Shown: piece by piece, positions 1 through 64,000 of the stretch
Numbering within the stretch: position 1 is the stretch's first letter
Layout: every line of letters begins with the position of its first letter
Source: Methanofollis formosanus
GTDB lineage: Archaea > Halobacteriota > Methanomicrobia > Methanomicrobiales > Methanofollaceae
Assembly (NCBI RefSeq): GCF_019633745.1
Contig: NZ_CP037968.1
Coordinates: 558,001-622,000 of the forward strand
Reading direction: 5' to 3'
DNA: 64,000 nucleotides
Translations under genes and position numbers: made by a program
Notes under the pieces: model-generated
Seen by the model: the letters and a program-made list of their open reading frames with translations, nothing else
What the model was told of the DNA's origin: nothing
The model's database searches: none

Positions 1-1011
1 GGCATACTCCACCCCTGCGATCTCCTCGAATGGGAAATCCTCGATCATCGAGATGGAGAGCATGTAAATGCTGATCCCATAGATGATGATCCCGATCGCC
101 CCGATGAAGAAGGGGAGGACGATCACCTTGCCGAGGTCGACGATCTCGTGAAGATAGACATCGATGATCTTGCCGATCGAAGCGGTGAGTCCCGCGACGG
201 TGAACCACCCGATCGCCCCGAAGGCGAAGGTCAGGATGTGGAGGAGGAAACCCTCCTCGGTATAGTAGGCAAGGAGACTGTTGAGGCCGATGATGATCCC
301 GACGATGATGAACAGGATCGCTGCGATATAGGAGACGAAGGTGATCCGTCCTCTATGCAACGCCGTCTGGAGCGAGTTGATGCTGTAACTGAAGAACTCG
401 TCCATCCCGAGCCCTTTGAAGAGCAGATACAGGCCAAGGGCCCCGACCACGATGATCGTCGCCCCTTCAGGGCGGCCGATCAGGTATGCCGTTGCATAGA
501 TGAGCATCGCAAGGCCCAGGGGTATGAGGACCATCCTGGCGATCTTGGGATCGTCGAGGAGTTTTTTGATGATATAGTAGGTCCCCTCGAGGTTGGGCAT
601 CTGGGTAACGATCACCCGCTGCACCCCGCTCACCACCATCCTCGACTGGACGATCGGGAGGACGTACTCATCCTCCGCACCGTCGGAGATGAGGATACAG
701 GACTCCGCACCGGTCGAATCGACGACTCCCATCAGGTCCGCGGCGATCTTGCGGTCGCCCTCGAGCATCTGCATGTGGTCGCCGGCGAGGAGGGCGACCT
801 CGACCGCCTCGCCCTTCTCGACCAGGGCGTCATAGGTCTTGACCGCCTGGAAAATGGCATTGACATCAGAGTCTTCGGGGTCTGCAAGGCCCAGCGCCTC
901 CGCAGCCTTCAGACATGCCTCCCTCCCGACCACCGGGCTCCTGACGTTGGCCTTGAACCCAAGGTCGTCGTCCCGATCGACGCAGAGGATGAGTGTCGTG
1001 CCGTCAGCCAT
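1..1011 (-). CDS. DUF373 family membrane protein (C-terminus beyond window)
   Basis: The frame is open from the ATG at 1011 to the window edge, giving 337 codons without a stop, so the C-terminus is missing. The N-terminal half, roughly residues 1-145, is a soluble alpha/beta region that opens with ADGTTLILCVDRDDD. The second half carries about six hydrophobic segments. This arrangement matches the archaeal DUF373 family of predicted membrane proteins, whose function is unknown. A TATA-like element (CCATTTATTAC on the minus strand, near 1045) lies about 26 bases before a start near 1019, so the leader would be very short. The gene is upstream of nothing else visible on its strand. The family assignment is from recognition of the N-terminus and topology. 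Confidence 0.8.
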   Translation of the reverse strand, partial: MADGTTLILCVDRDDDLGFKANVRSPVVGREACLKAAEALGLADPEDSDVNAIFQAVKTYDALVEKGEAVEVALLAGDHMQMLEGDRKIAADLMGVVDSTGAESCILISDGAEDEYVLPIVQSRMVVSGVQRVIVTQMPNLEGTYYIIKKLLDDPKIARMVLIPLGLAMLIYATAYLIGRPEGATIIVVGALGLYLLFKGLGMDEFFSYSINSLQTALHRGRITFVSYIAAILFIIVGIIIGLNSLLAYYTEEGFLLHILTFAFGAIGWFTVAGLTASIGKIIDVYLHEIVDLGKVIVLPFFIGAIGIIIYGISIYMLSISMIEDFPFEEIAGVEYA

Positions 1012-1070
1012 TGAGAAGGTACGTTGTTTTCAAAGTAATAAATGGTTGCGAAGAGACAGAAAAAAGGGTA

Positions 1071-1934
1071 TTAAATAAGTTTGGAACGCTGCAGGAGAAG
1101 AATGTCCTCGGTGGTAAGCTTCTCGCCGCCCTTGAAGAGCTCGAAGATCCGCTCTGCTTCCTGGCGGACCTGCCGCTGCTCCTTGGTGACCTTCGACTTC
1201 TTCTTCTTGTTGTGCAGGCCGGAGATGACCTTGTCGTAGTCACGGAGTTCCTTCTGGCAGGCGATGAAGGCCTGGTGTTCCTCGTCGGCAGACTCCTGGG
1301 CCTCGACAAAGGCCTTGTGCTCGGCGTCGGCGCTCTCGCGGGACTGGTCGGCCTTGCGGTAGAACTCAACCATCTGGTCGTGGTGGTTCTGGGCGAGTTC
1401 GGCGACTTCGGTCACCCTGTCGTGGATGTCGGACGCCTCTTTGCGCAGGTCGCGGGCAGACTGGAGCTTGGTCTTGAGGTCCTTGTTCTGCTCAAGTTCG
1501 TCTTCCTGCTCCTTGATGGCGGCCTTCATCTGCTTGATCTTGTCGATCAGTTCCCGCTCTTTGTCGGTGGAGAAGACCTCGGTCTGCTGCCGAAACTCCA
1601 TCGACTCGATCTGGCGCTGGAGTTCCTTGACGCTTGAGTTGCGCTTGAAGGAGGAGTGTTCCTTCTTGAAAGACTCGATCTCGCCAAAGTACTCGTTCGC
1701 CTGGGCGTTGAGCTCGTTCCTCTGAACCTTCAGCTCCTTGACCTCGGTGTTGTATTTGTCACGGAGCTCCTTGTTCTTCTGGGCTTCCTCCACGAACTCG
1801 CGGGTCTGGCCGTTGAGTTTATTTCGCTCCTTGGCGTGGGAACTGGCGAGGGCGTTCAGTTCGTTCCGCCGGTTTTTGTGCTGTTCAGACTCGGAAAGAG
1901 CTTTCTTTCTTTTTTCGATCAGTTCATCCAACAT
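1071..1934 (-). CDS. archaeal coiled-coil protein
   Basis: This is a 287-residue, highly charged protein that is almost entirely predicted coiled coil, rich in Lys, Glu, Gln and Asn with regular heptad spacing. No membrane segment or catalytic motif is visible. Such proteins are widespread in Euryarchaeota and are often mislabelled as phosphoserine phosphatases, although they lack the HAD motifs of that family. They are better called coiled-coil proteins, with a structural role inferred only from shape. A TATA box (CTCTATACAAC on the minus strand, about 1964-1973) places transcription start near 1942, a few bases before the ATG at 1934. The stop is 59 bases before the DUF373 gene, which has its own TATA. 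Confidence 0.75.
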   Translation of the reverse strand: MLDELIEKRKKALSESEQHKNRRNELNALASSHAKERNKLNGQTREFVEEAQKNKELRDKYNTEVKELKVQRNELNAQANEYFGEIESFKKEHSSFKRNSSVKELQRQIESMEFRQQTEVFSTDKERELIDKIKQMKAAIKEQEDELEQNKDLKTKLQSARDLRKEASDIHDRVTEVAELAQNHHDQMVEFYRKADQSRESADAEHKAFVEAQESADEEHQAFIACQKELRDYDKVISGLHNKKKKSKVTKEQRQVRQEAERIFELFKGGEKLTTEDILLLQRSKLI

Positions 1935-1959
1935 GCTTTACCAATCCTCAAATCTCGGT

Positions 1960-2008
1960 ACCAGTTGTATAGAGCCACCGGGTCTGGTGATGCGCGGGCG
2001 GTGCCCGC
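1960..2008 (-). promoter_or_regulatory. promoter of the coiled-coil gene with an upstream hairpin
   Basis: A minus-strand TATA box at about 1964-1973 is correctly spaced for the ATG at 1934. Just upstream, 1994-2008 is a perfect inverted repeat, GCGGGC-GGT-GCCCGC, which could be a regulator site or a terminator-like hairpin. The rest of the 1935-2299 gap shows no convincing gene. Its right part (2190-2230) is AT-rich and lies downstream of ftsZ. Confidence 0.45.
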
Positions 2009-2299
2009 AGGAACGTGAGGTGAAACAAAAGAAATGATACAACAAAAGATGCCATACGGAACAGAGACAGTTCTCTGTGTCCTGTGCTCACAACGCTGTA
2101 CATTGATGTTCAACTCCGATACCCTCTGGTGCATACGGCATGTTCATCTGCCTGTTGCACCGTGGCGATCCGCGGTGGGATATACCAGGATTTCTAATAA
2201 TTAACGTCATCGTCACTATTAAGCATTTCGTTTGGGGCGTGCGGGCGGAACGCGGTATCGGGAGTGCCGAAAAAAGAGGGGGTTGCAGGGTTATGCCGA

Positions 2300-3445
2300 T
2301 CAGAGGAAGTCGATCAGGTGCCCGCTGGTCTTGTCCTGTGCAAAGGTCCGCTGCGGGGCCGCCTGCTGTCTCGCACGCGGGGCCGGTTCGCGGGAGGCCT
2401 GGAACCCGGCATGGGCGCCGCCGAGGATCTGCGCGCTCTTGACGCCAGTCATGATAGCCATGACCCTGACCTTGCCCTCATAGTCATTGTTCACCCGTGC
2501 GCCCCAGATGACGTCGGCATGGGAGTCGAGTTCATAGGTGAGAGAACTGGCGATCTCCTCGGCGTCCTGGAGGGTGAGATCGCTACCGCCGGTGATGTGG
2601 ATGAGGCTGCCGGTGGCACCCCGGTAGTCGATGTCAAGGAGCGGATGGGAGAGACACTCGTGGACGACGCTCTCGGCCTTGTTCTGCTGCTTGCTCTCAC
2701 CGACGAGCATGCAGGCGACGCCACCCTTGCTCATGATCGCCCGGACGTCCGCGTAGTCGATATTGATGAGTGAAGGCTGGGTGATCGTCTCTGAGATCCC
2801 TTTCACCGTCTCGGCGATGAGCTGGTCCATCACCGAGAAGGCCTGACCAAGGGGGAGATTGGGCACATATTTGATAAGCCGGTTGTTGTCGAGGACGATG
2901 ACCGAGTCGGCGTTGTTGGCGAGTTGCTGGAGACCTTCCTCCGCGCGCAGCAGTCTGGCCTTCTCCACCTGGAAGGGGTAACTGACCATGCCGACGACGA
3001 TCGCGCCCTGTTCTTTTGCGATCTGGGCCACGACCGGAGCCACGCCGGTACCGGTACCGCCGCCCATACCGGCCGTGATGAAACAGAGGTCTGCGGTTGC
3101 AAGGAGTTTCTCCAGGGTCGGGCGCGCCATCTCCGCTGCCCGCCGGCCGACGTCGGGGAACCCGCCTGCGCCGAGGCCCTTGGTGAGAGATTTACCGATG
3201 AGGACACGCTTGTCGGCCTGAATCATGTCCAGGTGCTGCTTATCGGTATTGACGGCGATCGTCTCCGCCCCGTTGACCTGCATGTGGTAGAGCCGGTTGA
3301 TCGTATTGTTGCCGGCGCCGCCGCAGCCGACGATGACGATCCTGGGCTGGCCGAGGAAATCGTCCTCATCACCGATAATGCCTTCATTATATCGAGTTTG
3401 TTCCATTTCGGCATTCTTCAATGCCTCGTTGATGATGGTCTGCAT
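2300..3445 (-). CDS. ftsZ: cell division GTPase FtsZ
   Basis: This 381-residue protein is the tubulin-like GTPase that polymerises at mid-cell. The Rossmann-like GTP-binding region starts at about residue 34 ([12 protein letters not shown]). The tubulin signature GMGGGTGTG lies at 126-134 and the T7 catalytic loop NIDYAD at 228-233. The end HLIDFL resembles the conserved FtsZ C-terminal peptide that binds membrane anchors. The ATG at 3445 is preferred over the in-frame TTG at 3448, because a strong ribosome site GGAGG sits 7 bases before it. The 10-base gap after the CdrS-like gene indicates a cdrS-ftsZ operon. The N-terminal extension and [17 protein letters not shown] segment resemble the archaeal FtsZ1 group. 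Confidence 0.95.
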
Positions 3446-3455
3446 CAAAATCCTC

Positions 3456-3632
3456 CTAAACCTTCACTGACACCTGGTCGCTCTCCCGCAACGCCCGGTC
3501 ACCACGCTTCTCGACAAGGTCCCGTACCGCGTGCCGTACCGCCTCGGACACCGTGGGAAACTCACCGCTATCGACAAGCCGCTGAAGCATTTCGACCTGC
3601 TGTTTCGGAAGTCTGATCGTGATCCGCTCCAT
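3456..3632 (-). CDS. cdrS: CdrS-like ribbon-helix-helix regulator
   Basis: This small protein has 58 residues and starts [20 protein letters not shown]. That is a ribbon-helix-helix DNA-binding domain: the strand ITIRLP contacts the major groove and the two helices dimerise. The ATG at 3632 is chosen because TGAGG lies upstream and the RHH strand begins right after it; a longer reading would add a non-homologous tail. In haloarchaea the short RHH protein CdrS is cotranscribed with ftsZ and controls cell-division genes. The same adjacency here, 10 bases before ftsZ, supports the same role in this methanogen. Inverted repeats in its 5' leader suggest autoregulation, which is inference. Confidence 0.85.
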
Positions 3633-3658
3633 CTTCTTCCTCAGGGGAGATCTGACAT

Positions 3659-3760
3659 TTGGCAGACAAAGGTATGCCAATTGTCAGACAGAAAGATGCT
3701 ATCTGTCTGATCGCTGCACCAGTTGATTGAGTTAACAATAGCATGGTATAAAAATATTTT
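3659..3760 (-). promoter_or_regulatory. cdrS-ftsZ promoter with two candidate operators
   Basis: A minus-strand TATA box (TATTTTTATA, 3747-3756) predicts a transcript start near 3725 and a leader of about 90 bases. Inside that leader are two inverted repeats. One is TCAGACAG-N11-CTGTCTGA (3684-3710) and the other is TTGGCA-N10-TGCCAA (3659-3680). Extra TCTGACA/CAGACA half-sites surround them. Their position just after the start site fits repression by a dimeric regulator such as the CdrS-like product. Confidence 0.55.
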
Positions 3761-3786
3761 GAATTGTTTTTTTCGCAAGGAGTATT

Positions 3787-3808
3787 CTTATATGGCATGG
3801 AATGCCAA
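3787..3808 (+). promoter_or_regulatory. cobD-cobY promoter with inverted repeat
   Basis: A TATA-like element (CTTATATGG, about 3787-3795) is followed by the inverted repeat TGGCA-N5-TGCCA (3793-3807), which overlaps its edge. The half-sites are the same as in one of the cdrS leader repeats but with different spacing. A shared regulator is possible but not shown. Confidence 0.4.
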
Positions 3809-3830
3809 ATCTGCGTGAAAACGTGTCGAT

Positions 3831-4829
3831 ATGACCTCGCATATACCAGACAAGATGGTCCACGGCGGGACGGTGCGGTGGTATACGAAGCATTCAGAGA
3901 TAGATCTCCTTGATTTCAGTGCGAGTATCAATCCCTTCCCTCCCATCGCCACGGTCACCCCTCCGGATGAGGACGCGATCACCTCCTATCCCGACGATCG
4001 GTATGAGGAACTGAAGGAAGCCATCGCCATACACTTCAGGAGATCGCCAGAGGAGGTCACCCTGGGCAACGGTTCGGTCGAGGTGATCCGCACCTTCTGT
4101 GCCGCCACCCTCGGTCCGGGCATGCGCGCCGCCATCATCCCCCCGACCTTCGGGGAGTACGAGATGGGAGTGCACCTTGCCGGGGGGGCGGTCACCACCG
4201 ATCCCGGCGACGCCGCGGTCAGGTTCCTCTGCAACCCCAACAACCCGGACGGTACGCTCACCAGCCGCGACGCGGTGCTCGCCCTCCTCGACGACCTCCC
4301 CGACGGCCAGCGGCTCTTTGTCGACGAGGCCTTCATCGAACTCGCCGATCCGACTGAGAGCGTCTCCGATATACGCCACCCGGCGCTCTTTGTTTCCAGG
4401 TCGATCACCAAGTCCTTCGCCGTCCCCGGCCTGCGCTTCGGCTTCGGCCTCGGCGACCCCGACCTCGTCGCCGACCTCGAGGCCCGCCGCCTCCCCTGGA
4501 CGGTCAATGCCTGGGCCGAGGCCTTCGCGCTCCGTGCCCTCCGCCATATTGACGACCTCGCCGAGTCCAGGCGGTTGATCCGGGAAGAGCGGGCGCGGCT
4601 CATCCATGAACTCCGGGCCCTCGGCCTCGCTCCGTATCCCTCAGCGGCCAACTACCTCCTGATCCCTCTCCCCTGCCCGGCCCCGGTGCTGGCCGCGGCC
4701 ATGATAATACAGGGCATCCTGGTGCGGGACTGCACCTCCTTCGGTCTTCCCGATGCGATCCGGGTGGCGGTGCGGCGACGGGACGAGAACAGGAAACTCG
4801 TGGAGGCCCTCGCCGGATGCTTGCCCTGA
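3831..4829 (+). CDS. cobD: CobD-like threonine-phosphate decarboxylase / aminotransferase
   Basis: This 332-residue protein is a fold-type I PLP enzyme. Landmarks are the N-terminal HGGTV and LDFSASINPFPP segments, the cofactor-ring region CNPNNPDG, the DEAFIELAD aspartate that pairs with the pyridine nitrogen, and SRSITKSFAVPGLRFG with the Schiff-base lysine. HGG near the start and the SASINP motif favour CobD (L-threonine-O-3-phosphate decarboxylase, which makes the aminopropanol phosphate arm of cobamides) over the related histidinol-phosphate aminotransferase. The last 13 bases overlap cobY, which acts in the same nucleotide-loop assembly pathway, and this supports the CobD call. Confidence 0.82.
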   Translation: MTSHIPDKMVHGGTVRWYTKHSEIDLLDFSASINPFPPIATVTPPDEDAITSYPDDRYEELKEAIAIHFRRSPEEVTLGNGSVEVIRTFCAATLGPGMRAAIIPPTFGEYEMGVHLAGGAVTTDPGDAAVRFLCNPNNPDGTLTSRDAVLALLDDLPDGQRLFVDEAFIELADPTESVSDIRHPALFVSRSITKSFAVPGLRFGFGLGDPDLVADLEARRLPWTVNAWAEAFALRALRHIDDLAESRRLIREERARLIHELRALGLAPYPSAANYLLIPLPCPAPVLAAAMIIQGILVRDCTSFGLPDAIRVAVRRRDENRKLVEALAGCLP

Positions 4830-5446
4830 TCCTGGCCGGCGGCCGGGGTTCCAGGCTCAACATGGGCGAGAAGCCGCTGGTGACCATCTGCGGCCGACCG
4901 ATGATCGAGTACGTCCTCGATGCCTTCGCCCTGGCCGGGTGCGAGACGATGGTCGTCGCCTCCCCGCAGACGCCGTACACCAGAAACTGGTGCCGGGCCC
5001 ACGGGATCGCGCTCTACTCGGCAGGCGCCCGCGGGTATGTCGCGGACATCGTCGAGGCCGTCACCGAACTCGGCGAAGAGGGGCCGGTCGTCACCTCGGT
5101 CTCTGACATCCCCTGCATCACCCCCGACCTCGTGGCCCGCGTGCAGGAGACCTACCTGGAGGCAGGCACCCCGGCCCTCTCCACCTGGGTGCCGGCGGCA
5201 CGCTGTACCGGTTCGGCGCTGCGGCTCTCGTATCAGGAATGCATCGACGGCGTCGCCACCTGCCCGGCAGGCGTGAACATCCTCCTCGGTGCCAGGATCG
5301 CGGAGGAGCAGGAGGAATATCGCCTGCTCGTCGACGACCCGGCCCTCGGACTCAACGTCAACACGCGCGCCGATCTCGCCCTCGCGGCGCGCCGGCTCTG
5401 CCCGGACGCCACAGGCGTATCCTGGAGTTCCGGGCACGAATCCTGA
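4817..5446 (+). CDS. cobY: GTP:adenosylcobinamide-phosphate guanylyltransferase
   Basis: This 209-residue nucleotidyltransferase transfers GMP from GTP to adenosylcobinamide phosphate, the archaeal replacement of bacterial CobU. The N-terminus LALILAGGRGSRLNMGEKPL is the GT-A type nucleotide loop with the catalytic lysine. Later segments match CobY: SVSDIPCI (metal-site aspartate), PAGVNIL and LNVNTRADL near the end. The gene overlaps cobD by 13 bases, so the two are translationally coupled and probably share one promoter. Confidence 0.88.
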   Translation: MLALILAGGRGSRLNMGEKPLVTICGRPMIEYVLDAFALAGCETMVVASPQTPYTRNWCRAHGIALYSAGARGYVADIVEAVTELGEEGPVVTSVSDIPCITPDLVARVQETYLEAGTPALSTWVPAARCTGSALRLSYQECIDGVATCPAGVNILLGARIAEEQEEYRLLVDDPALGLNVNTRADLALAARRLCPDATGVSWSSGHES

Positions 5447-5494
5447 ATTTTATCCTTCAGAAACCATATTAACCTGCACAGTCGAAATCTGTCT

Positions 5495-6733
5495 ATGCAA
5501 GCTTCCCGGGAGATAGAACTGGAAGGGCATATCATCGACTCGGGCGTCATGACGATGGTCATGGACCGGGTCATGGATATGGGCGGGGATTTTGAGACCC
5601 TCGTCTTCGATATCGGGAAGAAAAAGACCGACACCAGTTATGCACGCCTCCGGGTGAGTGCCCGGGACGAGGGCCAGCTCGAGGCGATCCTCAGCGAACT
5701 CTTCAGGCTCGGGGCCCACCTCCCGGTCTCCACCGACGCCAGGCTCGTCCCGGCGGAGGGCGACCGGATCGTTCCCAAGGGTTTCTACTCGACGACCAAC
5801 CACCCGACCTGGATCAAGTTCAGGAACGAGTGGATCCCGGTCGAAGACCTGGAGATGGACTGCCTCCTGGTCGTCGACCCCGAAGAGAAGCGGGCCTTCT
5901 GCACCCCCCTCTCCAAGCTCAAAAAGGGCGACTGCGTCGTCGTCGGCGACGACGGCGTCAAGGTCGAGTTTCCCCAGCGGCCGCGCGAAGGGAGCACGTT
6001 CGAGTTCATGCACGGGACCGTCTCGTCCGAACGCCCCTCGGAAACGCTTATCGAGAAGATCGCCAGCGAGATCCTGGAGATCAAGCGCGAGAACGGCAAG
6101 ATCGTCCTGGTCGGCGGCCCGGCGATCATCCATGCCGGCGGCGGGGCGGCCCTGGCCGGGATCATCCGCGACGGCTACATCGACACGCTCTTCGCGGGCA
6201 ACGCCCTGGCCACCCACGACATTGAGTTCAACCTCTTCGGGACGTCCCTGGGGATGAACATCAAGACGGCGAAACTCGTCACCGGCGGGCACAAACACCA
6301 CATCTATGCCATCTCCGAGGTGATGCGGGCGGGTTCGATCAAGGACGCCGTCGAGCAGGGCGTCATCACCGGCGGCGTGATGTACGAGTGCGTGAAGCGG
6401 GACGTCCCCTTCGTCCTCGCGGGTTCGATCCGGGACGACGGGCCCCTGCCCGACGTCATCACCGACGTGATGGTGGCCCAGGACCGGATGCGCGAGCACC
6501 TCCGCGGGGCAAAGATGGTGTTGATGGTCTCGACGCTCCTCCACTCGGTGGCGGTCGGCAACTGCCTGCCTTCCCAGGTGAAGACGATCTGCGTGGACAT
6601 CAACCCGGCCTCGGTGACCAAACTGATGGACCGCGGCACCTCGCAGGCGATCGGGGTCGTCTCGGACGCGGGCACCTTCTTCCCGATGCTCGCGAGAAAA
6701 CTGGAAGAACTCTCAGAAAAAGTCAGCGAGTAA
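5495..6733 (+). CDS. TIGR00300-family archaeal ornithine cyclodeaminase-like protein
   Basis: The product has 412 residues. The N-terminal part (about 1-100, starting REIELEGHIIDSGVMT) is the domain known as the LOR/SDH conserved region. The C-terminal part has Rossmann-like features, including IVLVGGPAIIHAGGG and the GGHKHHIY and CVDINPASV segments. This architecture defines the TIGR00300 family, for which ornithine cyclodeaminase activity making proline from ornithine has been assigned in methanogens. A TATA box (ATATTAAC centred near 5470) lies 25 bases before the ATG, so the transcript is probably leaderless. Its stop overlaps the end of the convergent RaSEA gene by 11 bases. Confidence 0.8.
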   Translation: MQASREIELEGHIIDSGVMTMVMDRVMDMGGDFETLVFDIGKKKTDTSYARLRVSARDEGQLEAILSELFRLGAHLPVSTDARLVPAEGDRIVPKGFYSTTNHPTWIKFRNEWIPVEDLEMDCLLVVDPEEKRAFCTPLSKLKKGDCVVVGDDGVKVEFPQRPREGSTFEFMHGTVSSERPSETLIEKIASEILEIKRENGKIVLVGGPAIIHAGGGAALAGIIRDGYIDTLFAGNALATHDIEFNLFGTSLGMNIKTAKLVTGGHKHHIYAISEVMRAGSIKDAVEQGVITGGVMYECVKRDVPFVLAGSIRDDGPLPDVITDVMVAQDRMREHLRGAKMVLMVSTLLHSVAVGNCLPSQVKTICVDINPASVTKLMDRGTSQAIGVVSDAGTFFPMLARKLEELSEKVSE

Positions 6734-7718
6734 GGGGCATGCACCAGGGGCGTTCGTGCTCCATGACATACTCCCACTCTTTTTTGCACCCGCACTCCAC
6801 CTCGTCGAGGAGGGCGCGGACCAGTTCCACGTCGCCGGTGAGGGCGAAGTCGTTGATCCCCTGCACGAGTTCGCGGTCGCAGGTCCCGCAGTTGTGCGGC
6901 CCCCGCGTCGCACCGCCGCCGACAGGATCGCAGAAGACCGGGACGTCGCCGGATATGTCCGCGAGCACCTCGAGGATGGACCAGAGGTACGGTGGACGGT
7001 AGGTGCGTTCCTTCCAGGCCTTCTCCAGTTCGGTGCCCCGCTGGACGGTGCAGGCATTCATCGAGATCATCCCGCAGTACGGGGTCACCTCCCGGATCGA
7101 TTTCTTCATGTCCTCGACCGCTTCCTTCTCGGTGAGGAACATCGGTTTGAGGAGGAGATAACCCTTCACCCCGGCCCCGGCCGCCTGTGCACGCCTCGAG
7201 GCGGCGATGAAGTCGGCGAAGGTGAAGCCCTTCCTGATCGACTTCTCCCTGATCGCGTCGTCGGTCGTCTCCAGGCCGACGGCGATATGGAGCGGGGTCT
7301 CATAGGCCCCGGTGTCGAGGGCGGCGACCATCGCTGCCGTGCCCTCTTCCTCGACGTACTCGGGACGGGTCTCGACGACGACGACTTTGCCGGCAAAGGC
7401 CCGGCAGACGTCCTCCCTGAAGGCCGGAGGCACCTCGACGGGGTCGAGGAAACTCCCTGAGGTGAAGATCTTCACCATCTGCACGCTCGCGAGGTCGAAG
7501 TGCTCCTCCACCCAGGCGAGTTGCCCGCGCATCTGCGCGAGGATCTCCTCCGGGGATGCTCCAAAATAGCCTTCGAACCGGTATCCGCACATCAGACACC
7601 GGCGATACGAGCATCCGCCACTCTTGAAGATGACGGTGAGTGAATCGAGAACCGAACCCTCATATCGGTCCTTTCCCTTCCACGCCGCCAGGGGTTTAAT
7701 CGGCTCCATAGATACCAT
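6723..7718 (-). CDS. archaeosine synthase-associated radical SAM protein RaSEA
   Basis: This 331-residue radical SAM protein carries the cluster motif CSYRRCLMCGY at residues 36-46. Other landmarks are VKIFTSGSFLDP, VETRPEYV and the AVGLETTDD segment, followed by a Cys-rich C-terminus (HNCGTCDRELVQGIND). These match TIGR01210, the partner of ArcS that completes archaeosine (G+) at position 15 of archaeal tRNA. The start is uncertain. Two ATGs (7718 and 7709) precede the conserved PIKPLAAWKGKD segment, and a longer frame would run into the divergent gene. The intergenic space to that gene is only 28 bases. Confidence 0.85.
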   Translation of the reverse strand: MVSMEPIKPLAAWKGKDRYEGSVLDSLTVIFKSGGCSYRRCLMCGYRFEGYFGASPEEILAQMRGQLAWVEEHFDLASVQMVKIFTSGSFLDPVEVPPAFREDVCRAFAGKVVVVETRPEYVEEEGTAAMVAALDTGAYETPLHIAVGLETTDDAIREKSIRKGFTFADFIAASRRAQAAGAGVKGYLLLKPMFLTEKEAVEDMKKSIREVTPYCGMISMNACTVQRGTELEKAWKERTYRPPYLWSILEVLADISGDVPVFCDPVGGGATRGPHNCGTCDRELVQGINDFALTGDVELVRALLDEVECGCKKEWEYVMEHERPWCMPLTR

Positions 7719-7746
7719 TAACACTTCATTCGTTGATCTTTTACCT

Positions 7747-8853
7747 ATGAAAAGGGTTGTTCTCCCCCTTATCGGTCTGCTCTGTCTCCTCCTTCTTACG
7801 GGATCGGCATCAGCAGCGTTCATAAAGATCGAGGCCCCCCCCTCGGTCAATGCAGGCCAGCCTCTCGAGGTTACCGGCACAACGACGTCCGTCAACCCTG
7901 GCTACACCTTCGATGTCGTCCTCTATAACACCGGCGGCAGCAAGTCGGAACTCGACCGCAAGCAGGTGATCGTCCAGGAGGACGGAAACTTCACGATCGA
8001 CTTCGAGACCGACGACCTGAAGAGCGGGACGTACTCGGTCGAAGTCACGCCGAAGGGCGAGAATATCTTCGGCGGGAGTTCGAAGATGATCAAGATCTTC
8101 AATGTGGTGAACCGCAACGACGACCTCACCGTTACCTCACCGTCCTCTCAGGAGTTCGACGGCACCCTCACCGTCGCCGGGAAGATCAAGAACTATGCCG
8201 ACGGCGGTGTCCGCCTGACGGTCACGGGTTCGGGCAAGAAAACGGTCTATGGTCCCACCTGGATCACCACCAGACAGGGTGCGTTCTCCGAAGAGGTGCC
8301 GATCACCTCGGGCGGGCGCTATGTGGTCGAGGTGATGGACAACACCAGTTACATCTGGAAGACCGACTTTACGGTGACCGGCGGGATCGTCACCAGCACG
8401 CCCACGCCTCGCCCCTCGGACGAGCAGCCTGCGGGCGCGGTCTACTCGGCCGCCGCTCCGGCCTCCCGCGAGGCCCCGGCCTACTTTGCCGTCGAGACGA
8501 GAGGCGGCGAGGTGACCATCGCCACCTCCTCGGGCATCGACTGGGTGCTGGAGTACATCGACACGGACGGCACAAAGACGATGGTCAACGAGCGGGGCGC
8601 CTCGGCCCCTGAGTCGGTCACCTTCGACGCCGACGCCGGCACGGTCTACGTGAAGGTCACTCCGCAGCTCTACACCGACGAGGGCACGGTGACCGTCACC
8701 GCCGAGAACGTCCGCTCGGTCGCGGCCGACCTCTCGGTCGCCGGGAAGTTCGGCGACGCCGTCCCCGAGCCGACGACCCAGAGCCCCCTCCCGCTCTGGC
8801 CGGTCTGTGCAGCACTGGCGCTGGGCGCCGTCCTCTTCTTCAGGCGGGCGTGA
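7747..8853 (+). CDS. secreted surface protein with C-terminal membrane anchor
   Basis: The product has 368 residues. Residues 1-23 are a signal peptide (Lys-Arg, long Leu run, SASA-A cleavage region). The body is beta-rich with Ig-like segments, such as INAG/VNAGQPLEVTGTT and the repeated TVTVT stretches. A Pro/Thr linker near residue 215 (TPTPRPSDEQP) is followed by a second domain. The C-terminus has a hydrophobic helix, LWPVCAALALGAVLFF, followed by RRA, which is a membrane anchor. I recognise no specific function; the shape is that of methanogen cell-envelope proteins. The ATG at 7747 is chosen over upstream in-frame starts because the signal peptide begins there. Confidence 0.75.
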   Translation: MKRVVLPLIGLLCLLLLTGSASAAFIKIEAPPSVNAGQPLEVTGTTTSVNPGYTFDVVLYNTGGSKSELDRKQVIVQEDGNFTIDFETDDLKSGTYSVEVTPKGENIFGGSSKMIKIFNVVNRNDDLTVTSPSSQEFDGTLTVAGKIKNYADGGVRLTVTGSGKKTVYGPTWITTRQGAFSEEVPITSGGRYVVEVMDNTSYIWKTDFTVTGGIVTSTPTPRPSDEQPAGAVYSAAAPASREAPAYFAVETRGGEVTIATSSGIDWVLEYIDTDGTKTMVNERGASAPESVTFDADAGTVYVKVTPQLYTDEGTVTVTAENVRSVAADLSVAGKFGDAVPEPTTQSPLPLWPVCAALALGAVLFFRRA

Positions 8854-8877
8854 GCGCCTTTCGGCGCATATCTTTTT
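8854..8877 (+). terminator. hairpin-plus-T terminator
   Basis: GCGCC-TTTC-GGCGC (8854-8867) forms a short perfect stem directly after the stop codon and is followed by ATATC and a run of six T. The T run also forms part of the TATA box (TTTTTTATGC) of the tRNA-Ser gene, which starts about 30 bases later. Confidence 0.6.
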
Positions 8878-8907
8878 TATGCGCGGCCTGCCAATATGGT
8901 ATGGCAA

Positions 8908-8991
8908 GCCGGGATAGTCTAGTCCGGTAAGGCGACGGCCTTGAAAGCCGTTGGTGTCCGCACCTCGGGAGTTCAAATCTCCCTCCCGGCG
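8908..8991 (+). tRNA. tRNA-Ser (anticodon UGA)
   Basis: The acceptor arms GCCGGGA (8908-8914) and TCCCGGC (8984-8990) pair perfectly, with discriminator G. The anticodon stem ACGGC/GCCGT encloses the loop CTTGAAA with anticodon TGA at 8942-8944. A long variable arm makes it a class II tRNA, as expected for serine. The T arm contains GTTCAAATC. No intron is seen and CCA is not encoded. A TATA box lies about 30 bases upstream. Confidence 0.97.
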
Positions 8992-9033
8992 CTTTTGAAA
9001 TTGGGTCAAATCTCTCCTATAAATCATTATATC

Positions 9034-10600
9034 CGCTCTGTTGAATTTTTCATGAGGCGAGCGCCCGCCTCAAGCATACGGGATGAAAATTTCTCGTTGC
9101 TTGATCGCTCTTTTTCAAGAGAGGAGAATCGGCGGGGATCGTGTTCCATGGCCGCCCCCACCTATCTTCGTCGTGGGGGGTCCGGGGGTTCCCCCCGGCG
9201 CGAGATGGCAGGGAAATCTCGTCGATGGGGGCGGCCGATCCATTAGAAGAATTTTCTATCCTCTGCGTATCGGCTTCAACGTGATATGACGAGTTCAAAC
9301 TCTCATGAAAACCTGAAGAGAGGATCGTCTGGATCATTTTCATGGTAAATCATCGTGATGATTCTCTTCAACGGGGGGCTCGCCGCCCCCCGAACTCCCC
9401 GCGTGAGCGATAGGCGGAGGACTGCAACCCCCCTTTCATGGTCACTTCTCCGCCTTCCGCCCCAATCTTCATCATGGGAGTCCGGGGGCGGAGCCTCCCG
9501 CGTGAACAGGAGGGAAGGCGATGGATTCAGTTCACAGGGGGGGGGGTTGAGGTGATGAAAAGAGGATGTTTTCTACAGAGCCCATATTTCAGGTCTCCGG
9601 GGTATGAGAGGATCCTTGATCCTTCCCCTCGTGACAGGGAAATGGCCAGAGATCTCCTGACCTGCCGCCCCCCGGCTATCTTCGCCCGTGGGGGTCCGGG
9701 GGCACGGCCCCCGGTGCGAGACAGCAGGACAGTTTCTGCAATTGAGGACAGCACGTAGGATCATTCCATCACGCCTTCCCACACCACCGCGCCGGGGGCG
9801 CTGCCCCCGGACCCCCGGGATTGCGATTGGAGCGGGAAGGCAGAGCAATGATTGTGAAGACAGGATGCGATCCCCCGCCAATCTTCATCGGCGGGGGGTC
9901 CGGGGGGCGGCCAGCCCCCCGGCACTCACACTCCAGAAAAGCAATGGTACCGGATCGAAAAACGTTTTTGATCGAGGGGATGGTTCAAGCCGTGAATACT
10001 TCCGGGGAAGTCTCTCCCGGGTAAAAATGAGATCTTTCCGGCCCTGTAGAATTGGGCATGAGCCCTGGGCTCAAGCATACGGGATGAAAATTTCTTGTCA
10101 CTTGCTCTCTCTCTCTTTTCAAGACAGGAGAACTGGTTGATACCTCGCTCCATCGCCGCCCCCACCTATCTTCGTCGTGGGGGGTCCGGGGGTTCCCCCC
10201 GGCGCGAGATGGCAGGGAAATCTCGACGATTGGGGGCGGCCGATCCATCAGAGGATTTTTCTATCCCCCGTGTTTGGGCTTCAACGGGATATGGCGAGTG
10301 CAAACTCCCATGCAAGCCCGAAGAAAGGATCGTCAGGATCATTTTCATGGTAAAACCTCCTTTTTTCATCACCACAACCCCCTGTGACCTTCATCCATCG
10401 CCTTCCCTCCTGTTCACGCCGGGGGCTCCGCCCCCGGACCCCTGGGATTGCGATTGGGGTGGGAAGGCGAAGAGATGACCACAGAGAGGGGGGTGCAGTC
10501 CCCCTCCCTATCGTGGTGCGGGGGGACCGGGGGGCGGCAAGCCCCCCGTCAAAGAGAACCATCAAGATGATTTCTACAAAGCCATCTTTCCCCCCTTGCT
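9034..10600. repeat. composite GC-rich repeat island 1
   Basis: This island lies between tRNA-Ser and the convergent EVE gene. The first unit (9034-9582, 549 bp) has the order: end CGCTCTGTTGAA, hairpin stem TGAGGCG/CGCCTCA (9053-9072), an 85-bp palindromic module with ends GCCGCCCCC and GGGGGCGGC (9151-9235), a conserved spacer, two further GC arms, and the inverted end TTCTACAGAGCC (9571-9582). A second hairpin (TGAGCCC-T-GGGCTCA, 10059-10073) and a second palindromic module (10155-10240) follow. The island closes with TTCTACAAAGCC at 10572-10583. Open frames here are artefacts. Confidence 0.9.
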
Positions 10601-10613
10601 AACCAGGATGAAA

Positions 10614-11072
10614 TCAATCCCGCGGCTTCTTTGCAATCTTCATGATGAGTGTATGGTCCTCTTCCGTGATCGCCCGCATCGCCTGCCCCTTGATGTGCTC
10701 TGACCACCGCTTTTTGTCGGTGATGAATTTCAGGCGAGGGATCAGGGGCGTGAACTCCACGGGCGGGTCGAAGATCGCGATCGTCTTCAGTCTGACCCGA
10801 AGTGGAAATACCTCGTTCCCGAGTTTCCTGGGGGCGGTGAAGATCGGGTCGGTGTCCTCATAGACAACGGAGACGATCTCGAAGCACCCGATGATCGCAG
10901 GTGGCAGGGTGACGTCCTTATCGACCGCTTCGTGTCCGACATGGAGGAGGAGCGTGTCGCCGGGTCTGATCCTGTTGATCTGGCTGATGTCCCTCTTCGG
11001 GACGCCCCAGATCTCCTTTTTTATCACGACGTCTGCATTCTCACGGGTGGAGGTGGCGAGCCAGCGGATCAT
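10614..11072 (-). CDS. EVE domain protein (UPF0310 family)
   Basis: This 152-residue protein begins MIRWLATSTRENADVVIKKE and continues with IWGVPKRD and INRIRPGDTLLLHVG, the typical opening of the EVE fold, a PUA-like domain. EVE proteins bind modified bases in nucleic acids, and in bacteria they are often linked to restriction or RNA modification. The ligand here is unknown. The ATG at 11072 is chosen because the EVE fold starts there and the longer frame adds an unrelated arginine- and serine-rich tail. The gene is divergent from recQ across a 236-base gap that must hold both promoters. Confidence 0.85.
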   Translation of the reverse strand: MIRWLATSTRENADVVIKKEIWGVPKRDISQINRIRPGDTLLLHVGHEAVDKDVTLPPAIIGCFEIVSVVYEDTDPIFTAPRKLGNEVFPLRVRLKTIAIFDPPVEFTPLIPRLKFITDKKRWSEHIKGQAMRAITEEDHTLIMKIAKKPRD

Positions 11073-11308
11073 GGAGTGCAGTATAGTTCGTGTTTGGAAA
11101 AAGGTATCGAAGGGTCTTCTGGAACAGGAATGTGATCCCGTCCTCTGCCGATCCGTCACGCAGAGGCAAGGGCGTGTTCAGCCCCTGATGTTCAATCCAG
11201 AAGAGGAATTCAACAAAGCCAGAAACGAGTAAACAGAGGGAACACCACACATTCAAAGCATCACCCCAACCTTCAACACCCCCCTCCCCCCACTATGAAG
11301 AAGCACGC

Positions 11309-13117
<1,809 letters not shown>

Positions 13118-13164
13118 CCGTCCTCACCACCAACTCTTATATTCCTGCTGCCCATCCCTCCTCT

Positions 13165-13677
13165 ATGCCGCCGCGTATCCTCATCGCCTATGCGACCAAA
13201 CACGAGACCACCCGCGAGATCGCCGACGCCATCGCCGCCACCCTCAAAGAGCAGGGCATCGACGCCGAGGCACGGCACGTTGGTACGGTGGACACTCTCT
13301 CGGGATATGACGGGTTCGTCATCGGTTCTCCCATCTATATGGGAAAGATCCTCAAAGAGGCAAAGCAATTTGTAAACCACTTCGCCGACGCCCTGCATGA
13401 GAGACCGGTCGCGGCCTTTGCCGTCGGGATGAGTTGCAAGGACCTGACCGACGAGAACTGCCGGAAGGTGGAGACAGCGATGGAACCGGTCACCGGCCGG
13501 ATCCGGATCAGAGGGGAGATGGGAATGTTTGCCGGGAGGATGAACCCTTCCTTCGTCCCGGTCATCGGCCGCTTCATGAGATATGACGAGGCGAAGACCG
13601 AAGACGCCCGCGACTGGGAGGCGATCCGGGCCTGGGCAGGAAGACTGCTGGAGTGGTTCGGGATTGCTGCGAAATGA
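13165..13677 (+). CDS. flavodoxin-domain protein (HemG-like)
   Basis: The product is a 170-residue flavodoxin-fold protein. The phosphate-binding loop for FMN is YATKHETTREIA near the N-terminus, and the GYDGFVIGSPIYMGK segment provides the next flavin contact. The closest named group is the flavodoxin domain protein / HemG-type protoporphyrinogen oxidase family. Methanogens mostly use such proteins as generic electron carriers, so the HemG function is not claimed. A TATA box (CTTATAT centred at 13139) lies 26 bases before the ATG, giving a leaderless transcript. It follows recQ by 47 bases but has its own promoter. Confidence 0.8.
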   Translation: MPPRILIAYATKHETTREIADAIAATLKEQGIDAEARHVGTVDTLSGYDGFVIGSPIYMGKILKEAKQFVNHFADALHERPVAAFAVGMSCKDLTDENCRKVETAMEPVTGRIRIRGEMGMFAGRMNPSFVPVIGRFMRYDEAKTEDARDWEAIRAWAGRLLEWFGIAAK

Positions 13678-13701
13678 TCGGGGCAGGCCGTGACGATAAT
13701 T

Positions 13702-14946
13702 TGACTTTGTAGAATCGGGCATGAACCCTGGGCTCAAGCATACGGGATGAAAATTTTCTGAGCTGCGCTACGGCGTGTGGGCGGGATCCCAATCCTCGCG
13801 ACAGGACCTTTGGAAGATCTGGTTTCATCGCCGCCCCCCGTTATCCTCGTCGTGGGGGTCCGGGGGTGCACCCCCGGCGCGAGATTGCGGGAAAGATTTG
13901 ACGATTTGGGGAGGCCGATCCATCAGAGGAATTTTTTATCCTCTGCGTATCGGCATCAACGTGATATGGAAAGTTGGCTCTGTAGAATTCAGCATGAGGC
14001 GAGCGCCCCACCTCAAGCATACGCGATGAAAATATCAGATCAGATCTGGATCGGTTCTTGACCCTCATCCGTGCGTTCGAGGAGCGAATCGAAGTCGAGC
14101 ATCGTGCCGCCCCCCGGCTATCTTCGTCGTGGGGGGTCCGGGGGGTTTCCCCCCGGCGCGAGACAGCAGGGAAATCTCGACGACTGGGGGCGGCAGATCC
14201 ATCAGAGGGATTTTCTATCCCCTTCGTATCGGCTTCAACGGAATATGGCGAGTTCAAACTCTCATGCAAACCTGAAGAGAGGATCTTCTGGATCATTTTC
14301 ATGGAGGTCATCCCAAAACGTCTCTGGCCTTGATAGGTGAGTGGAAGAAGGTTCTGAAGCACGGTGTCGTTCGAGAAATTGTTGCCGCCCCGCCCCTATC
14401 TTTGTCGTGGGGGGGGGGTCCGGGGGGTCTCCCCCCGGCAGGAGAAAGCAAGGAAACACTCTTTAATTCTCTCTGTGGGCGGCACGTCGGATCAATCATG
14501 CCTTCCTCCGTCACTCGCACCGGGGTTGCCGCCCTCTGACCCCTGCGGTGGCGTGAAGTGGGGAGGGCGGAGGAATGGCCAGAAAGTGTCTCGATCCAGA
14601 TGATTGATCGAGCCAGGGATACTTTTGGGATATGCTCATGGTAAACCATCCTCTTTTCATCACTTCAACCCCCTGCGAACCAAATCCATCGCCTTCCCTC
14701 ATGCTTGTGCCGGGGGCGGTTGCCGCCCGGACCCCCGGGATGAAGATAGGGCCGGGAAGGCACAACCAATCGCCATGAAGAACGTACTGCCGTCCACCAC
14801 CTATCGAATCACGCGGGGGGACCGGGGGGCGGCCAGCCCCCCGCAGAGAGAGCAATCCAGATGATTTCAACAAAACCAGGCAACGGGAAATTTTCATCCT
14901 GTATGTTTGAGGCGTGTTCTCGCCTCATGAAAAATTCTACAGAGCC
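13702..14946. repeat. composite GC-rich repeat island 2
   Basis: This island fills most of the convergent gap between the flavodoxin gene and the membrane-protein gene. It starts with TGACTTTGTAGAA and a hairpin (13722-13736), followed by a palindromic module. An inner unit, 13976-14946 (971 bp), is bounded by exact inverted ends GGCTCTGTAGAA (13976-13987) and TTCTACAGAGCC (14935-14946). Each end carries its own hairpin: TGAGG/CCTCA near 13994-14015, and TGAGGCG/CGCCTCA at 14908-14927 in the opposite orientation. It contains several CCGGGGG/CCCCCGG palindromes. No protein is supported. Confidence 0.9.
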
Positions 14947-15445
14947 GATAATTTACACCATTCCAGCAGATTTTCGGCAGATCTCCAGCATGTGCCGTAA
15001 GAATCAAAGGGCCAGGAAAGACGTTGAATTCCCTGTACCTGTACACAGAGAGAGATAGATCTCTCTCAGTACGGTATTACTGCAGATCGCCCACCCACAC
15101 AGCATCACCGGTTTTTCGGTGTTCGGGTGTGGGCGTGTGTGTAAATCCAGGAATGCCGGAACGGATCCGAAATATCTGCGTATGGGGGACAAAAGCCCCA
15201 TCAGATTGCATAAAGGCGTCCGTTGGATGACATCCGTCGTCGCAACCTGCTGAGAACCGCCGTAATAGAAAGGGGTCTGCTGCAAGAGGTTCGCACCGAG
15301 AGGCGGCGGCGATCCCGCCAGGATCTTCGATCTGCCTATCCTGGCCCAATCGTAGATTCTTCACCGCAGTCTCGCGCCGGGGGGACAGCGATGGCCCGGT
15401 GATCTCCTCATGCTGCTCTGTCGTGATGGGGGGGAGAGGGGCCAC
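14947..15445. other. gap with a long hairpin, no supported gene
   Basis: There is no convincing coding sequence. At 15088-15135 an outer stem CGCCCAC/GTGGGCG encloses an inner stem CACCG/CGGTG with a T-rich loop, which could be a structured RNA or a bidirectional terminator. Several short frames cross the gap but lack ribosome sites and family features. It may be decayed sequence. Confidence 0.4.
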
Positions 15446-17011
15446 TCAGGCCGCACTCTCCTGAACCGCCTCTGCCTTCAGCTTCGCCTCCAGTTGATCG
15501 AGAAGTTTTCTGATCTCCTCGATCTCCTTGAGGACACTCGTGTTATCTGAGGTACCAACATCGTCGCCGCCGGTGATCCCGGTGCCCCGCCACTGGGTGA
15601 GGACGTCGTCGAGGCTGGTGCCGACATAGGTCTCGCCGCCGTGCGCCACGACGAGCCCGATCTCCATCACCTCGCCGGTCTGGGAGACGACCGGGATGAT
15701 CCAGACTTCCTGGCCGTCGATGACATACATGATCGGCTGCACGACTTCGAGCCCGGCGGCCATCGCGACCTTCTGGTGCTGCTGGACATTGGCCGCGGCC
15801 CCGAAGTCGTTGTAGTAGCCGGGTGCGTTATAGAAGGTGAAGGTGCCGTTCTGCACGTCGCCGAGGACATACCCGACCATCGAGGAGTCCTTGCCCGGTG
15901 TGGTGATCGCGCTGAACCAGTACTGGTTCCCGTCGGTGCCCTGGACAAGGTAGACGTCCGGGTCGCCGGCGGAGAGGCTGGCCCCGGCCTCACCGTGCGC
16001 GATGTAGACGCTGCCGGTCGGATACTTCAGGTTGCGCTGTCCCCACCAGGAGTTGATCCAGCCGTCCGAATAGGTGCCCCACCAGCCCAGATAGGTCTCG
16101 GTGAGGTCTTCGTCATAGACCCGCTGGATCCAGGCGGGCTGTTTTCCGATCTCGTAGAACTCGTTGGTGCCGGTGACCGGGTCGGTGATGACCAGGCCCC
16201 GCGGGGTCTCGCCGATGATGCCGTACAGCCCGGGCTGCGAGAGGAGGGTGACCCACTTCGGCGTAGCCTGTTCGTCGATCTGAAAGACCGGGTCGTGGAT
16301 GATATAGGTGGGATAGTCCTCCCAGATATGCCTGGTCAGGTCGTCTTCCAGGATGGCGTTCGGCGTATAGCGCATCGGTATCCCGGTGACCAGTCTGGGT
16401 TCGGCCTTCGGCTCTTCTGCCGAGACGAGGATGTAGCCGTCGGTGCCCTCGCCGGCATAGATGAGGGCCTTGTCGACGGAGTTGTAGTCCAGGGGGACCA
16501 GCCAGGTCAGTTCTCCGTTGAGGAACTGGACGTCGGGCTCGAAGACGCCCACTTTGTAACCCAGGTTCCCGATGACCTTGTCGGCCCGCCAGAGGGCGGT
16601 TTTGGCCGAGGTCAACCTGATGTGGTCGGTGTCGATGAGGTCGACGGTGGTGTCGGTCGTCTCGACCTGCGGGATCTCGGCGAGGCTCTGGGCCCCGATG
16701 ATGTATGCCCCCGAGGTGATGAACGGGACCGCGACGAGGGCCACGGTCAGGGCGGCACCGCCGACGACTCCCATCCTCTCGTCATGATGGAGACATGAGG
16801 AGGCGAAGGCGCTCATCGCCAGCGAGAGTCCGAGGTAGAAGAGGATCTCAAGCGGGACCAGCGCCGGTGTCGTGGTATACAGAATGACGCCGGAGACGAC
16901 GGCGCCGAGGGCGATGAGTCCTGGATGGTTGAGTTTGAGTCTCTTGTCTTCTATGCGGACGGCCCAGAACGCCGTCATCAGGAGCCAGAAGAGGACGAGT
17001 AGTATGCTCAT
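15446..17011 (-). CDS. multi-spanning membrane protein with large exported domain
   Basis: This 521-residue protein starts MSILLVLFWLLMTAFWAVRI. About four membrane segments lie within residues 1-130. They are followed by a large soluble, Tyr/Trp-rich beta region of about 350 residues with segments such as YPTYIIHDPVFQID and TYLGWWGTYSDGWINSWWGQ. The C-terminus is a charged coiled coil (EIEEIRKLLDQLEAKLKAEA). I do not recognise the family. The large domain probably faces outside, given its aromatic-rich composition. The ATG at 17011 is preferred because the first membrane helix starts there. No clear ribosome site is seen. The divergent neighbour is a lipoprotein. Confidence 0.7.
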   Translation of the reverse strand: MSILLVLFWLLMTAFWAVRIEDKRLKLNHPGLIALGAVVSGVILYTTTPALVPLEILFYLGLSLAMSAFASSCLHHDERMGVVGGAALTVALVAVPFITSGAYIIGAQSLAEIPQVETTDTTVDLIDTDHIRLTSAKTALWRADKVIGNLGYKVGVFEPDVQFLNGELTWLVPLDYNSVDKALIYAGEGTDGYILVSAEEPKAEPRLVTGIPMRYTPNAILEDDLTRHIWEDYPTYIIHDPVFQIDEQATPKWVTLLSQPGLYGIIGETPRGLVITDPVTGTNEFYEIGKQPAWIQRVYDEDLTETYLGWWGTYSDGWINSWWGQRNLKYPTGSVYIAHGEAGASLSAGDPDVYLVQGTDGNQYWFSAITTPGKDSSMVGYVLGDVQNGTFTFYNAPGYYNDFGAAANVQQHQKVAMAAGLEVVQPIMYVIDGQEVWIIPVVSQTGEVMEIGLVVAHGGETYVGTSLDDVLTQWRGTGITGGDDVGTSDNTSVLKEIEEIRKLLDQLEAKLKAEAVQESAA

Positions 17012-17443
17012 GGTTGTTGATCTGATTGCTATTGGTGTTAAGGACACTTTACATTGTGGGTGGACTGAGAGACCGTGTGCCTCTCTCATAGTCATCCCGG
17101 CGGTCTCAGGGGCAGAGCCCGGTACGAGACGACGAGGGTATGAAGGAGTGGCGATTGAGAGGGAACCCTCCCGACCACCCGGAATAGAGAGGCCAGGACC
17201 GATCTGATCTGCTGTCACCTTCAAGGCGGACAAACAAGATATCCCCTTCAAATCGAAGGAATGATGCCCACATGCACAGATACATGAGATTTAATAACCA
17301 TCACAGAATTTCAAATTTAATACATTTGTATGATTTTTTATTATCTCAAACATCTTTATCGCCCTGCACAACCCTCAATTCATCCCGGATTATTTGAAAA
17401 TATTTATATCCAATCGTGATGTTCATCATGCGAGGGACCTCTG
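17012..17443. promoter_or_regulatory. AT-rich divergent promoter region
   Basis: The gap separates two divergent genes. Its right half (17270-17420) is strongly AT-rich compared with the genome. A good TATA box, AATATTTATATCC (about 17398-17410), lies 35-45 bases before the lipoprotein ATG. No gene is seen in the gap. Confidence 0.5.
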
Positions 17444-18070
17444 ATGAAAGCAGTGCCCATCATCTGTGTATTGATGCTTATCGCCGCCTGCTGCATTGCA
17501 GGATGTGCATCTTCCAGTACAGACGAGGAAAAAGATCAGGAGGGTGCCAGCGGCGCAACAAGCAGTGGCGACTCCGGCCCGAGCGCAGATCTCTCTGCAG
17601 GCAAGGAAGAGAGACCGGAGGGAGGAAGCGTCACGGCAGTCGGCTATGAAGCGTTGATCTCCTATCTGCCCGCCGCGCCTTCAGGATGGACTGCTGAAGA
17701 ACCCTTCGGCATCACCAACCAGATCGACGACGGAACGTGGAGCATGGCAACCATGAGTTATCTCAAGGACGCCGACGAGGAGACGACCGCAGAACTTGTC
17801 ATCTACGACTCAGCCTACTATGAGGTCGGCGGATGGGAATTCTGGGAGACTAAATTCTCGTACGAGACCACCGACGGTTATCTCAAGTCCGGCAAGGCCC
17901 AGGGTTATCCATCATGGGAATCCTATGAGAAAGATTCGCAGATCTATGCACAGTGGATCGGGATCGATGACCGGTTCATGGTCTACGTCTCGGTGGATAC
18001 GGGATCAAAGGACGATCTCGACACCTTCGTGAATGCTGTCGACTGCAAGGGGATCGCGTCCCTGGGATAA
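17444..18070 (+). CDS. lipoprotein of unknown function
   Basis: The product has 208 residues. The N-terminus is a lipoprotein signal: a Lys, a hydrophobic run ICVLMLIAACC and the lipobox IAGC, with the modified cysteine at residue 21. A Ser/Gly/Glu-rich linker (about 22-60) leads into a soluble domain of about 145 residues with LPAAPSGWTAEEP, WEFWETKFSY and a final VNAVDCKGIASLG. This type of domain resembles methanogen extracellular lipoproteins, but I recognise no named family. The mature protein should be tethered to the outer face of the cell membrane. It has its own TATA box. Confidence 0.75.
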   Translation: MKAVPIICVLMLIAACCIAGCASSSTDEEKDQEGASGATSSGDSGPSADLSAGKEERPEGGSVTAVGYEALISYLPAAPSGWTAEEPFGITNQIDDGTWSMATMSYLKDADEETTAELVIYDSAYYEVGGWEFWETKFSYETTDGYLKSGKAQGYPSWESYEKDSQIYAQWIGIDDRFMVYVSVDTGSKDDLDTFVNAVDCKGIASLG

Positions 18071-18164
18071 GAGATCCCCCCTCTTTTTCCCGTTCCGAGC
18101 CGGGGAGGCTCATCATTTCTCTCAGATGTGCGCCTGATACCGTTGAGGCGGCGGCATCCATCCA

Positions 18165-19050
18165 GAAAATCACTCTGTAGAATCGGGCATGAACTCCGGG
18201 TTCAAGCATACGGGATGAAAATTTCTCGTCGCTTGATCGCTCTCTTTCAAGAGAGGAGAATCGGATGGGATCTAGTTCCATCGCCGCCCCCACCCATCTT
18301 CGTCGTGGGGGGTCCGGGGGGTGAAACCCCCCGGTGCGGGATTCCAGGAACGATTCTACGATGAGGGCGGCACATCGGATCATCACGCCTTCCCAAACAT
18401 CGGTGCCGGGGGCGCTGCCCCCGGACCCCCGGGACGAAGATAGGGCCGGGAAGGCAGAGGCCCGATCATTCAGGAGATGCATCTGCAATCTCTGTATCAG
18501 TCCTGAAGGCGGGTGGTGGATTCAAACCATTATGGAAACCTGGAGAGATGATCGTCAGGATCATTTTCATGGTAATTTTCATGAGGCGAGCGCCCGCCTC
18601 AAGCATACGCGATGAAAATTTCTTCTCAGAACTGGATCGATTCTTGACCCTCATCCTTCCGTTCAAGGAGCGAATCGAAGTCGAGCATCATGCCGCCCCT
18701 CGGCTATCCTCGTCGTGAGGGGTCCGGGGGTTTCCCCAGGCGCGAGACGGCAGTGAAGATTCTACCACAGGGGCGGCACATCGGATCATCACGCCTTCAC
18801 CAGCATAGGCGTCGGGAGCTCCGCCCCCGGACCCCCAGGATGAAGATTGGGGTGGAAGGCGGAGCAATGAGCATAAAAGGGGGGTTGCAGTCCACCGCCT
18901 ATCTTCACGCGGGGGGTTCGGGAGGCGGCCATTGAGGGTTGTCCCCTCACGGCCCTACCGCGAGGAAACGAATCATCGATCCTTCCACACCCTAAAATCC
19001 TGAGCAATTTTCATCAGGCATGTGTTCGCTTCATGAGCGATTCTACGCGG
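18165..19050. repeat. composite GC-rich repeat island 3
   Basis: This island lies between the convergent lipoprotein and putP genes. It begins CACTCTGTAGAA (18171-18182) followed by the hairpin TGAAC-TCCGG-GTTCA (18190-18204). It contains palindromic modules near 18283-18375 and 18693-18776 and a GCCTTCCC...GGGAAGGC arm near 18389-18455. A second hairpin TGAGGCG/CGCCTCA lies at 18582-18601. It ends with a diverged, inverted copy of the end hairpin (about 19010-19050, GATTCTACGCGG). Confidence 0.88.
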
Positions 19051-19184
19051 CTGTCCGAAGGCTCTGGGGAGGGTCTGCCACCAGAGCAATGCCTCAGGCC
19101 ACATCTCCTCGTCACCGCAGCCCAAAACCCCGGCGAGATGACAGCGACGCCGTCTCTCAGGACAAAAAAAGATCGAAGGCCTCT

Positions 19185-20681
19185 TCAGGACTCACTCTTC
19201 TGAAGTTCCTTCTCGGTCTCTTCAAAGACCGCCACGATCTCAGGTTCGGGCTCGGGCGTCATCTTGCTGACGACATAGATCGCAAGCATCGAGAAGATGA
19301 ACCCGGGCACGATCTCGTACAGCCCGAAGAACCCGAACCACTTCCAGATCAGGACCGTCAGTCCGCCGACGACGATCCCGGCGAGGGCGCCCTGCCGCGT
19401 CGCCCGCTTCCAGAAGAGACCCATCAGGATCACCGGACCGAAGGTCGCGCCGAATCCGGCCCAGGCATAGGAGACGATCTTGAAGACGCTGCTCTCGGGA
19501 TCGAGGCCGAGGAGGATGGCCAGCACAGCAACGAAAAGAACAGAGAAACGGCTCACCCAGATCAGTTCCTTCTCGCCTGCCTCATGTCTGAAGAAAGACT
19601 TGTAGAGATCCTGCGAGACCGCCGAGGCACTGACCAGGAGCTGCGAGGAGGCCGTGCTCATGATCGCCGCGAGGATCCCGCAGAGCACGATACCGGCAAG
19701 GAACGAGATGAAGACCTCGCTGGTCATCACCATGAAGACCGTCTCGGCATCAGGGCCCAGAAGAGGTTGGTCCAGAAAGGCGCGGCCGATGAGACCGATC
19801 GCAACCGCAGCAAGAAGAGAGATCGTAACCCAGACCATGGCGACCGATCTCGCCTCTCTAATCTCTTCGGGTTTTCTGATCGCCATGAACCTGACCAGAA
19901 TATGGGGCTGACCGAAATACCCGAGTGCCCATGCGAGACTGGAGATGATCGCGATGGCGGTGAGGGGCAGACCGGTCTCCGCATCCATGAAGGGATTGAG
20001 GAGCGCGGGGTCGACCTGCTCGATGCTGGCGACGGTGGCACCGGGTCCGCCAAGAAGGAGGATGGCCATGATCGGGACCATCAGGAGAGCAAAGAACATC
20101 AACGTCCCCTGGATGAAATCGGTGAGACAGACCGCCTTGAACCCGCCGGTGAAGGTGTAGGCGACGACGATCAGCGACCCGACCAGCAGCGCGGTGGTGT
20201 AGTCGAGTCCGAAGACGGTGTTGAAAAGTTTCCCGCCGGCGACGAACTGCGCCGAGGTGTAGATCAGGAAGAAGATCAGGATAAACACCGCTGCAATCGC
20301 ACTGATCAGACCGGACTGGTCATTGAAGCGGTTCTTGAAGAAGTCGGGGAGGGTTAGCGAATCGTTTGCTCGCTGGGTATAGATGCGCAGGCGTTTGGCG
20401 ACGAATTTCCAGTTGAGGAAGGTGCCGACGATGAGCCCGAGCGCCACCCAGACGGCACTCATGCCGGAGAGATAGGCCAACCCCGGCAGGCCGATGAGCA
20501 GCCAGCCACTCATATCAGAGGCTTCGGCACTGAGTGCTGCAACATAGCGGTTCAGACCCCGGTTCCCGAGGATGTAATCGCTGACAGTGTTCGTCTTGTT
20601 GTAATACAAGAACCCGATGACGACCATTGCGCCCAGGTAGACGATAAATGCGGCTAATATAGCGGTGCCATTACTGAACAT
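19185..20681 (-). CDS. putP: sodium/proline symporter PutP
   Basis: This 498-residue protein is a member of the solute:sodium symporter family with about 13 membrane helices. Family landmarks are SDYILGNRGLNRYVAALSAEASDMSGWL (TM1-TM2 with substrate and sodium contacts), the GFKAVCLTDFIQG segment and GYFGQPHILVRFMA. The end of the protein is a charged cytoplasmic tail. The start ATG at 20681 has GGAGAG just upstream. It imports proline with Na+, and in methanogens probably supplies a compatible solute or amino acid. It stands alone, with the repeat island downstream and a 140-base promoter region upstream. Confidence 0.92.
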   Translation of the reverse strand: MFSNGTAILAAFIVYLGAMVVIGFLYYNKTNTVSDYILGNRGLNRYVAALSAEASDMSGWLLIGLPGLAYLSGMSAVWVALGLIVGTFLNWKFVAKRLRIYTQRANDSLTLPDFFKNRFNDQSGLISAIAAVFILIFFLIYTSAQFVAGGKLFNTVFGLDYTTALLVGSLIVVAYTFTGGFKAVCLTDFIQGTLMFFALLMVPIMAILLLGGPGATVASIEQVDPALLNPFMDAETGLPLTAIAIISSLAWALGYFGQPHILVRFMAIRKPEEIREARSVAMVWVTISLLAAVAIGLIGRAFLDQPLLGPDAETVFMVMTSEVFISFLAGIVLCGILAAIMSTASSQLLVSASAVSQDLYKSFFRHEAGEKELIWVSRFSVLFVAVLAILLGLDPESSVFKIVSYAWAGFGATFGPVILMGLFWKRATRQGALAGIVVGGLTVLIWKWFGFFGLYEIVPGFIFSMLAIYVVSKMTPEPEPEIVAVFEETEKELQKSES

Positions 20682-21159
20682 GCTCTCTCCTGTAACGAAG
20701 GTCTCCGTCCGCCATTCACCCGTATCTTAAAAAAGAGGGCAGAGACTCATCGATTTGTAGAAAGATTCACAGGAACAATATTTATAGGGTTCGGACTTGA
20801 CTTCGGGGGTACGCGTGATACGGTGGCTTTAAAGAATTTCGATTCGGAAAAAATCATTGATATTCTTGCCAATACAATTTTTCTCTCTTTCATTCATTCT
20901 GACAACCGTCACGGGGTCATGATGCCGTCCGGTCGATCATCCGACCGGAGTGCATCGCACTGTGCCGGGGATCTCCGGGCACCAGGGAGCAGAGATACAG
21001 AGCATATCCCAGAACTCTCTGAGGTTTGAACACTTCCTCGAAACGAAACATTCCTTCCCAGGCGTTTTGAATGCGGATCTCCCGCCGTGGGGTTGCCATC
21101 TCCCCGTTCCCCCGCCACAAAATAGGGAGGAGAACGGCAATCTCCATTTTGGGATCATC
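20682..21159. other. gap with orphan TATA box and a weak 68-codon frame
   Basis: The putP promoter must lie at the left of this gap. On the plus strand AATATTTATAGGG (about 20777-20788) is a good TATA box without a clear gene behind it. A GTG-started frame (20823-21029) encodes a plausible amphipathic start, LKNFDSEKIIDILANTIF, and then degenerates into GC-rich sequence. It may be a gene remnant or chance. Confidence is low. Confidence 0.3.
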
Positions 21160-21330
21160 AAGGATGCCGTCCCGCCCCCATCGCCATCCCGAAGGGTCCG
21201 GGGGCAGCGCCCCCGCACGATCGATCGGGAAGGCCAGAGATGCTTCTTTGCGCTACGAGAAGGCGAGGATCTCTCAACCATCGTCCATCGCCATCTTCAG
21301 CGAGGGGAAGGCCGGAGTGTTTTGGGATGA
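21160..21330. repeat. degenerate fragment of the GC-rich repeat
   Basis: The segment holds GGGTCCGGGGGCAGCGCCCCC and a CGGGAAGGCC end, recognisable as one arm of the modular repeat. It then has AAGGCCGGAGTGTTTTGGGATGACCTC-like sequence that matches another repeat module in reduced form. No hairpin end element is visible. Confidence 0.6.
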
Positions 21331-21379
21331 CCTCGCAGAATAATTGTCCGACCGATGAAGGGCCCTCAGGCCATTATCG

Positions 21380-21545
21380 GCGCTTTTATATATTTCTACG
21401 TCGAGCATCTGTCAGCGGTCTCCTCTGACACGATTGAAACTCATGTATGGTCTGGAGGCTGCTGTTCAATAGAATTCAATTTCATTGCTATCAGTCCTAT
21501 CTTGCAGTAGCGATCCAATCAATAGGGCCGCCATGACGCGGCCCC
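21380..21545 (+). ncRNA. possible non-coding transcript (promoter plus hairpin)
   Basis: A strong TATA box, CTTTTATATATTTC (21379-21392), predicts a start near 21412. No gene follows, only an 8-codon frame. The segment ends at a perfect stem GGGCCGC-CATGAC-GCGGCCC (21525-21544). The hairpin could equally be the terminator of the HAD gene on the other strand, whose stop is 45 bases away. Confidence 0.3.
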
Positions 21546-21589
21546 CAAATTTGTATCATAATTCTCAAGAGCGGTAGCGATGGTCTTTC

Positions 21590-22369
21590 TTACCGCAGTC
21601 CCACCATCTCCCCCAGCGCCGCCATCGAGTCAATGATCGCATCGGGCGCTACCTTTGCGTTCTGCACCGCCTCCTCCCGATACTTCCCGGTCCTCACCAG
21701 GACCGCCTGCATCCCGGCATCTTTGGCCCCGCCGATGTCGGTGGCGATGTCGTCCCCGATCATGACCGCCTCCTCCGGAGCCACACCCATGTCGTCAAGG
21801 GCAAGGGTGAAGAAGGCTTTGGAGGGTTTCCCGACAAGATGGGCTCCGGTCCCGGCGGCGTACTCGAGGGCCGCCACATAGGGGCCGGCGGAGAGCATGA
21901 AGTCCGCCGCGCCCCGCCAGTAGCGGTCTTTCTCGAGGGCGATGAAAGCGGCACCGCCGAGGAGGAGGCGGAGGGCGCGGTTCATCGACTCATACGTGAA
22001 GTCGTCGCCGGCGTCCCCCACAACGACGAACCTGGCACCGTCCGCACCGAGCGGGATCCCGGCCGCCGAGAAGTCGGCGTGCACATCGCCGGTGGCGAGC
22101 AGAAAACACCGGCCGCCGCCGCGCTGTTCGATCTCCCGCACGGCCGCGAGCGCCGGGGTGAAGATGAAAGCTTCCGGGATCTCGTACCCCAGTTCCCTGA
22201 GCCTGGCCGCCAGCGAGGCGCGGGAGCGGCGAGTCGTGTTGGAGACGCACCTGAAGGGAACTCCGGCCTCCTGCAACGCGTTCACCGCCGCCGCCCCGCC
22301 GGGAACCGGCACGCCGGCGACATGGAGCACCCCTTCGATATCGAGCAGCACCGCCTTTGCGTCGATCAT
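21590..22369 (-). CDS. HAD-superfamily phosphatase, NagD/LHPP-like
   Basis: This 259-residue protein has the HAD motifs. Motif I is LLDIEGVLHVAG; the second aspartate of the usual DxD pair is a glutamate-glycine here, as in the TIGR01458 subgroup related to LHPP. Motif II is RCVSNTTRRS, motif III includes GKPSKAFF and motif IV is MIGDDIATDIGGAKDAGM. A C2-type cap lies between II and III. The family removes phosphate from small molecules; the substrate is unknown. The ATG at 22369 follows GAAGGACG and lies immediately before motif I, so the longer frame is discarded. It is divergent from the NYN gene. Confidence 0.82.
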   Translation of the reverse strand: MIDAKAVLLDIEGVLHVAGVPVPGGAAAVNALQEAGVPFRCVSNTTRRSRASLAARLRELGYEIPEAFIFTPALAAVREIEQRGGGRCFLLATGDVHADFSAAGIPLGADGARFVVVGDAGDDFTYESMNRALRLLLGGAAFIALEKDRYWRGAADFMLSAGPYVAALEYAAGTGAHLVGKPSKAFFTLALDDMGVAPEEAVMIGDDIATDIGGAKDAGMQAVLVRTGKYREEAVQNAKVAPDAIIDSMAALGEMVGLR

Positions 22370-22511
22370 CGTCCTTCGATCGGCACAGGAGATAAAAAAA
22401 ACCATATCCTTCCACACCCGGTCCGGGGCACCGGAAGTCAGTCGCGGATCAATCCCTCCTGCTATGATATCGAGATGTTTATATGCACCAATACATCTAT
22501 TCCCTGTTGGA

Positions 22512-23594
22512 ATGGATACCAAATCAGATTCAATCGCACTTTTCATCGATTTTGACAATATCGAGATCGGGATTAAGCGAGAATATAACCGAAATTTCTC
22601 CATCGGACCGATTATAAAAGAACTCTCAGAGAGGGGCACCGTCGTCGTCAGGAGGGCGTACGGCGACTGGGTATCTTATCAGACCTATCGCGAAGGTCTC
22701 ATCGAACACGGGATCGAACTGATCGAACGGACCGTCATCACCAACAGCGGAAAGAATGGTGCGGACATTAAGATCGCCATCGACGCCGTCGACCTGGCCC
22801 TGAAGAACGACTTCATCAGTACTTTTGCGATCGTATCCGGAGACAGCGATTTTCTCCCGCTCATCCAGAAGTTGAGAGAATATGGCAAATATGTGACGGT
22901 GATCAGCGGGGACGGTTTTACCAGTCCGTTTATTATGAAAAATTGCGACAAGTTCATCTCATACGAGACGATCGCCGGGATCGAGAAACCCCATGAACAG
23001 AAGAAGAAGTTGAAAGATGCGATCGAACTGCTCGAGAAGGTCATCCTCTCCAGGGTCGACGAAGGACGGGGACTGCACCTGGCCGCGATCAAGAACCAGA
23101 TGCTCAGACTCGATCCTTCATTCAACGAGAAGTCCTACGGCTTTTCCAATTTTGGAACATTTATCCGGTACATCGGCGACGAGTGTCTCCTCCCGATAAA
23201 AATCCACTCCAGGGACAGCGGAGACTGGTACCTCGACTACTTCTCCGACGACGACGAGATGATCACCTCAGAGGAATATCAGCAGCGCGAACCCAATATC
23301 CTGGAATGGGAGGTCATTTTCGAGACGATAGAACGGTGTTTCCACGAGGGCGAGGGCAAGTATACCCAGGGATGGTATCAGTACCTCATCGCATACCTGA
23401 CGCAGCAGAGGCGGGAAGGAAAGATCGGTCTGGACCAGAGCAGTCTGCGGGCGGCACTCCACCGTCTCGTCGACTCGGGTATATTGATCCGGAAAAACCC
23501 GGAGAAAAGCCTTGAGAAATCGGTGTTTCAACTGTCCGGGATCTATGCACAGAAAAAGGCGGCATTCATGGACGATCTCTCTCGCGGCCCCTGA
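22512..23594 (+). CDS. NYN-domain nuclease-like protein with OST-HTH/LOTUS region
   Basis: The product has 360 residues. Residues 1-165 form a NYN/LabA (PIN-like) domain with acidic residues in ALFIDFDNIEIG, GADIKIAIDAVDLAL and FAIVSGDSDFLPLI, which is the metal-dependent ribonuclease pattern. Residues about 175-250 (LKDAIELLEKVILS...GLHLAAIKNQMLRLDPSFN...YGFSNFGTFI) resemble an OST-HTH/LOTUS RNA-binding domain. A second winged-helix-like region follows. The ATG at 22512 is chosen because the NYN fold begins there and TTTATATGC (about 22478-22487) lies 27 bases before it, giving a leaderless transcript. It probably cleaves or binds RNA, which is inference. Confidence 0.85.
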   Translation: MDTKSDSIALFIDFDNIEIGIKREYNRNFSIGPIIKELSERGTVVVRRAYGDWVSYQTYREGLIEHGIELIERTVITNSGKNGADIKIAIDAVDLALKNDFISTFAIVSGDSDFLPLIQKLREYGKYVTVISGDGFTSPFIMKNCDKFISYETIAGIEKPHEQKKKLKDAIELLEKVILSRVDEGRGLHLAAIKNQMLRLDPSFNEKSYGFSNFGTFIRYIGDECLLPIKIHSRDSGDWYLDYFSDDDEMITSEEYQQREPNILEWEVIFETIERCFHEGEGKYTQGWYQYLIAYLTQQRREGKIGLDQSSLRAALHRLVDSGILIRKNPEKSLEKSVFQLSGIYAQKKAAFMDDLSRGP

Positions 23595-23648
23595 GAGTGG
23601 CCGCCGACACCCCTATATCTCGCGGTCCCCATCTCGGCGCGGGGGGAG

Positions 23649-24347
23649 ATGATGCAAGAAGAAGATGCAGCCCGACCGCCCACCAGGATCGTGCCGGTAC
23701 CTCTGCAGATGGTGAGCGCCTATCTGGTGATGGAAGAAGGAGTGATCGTGGTCGACACCGGGTATCCAGGGAGCGAGGAGACGATCCTCGAAAAACTCCG
23801 GGAGGCGGGCGCGGCTCCCGAGGACGTCACCCTCATCCTCCTGACACATTGCCATGCCGACCATGCCGGGAGCGCTGCGGCCCTGCGACTGAAGACCGGG
23901 GGCAGGATCGCGATACATCGTCAGGACGCCGAAAATCTCAGGAACGGTCTTCAGGGCCGGATCCGTCCGCTCAATCTGGTGGGGAGACTGACCGGGTGGT
24001 TCTTCGAGCGCGAGGCGTACTCCAGGTACCCGGCCTGCGATCCCGACATCCTCATCCAGGACGAACTCGACCTGGCACCCTTCGGCGTCAGGGGCAGGGT
24101 GATCACGACGCCCGGCCACACCGCCGGGAGTGTCTCGGTCATCCTGGAGAGCGGCGACGCTCTCGTCGGCGACCTCATCATCCCTTCGGTCCTCTCAGGA
24201 AAGCCCGGCGTCCCCTTCTGGGGCGAAAGCCGAGAGGAGATCAGGGAAAGCGTCAGAAAAGTGCTGGCCTGCGGGCCCGAGCGGGTCCATCTCGCGCACG
24301 GGGGGATGTGCCAGGCCACGGCGGTGAGAGAGGCGTTCGGGCGCTGA
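23649..24347 (+). CDS. MBL-fold metallo-hydrolase
   Basis: This 232-residue protein has the metallo-beta-lactamase metal motif LLTHCHADHAGSA, with further ligands in TTPGHTAGSVS, LVGDLI (bridging aspartate) and LAHGG near the end. It is a single-domain zinc hydrolase of the glyoxalase II-like type; the substrate cannot be read from sequence. Two ATGs (23649 and 23652) follow a purine run GGGGGGAG that acts as ribosome site. It trails the NYN gene by 54 bases, and a TATA-like CCTATATC lies in the gap. Confidence 0.85.
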   Translation: MMQEEDAARPPTRIVPVPLQMVSAYLVMEEGVIVVDTGYPGSEETILEKLREAGAAPEDVTLILLTHCHADHAGSAAALRLKTGGRIAIHRQDAENLRNGLQGRIRPLNLVGRLTGWFFEREAYSRYPACDPDILIQDELDLAPFGVRGRVITTPGHTAGSVSVILESGDALVGDLIIPSVLSGKPGVPFWGESREEIRESVRKVLACGPERVHLAHGGMCQATAVREAFGR

Positions 24348-24369
24348 TGGGAGAGGCCGCAGAAAAAAG

Positions 24370-25276
24370 GCATTGTAGAGTCTTGTAGATGTCTTGAGGA
24401 TAGGGATCAGCCCACACGCTGGAGCGCTGCTCTGAAAATATCATCTCAGAACTGGATCGATTCTTGACCCTCATCCTTCCGTTCGAGGAGCGAATCGAAG
24501 TCGATCATCATGCCGCCCCTCGGCTATCTTCGTCGTGGGGGGTCCGGGGGGCAAGGCCCCCCGGCGCGAGATGGCAGGGAAATCTCGACGATTGGGGGCG
24601 GCCGATCCATCAGAAGAATTCTCTATCCTCTGCGTATTGGCTTCAACGGGATATGGCGAGTTCAAACTCTCATGAAAACCTGAAGAGAGGATCGTCAGGA
24701 TCATTTTCATGGAGGTCATCCCAAAACTTCTCTGGCCTTGATAGGTGAGGAGAAGAAATTTCTGAAGCACGGCGTCGTTCAAGAGATTATTGCCGCCCCA
24801 CCCCCATCTTCGTCGTGGGGGGGTCCGGGGGGTCTCCCCCCGGCAGGAGAGAGCAAGGAACCATTCTTTATGCTCTCTGTGGGCGGCACGTCTGATCGGT
24901 CTGCCTTCCTCCGTCACTCACACGGGGGGCGTTGCCTCTGGAAACCTCAGGATGGCAATTGAAGCAGGGAAGGCAGATGAACGGCCGAAAAGAGTCTTGA
25001 TCCGGATGATTGATCGAACTCCGGCTACTTTTGGGATATGCTCATGGTAAATCATCGTGACGGTTCTCTTCGACGGGGGGCCTGCCGCCCCCGAACCCCC
25101 GCACGAAGAGAGGCGGTGGACGGCAACCCCCCTTTCAGGATCATTGCTCCGTCTTCCGCCCCAATTTTCATCCAGGGGGTCCGGGGCGGAGCCCCCGGCA
25201 TAAGCATGAAGGAAGGCGATGGATGAAGGTCACAGGGGGGTTGAGGTGATGAAAAGAGGGTGTTTTCTACAGAGCC
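24370..25276. repeat. composite GC-rich repeat island 4
   Basis: This island lies at the convergent junction of the MBL and DEAD-helicase genes. It begins with a diverged end (GCATTGTAGAGT). It holds a 91-bp palindromic module at 24512-24602 and the conserved spacer at 24603-24712. A second module series begins GGAGGTCATCCCAAAAC and carries another GCCGCCCC/GGGCGGC arm, then a CGGGGGGCCTGCCGCCCCCG arm. It ends in the inverted end TTCTACAGAGCC at 25265-25276, 18 bases from the helicase stop codon. Confidence 0.9.
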
Positions 25277-25294
25277 GAAAAAAGAGAATTCGTC

Positions 25295-26908
25295 TCACCG
25301 GTTGGCCGGTGTCGCAAAGGTGAGGCAGGTTCCGCCGATGAGGCGGACGCTGCCGATGCTCTTGCCCTTCATGCGCTCGACGACGGCCTTTGCCGACTCC
25401 TCGGGCACTTCGACAAAGGTGTTGGTCTCTTCGATCCGGATCGCCCCGATAGACCGTCCGGAGATCCCGGTCTCACCGGCCAGGGCCCCCACGATATCTT
25501 TGGGCCTGAGGTTGCGGTCTTTGCCGGCGTTGAGGTGAAGACGGACCATCCCTGCCTCCACCTCGCTTCTGTCCTCAGGTTCCGCACCTGTTGCCGCCGA
25601 TTTTTGCCGCGTCCCGTGACTGAGCGTCATCTTCAGGAGGGCCGCCGCGACGTCCCTGGGAGAGAGATCGTCCTCGCCGATCACCTGGTCGATGATCCCG
25701 GCGTACCGGTCGAGGTCCCCGTCCTCGATCGTCTGCCTGACTTTCTCGGCCAGGTTGCGCATTCTGCTCTTCTCGACGTCACGCTCGGTCGGGACCGGAA
25801 GGTTGTGGATCCTGGCCCTGGAGTGGCGTTCGATCGCCTTCAGCCGGTACCCGTCCCGCGGTCCGACAAAGGTGATCGCCCGGCCGCCGCGCCCGGCCCT
25901 GGCCGTCCGCCCGATCCGGTGGACATAATACTCGATGTCCTGCGGGAGGTCGTAGTTGATGACCAGTTCCACGTCCTCGACATCGATCCCCCTGGCGGCG
26001 ACGTCGGTGGCGATGAGCACATCGATGGCGTCGTTCCTGAACCTGCCCATCACCCGGTCGCGCTGCATCTGCTTCATCCCGCCGTGGAGGGCCTCGGCCC
26101 TGACCCCCAGGGCATGGAGTTGCGCAGTGAGGTCGTCCACTCCCTGCTTGGTGTTGCAGAAGACGATCGTGAGTTCGGGGTTGTAGATCTGGAGGAGCCT
26201 GGAGAGCACCTCCGGCTTCTCCTTCCCCCGCACCTTCACCGAGAGTTGCTCGACCTGCGGGACGGTCATCTCTTTCTGCTGCACCCGCACAAATGCCGGA
26301 TCCCGCTGGAACCGGCGCGAGATCTCACGGATCGGTCTGGGCATCGTCGCCGAGAAGAGGACGGTCTGGCGGTCTTCCGGGGTCTCCGAGAGGATCCGCT
26401 CGATGTCCTCCCTGAAACCCATGTCCAGCATCTGGTCGGCCTCGTCGAGGACGACGGTCTGCACAGCGTCAAGGGAGAGGGTGCCGCGCTCCAGGTGATC
26501 GATCACCCGTCCCGGCGTCCCGACGATGATCTGCGCCCCGCGCCGCAGTGCTCCGAACTGCCGCCCGATCGGCTGCCCGCCGTAGATCGGGACGACCGAG
26601 AGATTTCCCTCGTAGCGAGAAAGCCTTCTGATCTCGCCGGAGGTCTGGAGGGCGAGTTCGCGCGTCGGAGAGAGGATCAGCGCCTGCGTCCTGGGGTCTT
26701 CAGGAGCGATCTTTTCGACGAGCGGAATCCCGAATGCCGCCGTCTTGCCCGTACCGGTCTGGGCCTGACCGGTAACGTCATTTCCTTCCAGTATCTTTGG
26801 AATAGCGAGTTTCTGGATGGGTGTTGGCTCCTCAAAGCCCATATCTTCTATTGCCTTGAGGATATTCGGGGAGATGGAAAAACTTGAGAAGCCACAATAT
26901 TCTTGCAT
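25295..26908 (-). CDS. DEAD-box RNA helicase with DbpA-type RNA-binding domain
   Basis: This 537-residue ATP-dependent RNA helicase is of the DeaD/CsdA type. The Q motif region GFEEPTPIQKLAIP is followed by AQTGTGKT (Walker A), PTRELALQ, the DEAD box in VLDEADQMLD, SATMP and the C-terminal motif HRIGRTARAGRGG. Residues about 445-535 form a DbpA/CsdA-like RNA-recognition domain (VRLHLNAGKDRNLRPKDIVGAL). It probably unwinds rRNA or mRNA structure, for example during ribosome assembly. The start ATG at 26908 gives MQEYCGFSSFSIS, the usual spacing to the Q motif. It is a single gene with the repeat island directly downstream. Confidence 0.93.
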   Translation of the reverse strand: MQEYCGFSSFSISPNILKAIEDMGFEEPTPIQKLAIPKILEGNDVTGQAQTGTGKTAAFGIPLVEKIAPEDPRTQALILSPTRELALQTSGEIRRLSRYEGNLSVVPIYGGQPIGRQFGALRRGAQIIVGTPGRVIDHLERGTLSLDAVQTVVLDEADQMLDMGFREDIERILSETPEDRQTVLFSATMPRPIREISRRFQRDPAFVRVQQKEMTVPQVEQLSVKVRGKEKPEVLSRLLQIYNPELTIVFCNTKQGVDDLTAQLHALGVRAEALHGGMKQMQRDRVMGRFRNDAIDVLIATDVAARGIDVEDVELVINYDLPQDIEYYVHRIGRTARAGRGGRAITFVGPRDGYRLKAIERHSRARIHNLPVPTERDVEKSRMRNLAEKVRQTIEDGDLDRYAGIIDQVIGEDDLSPRDVAAALLKMTLSHGTRQKSAATGAEPEDRSEVEAGMVRLHLNAGKDRNLRPKDIVGALAGETGISGRSIGAIRIEETNTFVEVPEESAKAVVERMKGKSIGSVRLIGGTCLTFATPANR

Positions 26909-27318
26909 TCCTTACAAGTGTGTGCTCACCCCTCATTAGGTACCATGTCAGGGCAGGGACAAATTCCTCTCTCCGGCCCTTTTTCTGAAAACCTCTATCC
27001 CGGATGATGCTCATCAGGGTTCCAGAAGACGGAGATATAGAGCTCTTTATCGCATATTGCTCCCATTACGGCCATATTCATCTCCTCGCGCGGGCGGGCG
27101 CGGGGGCGCGGAGGAGGGAGGACTTGAGGCCGAACGCTATCGGGAGCCTGAGACGCTCCCTCCTGCTATGATCGAGAATATGGGCACAACAGCCTTCCAG
27201 CATGAATTTGCGCAGGTATCGGTCATCGATCGAAACCCTCTCGCCGAGGCCTGCAGTCACGCTTCTCCACCATGGAATAATCACCGCCGGGTTGCCGTAC
27301 ATCTTCGGGAAAAATATA
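26909..27318. other. gap upstream of the DEAD helicase, no firm gene
   Basis: The 410-base gap holds the helicase promoter on the minus strand. A minus-strand frame of 26 codons (26995-27075, AVMGAICDKELYISVFWNPD) is preceded by GAGGAG and a GC-rich palindromic run (GCGCGGGCGGGCGCGGG). It could be a microprotein but has no other support. An inverted repeat GGGAGC...GCTCCC lies near 27142-27163. Confidence 0.3.
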
Positions 27319-28341
27319 TTAGATCAACCCGCGGCACGCGAGGAAGTAGGCCATCAGGGTCTCGAGTCCCCAGATGTACTCGGCGGCGTCGACCGAACGG
27401 ATCTGTCCACTGATCTCTCTCACCCGTCGATGGTCCTCCTCCCACTCTTCCATAAGCCGTTCCTCCACGTTTGCATCCCTGAGATAGGAGAGGAAGGCTG
27501 CATCGTCACCCGAGGCGCGGTGGGCGGCGATGTCGGCAGGCGTGATGAGCCCGTAGGCCAGCGCCCAGCTCATCACCCCGGAGGAGTAGTCGCCTTCCCC
27601 GACCTCCCGCTCCCAGGTGCCGACCCAGTTGCCGATCCTGACCATCTGCTGACCGTACCAGACCAGTTCCCTGAGATAGGGGAGGTCTTCCTTCCTGAGG
27701 GCAGGCGAGTACAGGACGTCCACCGTCCCGCAGATGTAGATGGTCATGTTGTGCGAGTTGTAGGAGAGGTTCTCGGCATGGCTGATCGCCTCGGGGTGCC
27801 GGTTGATGAGATAGGCGTACCTGAACGAGTTCCAGGTCTGGACAAGATCGAAGAAGAAGAGGTCGCCGAACTCGGCCCAGCGCGGCGCCGCTTCCACCCT
27901 GGCATAGATCTCGTCGAAGAGCGCGGCGAGGTAGCGGACCCGGCGCGCCTCTTCGGGCTTCAGGTCGCCCGGCACCTGCAGGTCGTCGCGCCTGAACGGG
28001 ACCTGGAGCATCACCTCAAGCAGCCGCCGGTTCTGATGCCGGTCGGAGACGTCGTCGGTCACCGTCGTGGCCAGGATGATGAAGAGTTTGACCAGCGCCG
28101 CATCCCGGCGGCATGCCGGGGGGACAGAGGAGAAACCGAAGGCCGGATCCTCCTCGTACAGGATCTTCCAGCACCACTGCCAGAGAAACCGGTTCCGTTC
28201 ACCGAAGTGTTCCTCATATTCGGGGAGGACGGCCACAAATTCTTCCGGGAGTTCGACCGCCGCGATCCCCTCCCTCAACAAGCCTTTCTCGGCGTCTGCA
28301 TAGGTGCAGACCGCACTGATTACCGTCTCGTTCTCGAGCAT
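27319..28341 (-). CDS. class I terpene synthase-like protein
   Basis: This 340-residue all-helical protein is soluble. Two signatures of class I terpene synthases are in the expected places. The aspartate-rich motif DDVSD lies at 96-100 (in TTVTDDVSDRH) and an NxxxTxxxE triad (NWVGTWERE) at 238-246. Both bind Mg2+-diphosphate, and their distance of about 140 residues fits bacterial terpene cyclases of similar length. Aromatic residues are abundant. The ATG at 28341 is fixed by a strong ribosome site, GGAGGTG, 5 bases upstream; the longer frame is rejected. The neighbouring PHP and geranylgeranyl-reductase-like genes suggest isoprenoid chemistry. The product is unknown, and it could instead be a prenyltransferase-like enzyme. 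Confidence 0.68.
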   Translation of the reverse strand: MLENETVISAVCTYADAEKGLLREGIAAVELPEEFVAVLPEYEEHFGERNRFLWQWCWKILYEEDPAFGFSSVPPACRRDAALVKLFIILATTVTDDVSDRHQNRRLLEVMLQVPFRRDDLQVPGDLKPEEARRVRYLAALFDEIYARVEAAPRWAEFGDLFFFDLVQTWNSFRYAYLINRHPEAISHAENLSYNSHNMTIYICGTVDVLYSPALRKEDLPYLRELVWYGQQMVRIGNWVGTWEREVGEGDYSSGVMSWALAYGLITPADIAAHRASGDDAAFLSYLRDANVEERLMEEWEEDHRRVREISGQIRSVDAAEYIWGLETLMAYFLACRGLI

Positions 28342-28437
28342 CTCAGCACCTCCTGACCAGACCGGGGCCGGAAAGAGGTCGGGGGGGTCCGGACCGTCGG
28401 GACGCAGGCACTCGGTCTGGATCCTGATCATATCGTC

Positions 28438-28456
28438 CGCACTATAAATATATTTG
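28438..28456 (-). promoter_or_regulatory. TATA box of the terpene-synthase-like gene
   Basis: ATATATTTATAGTG on the minus strand (about 28440-28453) is a strong archaeal TATA box. It predicts a transcript start near 28420 and a leader of about 80 bases before the GGAGGTG ribosome site, so this gene can be expressed separately from the PHP gene upstream. Confidence 0.6.
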
Positions 28457-28474
28457 TAAAATAATATATCCCAT

Positions 28475-29245
28475 TTAATGTTCCATTCCTGATTCCAAAC
28501 GGGCGAGAATCTGCTGATCCCCCGGAAGAAGGCCGGCACGCTTCACGGCCTTCACCGCCCGCGAGACCGTATGCACTGCCGGGTTGGTGACCCTGAAATG
28601 GATTGTCCCTTCCCTGAGGTGGGCAAGGAGGTCTTTCGGTCCATCGAAGGGTTCGAGTTCGACGAAAGTTCGGCAGAGTTCGAAGGGAAGATGTGCGTCC
28701 GAACCGGCGGAGAGCATTTTATTGTGGGTCATGGCGTATGTCTCTGCCGTGCCGTTCGCCTCCGGCGAGACGTTCCTGGCATTGTAGCCCTCGATGATAT
28801 CGACCCGGCCGATGACCTCATCCAGGGCGCGCCTCTCGATGGCGCTCGACCTGAAGGTGCAGAAGGGGTGGGGGACGATCGAGATGGCGCCCTGCTCCCT
28901 GATCAGGTCGACGGTCTCGGCGGCGGAGAGACCAGGGGGGATCTCCTCGGTGAGGAAGGCGCCGATCACCTCCCCCTCGGCCGTCGAGATCTCCTCGGCA
29001 CGGATGAAAGGTACGTCGGGGTCGACCGCTCTGATCCGGCGGTAGACCTCTTCGGAGCCGCGGACGGTGTCGTGGTCGCAGACCAGGGCAAGGACCCGGC
29101 GTGTCTGCCATGCCCGGACGACGGCGTCGGTCCCGACGACGGCATCAGGCGAGTAAGAGGTGTGGACATGCATGTCAAGCCTGGCGCGTCCAGCGTCTGC
29201 AGCGGTCGTCTGAACGCGATCAACCGGCCCGTTCCACAATGACAT
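28475..29245 (-). CDS. PHP-domain phosphoesterase
   Basis: The product is a 256-residue PHP (polymerase and histidinol phosphatase) family hydrolase. The metal-binding residues appear in DMHVHTSYSPDAV (HxH), VCDHDTVRG, the glutamate of IRAEEIS, IVPHPF and SAGSDAHLP. Such stand-alone proteins hydrolyse phosphate mono- or diesters; the substrate is unknown. A TATA box lies 26 bases before the ATG at 29245, so the transcript is leaderless. The terpene-synthase-like gene follows on the same strand, and a flavoprotein gene is divergent. Confidence 0.85.
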   Translation of the reverse strand: MSLWNGPVDRVQTTAADAGRARLDMHVHTSYSPDAVVGTDAVVRAWQTRRVLALVCDHDTVRGSEEVYRRIRAVDPDVPFIRAEEISTAEGEVIGAFLTEEIPPGLSAAETVDLIREQGAISIVPHPFCTFRSSAIERRALDEVIGRVDIIEGYNARNVSPEANGTAETYAMTHNKMLSAGSDAHLPFELCRTFVELEPFDGPKDLLAHLREGTIHFRVTNPAVHTVSRAVKAVKRAGLLPGDQQILARLESGMEH

Positions 29246-29265
29246 GAATAGAAATCATGGCCCCC

Positions 29266-29317
29266 AAATTATAGAGGTGCCCGATGGATCTTCTGGGGCC
29301 CTCTATAAAATATAGAG
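29266..29317. promoter_or_regulatory. divergent promoter pair with palindromic TATA
   Basis: The minus-strand TATA (CCTCTATAATTT, 29266-29277) serves the PHP gene. The plus-strand TATA is embedded in a perfect palindrome, CTCTATA-AAA-TATAGAG (29301-29317), about 40 bases before the flavoprotein ATG. Both boxes share the sequence CCTCTATAA, so a common regulator or simple promoter similarity is possible. Confidence 0.55.
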
Positions 29318-29347
29318 TTCGCGGCGACGTTCGACCGCCACCTGTAT

Positions 29348-30445
29348 ATGCCAGGAATGGCAGGATCACCCCCTATGGATATGATCCGGATCCTGGGTGC
29401 AGGCCCGGCCGGGCTCTCCTCGGCCATCGCCCTGGCGAAGGCAGGGTTCGATGTAGAGGTGTACGAAAGGCGGAGAGACGTCGGGATGCGCTTCAGGGGC
29501 GACCTTCAGGGCCTGGAAAACTGGTCGGATGCCACTGACGTCATCGAACGTCTCGGGGAGATCGGAATCAGGCCTACGTTCGAGCACCGCCCCTACCCCC
29601 GTCTCTCGGTCTCAGACGGCCGGGAGGTGCTCTCCTTTGCCTGTCAGAAGCCGGCCTTCTATCTGGTCAGGCGGGGTAACGAACCCGGCAGTCTCGACCA
29701 CGCCCTCAAAGAGCAGGCTCTCGATGCCGGGGCCGAGATCAGGTTCAATGAATCCATCCCGGTGGAGAAAGCCGACATCGTGGCCACCGGTCCCGACAGG
29801 CGGGGCGTGCATGCCGTCGCGAAAGGCTACACCTTCTCGACCTCGATGGACGACCTGGCTTACGGGCTTATCAACACCACCGCATCCAGGAATGGGTATG
29901 CCTATCTCCTCGTGATGAACGGCCGCGGCTGCCTCTGCACGATGCTGACCAGGTGCTTCGACGAGGCAGGGGCCTGTCTGGCCGAGGCCGAACAGGCCTT
30001 CTCCGAACTCGTCGACCTGGAGGTCCGGGAGCCAAAGCCCTGCGGCGGAGTGGGGAGATTTGTCCTGCCGCCGCACTTCCAGGTCCAGAGGAGACGGTAC
30101 GCCGGGGAAGCGGCCGGCCTCCAGGATCCCTTCTGGGGATTCGGGATCCTGTATGCCGTCAGGTCTGGCCGCCTCGCTGCCGAGAGCATCATCAAGGACT
30201 TCGACTACGGCCACGCGGCAGAGGAAGCCTTCGGCGATATGCTGAAAGCCGGCGTGGTCAACCGCTACCTCTGGGACCGGTATGGTCTGGAGAACTATGC
30301 CGGGATCTACCGGCGACTGAGAGGGGTGAAGGATCCGTTGCCGTACCTCCGTTCATTCTACACCTTCAACACCTACCAGAGGCTGCTGTACCGTAAGGCC
30401 GGACGGCACATGGAGGTGCGCTACGGGAAGGTGCCTGTAGCATGA
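29348..30445 (+). CDS. FAD-dependent oxidoreductase, geranylgeranyl reductase-like
   Basis: The product has about 365 residues. The N-terminus has the FAD dinucleotide fold RILGAGPAGLSSAIALAKAG with the downstream acidic VEVYERR. The middle part VATGPDRRGVHAVAKGYTF and the late GFGILYAVRSGRLAAESI segment match the geranylgeranyl reductase/p-hydroxybenzoate hydroxylase superfamily. In archaea these enzymes saturate geranylgeranyl chains of lipids or modify other isoprenoids. The start is uncertain: ATGs at 29348, 29375 and 29381 all precede the Rossmann loop, and the TATA spacing favours the first. It is divergent from the PHP and terpene-synthase-like genes. Confidence 0.8.
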   Translation: MPGMAGSPPMDMIRILGAGPAGLSSAIALAKAGFDVEVYERRRDVGMRFRGDLQGLENWSDATDVIERLGEIGIRPTFEHRPYPRLSVSDGREVLSFACQKPAFYLVRRGNEPGSLDHALKEQALDAGAEIRFNESIPVEKADIVATGPDRRGVHAVAKGYTFSTSMDDLAYGLINTTASRNGYAYLLVMNGRGCLCTMLTRCFDEAGACLAEAEQAFSELVDLEVREPKPCGGVGRFVLPPHFQVQRRRYAGEAAGLQDPFWGFGILYAVRSGRLAAESIIKDFDYGHAAEEAFGDMLKAGVVNRYLWDRYGLENYAGIYRRLRGVKDPLPYLRSFYTFNTYQRLLYRKAGRHMEVRYGKVPVA

Positions 30446-30532
30446 GGTCATGAGAGGGAGGGTACACCTCTACTGTCCCGAATGGTTTTTCACAAATTAT
30501 TTGTACAGATCGGGGACCATGATCTGGGAGAA

Positions 30533-31081
30533 ATGGACCCCCACCCTTCACCCCCAGGTGTAAAAAACCACGACGAACAGAGTTTCATCGAGCGGACGAT
30601 CGAGACATGTCTCTGGAACTCCCGGTTCATCGTGTTGCTTGCCGTCGTTTTCGGGATATTGAGTGCGGTCGTGCTTTTTATCTCGGGTTCGATCGAGATC
30701 GTCACGACGCTGATGCACAGCATCTCGATCGCCGAGGCCTCGGTCAAGCACGAGGAGATCCTGATCGGGATCGTCGGAGCCATCGACTTTTACCTGATCG
30801 GGGTCGTGTTGTTGATCTTCAGTTTCGGGATCTACGAACTCTTCATCTCGAAGATCGACATCGCACGTAAAGAAGGGGACTTCAACAATATCCTCGAGAT
30901 CTATACCCTCGACGACCTCAAAAGCAAGATCATCAAGGTCATCATCATGGTGCTCATCGTCAGTTTCTTCCAGAGGGTGCTCACGATGGAATTCGAGACG
31001 TCGCAGGACATGCTCTTCATGGCCCTCTCGATCCTGGCGATCTCGCTCGGTGTCTATTACATGCACAAGCATAAGGTGTGA
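30533..31081 (+). CDS. YqhA family membrane protein (UPF0114)
   Basis: This 182-residue protein has three or four membrane helices. The pattern LWNSRFIVLLAVVFGILSAVVLF, then IGIVGAIDFYLIGVVLLIFSFGIYELFISKI and a late helix MLFMALSILAISLGVYYMH is typical of the YqhA/UPF0114 family, whose function is unknown. The ATG at 30533 is chosen because GGGAGAA lies directly upstream and the sequence before it is not conserved-looking. It follows the flavoprotein by 87 bases. Confidence 0.85.
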   Translation: MDPHPSPPGVKNHDEQSFIERTIETCLWNSRFIVLLAVVFGILSAVVLFISGSIEIVTTLMHSISIAEASVKHEEILIGIVGAIDFYLIGVVLLIFSFGIYELFISKIDIARKEGDFNNILEIYTLDDLKSKIIKVIIMVLIVSFFQRVLTMEFETSQDMLFMALSILAISLGVYYMHKHKV

Positions 31082-31132
31082 GTGGCCGGGGGGATGGGCA
31101 CCTCCATCTTTTCAGATCGTTTTTGTGTGACC

Positions 31133-32325
31133 TGCTTTGTAGAATTGGGCATGAACCCGCAGCTCAAGCATACGGGATGAAAATCTCTCTTCGGTTGATC
31201 TCTCCTTTTCAGGACAGGAGAACTGGTTGATACCTCGCTCCATCGCCGCCCCCACCCCATCTCATCTTCTCGCGAGATGGCAGGAACGATCGTGCGATAG
31301 GGGGTGGCACGCCTGATCATCACGCTTTCCCATACATCGGTGCCGGGGGCGCTGCCCCCCGAACCCCGGAATGAAGATAGGACCGGGAAGGCAGAGTGTT
31401 GATCGTTCAGAGGGTGTTTCTGTCCTCTGCGTATCAAGTCCATGCAGATGCTTGGGGCGGTAAAATCATTATCCGCATCCCCAGAGCCAATATTCTGGAT
31501 CATTTTCATAGTAATTCATCATGAGGCGAGATCACGCCTCAAGCATACGGGATGAAAATATCATCTCAGGACTGGATCGATTCTTGACTCTCATCCTTGC
31601 GTTCGAGGAGTGAATCGAAGTCGAGCATCGTGCCGCCCCGCCCCTATCTTCGTCGTGGGGGGGCCCGGGGGGCAACGCCCCCCGGCGCGAGACGGCGGTG
31701 AAGATGCTGCGATGAGGGCGGCCGATCCATCAGAAGAATTTTCTATCCTCTGCGTATTGGCCTCAACGGGATATGGCGAGTTCAAATTCTCATGCAAACC
31801 TGAAGAGAGGATCGTCAGGATCATTTTCATAGTAAATCATCTTGATGGTTCTCTTCGACGGGGGGCTGGCCGCCCCCCGAACCCCCCACACGAAGATAGG
31901 AGGCGGACTGCAACCCCACTTTCAGGGTCATTTCTCCGCCTTCCGCCCCAATCTTCATCCAGGGGGCCCGGGGGCGGAGCCCCCGGCATGAGCATGAGGG
32001 AAGGCGATGGATTCAGTTCACAGGGGGATTGAGGTGATGAAAAGAGGATGGTTTCTACAGAGCCCTCTTTTCAAGACAGGAGAATCGGCGGGGATCTTGT
32101 TCCATGGCCGCCCCGCTCCTATCTTCGTCGTGGGGGGTTCCGGGGGGTGCAACCCCCCAGCGCGAGATGACGGTGAAGATCCGACGATAGGGGCGGCACA
32201 TCGGATCATCATCTGCCTTCCACCCGGACGTTTTGAACATTCGCCTTTTCACACCCTCACGCCGGGGGCGCCGCCCTCAGACTCCATGGATGAAGATAGG
32301 GGCGGGAAGGCAGAGGTCTGATCAT
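31133..32325. repeat. composite GC-rich repeat island 5
   Basis: The first unit, 31133-32064, is bounded by TGCTTTGTAGAA and the exact inverted end TTCTACAGAGCC (32053-32064). It contains a hairpin near 31152-31166, a GCCTTCCC/GGGAAGGC arm and a second hairpin TGAGGCG-AGATCA-CGCCTCA (31522-31541). A palindromic module (about 31633-31715), the conserved spacer and the long GC arms follow. Another palindromic module (32107-32190) and arm lie after it. The island sits between two genes on the same strand. Confidence 0.9.
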
Positions 32326-32429
32326 GCCAAACCCCCCCGGGCCCCCAGATCTCCTCTCCCTTCACCAACCGCGGTGGCGGGTCCGCCGGGCGGGGTCACT
32401 TTCATATAACGTCAGGAACAGGTGCGGGC

Positions 32430-33413
32430 ATGAGTGTCATCCACAGATCCCTCGCACTCGCGTGCCTGCTCGCCCTCTGCCTCTGCACCACGGTGGGCAC
32501 GGCCCATGTCCCGGTCCAGGGCGGAGAGAACGACCACCTCGACCATGCCCTCGCCGTCGAAGACCCGGAAAAGTCCTGGGTGGTCTACGACACCCTCCCG
32601 CCCGGCGGCGGGGTGAAGTACTACCGCTTCGACCTGGAAGAAGGAGACGAACTCCGCCTCGGCCTCTTCACCCCCGGCCGTCCCGCCTCGCTGCCGACGC
32701 TGGTGGTAATGGGGCCGGAAGTCGCCCCCTCCGGGGCCGTCCCCTCCGGCGTCGAGGTCCCGCCGGACACCGGCGCCGTCGTCGTGGAGAGCACCCCACC
32801 CGAACGTCCCGAGTACGAACCCTTCACCCCCTCGGCACTCTATCCGGTGGCGGCATACACTCTCGTCGCCACCGTGCCGGGCACCTATTATGCCGCTGTC
32901 GCCGGAGACGAAGGGAACTTCGGGCTCTCGGTCGGGTTCAGAGAGGAGTTTTCACCCTCAGAGTGGCTCGGGGTCCCGCTCTCCGTGGTCGGCGTCCATC
33001 TCTGGGAGGGGCAGTCTCCGGCCCTGGTCTTCGGCCCCCTCGTGTTGACCCTGGCACTCGGCGCCGTCTTTCTCTTCCGGGCACCGCGGCGCCCCGACCT
33101 GCCCGGGCTCCTGGCCCTTGTGGCCGGACTGCTGTATGTCGGCGGAGGGGCGATGGTCCTCCTCCAGATGGGGATCACCCTCGCGCAGACCGGATGGGCC
33201 GCTTCGGCCCTGTTCACCCTCCTCTTCGCCCTCGGCCCGATGCTCCTCGGCGTCGTCGCCCTCAGGGCCGGGATGGAGAGCGAGCGGAAGGGCTTTTTCC
33301 TGAAGATGGCCGGCGTCGGGCTGCTCGGCCTCCTTCTCTGGGCCGGGTTGGTCCTCGGACCGCTCCTTGCCCTGGCCGCGGCCCTGGCCGGCGCCTTCTG
33401 GAGAGGAAGGTAG
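32430..33413 (+). CDS. exported/membrane protein of unknown function
   Basis: This 327-residue protein has a signal peptide (SLALACLLALCLCTTVGTAHV). An extracytoplasmic beta-rich domain of about 150 residues follows, with a segment KYYRFDLEEGDELRLGLFTPG that resembles pre-peptidase C-type or carbohydrate-binding folds. Four C-terminal membrane helices complete it (from LVFGPLVLTLALGAVFLF onward). The last helices are Leu/Ala/Gly rich. I do not recognise a named family. A TATA-like element (TTTCATATAACG, about 32400-32411) precedes it. The reductase gene starts 43 bases downstream on the same strand. Confidence 0.72.
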   Translation: MSVIHRSLALACLLALCLCTTVGTAHVPVQGGENDHLDHALAVEDPEKSWVVYDTLPPGGGVKYYRFDLEEGDELRLGLFTPGRPASLPTLVVMGPEVAPSGAVPSGVEVPPDTGAVVVESTPPERPEYEPFTPSALYPVAAYTLVATVPGTYYAAVAGDEGNFGLSVGFREEFSPSEWLGVPLSVVGVHLWEGQSPALVFGPLVLTLALGAVFLFRAPRRPDLPGLLALVAGLLYVGGGAMVLLQMGITLAQTGWAASALFTLLFALGPMLLGVVALRAGMESERKGFFLKMAGVGLLGLLLWAGLVLGPLLALAAALAGAFWRGR

Positions 33414-33456
33414 CGGGATACCGTTATCCTGTCGTGCACCGAACGATACCAGAGAT

Positions 33457-34398
33457 ATGACTGAACCAGAACGACCCGTAGTCCTGATCCTTGGTGCGGG
33501 AGGGGTGGGCCTCTCCCTTGCCGGGGCACTTGCCGGGGTCGCCAGGGTCGCCGTCGCATGCCGGCCGCGCCATGCCGCGGCGGTCAGGCGAGACGGTCTC
33601 GTGATGGAAGGGGTCTGGGGGGAGCGCACCGTGCGGGAGATCGCCTGCGTCGCCGGGCCCGGAGAGGCGCCGCCAGCACCCGACCTCGTCATCGTCACGG
33701 CGAAGGGCTTTGACACCAGAGCGGTCTGCGAGGAGTACGCCGACGTGCTCAGGGGGAGGACCGTCGCCAGTCTTCAGAACGGGATCGGCAACGAAGAGGT
33801 CATCGCCGACTATGCCGGGACCGTCATCGGCGGCACGGTCACCACCAACTTCTCGGTCGTCGGCGACGGGCATGTGAGGGTGAAGAGCCAGAGCAGTCCG
33901 ATGGTCTTTGGCCTCTGGTCGGGCCCGGATGCCGACGCACTCCCACGCCTCGTCGACCTGATACGCTCGGCCGGCATTCTCGTCGAGGCCAGCACCGATA
34001 TCAGGTCGGCAAAATGGTCGAAGTCGCTCCTGAACCTCTCGGTCAATCCGATCTGCGCCCTCCTCTCCATCCCGGTCGGAAAGGCGGCCGACCCCCGCCT
34101 GCAGCGGGTGATCAGGGAGATCGTCTCAGAGACCTTCGCGGTGATGGATGCGGAGGGAGTCGGGACAAGATGGCCGTCTGCAGAAGCCTATCTCGATCAC
34201 CTCTTCGCGGTGCAGGTCCCGGACTTCGCCACCGCCTACCCCTCGATGTACTATGACATCCAGGCGGGACGGAGGACCGAGATCGACCTTCTCAACGGCT
34301 ACATCGCCGACCTGGGAGAGCGACGCGGGATCCCGACGCCGTACAACCGGTGCATCGCCGACCTCGTCAGGTTCAGGGAGATTGACGAGAGGAAATAG
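33457..34398 (+). CDS. ketopantoate reductase family protein (PanE/ApbA-like)
   Basis: The product has 313 residues. The N-terminal Rossmann domain starts VLILGAGGVGLSLAGALAG (NADPH loop), with SLQNGIGNEE and GGTVTTNFSV as family landmarks. The C-terminal helical domain contains KWSKSLLNLSVNPICAL with the catalytic lysine, and a final PTPYNRCIADLV. It probably reduces 2-dehydropantoate to pantoate for coenzyme A, consistent with the archaeal pantoate kinase route. Other 2-oxoacid reductases share this fold, so the symbol is withheld. The ATG at 33457 lies just before the Rossmann loop. Confidence 0.83.
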   Translation: MTEPERPVVLILGAGGVGLSLAGALAGVARVAVACRPRHAAAVRRDGLVMEGVWGERTVREIACVAGPGEAPPAPDLVIVTAKGFDTRAVCEEYADVLRGRTVASLQNGIGNEEVIADYAGTVIGGTVTTNFSVVGDGHVRVKSQSSPMVFGLWSGPDADALPRLVDLIRSAGILVEASTDIRSAKWSKSLLNLSVNPICALLSIPVGKAADPRLQRVIREIVSETFAVMDAEGVGTRWPSAEAYLDHLFAVQVPDFATAYPSMYYDIQAGRRTEIDLLNGYIADLGERRGIPTPYNRCIADLVRFREIDERK

Positions 34399-34423
34399 GT
34401 CGGGCACTCCTCCCATATCATTC

Positions 34424-35383
34424 TCATACAGACGCAATGAGGGCGTCCAGGACCCGCCTGCTCTCTGCCATCGCCTCCAGCGTCCGTTTCATGATCCTCC
34501 CGTCCCGCAGTTCCCGGCCCTCGTCGGTCCCGTGAGCGGCGGCATATCCGGTCAGGAGCGTGACCTCCTCGTCGGTGAGCACGGTCCTCCCGGGGTCGGG
34601 GAAGGGGAGGATCTCAAGGGTCACCCTCTCCCCGGCAAGATACCCGGCGATACGCCTGAACCCCCCAAGCCCGATCTCCCCCTCGCCCACCGGCCGGTGG
34701 TCGGAGACGTGGGAGCGCGGATGAGGACTCTCCGGGGTGCAGTCGTGGACATGATACGCCACCGGCACACCGGTCGCCCTGACCTCTCCGATGAACCGAC
34801 TCATGGACTCGACGGCCTTTCCCCTTCTCTGCCTCACTTTTTTTCTGAAATAGTAGTAGAGATGTCCGGTGTCGACGCAGGCCCCCACCGACTCCGCCCC
34901 TGTCGCCCTGACCGCCTCCATCAGCCCGATATAATCACGGGGGACAAGGCGCCCGCTGAACTCCACGTACAGGATCTTCCCATGCCGCCTGAGGTGCGGG
35001 TCGATCGCCCTGCAGGCACCGGCATATGCCTCCAGTCTGGATGCCGAGAGAGTCCCGGCGTGCGGGTCGGTCTCGTCGTGGACGATGACCGCGGTGCCGG
35101 GAAGCAGATCGAGGAGGGCGACCGCCGCCTCGATAGAGTGTCTGTTCCGGCCCGGGTCGTCGTCGGAGAAATAAAAATCAAACTCCTTCCCCCTCCTGAG
35201 GTGTATCGAGACCTCGGGTGCCCGGGGAAGACCTGCCAGGAAATTCTTCAGGGTCTCCAGGTCGCGCCGCGACCTGATACCGACCTCAAGGCCCATCCGG
35301 TGCCGGCAGGCAAACCGCGCCTGCATCTCCATGAGCGCCTCGTCCCCGCCCCTGAGGTCGAACCTGATAAAGTAGTCGGGCAT
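34424..35383 (-). CDS. TIM-barrel protein, sugar isomerase/endonuclease IV-like
   Basis: This 319-residue protein appears to be a TIM barrel of the xylose-isomerase-like (AP endonuclease 2) superfamily. Metal-ligand-like segments are ILYVEFSGR, ACVDTGHLYYY, VAYHVHDCTP and VTLEILPFPDP. The precise substrate is unknown and DNA repair is not implied. The ATG at 35383 is preferred over a start 75 bases upstream because GGGAGG precedes it and the longer frame overlaps the divergent gene. Its stop lies 25 bases from the convergent reductase stop. Confidence 0.7.
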   Translation of the reverse strand: MPDYFIRFDLRGGDEALMEMQARFACRHRMGLEVGIRSRRDLETLKNFLAGLPRAPEVSIHLRRGKEFDFYFSDDDPGRNRHSIEAAVALLDLLPGTAVIVHDETDPHAGTLSASRLEAYAGACRAIDPHLRRHGKILYVEFSGRLVPRDYIGLMEAVRATGAESVGACVDTGHLYYYFRKKVRQRRGKAVESMSRFIGEVRATGVPVAYHVHDCTPESPHPRSHVSDHRPVGEGEIGLGGFRRIAGYLAGERVTLEILPFPDPGRTVLTDEEVTLLTGYAAAHGTDEGRELRDGRIMKRTLEAMAESRRVLDALIASV

Positions 35384-35439
35384 GCCTCCCGGCAGATGAA
35401 CGTCCGGCCCCTGGTTAAAAGTTTGCCGGCGGAGAGTAT

Positions 35440-36366
35440 ATGAACGGGGGCCGTGCACTCATCCTCATGGCCTGGAAGCGGGCCCTCCTTGAAGAGCGAG
35501 AGGTCCGAACTTCGGAAGGGACGTTTGTCATCACCCTTGAGAGAGAAGACCTCTCGGCCCTGTACCCCGACATGGAGCGTTACACCCTCACGCTCAGGGC
35601 CGGAAAAAAGGAGGTCGCCGTCTTCAGGACCAACACCTACGAATACTCCCCGACCGTCGGTCTCGACCCCTCATCGGTCGCCAGGCATCGCGCCTTGATC
35701 TGGGAAGAGGGGTTGAAGGACGAACCCCTCGACTTCCTCGAATATCTCGGAAAAGAAGAGACCCGGCGCCCGCCGGCCCTCTCGCTCACCGACGTGCTCG
35801 TCGTCCAGGGCAGTCCGCGGGCCGATGGGAACTGCAGCATCCTCGCCGGGTGGGTCGCCGAAGAGGTCAGGGCTGCAGGAAAGTCGGTGCAGGTGCTCTA
35901 TCCGGACGACATGGAGATCCATCCGTGCATCGGGTGTTACCAGTGCTACAACACCGGCGCCTGCACCTTCGAGGACGAGATGGAGGGGGTCGTCCGCGCC
36001 CTGCGGTCTGCCCGCCTCCTCGTCGTCTGTTCGCCGGTCTACACCAGCACCGTCCCGTCAGGGCTCAAGGCCCTCGTCGACCGCTGCCAGGCCCTGCACG
36101 CCGCCCTGAACTTCACGGGGAGGGGGCGGCTGAGGGGCACATCCGGCCTTCTCCTCGGCGTCTGCGGCCGGAAGGGCCGGGAAAACTTTGCATATCTCGC
36201 ACCGGTCGTCGAGGTCTTCATGGAGAACCTCGGGATCGTCCCGGCCGGTGAGGTGCTCATCGACGGGATCGACCGGGTGCGGGACGTCAGGACGATACCC
36301 GGCCAGGAAGGACGGGTGCGGGAAGCAGTGCGGGCCGCGCTCAGTATCTCGCGTTGTCCTTCATGA
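35440..36366 (+). CDS. iron-sulfur flavoprotein / NAD(P)H-dependent FMN reductase-like
   Basis: The product has 308 residues. Residues about 1-110 form an uncharacterised N-terminal extension. The rest is a flavodoxin-like FMN domain starting VLVVQGSPRADGNCSIL. The cysteine cluster CIGCYQCYNTGAC (CX2CX2CX5C) matches the [4Fe-4S] site of archaeal iron-sulfur flavoproteins, which carry electrons and may reduce O2 or H2O2. SPVYTSTVPSGLKALVDR is the second FMN-contact segment. The ATG at 35440 follows GGAGAG; 35467 is an alternative. The last 26 bases overlap the convergent cheW gene. Confidence 0.82.
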   Translation: MNGGRALILMAWKRALLEEREVRTSEGTFVITLEREDLSALYPDMERYTLTLRAGKKEVAVFRTNTYEYSPTVGLDPSSVARHRALIWEEGLKDEPLDFLEYLGKEETRRPPALSLTDVLVVQGSPRADGNCSILAGWVAEEVRAAGKSVQVLYPDDMEIHPCIGCYQCYNTGACTFEDEMEGVVRALRSARLLVVCSPVYTSTVPSGLKALVDRCQALHAALNFTGRGRLRGTSGLLLGVCGRKGRENFAYLAPVVEVFMENLGIVPAGEVLIDGIDRVRDVRTIPGQEGRVREAVRAALSISRCPS

Positions 36367-36799
36367 TCCTGAGCATATCCAGCCAGATCACGAGTTCACC
36401 CTTCTCGGCGTCCTCGTCGCCGTTCTTGATGATCCCCTTCACAAAGCCGTCGGCACCGAGGGCCTGCTCGATCTGCTCGACGTTCTTCTCCGATACCTGG
36501 ATGACGCTGTGGACATCGCCAACGATCACCCCGACGTTCGCCCCGCCGGTCGCCTCCGGCATCAGCACGATGATCTTCTTTGGTATGTCGGTCTCGGGAT
36601 CAGGGACGCCGAGGAGCGCGGCGAGGTCGATGACGGTGGTCACCTCGCCCCTGAGATTGATCAGTCCGGCGATATGAGCCGAGGCCCTGGGGACCGGGGT
36701 GATCGGGATCATCTCCACGATCTCCCGGGCCAGGTAGATGTCCAGAGCATAACGCTCCCCGCCCAGTTCGAATTTCACGACATCGACAGTTTCTGGCAT
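36341..36799 (-). CDS. cheW: chemotaxis coupling protein CheW
   Basis: This 152-residue CheW-type SH3-like protein has the family pattern VVKFELGGERYALDIYLAREIVEMIPITPVPR, then GLINLRGEVTTVIDLAALLG and a late VKGIIKNGDE. It links chemoreceptors to the CheA kinase inside the cell. It follows the chemoreceptor gene by 9 bases on the same strand, so the pair is an operon. cheA, cheY and the other chemotaxis genes are not in this window. Confidence 0.94.
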   Translation of the reverse strand: MPETVDVVKFELGGERYALDIYLAREIVEMIPITPVPRASAHIAGLINLRGEVTTVIDLAALLGVPDPETDIPKKIIVLMPEATGGANVGVIVGDVHSVIQVSEKNVEQIEQALGADGFVKGIIKNGDEDAEKGELVIWLDMLRIMKDNARY

Positions 36800-36808
36800 G
36801 GCACGGCC

Positions 36809-38815
36809 TCACTCCAGTTTGAACCCTTCCACCTTCTCCCTGAGGCGGGTGACCATCTCGGCGACTTCCTGGGCGCCGCTCCCGACCTCCTGGGCCGAGG
36901 CCGATACTTCTTCGGTGAGGGCGGCCATGTCCTCGATGTTGTGCATGTTCTCCTGGGTCATGCCCCTCGTCTCGGCCACCCTCTCGGTGACGCGGTTGGT
37001 GTTGCTGGCCTGGTCTTCGGTGGCCCTGGCGATCTCGGTCACGTTCTCCTTGACCTCCTTCGACATCATGACCAGGTGGTTGAGGGCCTCGAGTGTCTTG
37101 TCGACGCTGGCAATCCCCGAGTTGATCTCGGCGTAGACCCCTTCCATGTCCCTGGCCGTCATCTCGGTCTGGCCCTGGATGGTGGTGATCAGTCCCTCGA
37201 TGTGGCTGGTCGCCTTCTTTGACTCGCCGGCAAGGTTCCGCACTTCACCCGCGACGACGGCAAAGCCGCGGCCGTGTTCGCCGGCCCTGGCCGCCTCGAT
37301 CGCGGCGTTGAGCGCGAGCAGGTTGGTCTGGTTGGAGATGTCGGTGATCAACTTGACGATCTTGTCGATCTCCTGCATCTGGGAATTGAGTTTGCCGATC
37401 TCCCCCACCGCCCGCTGGGCGATGGTCACGACCGCCTGCATCTTCTGGGTCGCTTCCTCACCGAGGTTTTTGGCCTGTTCGCCGACTTCGGCCCCGTTCT
37501 CGGTGGTATGGAGCACCTCCTGGCAGGTGCTGGCGATCTCCTCGACCGATGCCGAGAGGTCGGACATCGCCCGTGCGGCGTCCTCGATGTTGTCGAGCTG
37601 TTTTTTGGAGTCGTCCGACGTCTTCTGGCTCTTGATCGCTACCTGCTCGATCGCCTTGGCGATCTCCTCGGCGCTCTTGCTCGTCTCGTCGGTGTTGGAA
37701 TCAACGTCCTTGATGGCTATGATGATGTCGCTCATCAGGTCGGTTATGGCACTCCGGGTGTCAAGGAAATCTTGCTTCAGTTTCAGGAGAGGATCGTCCT
37801 TGTGAATTTTAAGAGCAGCGGTGAGGTCCCTCTTTGTCATGGCTTCGAGGGCCACCTCCAGTTCACCTGCACTCTCTTCAAGCCAGCGTGCGTTATCTTT
37901 CGCCTGCTTCTCCTGTTCCTTGATGACGGTGATGTCCTGGACGATCTCGATGTGCCCGGCCCTCTGGCCCACCGCGTCTTTGAGATAGGCACAGTAAAGC
38001 TGGAAGTTCTCCTCACCGACGTCAAAGTAGGTGGTGATCGCGTCCTTCCCGCTTTTCTGGAGTTGTTTGATGCCACAGCCGTCGTTGTGGCAGAGCGGGC
38101 CGTTCGTGGCGCTGCAGTGCCGGCCGATCTGGTGGTCGCGATCGAGGCTGAAGGATTCCGCGAAGGCGGTATTCATCGCCGTCCAGTTCATCGCCATGTC
38201 GGTGACGGTGATCGGGTACGGGACGGCGTCCATGATCTCTTGATACCACTGGGCCTTCGCTTCTGCCTCCTCGGCAATTTTTTCAGCCCGCGCCTGCTCT
38301 TCGTCCGCCGCGGTGGTGTCGACGAGGACGAGGAGGATACCCTCAACTTTCCCATCTTCGTCAAGGAAGGGGATGCTGTACTCGAGGGCGCGCTTCACCC
38401 CGACAGGATATTCGACCACCGTCCTGGAGACTCCCCGCGTCTTCTTCCTGAGGGTGTCGCTGAGGCCGTCCCCTTCCTGTTCGAGGATTGTGAAGTCCTC
38501 GGCATGTATTCCGACGACCTCGTCGTGACTCATCCCGCTGAACTCTTCGAAGGCCTTGTTGCCGTTGACGACATTGCAATCGGCGTCCAGGTAGAGCATG
38601 GGCACCGGGTTCTCGGCGACGGTCCGGGTGTAATTCTTCAGACTGAGAGTGAGTTCCTCGTTCTCTTCTTCCTTCGTCTGCAGTTTCCCGATCAGTTCGT
38701 TCACTGCCGCTGCGATGGGCCTGATCTCTGCGTCACACTGTTCTTCATCGAGGGTCTGTGAAAAATCCCCGTTCAGTGCTCTTGATATGGTTTTGGTAAT
38801 CTCTGTAATCTCCAT
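36809..38815 (-). CDS. cytoplasmic methyl-accepting chemotaxis protein with two PAS domains
   Basis: This 668-residue receptor has no membrane segment, so it senses an internal signal. Residues 1-50 resemble a HAMP-like linker. PAS domains follow at about 60-165 ([27 protein letters not shown]) and about 190-300. The second PAS contains three closely spaced cysteines in [19 protein letters not shown], a possible metal or redox site. Residues about 380-660 form the long signalling coiled coil with the hairpin tip [41 protein letters not shown], the CheA/CheW contact region. The cognate CheW is encoded directly downstream. Confidence 0.93.
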
Positions 38816-39424
38816 CTTCGATTCACCTGCCAGTATATACTCTACACTCTACCAAGCGTATGGGATTCTAATCCATTTGATGAGGGTATCTCCATCAGCA
38901 TTCGCTACTGGTGGCTTTCACAGCCAGCGGAGCATAAATAACTAGAGTTAACTCATCACAAATAATATTTTCTATTAATTTGTCACCTAATTCTATGATT
39001 ATTGAGAATTATAATTATCATTTTTGTCACCATGAAGAAAATAAGCTAAATTTAATATTCTTGCATACGATCGTCTCCAATCGTAGCTAATTCTTAAGTT
39101 ATATTCTGAAATAAAAGATTTTCATGAGATTATTTATCATCAATACATATTATGAACCGATCAATATACCAAACAAAGACGCACTGCAAGAGGACAGAGA
39201 CATAGAACCGCCACAACATCTTCCCATGAACTGGACTCTCCATAGCGGGTGTGAAGCGTACATCTCCTCAGCACCCACGGTTTCCACACTCATGAGAGAA
39301 AACCGGATCCCTCGCGATCACCGCAGAATCTTTTCCTCTCAGACAGTCCAGAGTGCCACCTGTCAGAAACGATTGCATCGGGAAAAACGAAGAGCAAGAA
39401 AAAAACACCTGCGTTCAGGATGAA
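38816..39424. other. AT-rich gap, no supported gene
   Basis: The region 38930-39130 is far more AT-rich than its surroundings. It contains a TATA-like GCATAAATAAC (about 38928-38938), the palindrome GAGTTAACTC and long A/T runs. The chemoreceptor TATA box (AGAGTATATACTGG on the minus strand) lies at its left edge. A 99-codon frame (39124-39423) has no ribosome site or family signal and its end runs into the tRNA, so it is not called. Confidence 0.45.
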
Positions 39425-39509
39425 TGCGAGGGGAGGGATTCGAACCCTCGAACTTCTACAAGACTGGACCCTAAATCCAGCGCCTTTGACCCGGCTCGGC
39501 AACCCTCGC
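39425..39509 (-). tRNA. tRNA-Leu (anticodon UAG)
   Basis: On the minus strand the acceptor stem GCGAGGG/CCCTCGC pairs perfectly, with discriminator A. The anticodon stem CTGGA/TCCAG encloses TTTAGGG, with anticodon TAG. A long variable arm marks a class II tRNA, and the T arm has GTTCGAATC. CCA is not encoded and no intron is present. A TATA box (TTTTTATAGGGG) lies about 40 bases upstream of the gene. Confidence 0.97.
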
Positions 39510-39543
39510 TCCCGCTTCGCAAAGACCACTCTCTGATATGAGC

Positions 39544-39562
39544 GCCCCCTATAAAAACCATA
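39544..39562. promoter_or_regulatory. shared TATA region between tRNA-Leu and psiE-like gene
   Basis: CCCTATAAAAACC (about 39545-39557) reads as TATA on both strands. It is placed to serve tRNA-Leu on the minus strand and could also serve the PsiE-like gene on the plus strand with a leader of about 45 bases. Confidence 0.5.
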
Positions 39563-39623
39563 GATACCGGACCACCTGATTTTATCTTTCCTCCACCCAA
39601 ATGAAGGGCAGGACAAGTGGACC

Positions 39624-40040
39624 ATGCTCAAAGCGCTGGACACCTATCAGAAGGGGATTTACTATGTCCTCATCGGCCTCCTCGCCGTCATCGTCGGTTT
39701 TTCCGTGATCGAACTGGTGGTCCTGGTCGTCGAGGGCCTGATCTATCAATCGGCCATGCGGCTCGAGAACCATGAGATCATCGGAGTCTTCGGGCTCTTC
39801 CTCCTCGTCCTCATCGGCCTCGAACTCATGGAGACGATCCGGGCATATGTCGAGGACCGCAGGGTGCATGTCGAGGTGATCATGCTCGTCGCGATCATCG
39901 CCGTCGCTCGAAAGGTCATCATCCTCGAGACGGAGCAGGTCAATGAACTCTCCCTCGTCGGGATAGGGTTCGTCATCATCGCCCTGGCCTGTGGCTACTT
40001 CCTGATCAAGAAGGCGAAAGACATCAAGATAGAGGCATAG
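39624..40040 (+). CDS. PsiE-family membrane protein
   Basis: This 138-residue protein has four membrane helices. It matches the phosphate-starvation-inducible PsiE family: GIYYVLIGLLAVIVGFSVIELV, a second helix IIGVFGLFLLVLIGLELMETIRAYV, the conserved cytoplasmic stretch RVHVEVIMLVAIIAVARKVI and a last helix ending in KKAKDIKIEA. The function is unknown even in well-studied hosts. It stands alone, with tRNA-Leu divergent and a repeat island downstream. Confidence 0.85.
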   Translation: MLKALDTYQKGIYYVLIGLLAVIVGFSVIELVVLVVEGLIYQSAMRLENHEIIGVFGLFLLVLIGLELMETIRAYVEDRRVHVEVIMLVAIIAVARKVIILETEQVNELSLVGIGFVIIALACGYFLIKKAKDIKIEA

Positions 40041-40109
40041 TCGGGCATAGCCGCCGGATGGGGGAGAAATACCTCGCCCTGCGCATCAGAGGGAACGGAA
40101 CGTCTCGCA

Positions 40110-40770
40110 GGGATATCTGTCCCGCATCCTCGCGCTGGGGGCGGGAAAGCAGAGGTCTGATCATTCGGAAGATGTATCCGAAATCTTTGTATCGGTTCAG
40201 AAGGTGTTTGGTGGACTCAAACCAGTATGGAAACCCGGAGAGGCGATCTTCTTGATCATTTTCATGGAGCATATCCCAAAAGTATCCAGAGTTTGATCAA
40301 TCATCTGGATCAAGACTATTTTCGGCCGTTCATCTGCCTTCCCTGCTTCAATTGCTATCCAGAGGCAACGCTCCCGGCGAGAGTGACGAAGGAAGGCAGA
40401 CCGATCAGAGGTGCCGCCCACAGAGAGCATAAAGAATGTTTCCTTGCTCTCTCCTGCCGGGGGGAGACCCCCCCGGACCCCCCACGACGAAGATAGGGGA
40501 GGGGCGGCACCAATCTCTTGAAAGACACCGTGATTCAGAAAGTTCTTCTACTCTCCTATCAAGGCCAGAGAAGTTTTGGGATGACCTCATGGTAAAACCT
40601 CTTGCTGAATATCTCTGCGTGGGGCTGGCCGCCCCCCGGTCCCCCCGCGCGAAGATGTGCGGCGGACGGCAATGAAGTGGTGGTCCCATGTGGTTCCTGC
40701 CAGAGACCATTAGCAGGATTTTTCATCCCGTATGCTTGAATCCAGGGTTCATGCCCGATTCTACAGGGCC
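40110..40770. repeat. composite GC-rich repeat island 6
   Basis: This island lies between the convergent psiE-like and exporter genes and is mostly in reverse orientation. It includes the TGGTGGACTCAAACCAGTATGG-type spacer and a reversed GGTCATCCCAAAAC module with its GC arms (about 40260-40590). A GGGCTGGCCGCCCCC arm follows. The end hairpin lies at about 40736-40758, followed by TTCTACAGGGCC (40759-40770). Confidence 0.85.
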
Positions 40771-40837
40771 TTCGTTCCGGCAAATCTCTGGAAATCCGGG
40801 CGAACCCGACCTTCGCACCTTCCGGTGCCGGGACAAG

Positions 40838-40930
40838 ATGAGCGGCGGCAAGGATTTCTCCTTCTGCCATCTGTGCGGCATGTCTTCCAAATGCCTGCTG
40901 CACGACACATCCCCGTCGTGTCCTTCCTGA
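40838..40930 (+). CDS. possible Cys-rich microprotein
   Basis: This 30-codon frame encodes MSGGKDFSFCHLCGMSSKCL followed by LHDTSPSCPS. Four cysteines (10, 13, 19 and 28) are spaced like a small zinc-binding site. It lies between the repeat island and the exporter gene. No ribosome site is evident and the same sequence is open on other frames, so it may be a decayed fragment of a larger protein. Confidence 0.25.
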   Translation: MSGGKDFSFCHLCGMSSKCLLHDTSPSCPS

Positions 40931-41051
40931 TCTATCGATATAAGAAGATGATGGTCCTGTCAGGAGGAGAGAGGCATGAGGCCCAGAGGGACGGTAATAC
41001 AGAAAGGATCTCCTCGATGCAGAGAAAAAAATGTGAAGCCAGGGAGAAGGA

Positions 41052-43364
41052 TCATACTCCGCCCGGCGAGGAGGCCGGGTCGCCCTGATCGGTCCCGGCC
41101 TCCAGTTCCTTCTTCCCGCCGCCGACGATCGCGAGGGCCGCGGGCATGATGATGATCGCCCCGACCAGCGAGAACCCGACGGCGATGACCGTCGTGATCC
41201 CGAAGTTCGCGATGATCTGGAAGTTCGAGAGGACCAGGGCCGAGAAACCGCACGCGGTCACGAGGGCCGAGACCGTCACCGCGGTCCCGACCTTCTGGAC
41301 GCCCTCACGGATCGCCCGTTGCGGATCGCCGTGCTCACGGATCTCCTCGCCGTAGCGCTCCATCATCAGGATGGTGTATTCGGACGCCACCCCGATGGTC
41401 ATCGACCCCAGACAGGCGGTCATGGGGGTGTAGTTGATTCCCATCAGGAGCATCCCGACGGCGTTCCATCCCACGATACAGACGAGCGGGATGATCGGGG
41501 AGATCGCGTATCTCTTCCGGTACACCAGGACCAGGTAGGCGAAGATGAGCGCGAACCCGAGGTACGTCATCTGCTCCTTGCTTGTGGCGATGTTCGCGAT
41601 GAGCGAGGTGAACATGTCATAGTCCCCGGTCGGGTCCACCTCGATCCCTGGCGGCGGACGCATCCACCCGACGTCGGCCATCACTTCCTTCTTGACCCGG
41701 TCCTGGGCACCCATCTGCATATCGATGGTCGCAAAGTCGATGACCCCGGCGGTGTGCCCGGAGAGGTAGCCCTTCAGTTCGTCGTCGGGCACCCGGGCAA
41801 GGGCGGCGTCGATGCCGGCCTGATCGGTGGGGAGGACGCCGCCGTTGTATTTCTTGATCAACGTCGCCGCACTCGTCACCCCGGTCAGTTCGGCGTGGCG
41901 GGAGAGTTCATAGTCCCCGAACCGGTCCATCCAGACGACGGTCTCGTAGTCGTCCACCCCCTCGCCCTGGAGCAGGAGCGGGAGGGGCCGCACCGACCCG
42001 ACCAGACCGGTCACCTCGTTGAGGGAGAGTTTGGTCGGCATCTCTGGTGGGACAAAGGTGTTCTGGTTGGTGTCGATCGGGATCGAGGAGTCGACGACCA
42101 CGCCGCCGTAGGCGACGAGGGCGGCGACGAGGAGGACCGGGACCGGATGTTTTGCGATCCGCCCGGCCGTCCTCGAGAGGAGAGAATCATACCGCTCCTT
42201 CATCTCCACCCCTCGCCCTGCCGCTGCGGGCTTCGGCCGGTAGTCCCTGAGAAGGGCGTAGGCCGGGAGGCCGAGGAGAGTCACTCCGTAGCAACAGGCG
42301 ATCCCGATGAGACTGACGATCCCGAAGGACTTGACCATCGGGACCGGCGAGATGAACATCGCGATGAACCCCATGCCGGTGGCGGCCATCGCCACCAGGA
42401 CGGCCGGGCCGGTGCGGACGAGGGTGGTGCGCACGGCCTCAGGCAGAGGCGAGCGACGACACTCCTCGTCCAGACGGGCCTGGAACTGGATCGCATAGTC
42501 GATCCCGAGGCCCAGGAGCACCGGGAAGGCCGCCACCACCCCGATGTTGAGGTTGATCCCGGTAAAGCCCATCACCCCGAAGGTGAGGATCATCCCGACG
42601 GCCACCAGGAGGGCCGGGAGGAGGCGGTGGCTCATCGAGGAGAAGAGGACGGCGAGGGTGATGGCCATCAACCCCATCGCCGCGGCGATGAGCACCGCCA
42701 GCGAAGCGGTGAGTTCGTCTTCCATCTGCTCGTCGAAGGCGGTGTTCCCGGTCACCTCGATCGAGACGCCGGGCGGCGGCGACTCGCTCTCGATCACTGC
42801 CTGGACGCTGTGGAGCACGCCGCGCGAGACGTCGGTCGAGACCCCTTGCTCGACATCGACGAGAACGAGCGTGAGGATGTTCGAGGGGAGGAGTTGTGCC
42901 CTGAGGTCGGGCGGGAGGTGACCGAGAAGCATCTCGGCCTCGGCCCGCGACGCAGGGAGACGGCCGTGGTTGAGGGCCTTGAGCACGTCGGGGAGGGCCT
43001 CGGCCCGCGACGCAGGGAGACGGCCGTGGTTGAGGGCCTTGAGCACGTCGGGGAGGGCCTCGACCGATTCGACATGGCGGACCTCGCGCACCTCGGTCTC
43101 CAGACGGTCCAGGAACCCGAGGAACTCGGGGTCGAGGGGATCGTCGCACTTGACCAGGAGGACGGCGCTGTCTGAGAGGAAGCGTTCGGTATAACTGTCA
43201 TAGAGTACCCCTTCCCGCGTCGACTTGTCGAGATAGGTGTCAGAACCGGTCTCCATCGAGACGCCGGTCATCCCGACGAGGCCGAGCAGGAAGAGGAAGA
43301 GAAGGGCCAGGGCTACCTGGCGGGGGTAGCCGACGAGGACCGAGGCCACTCGTTCAAAGAACAT
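41052..43364 (-). CDS. RND/MMPL family exporter (HAE3-like)
   Basis: This 770-residue, 12-helix protein is organised as two repeats of one helix, a large exported loop and five helices. The archaeal hydrophobe/amphiphile efflux-3 group and the MMPL/hopanoid exporter family have this layout. Landmarks are the proton-relay region GLGIDYAIQFQARLDEE in the first half and the equivalent GVASEYTILMMERYGEE in the second. The ATG at 43364 follows GGGAGGGACC; an upstream in-frame start is rejected. The first exported loop contains an exact 20-residue tandem duplication. Substrates are probably lipids or hydrophobic compounds, which is inference. Confidence 0.88.
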   Translation of the reverse strand: MFFERVASVLVGYPRQVALALLFLFLLGLVGMTGVSMETGSDTYLDKSTREGVLYDSYTERFLSDSAVLLVKCDDPLDPEFLGFLDRLETEVREVRHVESVEALPDVLKALNHGRLPASRAEALPDVLKALNHGRLPASRAEAEMLLGHLPPDLRAQLLPSNILTLVLVDVEQGVSTDVSRGVLHSVQAVIESESPPPGVSIEVTGNTAFDEQMEDELTASLAVLIAAAMGLMAITLAVLFSSMSHRLLPALLVAVGMILTFGVMGFTGINLNIGVVAAFPVLLGLGIDYAIQFQARLDEECRRSPLPEAVRTTLVRTGPAVLVAMAATGMGFIAMFISPVPMVKSFGIVSLIGIACCYGVTLLGLPAYALLRDYRPKPAAAGRGVEMKERYDSLLSRTAGRIAKHPVPVLLVAALVAYGGVVVDSSIPIDTNQNTFVPPEMPTKLSLNEVTGLVGSVRPLPLLLQGEGVDDYETVVWMDRFGDYELSRHAELTGVTSAATLIKKYNGGVLPTDQAGIDAALARVPDDELKGYLSGHTAGVIDFATIDMQMGAQDRVKKEVMADVGWMRPPPGIEVDPTGDYDMFTSLIANIATSKEQMTYLGFALIFAYLVLVYRKRYAISPIIPLVCIVGWNAVGMLLMGINYTPMTACLGSMTIGVASEYTILMMERYGEEIREHGDPQRAIREGVQKVGTAVTVSALVTACGFSALVLSNFQIIANFGITTVIAVGFSLVGAIIIMPAALAIVGGGKKELEAGTDQGDPASSPGGV
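42941..43060. repeat. exact 60-bp tandem duplication inside the exporter gene
   Basis: The unit at 42941-43000 is repeated base for base at 43001-43060. It is in frame and duplicates 20 residues (EALPDVLKALNHGRLPASRA) in the first exported loop. Perfect identity means a recent event, or an assembly or culture variant. Confidence 0.97.
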
Positions 43365-43505
43365 GGTCCCTCCCTGGGGACGAAACTCTGTGTTCACATC
43401 GCCCGGTCATGATATTCACTACAAATCTTTCTTCTCACGGGCGTATTCATTTTTCGAAGAACCGTGCCCTGCAAGAGGGAGGAGGCGGCCGACCGCCAGA
43501 CTGAT

Positions 43506-44333
43506 ATGCCCGCACCCGCATGGGGGAACATGGACGACCTCCCTGACTACAACGAACTCTGGCGGGCGGCGGTCGAGGCGCAACGGGGCGAGGAGCGCGA
43601 CCCGGGCGCCCGCTGGGACAAAAAAGCCGGGGCTTTCGACCGGGCGGCCGGCACCGACGGCGTGCCGGTCGAGATATGCATGATCGGTGTCAGGCCGAAT
43701 GAGACGGTCCTGGACATCGGTGCCGGAACCGGGCGGCTCGCGGTCCCGCTCGCACGGCGGGCGCGTTATGTCACCGCCCTCGACCCTTCGGAGCAGATGC
43801 TCGAACGACTCAGGCGGCACATGGCAAAGGCCGGGCTTTCCAACTACACGACGCTCAAGGGACGGTGGGAGGTGGCGGAGGTCGAGAGTCACGACGTGGT
43901 GGTGGGTGCGAATGTCCTGGGGTTTGCCGACCTCCGTGCGGCCCTCGCCAGGATGGACGCCGCCGCAGGCCGGGCCGTCTACCTCTTCTGGCACGCGGGG
44001 GAGTGGCGGGAGCCGGACGAGATGGCGCTGTACCGGGCGATCTTTGAGAAGGGACACGGGAACTACCCCGACTATCTCTGGGTGGTGCATGTCCTCCACG
44101 AGATGGGGATCTATGCCAATGTCACCATCTACGGGACCGAACGTGCCTCCGTGTACTCCTCAGTCGATGAGGCGGCGGCCGAGTGGTCCCGTCTCCACGA
44201 TGCGCCGGAGGGGAACGAAGCGACGGTGCGGGCGCACTTCGCACGGGTGCTCGTCCCGCTGGAGGGGGGCGGGTACGTGCTCAGGCGGAAGAGGAGGATG
44301 GCGATGATCCGGTGGGAGAAGGAAGAAGGGTGA
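43506..44333 (+). CDS. class I SAM-dependent methyltransferase
   Basis: The product has about 275 residues. The Rossmann-like methyltransferase core has motif I VLDIGAGTGRLAVPLARRA, the acidic residue of VTALDPSEQMLERL that binds the SAM ribose, and a motif IV-like VVVGANVLGFADLRAAL. The substrate is unknown; similar methanogen proteins are annotated only as methyltransferases. The start is uncertain: ATGs at 43506 and 43530 are both possible, the latter after GGGGGAAC. The gene is divergent from the exporter. Confidence 0.8.
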   Translation: MPAPAWGNMDDLPDYNELWRAAVEAQRGEERDPGARWDKKAGAFDRAAGTDGVPVEICMIGVRPNETVLDIGAGTGRLAVPLARRARYVTALDPSEQMLERLRRHMAKAGLSNYTTLKGRWEVAEVESHDVVVGANVLGFADLRAALARMDAAAGRAVYLFWHAGEWREPDEMALYRAIFEKGHGNYPDYLWVVHVLHEMGIYANVTIYGTERASVYSSVDEAAAEWSRLHDAPEGNEATVRAHFARVLVPLEGGGYVLRRKRRMAMIRWEKEEG

Positions 44334-44439
44334 CCTGAAGAGTGGATGGCTCCAGACACATGGCATGCGGGCCGCACGCGGTCTCTCGACGAGAGCGGCG
44401 CCCCCGATGTGAGTGGCGGGAAGGTATGATGATCAGATG

Positions 44440-45003
44440 TGCCGCCCTCCCCAGAAGATACGAACCTGCTCTCTCGCGCCGGGGGAGACCCCCGGACCCC
44501 CACGACGAAGATAGCCGAGGGGCGGCACGATGCTCGATTTCTGTTCGCTCTCCCGTCGCAAGGAGATGAATCAAGGACCGATCCTTCCTCGTCCCAGGGG
44601 ACAGCGACATGAGATTTTCATGTGGAGGTCATCCCAAAACTTCTCTGGCCTTGATAGGTGAGGAGAAGAAGTTTCAGAAGCACGGTGTTGTTCAAGAGAT
44701 TTTTGCCGCCCCACCCCTATCTTCGTCGTGGGGGGTCCGGGGGGTCTCCCCCCGGCAGGAGAGAGCAAGGAAACATTCTTTCTGCCCTCTGTGGGCGGCA
44801 CCTCTGATCGGTCTGCCTTCCTCTGTAACTCACACGGGAGGCGTTGCCTCTGGAAACCTCTGGATGGCAATTGAAGCAGGGAAGGCAGATGAACAACCGA
44901 AAAGAGTCTTGATCCAGATGATTGATCGAACTCTGGATACTTTTGGGATATGCTCGTGGTATGCTTGAGACACGCTTTCGCTTCATGAACGGTTCCACGA
45001 GGC
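44440..45003. repeat. composite GC-rich repeat island 7
   Basis: This island lies between the methyltransferase gene and the convergent AI-2E permease. It carries a reversed palindromic module (about 44446-44528, GCCGCCC...GGGGCGGC). Then come the GGAGGTCATCCCAAAAC module series with its GC arms (44625-44960) and a diverged inverted end hairpin (about 44963-45003, ending GGTTCCACGAGGCC). Confidence 0.85.
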
Positions 45004-45021
45004 CAAAAAAAGAAGTGAGTA

Positions 45022-45120
45022 TTACCGCTCGACGGCCGTGAGATCAATGCTGAAGCGCTCAGCATCTACAAGATCGATGTCACCCTCCGCCCCGCGTGGA
45101 ACTTGATAGACCGGAATAGG
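45022..45120 (-). pseudogene. possible 3' fragment of a lost gene
   Basis: On the minus strand a frame ending at 45022 encodes VYQVPRGAEGDIDLVDAERF and continues SIDLTAVER before the stop. Its composition and codon choice look like a real protein end, while the sequence upstream is GC-rich repeat-like. I do not recognise the parent protein. It may be a gene truncated when the repeat or the 270-bp tandem units were acquired. Confidence 0.3.
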
Positions 45121-45251
45121 GAACAAACTCCGAATGATTCTCCCCCCCTCTGTCTTCCCACCCCAATCGCCATCCTGGGGGTCCGCGAGCGTGTGGAAAG
45201 GCATGAGAGCGGGAACGATTGAGGGGGCGGACAGCAGGTGATCAGGGGGCC

Positions 45252-45790
45252 ACCCCCAAATCCGCCCGCAATCCTCCCTCCTTTCCCGCCCCTCTCGCAG
45301 GCGTACCGGGCGGCCACGAAGATCCACATTACCTGCAGTAATTCAAGGGCTCAGCGAGCCTTGTGTGACCCGGTTTCCTCGCTGCGTTGGATGAATAAAC
45401 GACCCCATGGAGAGATCAGAAATGGGGCCCATACCAGCCCCGGATCTGACCCTCTGCCCATGAAACAGAGGCCAATATGACCGTATTTGAGGGCAGGTCG
45501 TACCCGCCGATCGGGCCAGACCCCCAAAAATCCAGCCGCAATCCTCTCTCCTATTCCACCCCTCTCGCAGGCGTACCGGGCGGCCACGAGGGATTAACAT
45601 TACTCACAGTAATTCGAGGGCTCGGAGGGCCGTGTGTGACCCGGTTTCCTCGCTGCGTTGGATGAAAAAACGTCCCCATGGCCAGATCGGGAACGAAGCC
45701 CGAAACGGCCCCGGATCGGGGGGCATGCCCCTGAAACGGGGGCCAATACGGCCGTATTCGAGGGCGGGTCGTACCTCCCGCCCTGCCCGA
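45252..45790. repeat. two tandem, diverged 270-bp repeats
   Basis: The segment at about 45252-45521 is repeated at about 45522-45790 with a period of 270 bases. Shared blocks include CCCCTCTCGCAGGCGTACCG, GGGCGGCCACGA, and a block starting GTGACCCGGTTTCCTCGCTG. The second copy holds two perfect palindromes, AATACGGCCGTATT and GGGGCATGCCCC, which are imperfect in the first copy. The units are unlike the other repeat islands. They end directly at the AI-2E permease stop codon. Confidence 0.85.
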
Positions 45791-45800
45791 CCCCCCTCCT

Positions 45801-46838
45801 TCAGGCGTCCACCGCTTCCTTCGAGCCCTCCAGTTCCTCCACCAGAATATGGTACGCCGTGATCGCGAGCACCACAAAGAGCGGCCCCAGGACGAACCCG
45901 ACCAATCCCATCACCACCAGGCCGCCGAAGAACCCGATCCACATGATCACCGGGTGGATCCGCGCCCGCCGGCCCATCATCAGCGGGCGGAAATAGATGT
46001 CCGGGAGGGCGCAGACGACCGGGTAGCCGACAAGGGCGGCGAGGGCCGCACCCCTGAGGTCGCCCTGGGAGAGGGCGAAGGCCCCGACGATGAGCATGAT
46101 CACCGAGGGACCGATGATCGGGATGAGCTGGAAGATCCCGGCCATCAACGAGAAGAAGATGATATGGTCATAGCCGAGCACCCAGAAGAAGGGGATGGCC
46201 AGAAGGAAGGTGACCACCGAGGTGGCCACATGCACGATATAGATCGCATAGAGGGTGTCGACCGACGCGGCGGTCATCCGCTCCACCGCCGACCGCAGAC
46301 GAGCGGGCAGGGCGGCCGTCAGTTCGACGGCGACGGCGGCGCCGCGGTACACGAACATGTACAGCGCCAGGAAGAAGACGATGAAGTCCAGAACCAGCGT
46401 CGGGACCTGGGCGGCGAAGGCTGCGGCGGCGTCGGCGAACGAGGCGAACCGCTCGTCGAACCAGACCGCCAGTTCGCTCTCGGGGCCGACACCGGGCGCA
46501 GGCCCGCCACCGGCCATGCCGATCCAGCCCGTGATCCCCTGCACGATCTCGGCGAGAAAATCGGCGTTCTGCGCAAGGACCGCCACCGTAAACCCGACCG
46601 CGCCGGTCAGCAGGAGAAAGACGAGCGTCGTCACCATCAGGGCCGACAGCCCTTCAGGGACCGATCTCTCGACCAGACAGCGCTGGAGAGGCAGCACGAC
46701 CACCGCCAGGGACAGGGCGAGGACAACCACCCAGAGGAGGTCCCAGAAGGCGACGGCCGCCGCGAGGAAGACGACAAAGACCAGGACCAGAGTCGGTCGG
46801 TCGAGGGGGGAGGAGTGTGGCTTCATAGAGATGTACAT
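45801..46838 (-). CDS. AI-2E family transporter (permease)
   Basis: This 345-residue membrane protein of the AI-2 exporter/PerM superfamily has about eight helices. The conserved part includes LLVLAIPFFWVLGYDHIIFFSLMAGIFQLIPIIGPSVIMLIVGAF in the middle of the C-terminal half. The biological cargo is unknown; only some members move autoinducer-2, and others act as Na+/H+ antiporters. A TATA box (TATAAAT, 46857-46863) lies 25-30 bases before the ATGs at 46838 and 46826, so the transcript is near-leaderless. The first is used here. Confidence 0.85.
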   Translation of the reverse strand: MYISMKPHSSPLDRPTLVLVFVVFLAAAVAFWDLLWVVVLALSLAVVVLPLQRCLVERSVPEGLSALMVTTLVFLLLTGAVGFTVAVLAQNADFLAEIVQGITGWIGMAGGGPAPGVGPESELAVWFDERFASFADAAAAFAAQVPTLVLDFIVFFLALYMFVYRGAAVAVELTAALPARLRSAVERMTAASVDTLYAIYIVHVATSVVTFLLAIPFFWVLGYDHIIFFSLMAGIFQLIPIIGPSVIMLIVGAFALSQGDLRGAALAALVGYPVVCALPDIYFRPLMMGRRARIHPVIMWIGFFGGLVVMGLVGFVLGPLFVVLAITAYHILVEELEGSKEAVDA

Positions 46839-46984
46839 GTGAGTGCGCCTCAGCCGGTATAAATCCTCCCCGATCGGGCCTGAAAGAAAATCTGCCATAA
46901 TATCAATTTTCTTATAGGATGGTGAGCAAATACCTCGATCATACGGGAATTAAAAGAGAAGAGACGGATTAACAGGATTACAAA

Positions 46985-47040
46985 AGATTTATCCTCTAGT
47001 CCCTGTTAACTACGTTTAATAAACCGTACCCGGAGACCTG
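46985..47040 (+). promoter_or_regulatory. promoter region of the eha-fwd operon
   Basis: Two TATA-like elements, AAGATTTATCC (46986-46996) and GTTTAATAAACC (47014-47025), precede the first eha gene. The ribosome site GGAG (47033-47036), 6 bases before the ATG, implies a leader, which favours the first box. No other strong promoter is seen for the next 11 kb. Confidence 0.55.
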
Positions 47041-47042
47041 AA

Positions 47043-47528
47043 ATGCTCGCTGACTATGAACAGGTACTGATCGCCGCCGTTCTCTGCTGGATCCTCTTCG
47101 TCACCGTCGACGTCCTTTTCAGGCTGCCTGAGAAGGGAGGAGTGAGCGGGGCGACTGCGATCGGGAAGAAGATCGAGGCCGACGGCGGCGCCCTGCACGG
47201 CGGGTACATGATGGGCAACATCGTCTCCTCGCCCGACGCCTCGGCCGGCACCCTGCTTGCCGCGTGCGGGGTTTATGTCGCCGGGCTGCCGGGCGGGCTT
47301 GCGGCGGCGGTTCTGGTCTATATCGGAAACCGGATCTGCCACGACCCCGGGTACGCCGGGACGACCGGCGCGGTGCTTGCCAGCCTCATCTTTACCGGCC
47401 TTGTCGGGGCCGGCTTTTCTGCCGAGAACTTTATTGCCGGAATGGTCATCGCGATCCTCACCGTCCAGGGCCTCTCGCACCGGTATGCGAGCAGGCTGCT
47501 GGGACGCATCTGGGGGTGGCGGAGTTGA
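47043..47528 (+). CDS. ehaB: energy-converting hydrogenase A subunit EhaB-like membrane protein
   Basis: The product is a 161-residue membrane protein with four or five helices. The segments GLPGGLAAAVLVYIGNRICHDPGYAGTTGAVLASLIF and the N-terminal membrane helix fit the small membrane subunit that opens Eha operons. Size and order (followed by C, D, E, F, G and H homologues) point to EhaB. A separate EhaA gene is not found upstream in the 145-base gap. Eha is a multi-subunit, ion-gradient-driven [NiFe] hydrogenase that reduces ferredoxin with H2. This is the first gene of the operon. Confidence 0.68.
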   Translation: MLADYEQVLIAAVLCWILFVTVDVLFRLPEKGGVSGATAIGKKIEADGGALHGGYMMGNIVSSPDASAGTLLAACGVYVAGLPGGLAAAVLVYIGNRICHDPGYAGTTGAVLASLIFTGLVGAGFSAENFIAGMVIAILTVQGLSHRYASRLLGRIWGWRS

Positions 47529-47767
47529 TCGCCCTGTACGTCTGCGGTGCGGTCGCCCTCTTCGCGGCCGCCCGGACGCTCATTGAGCCCGACCCGTACC
47601 GGAAGCTCCCGTACCTCAACGTGCTCAACTTCGCGATCGCCGGACTCATCGTGCTGGTCCTCCAGCACCCGCTCTCCATTGCGGCGGCCGCCGCCTACTT
47701 TGTCGGTTCGACGCTGGAGGCCAACGCGATCGCCTCGGCCCGTGCGGGGGTGACCCGCGATGATTGA
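47516..47767 (+). CDS. ehaC: Eha membrane subunit EhaC-like
   Basis: This small protein of about 80 residues has three membrane helices (IALYVCGAVALFAAART, LNVLNFAIAGLIVLVLQH, IAAAAAYFVGSTLEANAIA). The gene has no ATG start. A GTG at 47516 or a TTG at 47525 is used; the TTG overlaps the stop of the previous gene as TTGA and follows GGGGGTGG by 5 bases. The C-terminus overlaps ehaD. The assignment rests on size, topology and order. Confidence 0.68.
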   Translation: MAELIALYVCGAVALFAAARTLIEPDPYRKLPYLNVLNFAIAGLIVLVLQHPLSIAAAAAYFVGSTLEANAIASARAGVTRDD

Positions 47768-47999
47768 GTTTCTGACCGTCGTGCTGGCGGCGATCGTGCT
47801 TGCCGGTGCGGTCGCAACCGCCCTGGTGCGCGACCCCTTCTCCAAACTCATCGCCCTCGGGGTGATGATCGGGGGCGTCATACCCTTCATCGTCGCACGA
47901 GGATACCTCGACGTCGCCATCGCCGTGAGTCTCATCGCACCGCTTGCGACCATCTTCGTCCTGCTCATCGCAGGGAGGAGGGACTTCTATGACGCCTGA
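47760..47999 (+). CDS. ehaD: Eha membrane subunit EhaD-like (DUF2108)
   Basis: This 79-residue, three-helix membrane protein contains ATALVRDPFSKLIALGVMIGGVIPFIVARGYLDVAIAVSLIAPLATIF, reminiscent of MnhC/MbhB-like small subunits. The start overlaps the previous gene by 8 bases and the end overlaps the next by 11, so translation is coupled. The call is by order and similarity to the DUF2108 family of Eha operons. Confidence 0.7.
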   Translation: MIEFLTVVLAAIVLAGAVATALVRDPFSKLIALGVMIGGVIPFIVARGYLDVAIAVSLIAPLATIFVLLIAGRRDFYDA

Positions 48000-48225
48000 G
48001 TTCTATCTCGGCCTCGCCGTGCTCGTCATCGGCACCCTTGCCGCCGCGAGACCGCGGCCGCACACCTACCTCTCCCGGATGATCAGCCTGGAGATCCCGG
48101 CCTGGGGACTGCTGCTCGTCATGCTCGCCTACAACGAGACCCTGGCCCTCCTCACCTTCATCGCGGTGACGGCCATCTCCACCTTCGTGCTGGTGCGGGT
48201 GATCGAGCGGAGAGGTGAACCATGA
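47989..48225 (+). CDS. ehaE: Eha membrane subunit EhaE-like (DUF2109)
   Basis: This 78-residue membrane protein has two or three helices and the central stretch RPHTYLSRMISLEIPAWGLLLVMLAYNETLALLTFIAVTAIST. It is consistent with the DUF2109 family that forms EhaE. The ATG at 47989 lies inside the end of ehaD, and its stop overlaps the start of ehaF as ATGA. Confidence 0.72.
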   Translation: MTPEFYLGLAVLVIGTLAAARPRPHTYLSRMISLEIPAWGLLLVMLAYNETLALLTFIAVTAISTFVLVRVIERRGEP

Positions 48226-48686
48226 GGATCTACGAACTCGTGCACCGGATCTCCGAGGTGCTCTCAGACTACGAACAACTGGTCAGCGTCTTTGCGGCCA
48301 TCGTCGTCCTGGTCGCGATCGTCGGGATCTTCACGCTCCCCGAACTCGCCTATCACGACGACCAGCTCTACCCCAAGAGCATCGACCGCACCAGCCCCCT
48401 CGACCCCTATGACCGGGGCGGCGTGCCCTTCGAGAACACCACCGTCGTGGCGCAGTACCCGGAGAACTCACCGTACCTCGGCTACGTCACCGCCTACCTC
48501 ACGCCCCTCACACGGGCGATGGCGGCGATCACGCTCTACACCGGGACGACGATCGTCTCCCACCCGGGCGGGATCATCGACGAGATCCTGTACAACACCA
48601 GGGGCCTGGATACCGTCGTCGAGACGACCATCCTCTTCGTGGCCTTTGCAATCGCCAGTTATGTCTTCAGGAGGGGACGCGATTGA
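48222..48686 (+). CDS. ehaF: Eha membrane subunit EhaF-like (DUF2106)
   Basis: This 154-residue protein has one N-terminal helix, an exported or loop region rich in Asp, Pro and Tyr (LAYHDDQLYPKSIDRTSPLDPYDRGGVPFENT), and two C-terminal helices. It matches the DUF2106 (EhaF) pattern. It starts with an ATGA overlap to ehaE, and its last base is the first base of the ehaG start codon. Confidence 0.72.
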   Translation: MRIYELVHRISEVLSDYEQLVSVFAAIVVLVAIVGIFTLPELAYHDDQLYPKSIDRTSPLDPYDRGGVPFENTTVVAQYPENSPYLGYVTAYLTPLTRAMAAITLYTGTTIVSHPGGIIDEILYNTRGLDTVVETTILFVAFAIASYVFRRGRD

Positions 48687-49282
48687 TGAACGAATACACC
48701 ATCGGACTTGCCGTCGCCTTCACCGGCATCGCCGTCGCCTTCCTGGCCCTGGCACGAGAGAGAGACGACCTCCACCGCCTCCTCCTCACCGACCTCGCCG
48801 AGATCCTGGCCCTCGCGGTCATCGCCCTCGTCGGCACCGACCTTGCCGAGGCCCTCATCCTGCCCGGCCTGGTCGTCGGGATCTCGGAACTGATGGCCCT
48901 CTCCGAGATCTACCTGAAGAAGGAGCGTCTCTATGACGAACCCACAGAGCGGGTGCACTTCGAAGTGATGGACACCGCGCCCGGGATCCTCGGCGCCGTC
49001 CTCGTCGTCTACGGCGTCGTCCTCGCCGGGTTCTCGGGCGGGGCCGTCGCCGGCCTCGGTGTCCTCTTCTGGTTCCTCTGCAAGGGGCACCGGGAACAGT
49101 TCGAACTCCTGGAAACCGTCAGCGGGTATGCCTGGGCGGCATGGATCGGGGCCTTCCTGGTCTTCATGCTCCTGCCGCAGTACTGGTTCTTCGCCGTGAT
49201 GGTCGCAGGCACTGCGGTCCTCGTCAAGGTGATGACCAAGATGTCCCTCCTCGGGACGATGCGGGGTGGTCAGGATGCCTGA
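48686..49282 (+). CDS. ehaG: Eha membrane subunit EhaG-like (DUF2105)
   Basis: This 198-residue protein has about six helices. LLLTDLAEILALAVIALVGTDLAEALILPGLVVGISELMALSEIYL and the later WAAWIGAFLVFMLLPQYWFF fit the DUF2105 (EhaG) membrane family. The ATG at 48686 directly follows a TTG that some callers would use. The end overlaps the ehaH start by 8 bases. Confidence 0.72.
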   Translation: MNEYTIGLAVAFTGIAVAFLALARERDDLHRLLLTDLAEILALAVIALVGTDLAEALILPGLVVGISELMALSEIYLKKERLYDEPTERVHFEVMDTAPGILGAVLVVYGVVLAGFSGGAVAGLGVLFWFLCKGHREQFELLETVSGYAWAAWIGAFLVFMLLPQYWFFAVMVAGTAVLVKVMTKMSLLGTMRGGQDA

Positions 49283-49940
49283 GTTCACCGGCGGCGCCAT
49301 CGGCGGCGATCTCCTCGCGGCCGTCCCCTTCGGCGACATCGTCAACTACATCACGCCCCTGACGGCAACCCTCTTTGCGGTGGCCCTGATCTTCACGGTC
49401 TTCGCCATCATCTCCAGGCCCGAGAAGCAGCTCGACATCGTCTTCGGCACCGACGCCGTCTATGCGAAGGAAGTGACCCCTGACGAACTGAAGTTCAGGC
49501 GGTTCATGGCCGTCGCCTGCGGGATCGCGACCCTGGGCGCGATGGTGAGCGGCGACATCTTCAACTTCACCCTCTTCGTCTCCCTCATCGGGATCACGAT
49601 CATCGGGATCGTCGCCGCCGTGAAGAACCAGCACGTCCTCAACGCCGCCTTCCAGTACGGGATCGTCGCCATGACCGCCACGGTCCCGCTCTTTGCCGGT
49701 GCGGCGATCACCCTGGCGACGACCGGCACCCTCTCGATTTGGGAACTCTCCGCAGGAACGGGCGTGCCGCTCATCGCCAAACTGCTGCTGCTCCTCGGTG
49801 TGATGGGCGAAGGGATCGCTCCCTTCTACGCCGCAAAGACCGAACTCTTCAGGGCGCCGGGTGCGCCCTACGTGATCCTGATCCATGTCTCGTCCCTGCT
49901 GATGTTCCTGCGGGTGATCGAGATCCTCCTGGCGGTGTGA
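49275..49940 (+). CDS. ehaH: Eha proton/ion-pumping subunit EhaH (NuoL/N-like)
   Basis: This 221-residue protein is a shortened relative of the antiporter-like subunits NuoL/NuoN/MrpD. It contains ISGDIFNFTLFVSLIGITIIGIVA-like membrane stretches (seen as VSGDIFNFTLFVSLIG), a helix with GIVAMTATVPLFAGAAITL, and LLLLLGVMGEGIAPFYAAKTELFRAPGAPYVILIH, which carries the conserved lysine region. The ATG at 49275 follows GGGGTGGT by 4 bases. It is the likely coupling site between ion flow and ferredoxin reduction. Confidence 0.78.
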   Translation: MPEFTGGAIGGDLLAAVPFGDIVNYITPLTATLFAVALIFTVFAIISRPEKQLDIVFGTDAVYAKEVTPDELKFRRFMAVACGIATLGAMVSGDIFNFTLFVSLIGITIIGIVAAVKNQHVLNAAFQYGIVAMTATVPLFAGAAITLATTGTLSIWELSAGTGVPLIAKLLLLLGVMGEGIAPFYAAKTELFRAPGAPYVILIHVSSLLMFLRVIEILLAV

Positions 49941-49944
49941 TGCA

Positions 49945-50148
49945 ATGAAGAAAGAGACATACGGACTGGTTGCAGCGGTCTCGACCCTCCTCTGGATCGG
50001 GGCCGGTCTTGCCGGATTTGTGGGCGTCGTGCCCGACTGGACCGCGGCGGCCCTCACCATCCTCGCCTTCCCGGTCTCTGCCGTCACCACCATGCTCTGG
50101 TGGATGGCCGGGAAGGGCGAAGGAGACATTCCATTCATGGGGTACTAG
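49945..50148 (+). CDS. ehaI: Eha membrane subunit EhaI-like (DUF2104)
   Basis: This 67-residue, two-helix membrane protein (LVAAVSTLLWIGAGLAGFVG and LTILAFPVSAVTTMLWWMAG) ends in IPFMGY. It sits between the NuoN-like and NuoH-like subunits, as EhaI does in other Eha operons. It starts 5 bases after ehaH and ends 2 bases before ehaJ. Confidence 0.7.
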   Translation: MKKETYGLVAAVSTLLWIGAGLAGFVGVVPDWTAAALTILAFPVSAVTTMLWWMAGKGEGDIPFMGY

Positions 50149-50149
50149 A

Positions 50150-50992
50150 ATGATCGGCTATCTGATACTCGCAGTCTTCATCGGCCTGCTGTATATGGGC
50201 ATCCACCGGAAGGTGATCGCCAGGATCCAGGGACGGCCCGGCCCGCCGATCTGGCAGGAACTCCTTCACACCCTGAAGTTCTCCTTCAAGCGTACCTGGG
50301 TGCCAAAGACCGCAAGCCCGGCGATCTTTATCGGGATCGTCCTGGTGGCCATCGGGATCTGGACGGCCGCCCTCTGGGTCGTCGTCTCGGGCGGGAGTCT
50401 GCTGATCATCTTCGGACTCTACATCTGCTACAAGATGGTCGAGCACGGGGTCGGGCTCTCGCCGGGTTCGCCGTACGCCAAGTTCGGCGGGGTGCGCTCG
50501 GTCATCTCGGCGGCCTCCGAGATCCCGCTCCTCATCTCGGTAGGCGTGCTCTACTTCTTCACCGGATCGCTGATGATCGGGGACATCGCCGCCTTCCAGG
50601 CCGAACACGGCCCGCTGCTTGTCACCGCGGCCCCGGCGGCCCTGGCACTCTACGTCGTCCTCCTCTCGAAGATGCACTACAGCCCCTTCTCCATCGTGGA
50701 GAGCAAAGAGATCGTCAGCGGCTACAAGACCGAGCACTTCGGCGTCTGGCGGGCCGGACTGGAGGCCGCGGACGGGATCAAGACCTTTGTCCTGCTGTAC
50801 CTCTTCGTGCTCCTCTTCGTGGGACCGCTCCCGCTGCTGCTGGCGCTCCTGGCAATGCTCGTGCTCATGCTCACCCTCTCGTTTGTCTGCGCCCTCACCC
50901 CGATGCTCGCTCCCTTCGACTCGGTCACGGTGCAGACCGGACTCATCGTGGTGGTGCTCGCCTGGACGGCGCTTCTGGTGGTGGTTTTATGA
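50150..50992 (+). CDS. ehaJ: Eha quinone-site-like membrane subunit EhaJ (NuoH-like)
   Basis: This 280-residue, eight-helix protein is related to NuoH/HycD/EchB. Typical features are the N-terminal HRKVIARIQGRPGPPIWQE, LLHTLKFSFKR and the late FSIVESKEIVSGYKTEHFGVWRAGLE, with conserved charged residues between helices. It anchors the hydrogenase catalytic module to the membrane. The start ATG follows the ehaI stop directly and the end overlaps ehaL as ATGA. Confidence 0.85.
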   Translation: MIGYLILAVFIGLLYMGIHRKVIARIQGRPGPPIWQELLHTLKFSFKRTWVPKTASPAIFIGIVLVAIGIWTAALWVVVSGGSLLIIFGLYICYKMVEHGVGLSPGSPYAKFGGVRSVISAASEIPLLISVGVLYFFTGSLMIGDIAAFQAEHGPLLVTAAPAALALYVVLLSKMHYSPFSIVESKEIVSGYKTEHFGVWRAGLEAADGIKTFVLLYLFVLLFVGPLPLLLALLAMLVLMLTLSFVCALTPMLAPFDSVTVQTGLIVVVLAWTALLVVVL

Positions 50993-51228
50993 TACGCGAA
51001 CTCATCGCGGGCGGTGCGGCGGTCTACCTGGTCATCGCCCTGACCGAAGGGATCCTCACGGGATCGGTCCTCTATCAGGCCGGTGCAATCGCCGCCCTTC
51101 TCGTCCTCCTGGGGGCACTCCTCTTCGGAAGAGAAGAACCACTGCACCGGGCCGAACAGGCCCTGCTCTGGTGTACGGTCCTTGCGATCGCAGGTTATGC
51201 CCTTGTCAGGATCGGAGGTGTGTTCTGA
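50989..51228 (+). CDS. ehaL: small Eha membrane subunit, EhaL-like
   Basis: The product is a 79-residue protein with three membrane helices (LIAGGAAVYLVIALTEGILTG, AIAALLVLLGALLFG, LWCTVLAIAGYALVRI). It has no cofactor motif. Its place between the NuoH-like and DUF1959-like subunits matches EhaL; EhaK appears absent. Both ends are tightly coupled to neighbours. Confidence 0.58.
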   Translation: MIRELIAGGAAVYLVIALTEGILTGSVLYQAGAIAALLVLLGALLFGREEPLHRAEQALLWCTVLAIAGYALVRIGGVF

Positions 51229-51229
51229 G

Positions 51230-51616
51230 ATGGTGGATATCATCTATGAGAAAGACCTGCGCCCGATGAAGTACCATGTCCTCACCGGCCCCCGGCAGGA
51301 CCGTGCCGTGCGGGCGATCGCGAAATGGTTCAACGTTCGTGTCCAGCCGATGCGCAAGTTCCTCATCGAGAGGCTGGACATGTCAGATATGGAGAATATG
51401 CCGGCCCGCTGGGAGGTCGCCGAGGCCGCGCCCGAGGCCGACCCCCTCGAGGCCGCGCTCGGGGCACGTCGGTTCACCCAGAACATCCCGCTCTTTACCG
51501 ACGAGGAGATGGCCCGCGCCCTCGACGCGGCCCTGGCGGCGGGCAGCGAAGGCGGCGACACGGACGTGGCGGCAAAGGCCGGCAAAGACCTGCTCAAGGA
51601 AGTGATTGTAGGATGA
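51230..51616 (+). CDS. ehaM: Eha subunit EhaM-like (DUF1959)
   Basis: This 128-residue soluble protein is helical and charged, with the segment KYHVLTGPRQDRAVRAIAKWFNVRVQPMRKFLIERLDMSDMENMPARWE. It resembles the DUF1959 family that forms EhaM, a peripheral subunit near the catalytic module. Its stop overlaps the start of the small hydrogenase subunit as ATGA. Confidence 0.72.
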   Translation: MVDIIYEKDLRPMKYHVLTGPRQDRAVRAIAKWFNVRVQPMRKFLIERLDMSDMENMPARWEVAEAAPEADPLEAALGARRFTQNIPLFTDEEMARALDAALAAGSEGGDTDVAAKAGKDLLKEVIVG

Positions 51617-52068
51617 GCGTCCTCCAGAAAATGAAAAACGCCGTGCGGTCCCGTTCGATCCACGTCTCGTACGTGGACACGGGCTCGTGCAATGGCTGCG
51701 ATATCGAGGTGCTCGCATGCCTCTCCCCCCGCTACGACCTGGAGCAGTACGGGATCTATGTCCACAACAACCCCAGGGAGGCCGACGTCCTCCTGGTGAT
51801 CGGGTGCTGCACCCCGCAGTGGGAGGACAAACTCAGGTCCATCTGGGAGAAGATCCCCGAGCCCAAGGTGGCGATCGCCATCGGCAACTGCCCGGTCTCG
51901 GGCTGCGTCTTCAACCGTGAAGGCGGGTACGTCAACCCGCCGGCAGAGAAACATATCCCGATCGCGGCGTCGGTCCCGGGATGCCCCCCCCGGCCGACCG
52001 AGATCATCAGAGCGATCCTTACGCTTGCGCCGCAGGTTTTCGAGGACTACGAGGAGAAGAAAGGATGA
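51613..52068 (+). CDS. ehaN: Eha [NiFe] hydrogenase small subunit
   Basis: This 151-residue NuoB/HycG-like protein binds the proximal [4Fe-4S] cluster next to the NiFe site. The ligands are C26 or C29 in DTGSCNGCDIE, C65/C66 in IGCCTPQ, C93 in IGNCPVSGC and C124 in VPGCPPRP. This is the short form of membrane-bound hydrogenases, without medial or distal clusters. The start and stop overlap the neighbours as ATGA. Confidence 0.9.
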   Translation: MSVLQKMKNAVRSRSIHVSYVDTGSCNGCDIEVLACLSPRYDLEQYGIYVHNNPREADVLLVIGCCTPQWEDKLRSIWEKIPEPKVAIAIGNCPVSGCVFNREGGYVNPPAEKHIPIAASVPGCPPRPTEIIRAILTLAPQVFEDYEEKKG

Positions 52069-53150
52069 AAAAGACCGTCGATGTTGCGATGCCGATCGGC
52101 CCGGTCCACCCCTGCTGGAAGGAACCGGTCAGGATCAAGTGCGAGACCAAGGGCGAGAAGGTGCTCGCCGCCGAGGTCGAGATGGGCTATATGAAGAAGG
52201 GGATCGAGCGGATCATGCAGGGCCGCCCCTGGCAGGAAGTGATGTTCCTGGCCGAGCGGGTCTGCGGGATCTGTTCGATCGTCCACAACATGGTCTTCAC
52301 CGAGACGATGGAGGAGATCTCAGGGATCGTCCCGCCCGAGCGGGCGGCGTTCCTTCGGGTCATCGCCAACGAACTCGACCGGATGCAGAGCCACCTCATC
52401 GCCAACTTCTCGTACTGCTACACCATCGAGCACGAGACCCTGGCGATGTACCTCCTCAACGAGCGGGAGACGGTGATGGACATGATCGAACTCCTCACCG
52501 GCAACCGCGTGAACGCCGCGTACATGATCCCGGGCGGGGTGCGCTACGACCTGCGCGAGGAGGACGCCGCGACCATGAGAGAACACCTCGACCGTCTCGA
52601 GAAGAATCTCAGACGCTACATAAAGATGTTCGAGGGCGGTCCGCTGATCGCCCTGCGGAGCCGCGGGATCGGGGTGCTCACCGAAGAAGAGGCCCTCGAA
52701 GCCCATGCCGTCGGCCCGACAGGGCGGGCAAGCGGGATCCCTGTGGACTGCCGGAGCAACCACCCGACCTACCGGAAACTCGGTTTCGAACCGGTGGTCA
52801 GGACCGAGGGGGACAACTATGCCAGGATCATGGTCAGGTTCGAGGAGTTCATGCAGAGCATCGGGCTGATCAGAAGGGCCCTGGCGATGATGCCCGAGGG
52901 CCCGGTCCGCGGCGGCGGAGAGTGCAAGGGCGGCGAGGCGCGCTACTCGGGCGAGGCCCCCCGAGGCGAACTCACGTACTTCATCAGGACCGACCGGTAC
53001 GGCCGGGTGGAGGAGATCGCCATCCAGACGCCGTCCATTATGAACATCGATGCATGCGCCCACTATATGCTCACAGAGGTCACCTCGCTCGCCGACGTGA
53101 CCTCGACGTTCATCAGTTCGGACCCGTGCATCGCCTGCAATGAGAGGTAG
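52065..53150 (+). CDS. ehaO: Eha [NiFe] hydrogenase large subunit
   Basis: This 361-residue catalytic subunit has both pairs of NiFe ligands: RVCGIC near the N-terminus (C67, C70) and DPCIAC at the C-terminus (C355, C358). This confirms a hydrogenase rather than a NuoD-type homologue that lost them. Only three residues (NER) follow the last cysteine, so no long C-terminal peptide needs removal, unlike many [NiFe] hydrogenases. It oxidises H2 and passes electrons through the small subunit to ferredoxin, driven by the ion gradient. Confidence 0.92.
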   Translation: MKKTVDVAMPIGPVHPCWKEPVRIKCETKGEKVLAAEVEMGYMKKGIERIMQGRPWQEVMFLAERVCGICSIVHNMVFTETMEEISGIVPPERAAFLRVIANELDRMQSHLIANFSYCYTIEHETLAMYLLNERETVMDMIELLTGNRVNAAYMIPGGVRYDLREEDAATMREHLDRLEKNLRRYIKMFEGGPLIALRSRGIGVLTEEEALEAHAVGPTGRASGIPVDCRSNHPTYRKLGFEPVVRTEGDNYARIMVRFEEFMQSIGLIRRALAMMPEGPVRGGGECKGGEARYSGEAPRGELTYFIRTDRYGRVEEIAIQTPSIMNIDACAHYMLTEVTSLADVTSTFISSDPCIACNER

Positions 53151-53157
53151 AGAGAGG

Positions 53158-53763
53158 ATGAGTGCTTCGGTCATCTGGTATCTGAGAGAATTCCTGCGTG
53201 GCGAATGGGTGAAGAAGTTCTTCTTCGCCAGAACCGCCCCGCTCGTCGACCCCCCCTACTTCAGGGGCTACCCGGCCCTCACCGGCAAGGAATGCACCCA
53301 CTGCCTCGCCTGCATGATGATCTGTCCGACGCCGGGCGCGATCGAGGTGGTCAAAGAGGGCGAAGGCTGGACCCCCAAGATCTACGAGGGGCACTGCATC
53401 AGGTGCGGCCTCTGCGTCGAGGCCTGCCCCGAAGACGTCCTGGACGCCGGGCGGGTGCTCGCCACCCAGCACCGCGACCACACCGAGATCTCGGTGAGGT
53501 ACCAGGTGACGGTGAAACCCGAGGCCTGTGTGCGGTGCGGCAACTGCGTCGTCGCCTGTCCGGTGAACAAGGAGGTCGACCCCCAACTCGGGGCGACCGG
53601 GACCTCGGCCAACGACGAGGTGATCATGAAGATCCGCAACGGCAACCTCTGGGTGATCCATGACGAGAAGTGCACCGGGTGCAAGACCTGCGAGAGTGTC
53701 TGCCCGACCGACGCCATCGCGATCGCACGGGTCGCCGAAGGGACGCAGGAGGGACGGTCGTGA
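53158..53763 (+). CDS. polyferredoxin with four [4Fe-4S] motifs
   Basis: This 201-residue protein carries four ferredoxin motifs of the type CxxCxxCxxxCP: CTHCLACMMICP, CIRCGLCVEACP, CVRCGNCVVACP and CTGCKTCESVCP. It begins with a short segment SVIWYLREFLRGEWVKKFFFA that could touch the membrane. It sits between the hydrogenase large subunit and fwdD, so it could be EhaP/EhaQ or an FwdG-like carrier that wires Eha directly to formylmethanofuran dehydrogenase. GTG of the next gene overlaps its stop (GTGA). Confidence 0.82.
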   Translation: MSASVIWYLREFLRGEWVKKFFFARTAPLVDPPYFRGYPALTGKECTHCLACMMICPTPGAIEVVKEGEGWTPKIYEGHCIRCGLCVEACPEDVLDAGRVLATQHRDHTEISVRYQVTVKPEACVRCGNCVVACPVNKEVDPQLGATGTSANDEVIMKIRNGNLWVIHDEKCTGCKTCESVCPTDAIAIARVAEGTQEGRS

Positions 53764-54158
53764 AGGCCCGCTTCAACACCGGACGGACCTCGGCGCAGGG
53801 GCAGGGGCTGGAGGCGAAGGCGCGGCCCGAATACATGGCGGCGACCTCGATCTGCATGATGAACCCCGTGGACCTGATGGACCTCGAACTGGAGGAAGGA
53901 GAGCGGGTGCTCGTCCGCGGGCCCGCGGGTGAGGTGGTCCTCACCGCGGTCCAGAACGAGGGCGTGCCGCAGGGGACGGTCTATGTCCCGATGGGCCCGT
54001 ACGCCAACGCCGTCATCGACGCCGGCACCCACGCCACCGGCATGCCGGACTACAAGTCCTGCACCGTGGACCTGGAACCGACCGACGACGAGGTGAAAAG
54101 GCCGGCCGAACTGATGGAAGCGGTCGGCGGACTCGCCTACCTGGGGGACGAAGAATGA
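53760..54158 (+). CDS. fwdD: formylmethanofuran dehydrogenase subunit D
   Basis: This 132-residue protein is the molybdopterin-dinucleotide binding (MopB C-terminal-like) subunit: LDLMDLELEEGERVLVRGPAGEVVL-type beta barrel, then YVPMGPYANAVIDAGTHATGMPDYKS. It binds the pterin cofactor together with subunit B. The start is GTG, overlapping the polyferredoxin stop, and its end overlaps fwdB by 4 bases. The metal, tungsten (Fwd) or molybdenum (Fmd), cannot be read from sequence, so the symbol is nominal. Confidence 0.9.
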   Translation: MKARFNTGRTSAQGQGLEAKARPEYMAATSICMMNPVDLMDLELEEGERVLVRGPAGEVVLTAVQNEGVPQGTVYVPMGPYANAVIDAGTHATGMPDYKSCTVDLEPTDDEVKRPAELMEAVGGLAYLGDEE

Positions 54159-55450
54159 TCCACGAAGATATGATCTGCCCGTTCTGCGGCTGTCTCTGCG
54201 ACGACCTGGTCATCGAGACCGAGGGGAGCGAGGTGGTGCGGGTGGACAATGCCTGTACCCTCGGGAGCCACAAACTGATGAACGCCGGGAAACACCGGCT
54301 CAAGGCCCCGATCATGCGCGACGGCGGAGCGTGGCGGGACGCCAGTTATGAAGAGGCGATGGAGTACACCGCCGGGATCCTCCTGGACGCCGACCGGCCT
54401 CTGCTGTACGGCTGGTCCAGCACGCAGGGTGAGGCGCAGGGGGCCGGCGTCTCGATGGCCGAACTCCTCGGCGGGGTGATCGACTCGACCACCTCGGTCT
54501 GCCACGGCCCCTCCATCCTGGCCATTCAGGAGGTCGGCCATCCGGGCTGCACCCTGGGGCAGGTGAAGAACCGGGCCGACCTCATCGTCTACTGGGGATG
54601 CAACCCGACCGAGGCCCACCCAAGGCACATGAGCCGGTACACCACCTACGCCGACGGCTACTTCCTGGAGAACGCCTTCAGGGACCGGAAGCTCATCATC
54701 GTCGACGTCAGAAAGACCGAGACCGGGAGCATCGCCGACGAGTTCATGCAGGTGAAACCCGGCGGAGACTATGCGGTCCTCTCGGCGCTGCGGGCGATCG
54801 TGCGGGGACGCGAAGACGTCGTCCCGCCGACGGTGGCCGGGGTGACCAAGGAGCAACTTCTCAGGGTCGCCGCCCTCTGCAAGGAGGCAAAGTTCGGCGC
54901 CCTCTTCTTCGGGGTCGGGCTGACGATGTCGCCCGGCAAGTACAAGAATGTCAGGAACGCCATCGAACTGGTCGACGACCTGAACCGGTACACGAAGTGG
55001 ACCCTCACGCCCCTGCGGGGCCACTACAATGTCTACGGTTCCAACGAAGTCTTCACCTGGATGACCGGGTACCCGTACGCCGTCGACTTCTCCAGGCAGA
55101 TCGCCTTCTACAATCCCGGCGAGACGACGGCGGTGGACATCCTGGCGCGGCAGGAATGCGACGCCGCGCTCATCGTGGCAAGCGATCCCGGCGCCCACTT
55201 CCCCAAGAAATGCCTGGAACACCTGGCCTCGATCCCTTCGGTGCTCATCGACCCGATGCACACCATGACCACCCCGCTCGTCAGGTGCCAGATCCCGGTG
55301 GCCGTCACCGGGATGGACGCCTCGGGCACGGCCTACCGGATGGACGGGGTGCCGATCCATGTGAAGAAGTTCCTGGACCTGGGCTACCCGACCGACACCG
55401 AGATCATCACGAAAATCTTCGAGAAGGTCACGGAGGTGAGACATCCATGA
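54155..55450 (+). CDS. fwdB: formylmethanofuran dehydrogenase subunit B (catalytic)
   Basis: This 431-residue molybdopterin oxidoreductase subunit reduces CO2 to formate at the W/Mo-pterin site. N-terminal cysteines for a [4Fe-4S] cluster are in MICPFCGCLCDD plus C34 of NACTLGS. The metal-ligand cysteine is C116 in SVCHGPS; it is encoded by TGC, so this is the cysteine and not the selenocysteine form. Formate passes by tunnel to subunit A. Translation is coupled to neighbours by ATGA overlaps at both ends. Confidence 0.94.
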   Translation: MIHEDMICPFCGCLCDDLVIETEGSEVVRVDNACTLGSHKLMNAGKHRLKAPIMRDGGAWRDASYEEAMEYTAGILLDADRPLLYGWSSTQGEAQGAGVSMAELLGGVIDSTTSVCHGPSILAIQEVGHPGCTLGQVKNRADLIVYWGCNPTEAHPRHMSRYTTYADGYFLENAFRDRKLIIVDVRKTETGSIADEFMQVKPGGDYAVLSALRAIVRGREDVVPPTVAGVTKEQLLRVAALCKEAKFGALFFGVGLTMSPGKYKNVRNAIELVDDLNRYTKWTLTPLRGHYNVYGSNEVFTWMTGYPYAVDFSRQIAFYNPGETTAVDILARQECDAALIVASDPGAHFPKKCLEHLASIPSVLIDPMHTMTTPLVRCQIPVAVTGMDASGTAYRMDGVPIHVKKFLDLGYPTDTEIITKIFEKVTEVRHP

Positions 55451-57147
55451 GCGAGTTACTCGTCAAAAACGCCTATGTCATCGACCCCATCAACCGTATC
55501 GACGGGGAAGTGATGGACATCGCCGTCAGGGACGGTCGTATCGTCGAGGACGTCGGCCCAAAGGCCGAGGTGATCGACGCCGAGGGTTGCCTCACCCTGC
55601 CAGGCGGGGTCGACTCCCACACCCATGTCTGCGGGACCAAGGTGAACTTCGGGCGGTACATGAGCCCCGAGGACATGCGGGCCGGGAGAGAGGTGCGCCG
55701 CGGCGTCAAGCACGCCACCTCGGGCTACTCGGTCCCGACGACGTACGCCAACTCGTACCGCTACGCCCTCATGGGCTACACCACCCTCCTCGAAGGGGCG
55801 ATGGCGCCGCTCGAGGCCCGCCACACCCACGAGGAGTTCTCGGCCACGCCCCTCCAGGACATGATGGCCAACACGCTCTTCGACGGCAACTGGGGAGTGA
55901 TGAAGGCGGTGAGCGAGGGCGACATCGAGCGCGTGGCCGCGATCGTCGGGTGGACGCTCTCGGCGGTGAAGGGCTTCGGGATCAAACTGACCAACCCGGG
56001 CGGGACCGAGGCCTGGGGGTACGGCAAAGACCTCAGGTGCATCAAGGACGAGGTCCCGCACTTCGGGGTGACGCCGGCCGAGATCATCGAGGCGATGATC
56101 CGGGCCTGCGAGATGCTCAGGCTCCCGCACTCGGTCCACCTCCACTGCAACAACCTGGGCACGCCCGGCAACTATTCCTGCACGGTCGGGACCTTCAACC
56201 TGGTCCCAGACCTCAACGAGAAACGGCAGAGCCTGTACGCGACGCACGTCCAGTTCCACAGCTACGGCGGGTCTGACTGGAAGACCTTCTGCTCGAAGGC
56301 CGAACCGGTGGCGTACACCGTGAACAACCGCCCCCAGATCGTCATCGACATGGGGCAGGTGATGTTCGGCAAGACCACCACCATGACCGCGGACGGCCCG
56401 ATGGAGTTCAACCTCTACCGCCTCCACCACAACAAGTGGTCCAACCACGACGTGGAACTGGAGACCGGGTCGGGGATCATCCCGGTGCTGTACAGGAAGA
56501 AGAACCTGGTCAACTCGATCATGTGGGCGATCGGGCTTGAACTGGGACTGCTCGTGAAGGACCCCTGGCGGTGTCTGCTCACGACCGACAACCCCAACGG
56601 GGCGCCCTTCGTGAAGTACCCCGAGATCATCGCCCTTCTGATGAGCAAGAAGTACCGGGACGCCGAGTTCGCGACGGTGCACCGCAGGACCGAGTCCAGG
56701 GTCGACCTCCCCGCCCTCGACCGCGAACTCGACTGGAACGAGATCGCGGTGATGACGCGGGCCGGGCAGGCAAAGGCCCTCGGGATCGTCGATATCGGGA
56801 AGGGCCACCTGGGCATCGGGGCAGAGGCCGACATCGCCGTCTACCCGCTGAAGGTCGGCGAGATCGACCCGGCGCAGGAGTACCAGAAGGTCATCGACGG
56901 GTTTGCCAGGGCGAAGTGGACCGTCAAGCGGGGCCGCCCGGTGGCGCGGGACGGCGAGATCCTGGTCCACGGCGAGAACACGACCATCTGGGTCGACCCG
57001 AAGATCAGTCCTGAGCGCGATATGAGCCGCGACCCCGAGTTCACCGAGATGTTCAACCACTGGTACTCGGTGCGGATGAGCAACTACCCGGTCCAGGACG
57101 AGTATCTCAAACGGCATCTGCGGATGGAGACGGAGGCGGCGATATGA
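55447..57147 (+). CDS. fwdA: formylmethanofuran dehydrogenase subunit A
   Basis: This 566-residue amidohydrolase-fold subunit condenses formate with methanofuran. The binuclear zinc ligands are visible: the HxH pair in VDSHTHVCG (H58, H60), the lysine expected to be carboxylated in FGIKLTNPGG (K180), later histidines (HLHCNN, FHSYGG) and the catalytic aspartate of LTTDNPNGAPF. Formation of formyl-methanofuran is the first step of methanogenesis from CO2. It overlaps fwdB and fwdC by 4 bases each. Confidence 0.95.
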   Translation: MSELLVKNAYVIDPINRIDGEVMDIAVRDGRIVEDVGPKAEVIDAEGCLTLPGGVDSHTHVCGTKVNFGRYMSPEDMRAGREVRRGVKHATSGYSVPTTYANSYRYALMGYTTLLEGAMAPLEARHTHEEFSATPLQDMMANTLFDGNWGVMKAVSEGDIERVAAIVGWTLSAVKGFGIKLTNPGGTEAWGYGKDLRCIKDEVPHFGVTPAEIIEAMIRACEMLRLPHSVHLHCNNLGTPGNYSCTVGTFNLVPDLNEKRQSLYATHVQFHSYGGSDWKTFCSKAEPVAYTVNNRPQIVIDMGQVMFGKTTTMTADGPMEFNLYRLHHNKWSNHDVELETGSGIIPVLYRKKNLVNSIMWAIGLELGLLVKDPWRCLLTTDNPNGAPFVKYPEIIALLMSKKYRDAEFATVHRRTESRVDLPALDRELDWNEIAVMTRAGQAKALGIVDIGKGHLGIGAEADIAVYPLKVGEIDPAQEYQKVIDGFARAKWTVKRGRPVARDGEILVHGENTTIWVDPKISPERDMSRDPEFTEMFNHWYSVRMSNYPVQDEYLKRHLRMETEAAI

Positions 57148-57920
57148 TGCGGGTCGTGCTGACGATGAAGAAGCGCACGAACCCGCACATCCCCATCGAG
57201 GCAGAGACGATCAACCCGGCCTTCCTGCGGTGGGGGTCTGACGACCTCACGGTCTGGGAGGGGAACAAAGAGCGCCGCCTCGACGAGGTCTTTGAGATCG
57301 AGGTGGAGGGCACGGCCTCATCGGTCAACGAGGTCGAGGTGGTGCTCCGCGGCGACACCTCCAGGGTGAAGCGGGTCGGCGAGTACATGGACGGCGGCCG
57401 GATCGTCATCGAGGGCGATATCGGGATGCACTGCGCCAACTTCATGGCCGCAGGCACCATCGAGGTGATGGGCAATGCCGGCGGGTGGTTTGCCCGCGAA
57501 CTGCGGGGCGGCACGGTCGTCTGCCACGGCGACGCGGGTCATTACTGCGCCGCAGGCTACCGGGGCGAGAAGAAGGGGATGAAAGGCGGGAAGGTGGAGG
57601 TCTTCGGGAACGCCGGGGACTTCACGGCCGAACATCTCTTCGGCGGCGAGGTGATCGTCCACGGGAACTGCGGCGATATGCCCGGCGTCGAAATGCAGGG
57701 CGGGACGCTCACCATCCACGGCGACTGTTCGCGGCCCTGCGGGAACATGACCGACGGGAGGTGCGTGGTGCTGGGATGCGCGTCGGGGATGCTCCCGACG
57801 TTCGAGAAGCAGGGCGAGGCAGAAGGACCAGACGGTCTCCCGCTCACCCGCTTCACCGGCGACGTGGCCAACCGCGGAAAAGGAAATCTTTTGGTCAGGC
57901 GCTATCAATATCTGGAATGA
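57144..57920 (+). CDS. fwdC: formylmethanofuran dehydrogenase subunit C
   Basis: This 258-residue subunit is a right-handed beta-helix of glutamate-synthase type, with repeated GxxxGxxxxxxGxxG-like turns (GGRIVIEGDIG, GGTVVCHGDAG, GGKVEVFGNAG, GGEVIVHGNCG). It binds subunits A, B and D and organises the complex. The end GNLLVRRYQYLE is followed by an ATGA overlap to the small zinc-ribbon gene. Confidence 0.94.
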   Translation: MMRVVLTMKKRTNPHIPIEAETINPAFLRWGSDDLTVWEGNKERRLDEVFEIEVEGTASSVNEVEVVLRGDTSRVKRVGEYMDGGRIVIEGDIGMHCANFMAAGTIEVMGNAGGWFARELRGGTVVCHGDAGHYCAAGYRGEKKGMKGGKVEVFGNAGDFTAEHLFGGEVIVHGNCGDMPGVEMQGGTLTIHGDCSRPCGNMTDGRCVVLGCASGMLPTFEKQGEAEGPDGLPLTRFTGDVANRGKGNLLVRRYQYLE

Positions 57921-58069
57921 TGATACGGCATGAATGCGGATATGAGGCGCCGGTCTTCTGCCGGCGCTGCGGCCGCCCCCTCGAATACGCCGAACGCCGC
58001 GGGATCTATTGTCCGAACTGCGGCCGTCAGGTGACGATGATCTGCCCGAAATGTGGGAAACGCTGGTGA
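57917..58069 (+). CDS. small zinc-ribbon protein at the end of the fwd operon
   Basis: This 50-residue protein has seven cysteines: a single CG at residue 7, then CRRC, CPNC and CPKC pairs. That pattern suggests one or two zinc ribbons. The start overlaps the fwdC stop as ATGA, so it is translated with the operon. Function is unknown; assembly or regulation of the dehydrogenase is a guess. It is too short for many gene callers. Confidence 0.8.
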   Translation: MMIRHECGYEAPVFCRRCGRPLEYAERRGIYCPNCGRQVTMICPKCGKRW

Positions 58070-58072
58070 AGA

Positions 58073-59269
58073 GGGCTTCATAAAATTCGGCATGAACCTT
58101 CTTTTTCAAGCATACGCGATGAACATTTTCTGAGCAGCACCTCAGCGTGTGGGCGGATCCCTCTCCTTCTGACAGGGCATCTTGAAGATCTGGTCTCATC
58201 GCCGCCCCGCCTATCCTCGCCCGCGGGGAGTCCGGGGGGTGCAACCCCCCGCGCGAGACGGTGGTGGAGATTCTGCAATAAGGGCGGCACATCCGATCAT
58301 CACACCTTCCCAAACCGCGGTGCCGCGGGCGCTGCACCCGACGAGAGGGTGGGGGAAGGCGATCTCGAGACACCTACCGGCCATTCCTCTGCCTCCCTCA
58401 CTTCAATCGCCATGTCAGGAGTCAGGGGGCGGCGGCCCAGGTGCGAGTGACGGAGGAAGGCAGACCGATCAGGCATGCCGCCCACTGAGAGAATAAAGAA
58501 TAGTTCCTTGGGCTTTGTAGAATCAAGCATGAACCCCCTGCTCAAGCGTCCGGGATGAGAATATCTCGTTGCTTGATCGCTCTTTTTCAAGAGCGAAGAA
58601 TCGGTGGGGATCGTGTTCCATCGCCGCCCCCACCTCTCTTCGTCGTGGGGGGTCCGGGGGGCAACGCCCCCCGGTGCGAAATGGCAGGGGAATCTTGACG
58701 ATTAGGGGCGGCCGATCCATCAGAAGAATTTTCTATCCTCTGCGTATCGGCTTCAACGTGATATGGAGAGTTTAAACTCTCATGCAAACCTGAAGAGATG
58801 ATCGTCAGGATCATTTTCATGGTAAATCATCGTGATGGTTCTCTTCGACGGGGGGCTTGCCGCCCCCCGAACCCCCCGCGCGAAGATAGGCGGTGGACTG
58901 CAACCCCCTTTCATGGCCATTTCTCCGCCTTCCGCCCCAATCTTCATCCAGGGGGTCCGGGGGCAAAGCCCCTTGGCTTGAGCAGGAGGGAAGGCGATGG
59001 ATTCAGTTCACAGGGGGGTTGAGGTGATGAAAAGAGGATGTTTTCTACATAGCCGTTCCTTGCTCTCTCCTGCCAGGAGGAGACCCCCCACCCCCCACGA
59101 CGAAGATAGCCGAGGGGCGGCAACAATCTCTCAAACGACGATGTGCTTCAAGAAACGTCTTCCACTCACCGATCAAGGCCAGAGAGGTTCTGGGATGCCC
59201 TCTATGAAAGAGCCCTTCATGCAGTGTGCCTGAGGCATGGTCCCACCTCATGCTTGATTCTACAGAGCC
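58073..59269. repeat. composite GC-rich repeat island 8
   Basis: This island sits at the convergent junction after the eha-fwd operon. A diverged hairpin end (GGCATGAACC..., about 58090-58110) and a palindromic module come first. The unit at 58511-59054 (544 bp) has ends GGCTTTGTAGAA and TTCTACATAGCC and the same module order as the 549-bp unit at 9034-9582. A reversed partial copy follows, ending in an inverted hairpin and the exact end TTCTACAGAGCC (59258-59269). Confidence 0.9.
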
Positions 59270-59283
59270 GTGAAAAGGCACTT

Positions 59284-59556
59284 CTATTCGATCCGGCTTC
59301 GAACCCAGCGGGAATATTCCAAACGGAGCCTATTTTTCTCCGAATCGTCCAGATCGTCTCTGCCGGTATCGTCCAGAAATTCCTGGAGCTGGCAGACAAC
59401 CTTTTCCGCGTCCTGATGGTCGAGGGCTTCGAGATAGACGGGGGCGCGCATGACGTCTATCACCTCCCCACAGACATGGCAGAGCTTCCAGTGCTGGTAG
59501 GGGTCGACATAGGTGAAGGTGAGGCACCCCGGACAGCGGATGACGCGGTACATCAT
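59284..59556 (-). CDS. DUF1922-like zinc-ribbon protein
   Basis: This protein has 89-90 residues. The zinc ribbon has two cysteine pairs: YRVIRCPGCLTFTYVDPYQHWKLCHVCGEVIDV. It is followed by a helical tail (EKVVCQLQEFLDDTGRDDLDDSEKNRLRLEYSRW). The pattern matches the archaeal DUF1922 domain of unknown function. Two consecutive ATGs (59556, 59553) are possible starts. The DUF5320 gene is 77 bases upstream on the same strand. Confidence 0.78.
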   Translation of the reverse strand: MMYRVIRCPGCLTFTYVDPYQHWKLCHVCGEVIDVMRAPVYLEALDHQDAEKVVCQLQEFLDDTGRDDLDDSEKNRLRLEYSRWVRSRIE

Positions 59557-59633
59557 CCCGAGATGCGTGCTGCGCGGTGAAAAAGATTCCTCTCTGCACC
59601 GGTAAAAAGAAGAAGGGGCGTGCAGTGCCCCGG

Positions 59634-59858
59634 TCACCAGCGCCGGCCGCGTCCTCCGCCAAAGCCGCGGCCCCTGCCGCAACCCCGCGGAAGTCCGCCG
59701 CGCCCGAGGCCGTAGACGACGCCCTGCTGCGGCGGTGCCGGTGCTGCTTTTTCGTCGGTCTCTGCGATGGGTGCGGGAGCGACCGGCCTGCACCGGCCGC
59801 GTCCCCATCCGGTCAGTGGCCCCCTCCCCTGGGGACCGGTACCGTCCATACCTGGCAT
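59634..59858 (-). CDS. DUF5320 family protein
   Basis: This 74-residue protein starts MPGMDGTGPQGRGPLTGWGR, the signature of DUF5320, and ends in a Gly/Arg-rich tail (GRGGLPRGCGRGRGFGGGRGRRW). Such proteins are common in anaerobes next to nitrogenase-cofactor-like (NifX/NifB) and Mrp/NBP35 proteins, but none of these partners is visible here. The ATG at 59858 is set by the signature. An AT-rich promoter with TTTATCTAATAATG lies upstream (about 59900-59920). Confidence 0.82.
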   Translation of the reverse strand: MPGMDGTGPQGRGPLTGWGRGRCRPVAPAPIAETDEKAAPAPPQQGVVYGLGRGGLPRGCGRGRGFGGGRGRRW

Positions 59859-59985
59859 ACTGATCACATCCGCGGGCATGCACCCGCAATTATTACTCAT
59901 ATGCGCATTATTAGATAAAGGGTCGCGATCAGGCAACCGGTGCCGCGACAGAAGAAAAAAGATCTGGCCGGGGTTCTGTAGGGTC

Positions 59986-60262
59986 GGCTCTGTAGAAAAC
60001 ATCCGCGTTTCATCACCTCAACCCCCCTGTGACCTTCATCCATCGCCTTCCCTCCTGTTCATGCCGGGGGCTCCGCCCCCGGACCCCCGGCGCGATTCAT
60101 GCAGGAAGGCGTGATGATCAGACTGGCCGCCCCCCGTGCAGGATCTTCACCGCCATCTCGCGCCGGGGGGCGAATGCCCCCCAGACCCCAGGTGGGGGCG
60201 GCACGATGCTCGATTTCTGTTCGTTCATCGGTCCCAAGGATGCACAGCCGTGGCCGGCCCTC
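59986..60262. repeat. composite GC-rich repeat island 9, left part
   Basis: This part begins with the exact end GGCTCTGTAGAA (59986-59997) fused to ACATCCG..TTTCATCACC, the reversed tail module. It contains GCCGGGGGCTCCGCCCCCGG and a GGCCGCCCCCC...GGGGGCGGC palindromic module (about 60126-60203). The small gene at 60263-60442 is enclosed by this and the right part. Confidence 0.85.
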
Positions 60263-60442
60263 TCACCAGTGCCAGTGCCAGCGTCCTTCCTGCTTTCCGG
60301 TCTCGGTCCTGACAATAATTTCCATCGTGGCCGGGACCGCAGGCCCTCCGGCCGCCTCACCAGTGGTTGTCTTCACGCGGGGCCCGAACTTCCGCTGGGC
60401 AAGTTCCTCTTTTCCGAGTTTTCCGATGCTGTACCATGTCAT
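60263..60442 (-). CDS. conserved-looking small protein, unknown function
   Basis: This 59-residue protein begins MTWYSIGKLGKEELAQRKFG and ends EGRWHWHW. An ideal ribosome site, GGAGGTG, lies 5 bases before the ATG at 60442, better than that of most genes here. It is flanked on both sides by GC-rich repeats, but its own sequence has normal protein composition. The last residues, GRWHWHW, are His/Trp-rich and could bind metal or heme. I do not recognise the family. Confidence 0.6.
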   Translation of the reverse strand: MTWYSIGKLGKEELAQRKFGPRVKTTTGEAAGGPAVPATMEIIVRTETGKQEGRWHWHW

Positions 60443-60559
60443 CTCGACACCTCCACAGACGGCCGTCCAGGGCCGCCCGCACACCCCCCCATCTCGGCCC
60501 AGCTATATCAAACCCATGGGGGCGGACGCGGTACGTCACTCCGGTTTGGTACGGTGAGA

Positions 60560-60740
60560 CTCTTCTGGTCCCACGCCCTCCCACCACTCGCACCGGGGGC
60601 GCTGCCCCCTAGACCCCCGGGATGAAGACGGAGGCGGGAAGGCAGAGAATGAGATCCTGAAGGAAGAGCATGCCGCCCCCACCCATCCTCGCTCTGTGGG
60701 GGTCCTTGGGTGACCCCCGGCGAGAATAACGATCCATAGC
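60560..60740. repeat. composite GC-rich repeat island 9, right part
   Basis: A GCCCTCCC...GGGAAGGC arm with CCGGGGGCGCTGCCCCC lies at about 60577-60643. It is followed by a short, incomplete palindromic module (about 60672-60722). No end hairpin is seen on this side. Confidence 0.75.
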
Positions 60741-60932
60741 CTGTATCAACAGCATGTTTTTGTGGTATGTTGTGTTCGAGGATTCTGCCGGCAGAATTGA
60801 TAATTGACAGCGGATACGGTGATCCGAGGGCGGCGTCTCCGGTTCATACGCCTCACAGAGAGTGCCACCTGACTCTGGTCATATTTAAGATTGTAGGGAT
60901 CTAACATGAACCATCGAGGGAAGGCCCAGATC
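60741..60932 (+). promoter_or_regulatory. hicBA promoter region with a perfect palindrome
   Basis: ATTCTGCCGGCAGAAT (60782-60797) is a perfect 16-bp palindrome. A TATA box CATATTTAAG (about 60878-60887) precedes hicB, with the ribosome site GAGGGAAGG at about 60917-60925. The palindrome is about 95 bases before the TATA, far for a classical operator, but HicB antitoxins commonly bind palindromes near their own promoter. Confidence 0.5.
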
Positions 60933-61157
60933 ATGCTGATAAAATTTGATATCTATCATGACGGCGACTGGTGGTGTGCCCGTGGTATGGGAGTGGATAT
61001 CTTCACCCAGGGAAAAACGCTTGACGAACTCATGAAGAATATCAACGATGCAGTGGAACTCCACTTTGAGGAGAACATAGAAGCCGGCGAGGAGATCACG
61101 GTTGTCTCCCTGACAGAATTCCAGGTCGGTTCAGTTGCCAAAATCTCCGGTTGTTAG
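60933..61157 (+). CDS. hicB: HicB family antitoxin
   Basis: This 74-residue HicB-fold protein starts MLIKFDIYHDGDWWCARGMG and has the family hallmark TQGKTLDELMKNINDAVELHFEE. It neutralises the HicA RNase. This short form has the partial RNase-H-like fold and lacks an obvious extra DNA-binding domain. The ATG at 60933 is chosen for its ribosome site GAGGGAAGG; an upstream ATG (60906) would add nine non-family residues. Order B-A is the reverse of the textbook hicAB order but is common. Confidence 0.87.
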   Translation: MLIKFDIYHDGDWWCARGMGVDIFTQGKTLDELMKNINDAVELHFEENIEAGEEITVVSLTEFQVGSVAKISGC

Positions 61158-61377
61158 CGGCTTTCGTCTGGTGAAAGTGCTCAAATCTCTTGGATATACT
61201 GTCCTGCGGCAGCGCGGCAGCCACGTTCAGATGGGCAAGAACACGGCCGCCGGCGAACACCGGATCACGATCCCCCTGCACGAGGAGATCGCGAAAGGCA
61301 CCCTGAACGATATCGTTACCAGGGTGCCGGATTGGAACTGCATCACAAAAGAAGACCTTTTTGATATGCTGCGATGA
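61135..61377 (+). CDS. hicA: HicA family mRNA interferase toxin
   Basis: This 80-residue double-stranded-RNA-binding-like RNase has the catalytic histidine H30 in LRQRGSHVQM. The start MPKSPVVSGFRLVKVLKSLGY is typical of HicA and is encoded from a TTG at 61135, inside the last 23 bases of hicB. The C-terminus IPLHEEIAKGTLNDIVTRV completes the family pattern. Together with HicB it forms a type II toxin-antitoxin pair. Confidence 0.88.
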   Translation: MPKSPVVSGFRLVKVLKSLGYTVLRQRGSHVQMGKNTAAGEHRITIPLHEEIAKGTLNDIVTRVPDWNCITKEDLFDMLR

Positions 61378-61439
61378 GCAGTGTCGTCTGCAATCCTCCG
61401 GGTTTCGAAGAACGCTGTGAACGAGATGGTCGAATGTTC

Positions 61440-61700
61440 GGTTCTGTTGAATCGGGCATGAGCCCCTGGCTCAAGCATACGGGATGAACATTCTTGTGGC
61501 GCCCCGGGGTGAGGATGGATCGATCCTTGATCCTTTTTCTTGCGTTCGATGAGCGAACAGAAATCGAGCATTGTGCCGCCCCCACCTCTCTTCGTTGTGG
61601 GGGGTCCGGGGGTGAAACCCCCGGCGCGAGATTACGGTGAAAGTTCTCAATAGGGGCGGCACATCTGATCGACGTGCCTTCCCCCAGCCTCCCGGCAGAG
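61440..61700. repeat. short GC-rich repeat island 10
   Basis: The island begins GGTTCTGTTGAA and has the hairpin TGAGCC-CCT-GGCTCA (61459-61473) followed by the ATACGGGATGAACAT tail. One palindromic module (about 61577-61660, GCCGCCCCC...GGGGCGGC) completes it. It lies between hicA and cofE, on the same strand as both. Confidence 0.88.
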
Positions 61701-61783
61701 AGACCCGTCCAGAAAATTTCTCCAGCGTCACCCGAACCCCGACCGATGGCTATTAGTCTGGAGGAGACTGATAGAGATATTCT

Positions 61784-62524
61784 ATGCATATCGAGGTAAT
61801 CCCGGTCGAAGGCCTCCCACTCATCCATCAGGGGGATGACCTCGCAGAGATGATCTGCCGGCTGGTCGCCTTCGAGGACGGCGACATCCTCTGCCTCGCC
61901 TCCTCGGTCTACTCCAAGGCACACGGCCACACCAGACTGCTCGACGAGATCGTTCCCTCGGTCGACGCGGAGCGTATCGCGCTAAAAACCCATGAAGACC
62001 CCAGGTTCGTCCAGGCCGTCCTCGACGACACCACCGACGTCATCCTGGAAGAGCCCTTCATCCTCTCAGAGACCGTCACCGGCCATGTAGGGGTGCGGGC
62101 CGGGCTCGACCACTCCAATGTCGAGGACGGCATGGTCGTCCGTCTCCCCCCCGACCCGATGAATGCCGCGGCCGGACTGCGGGACGCACTCGGTGCAGTC
62201 TCCGGCAAAGACGTCAGGGTGATCATCACCGACACCTGCGGCCGCTCTTTCAGGCGGGGCCAGGCGGGCGTCGCCATCGGGTGGAGCGGGATGACGGCGA
62301 TCCGCGACTTCCGCGGCGACCACGACCTCTTCGGCCACACCCTCGAGATCACCGAGGAAGCGGTGGTCGACGAGGTCGCCGGTTTCTCGAACTTCGTGAT
62401 GGGCGAGAGCAACAACGGTATCCCGGCCGTGGTCTTCAGGAACTGCCCGCAGTGGGCCGGACACGACGACCTCCACTTCAGGAGAGACGAAGACATCATC
62501 AGAGAGGCGCTCAGCAAGAACTGA
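61784..62524 (+). CDS. cofE: coenzyme F420-0:L-glutamate ligase CofE
   Basis: This 246-residue GTP-dependent ligase adds the glutamates to F420-0, the hydride carrier of methanogens. Landmarks are VIPVEGLPLIHQGDDLAEMI at the start, DGDILCLASSVYSKAHG, the phosphate-binding ITDTCGRSFRRGQAGVAIG region and MGESNNGIPAVVFRN near the end. It matches archaeal CofE in length and motifs. A GGAGGAG run lies 16-22 bases before the ATG. No other cof gene is adjacent. Confidence 0.93.
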   Translation: MHIEVIPVEGLPLIHQGDDLAEMICRLVAFEDGDILCLASSVYSKAHGHTRLLDEIVPSVDAERIALKTHEDPRFVQAVLDDTTDVILEEPFILSETVTGHVGVRAGLDHSNVEDGMVVRLPPDPMNAAAGLRDALGAVSGKDVRVIITDTCGRSFRRGQAGVAIGWSGMTAIRDFRGDHDLFGHTLEITEEAVVDEVAGFSNFVMGESNNGIPAVVFRNCPQWAGHDDLHFRRDEDIIREALSKN

Positions 62525-62563
62525 ATCTCCTTTTTTGCTCGGGTGAGGGGAGCAAGAACGTTC

Positions 62564-63330
62564 GGCTTTGTAGAATTTTGCATGAACCCCCAGGCTCAAG
62601 CATACGCGATGAACATTTCTCGTCGCTTGATCGCTCTCTTTTCAAGACAGGAGAACTGATGGAGACCTCACCCCATCGCCGCCCCCACCTATCTTTGGTC
62701 CGTGGGGGGTCCGGGGGGTTTCCCCCCGGCGCGAAACGGTCGTGAAGATTCTACGATGGGGGCGGCCGTTCTGATCATCATGCCTTCCTCCACCCTCGCG
62801 CCGGGGGCGCTGCCCCCGGACCCCCGGGATGGCGATAGGGACGGGAAGGCATCCTCCCTGGAAAGAAGCGTTTCAGTTCAAGGGAGTGTTCAAGCCTCAG
62901 AGAGTTTTGGGATATGCTCAAGATGAAAATATCATCTCAGAACTGGATCGATTCTTGACCCTCATCCTTGTGTTCGAGGAGTGAAGCGAAGTTGAGCATC
63001 ATGCCGCCCCCTGGCTATCTTCGTCGTGGGGGGTCCGGGGGGCAAAGCCCCCCGGCGCGAGATGGCGAGAAAGATCCTGTGATGAGGGCGGCACGCCTGA
63101 TCGTCATGCCTTCCCAACCATCGGTGCCGGGGGCTCCGCCCCCGGACCCCCGGGATGAAGATTGGGGGGGGAAGGCGGAGAGAGGACCACGGAGAGGGGG
63201 TTGCCGTCCACCGCCCATCTTTGGGCGAGGGGTCCGGGGGGTCTCCCCCCGACATGAGAGAGCAAGGAACCATTCTTTATTCTCTCGATGGGCGGCACGT
63301 CTGGTCTTCACGCCCCCTCACCCCAATCCC
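62564..63330. repeat. composite GC-rich repeat island 11
   Basis: This island lies between the convergent cofE and Sec61-beta genes. It begins GGCTTTGTAGAA (62564-62575) followed by a hairpin (TGAACCCCCAGGCTCA) and then a palindromic module (about 62679-62765). A GCCTTCC...GGGAAGGC arm, a second palindromic module (about 63004-63090) and further arms follow. No closing inverted end was found on the right. Confidence 0.87.
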
Positions 63331-63434
63331 CATCACGGGACACGCACGCCCCGCCACAAAACCGCGGCCCGGAGTTCGATCTCCACCCCTCAGGAAAGAT
63401 GCAGGGCCGGCACCCGGCCAGACAAAAAAAAATA

Positions 63435-63593
63435 TCAGTAGAAGAAGTCCAGCAGGAGAATAAAGACGCCCACCGCCGCAGCGACAGCGATCACGTACAT
63501 CGGGTTGATATGGAACGCCCGCCGGCTCTCGCTGTCATAATAGTTTACAAGACCCGCAGACGACACCAGCCGTCCGCCACTTTTCTTCGCCAT
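63435..63593 (-). CDS. preprotein translocase Sec61-beta subunit
   Basis: This 52-residue protein starts MAKKSGGRLVSSAGLVNYYD. The segment SRRAFHINPMYVIAVAAAVG leads into a single C-terminal membrane helix ending DFFY. This is the archaeal Sec61-beta/SecG pattern. The protein is a tail-anchored, non-essential subunit of the SecYE translocon. The transcript appears leaderless, as the shared TATA lies about 25 bases from its ATG. It is too short for many gene callers. Confidence 0.92.
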   Translation of the reverse strand: MAKKSGGRLVSSAGLVNYYDSESRRAFHINPMYVIAVAAAVGVFILLLDFFY

Positions 63594-63611
63594 GATGAAA
63601 GGTTCTCATTC

Positions 63612-63625
63612 AATATATATAAAAT
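63612..63625. promoter_or_regulatory. single TATA box for two divergent leaderless genes
   Basis: AATATATATAAAAT reads as a TATA box on both strands. Its centre (about 63618) is 25-26 bases from the Sec61-beta ATG (63593) on the minus strand and from the amidohydrolase ATG (63644) on the plus strand. This is the normal archaeal TATA-to-start distance for both. No second box is visible in the 50-base gap. Confidence 0.65.
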
Positions 63626-63643
63626 CGGTGTCAATGGATGGGT

Positions 63644-64000
63644 ATGCCCGAACAGGTGTATCAGGGCACCGTTCTCGTCGGGGAGTACCTCGAGGCGGTG
63701 ACCGGTACGGTCGTCGTCGAAGGGGGCATCGTCACCGCGATCGAAGAAGGCCCGGTCCCCACCGGCCACTGGATCGCGCCGGCCTTCTTCAATGCCCACA
63801 CCCACCTCGGCGACACCGTCGCGATGGACTGCGCCACCTGCGGCGACCTCTCCGACCTGGTCAAGCCCCCGCACGGGCTCAAACACCGGATCCTCAGGGC
63901 GACCCCGCGGGACCGGCTCGTCGCCGGTATGCAGGCCAGCCTCGACGCGATGGCGGCCACCGGCACGGCAGGGTTCGCCGACTTCAGGGAAGGCGGACCC
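63644..64000 (+). CDS. amidohydrolase family protein (C-terminus beyond window)
   Basis: The window ends after 119 codons. The sequence shows the short beta-strand N-terminal domain (VYQGTVLVGEYLEAVTGTVVVEGG) and the metal-binding HxH motif in APAFFNAHTHLGDTVAMD. It also has the helix DRLVAGMQASLDAMAATGTAGFADF, typical of amidohydrolases of the deaminase or cytosine-deaminase type. The reaction cannot be assigned from this part. The ATG at 63644 is chosen by TATA spacing; another in-frame ATG lies at 63638. Confidence 0.82.
   Translation, partial: MPEQVYQGTVLVGEYLEAVTGTVVVEGGIVTAIEEGPVPTGHWIAPAFFNAHTHLGDTVAMDCATCGDLSDLVKPPHGLKHRILRATPRDRLVAGMQASLDAMAATGTAGFADFREGGP

Follow-up and report, generated by a model that had tools for sequence, protein, structure and literature searches.

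The window, the whole stretch of 64,000 nucleotides analysed from Methanofollis formosanus (NZ_CP037968.1, positions 558,001 to 622,000), carries on its minus strand at 27319-28341 a class I terpene-synthase-like gene, recognized by its open reading frame, by homology and by purifying selection. The encoded protein (P0001) has 340 residues when translation starts at the ATG common to the homologues; a longer reading of the frame with 406 residues was dropped, as the homologues use the start of the 340-residue frame. The Asp-rich metal motif DDVSD (residues 96-100) is encoded at 28042..28056 and the NSE-type metal motif NWVGTWERE (residues 238-246) at 27604..27630, both on the minus strand, and the length of the protein and the places of the two motifs are as given in a preliminary description of this DNA. 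Across the four clade A Methanofollis synthase genes (see below) the dN/dS ratio is 0.04-0.09, and the synthase protein is therefore under strong constraint by purifying selection. Upstream of the synthase gene, on the same strand and after a gap of 133 bp, lies a PHP-domain phosphoesterase-like gene (28475-29245; PHP_C, 7e-10), and a divergent gene on the plus strand (29348-30445) encodes an FAD oxidoreductase distantly like geranylgeranyl reductases; both neighbours are present as first described. Elsewhere in the window, a gene at 21942-23594 encodes a protein with an NYN domain and an OST-HTH/LOTUS domain, a possible RNA nuclease, and a gene at 41055-43397 encodes an MMPL/RND-type transporter with a sterol-sensing-domain match.

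Family membership and distribution

P0001 matches the Pfam family Terpene_syn_C_2 (PF19086) with 21.2 bits (E 4e-4), which is 2.5 bits under the cut-off of 23.7. The same model matched 20 of the 20 family members tested, with a best value of 2.3e-8 and several members above the cut-off, and two terpene synthase families were the only ones in Pfam to match several of these members. In the search with terpene cyclase models that had been proposed as a check, P0001 itself is just below the curated threshold. The PF19086 cut-off is exceeded in 10 of 393 genomes of the phylum, and the haloarchaeal proteins found by this model carry the same two motifs.

The synthase is present in seven of 12 Methanofollis genomes. 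Clade A consists of the window genome and three others, with synthases at 91-94% identity, while the three synthases of clade B are approximately 41% identical to P0001. None was found in 49 genomes of other genera of the same order. A contig scan with P0001 alone gave one close Methanofollis contig and nothing further; this contig, L010, encodes a protein 91% identical to P0001 and also belongs to one of the Methanofollis genomes counted above. When an alignment of 20 family members was used as a search profile, the synthase was detected in 120 of 391 Halobacteria genomes (about a third of the sampled haloarchaea) and in 39 of 86 genera, the class being taken as Halobacteria on grounds that include named haloarchaeal plasmid homologues. 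The phylum-wide profile search added two branches from family f8, presumably the Methanosarcinaceae: a close one (E 1e-109) and a distant one (E 1e-20 to 1e-27). In the phylogenetic tree the Methanofollis sequences form one group with full support, sister to the close methanosarcinal branch (99/98) and apart from the haloarchaea. Screening of viral contigs with the same alignment yielded no member. Locus L031, with a PF19086 match of 21 bits, was set aside; it contains no synthase frame and only a methyltransferase-like frame. At three loci of family f9 (L111, L112, L113) the synthase copies are shortened or frame-broken and look decayed or badly assembled. All six plasmid-borne haloarchaeal copies are annotated as 'hypothetical protein'. 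In a sister species (genome G005) the synthase gene is adjoined by a gene of 388 residues (L011:8320-9483) which, judged by eye, possibly encodes a transposon protein of the TnpB type.

Metal motifs, arginines and predicted fold

The distance from DDxx[DE] to N-x3-T-x2-R-E is 136-149 residues in 75 members and nearly always 140, in agreement with the earlier claim that the two motifs are spaced as the Asp-rich and NSE motifs of class I terpene cyclases. Among 47 non-redundant members D97, N238 and E246 are invariant, D96 and T242 are kept in 46 (Ser being the exception at 242), and R245 is kept in at least 46; one family member has Asn in place of D96, and position 100 is Asp or Glu across the family. 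The distant methanosarcinal branch still has D96, D97, N238, T242, W243 and E246, with Arg or Lys at 245, and the whole family including this branch also keeps R49, W56, K85, P153, D208, E249, D251 and D318. Since D96, D97, N238, T242, R245 and E246 are near-invariant, the conservation of the two motifs is, judged from the alignment, not a matter of chance, and the residues kept family-wide follow the pattern expected of metal ligands.

A diphosphate-sensor Arg 46 residues ahead of the NSE Asn is a hallmark of bacterial class I terpene synthases; plant ones do not require it. Ten Streptomyces synthases, whose sources include S. clavuligerus pCLA1 and two annotated genes, served as the yardstick: nine have an Arg at exactly this distance, and most have an RY pair close to the end. 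The Arg is present in seven of 44 archaeal sequences and absent from 37; P0001 has Leu at this position, and instead of the Arg a Y-x2-[HY]-N-M stretch is conserved around this region. On these alignments the archaeal family does not conserve the sensor Arg of the bacterial synthases. R235 and R224, three and 14 residues ahead of the NSE Asn, are invariant in the main branch, and the distant methanosarcinal branch is without both. The position of R235 is presumably that of the diphosphate-binding Arg of plant synthases such as tobacco 5-epi-aristolochene synthase. When the plant synthase AtTPS18 is aligned to the family profile, the NSE motifs coincide and RIGN falls on RLAN, a weak match (E 0.16) that supports this register. 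Given this plant-like placement, R235 probably takes over the role of the missing sensor Arg in the main branch. As a universal diphosphate binder R235 was rejected, for the distant methanosarcinal branch has Met at that position.

A profile-profile alignment with the Streptomyces synthases brings both metal motifs into register over 229 columns, although the match is weak (E 0.009 for a single comparison, probability 4.5%). A phmmer search of P0001 against PDB sequences returned only chance matches to glutamine synthetase. The structure model of P0001, built from two near-identical sequences and accordingly weak, is helical, with a poor mean pLDDT of 53 and a pTM of 0.53. The best 50 Foldseek matches of this model all have the isoprenoid-synthase fold, the best at E 0.028 and none reaching 0.001, and the matches listed by a second structural comparison are all terpene synthases, the best with Z 12.1 over 246 residues at an rmsd of 6.0. 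A Z of about 12 is attainable by chance among helical bundles, and the fold matches of this low-confidence model are therefore supporting and not decisive. In the comparison of structures suggested at the outset, the matches listed for this poor model are thus all of the expected fold. Neither a different fold nor a loss of the two motifs in homologues was encountered, and the class I terpene-synthase-like identity first proposed is supported by the Pfam matches in 20 of 20 members, by the motifs and by the fold matches.

Neighbouring genes

At 21 of 39 haloarchaeal loci a gene for a BAT protein, an HTH protein of the FilR1 type or a PAS kinase lies within 3 kb of the synthase gene, usually as the next gene. 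Matches to regulators and HalOD1 proteins at the 39 loci number 0.137 per kb near the synthase versus 0.026 per kb further out, a fivefold difference; the regulator query proteins were taken from five of these loci, a source of bias, and 16 of 34 loci are positive when the five are left out. Five of the six plasmid-borne copies lie beside PAS/BAT regulators, FilR1-type HTH proteins, PAS kinases and HalOD1 proteins. A PAS-kinase-like gene is located just upstream on the same strand at all six distant methanosarcinal loci (two were analysed for their domains, and the remaining four were assigned by their shared sequence start). At L103 a kinase with three PAS domains is found on one side of the synthase gene, and the long gene adjoining the synthase at L104 is similar-looking to this kinase. 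In the haloarchaeal genome G387 a single frame of 512 residues (L074:5742-7277) joins Response_reg, HalX and Terpene_syn_C_2. From these loci a part in signalling may tentatively be proposed for the family: its members would be synthases with a product that the adjacent PAS/BAT regulators control or sense, or else relay domains that derive from a synthase and bind prenyl diphosphates. However, a regulator neighbour is missing at about half of the haloarchaeal loci, including most of those of family f21, and the receiver fusion was seen only once. The Methanofollis window has no PAS/BAT-type regulator within approximately 6 kb of P0001; the closest PAS protein encountered, a PAS-MCP chemoreceptor (36812-38815), lies more than 8 kb away, and the link to regulators therefore does not hold for Methanofollis. 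The conserved metal ligands argue for catalysis, and signalling may describe how the enzyme is regulated, so that the two readings overlap. That the family works in signal transduction throughout the phylum, with PAS/BAT sensors or response regulators controlling or answering a small terpene of its making, and doing so in one case by way of the receiver fusion, seems rather doubtful; the Methanofollis copy as a branch that moved to other neighbours would be an equally speculative part of such a scheme.

The preliminary description had also suggested that the synthase could act together with the PHP phosphoesterase and the FAD enzyme in the making, trimming and reduction of an isoprenoid. The PHP gene matches PHP_C with 38.7 bits (cut-off 21.3) and the CehA/McbA metallohydrolase model with 48 bits, below the cut-off of 80. 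The FAD protein scores 47.3 bits against the geranylgeranyl reductase model TIGR02032, far under the cut-off of 158.8; its matches in the PDB are weak and of mixed kind. Two genes elsewhere in the genome pass the TIGR02032 cut-off and are thus available for the membrane lipids. The three genes occur together in four close Methanofollis species, and a close PHP orthologue is found only in these, where the clade A synthase is. The conservation of the trio does not extend to the three clade B genomes, in which the synthase is present and both partners are absent. FAD orthologues with 59-60% identity occur in G002, G004 and G006, all without a synthase, and inspection by eye of the stretches fetched around the orthologue in G002 and G004 revealed neither a synthase nor a PHP gene adjoining. 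At the haloarchaeal loci inspected, tblastn gave no match to the PHP or FAD protein. The linkage in four species notwithstanding, a common pathway of the three genes is improbable. Membership of the FAD gene in the pathway of the synthase is not supported by these comparisons; nor is the label 'terpenoid cluster', because the FAD protein falls far under its cut-off, its gene occurs elsewhere without a synthase, and the clade B synthases occur without the partners.

Proposed reaction and comparison with known systems

The most likely reading, given a probability of roughly 0.8, is that P0001 is a class I terpene-synthase-like enzyme dependent on metal ions and that its archaeal family extends across the Halobacteriota. 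In the proposed reaction D96, D97 and D100 together with N238, T242 and E246 would hold three Mg2+ about the diphosphate group of a prenyl substrate. This substrate would be farnesyl or geranylgeranyl diphosphate, supplied by the single polyprenyl synthase of the cell, whose gene is the only one of its kind in the genome and is separate from that of P0001. Removal of the diphosphate would leave a carbocation to be cyclised or quenched, yielding a small terpene hydrocarbon or alcohol, and the PHP and FAD genes would be dispensable. A different enzyme of the isoprenoid-synthase fold, a prenyl diphosphate synthase or a squalene/phytoene synthase, is very improbable: prenyl diphosphate synthases and dehydrosqualene synthases are among the Foldseek matches, but such enzymes have two Asp-rich motifs whereas the second motif of P0001 is of the NSE type, the repeated Pfam matches are to terpene synthases only, and the polyprenyl synthase of the genome is another gene.

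Archaeal membranes are built from isoprenoids, and to our knowledge hardly any small cyclic terpenes have been described in these organisms. The family represents a conserved and testable enzyme family in about a third of the sampled haloarchaea and in several methanogens, and its repeated pairing with PAS/BAT genes suggests that archaea signal by means of terpenes or place terpene production under the control of sensors. Among the papers covered by the literature search, none deals with this archaeal family, with its distribution or with the regulators beside it. Archaeal terpene synthases as such are not new: they are the subject of a preprint by Samusevich et al. (bioRxiv 10.1101/2024.01.29.577750), according to its title as cited in PMC12797696, and the expression of 'archaeal' terpene synthases from earlier work is reported in PMC13235557. 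The earlier remark that terpene cyclases are rarely described in methanogens is fair, with the reservation that these sources already concern archaeal synthases; the association with signalling was not found described. The synthases of Samusevich et al. share the archaeal origin with the present family, and terpene synthase activity is reported for archaeal enzymes.

P0001 resembles the bacterial-type synthases of PF19086 in its profile match (4-174 of 199), in its single domain of approximately 340 residues, and in the Asp-rich and NSE motifs at the canonical spacing of about 140; it differs in scoring under the curated cut-off and in having Trp in place of Asp at position two of the NSE motif. 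From the Streptomyces synthases the archaeal family differs in the Arg 46 residues ahead of the NSE Asn (nine of ten versus seven of 44). Compared with plant synthases, P0001 is without the plant-type N-terminal domain, an RxR motif was not identified in it, and the sequence similarity is weak. Plant class I synthases occupy the top rows of the second structural comparison with the weak model, and such synthases, for example AtTPS18 and tobacco 5-epi-aristolochene synthase, share with P0001 the Arg three residues ahead of the NSE Asn as well as the sequence directly after it.
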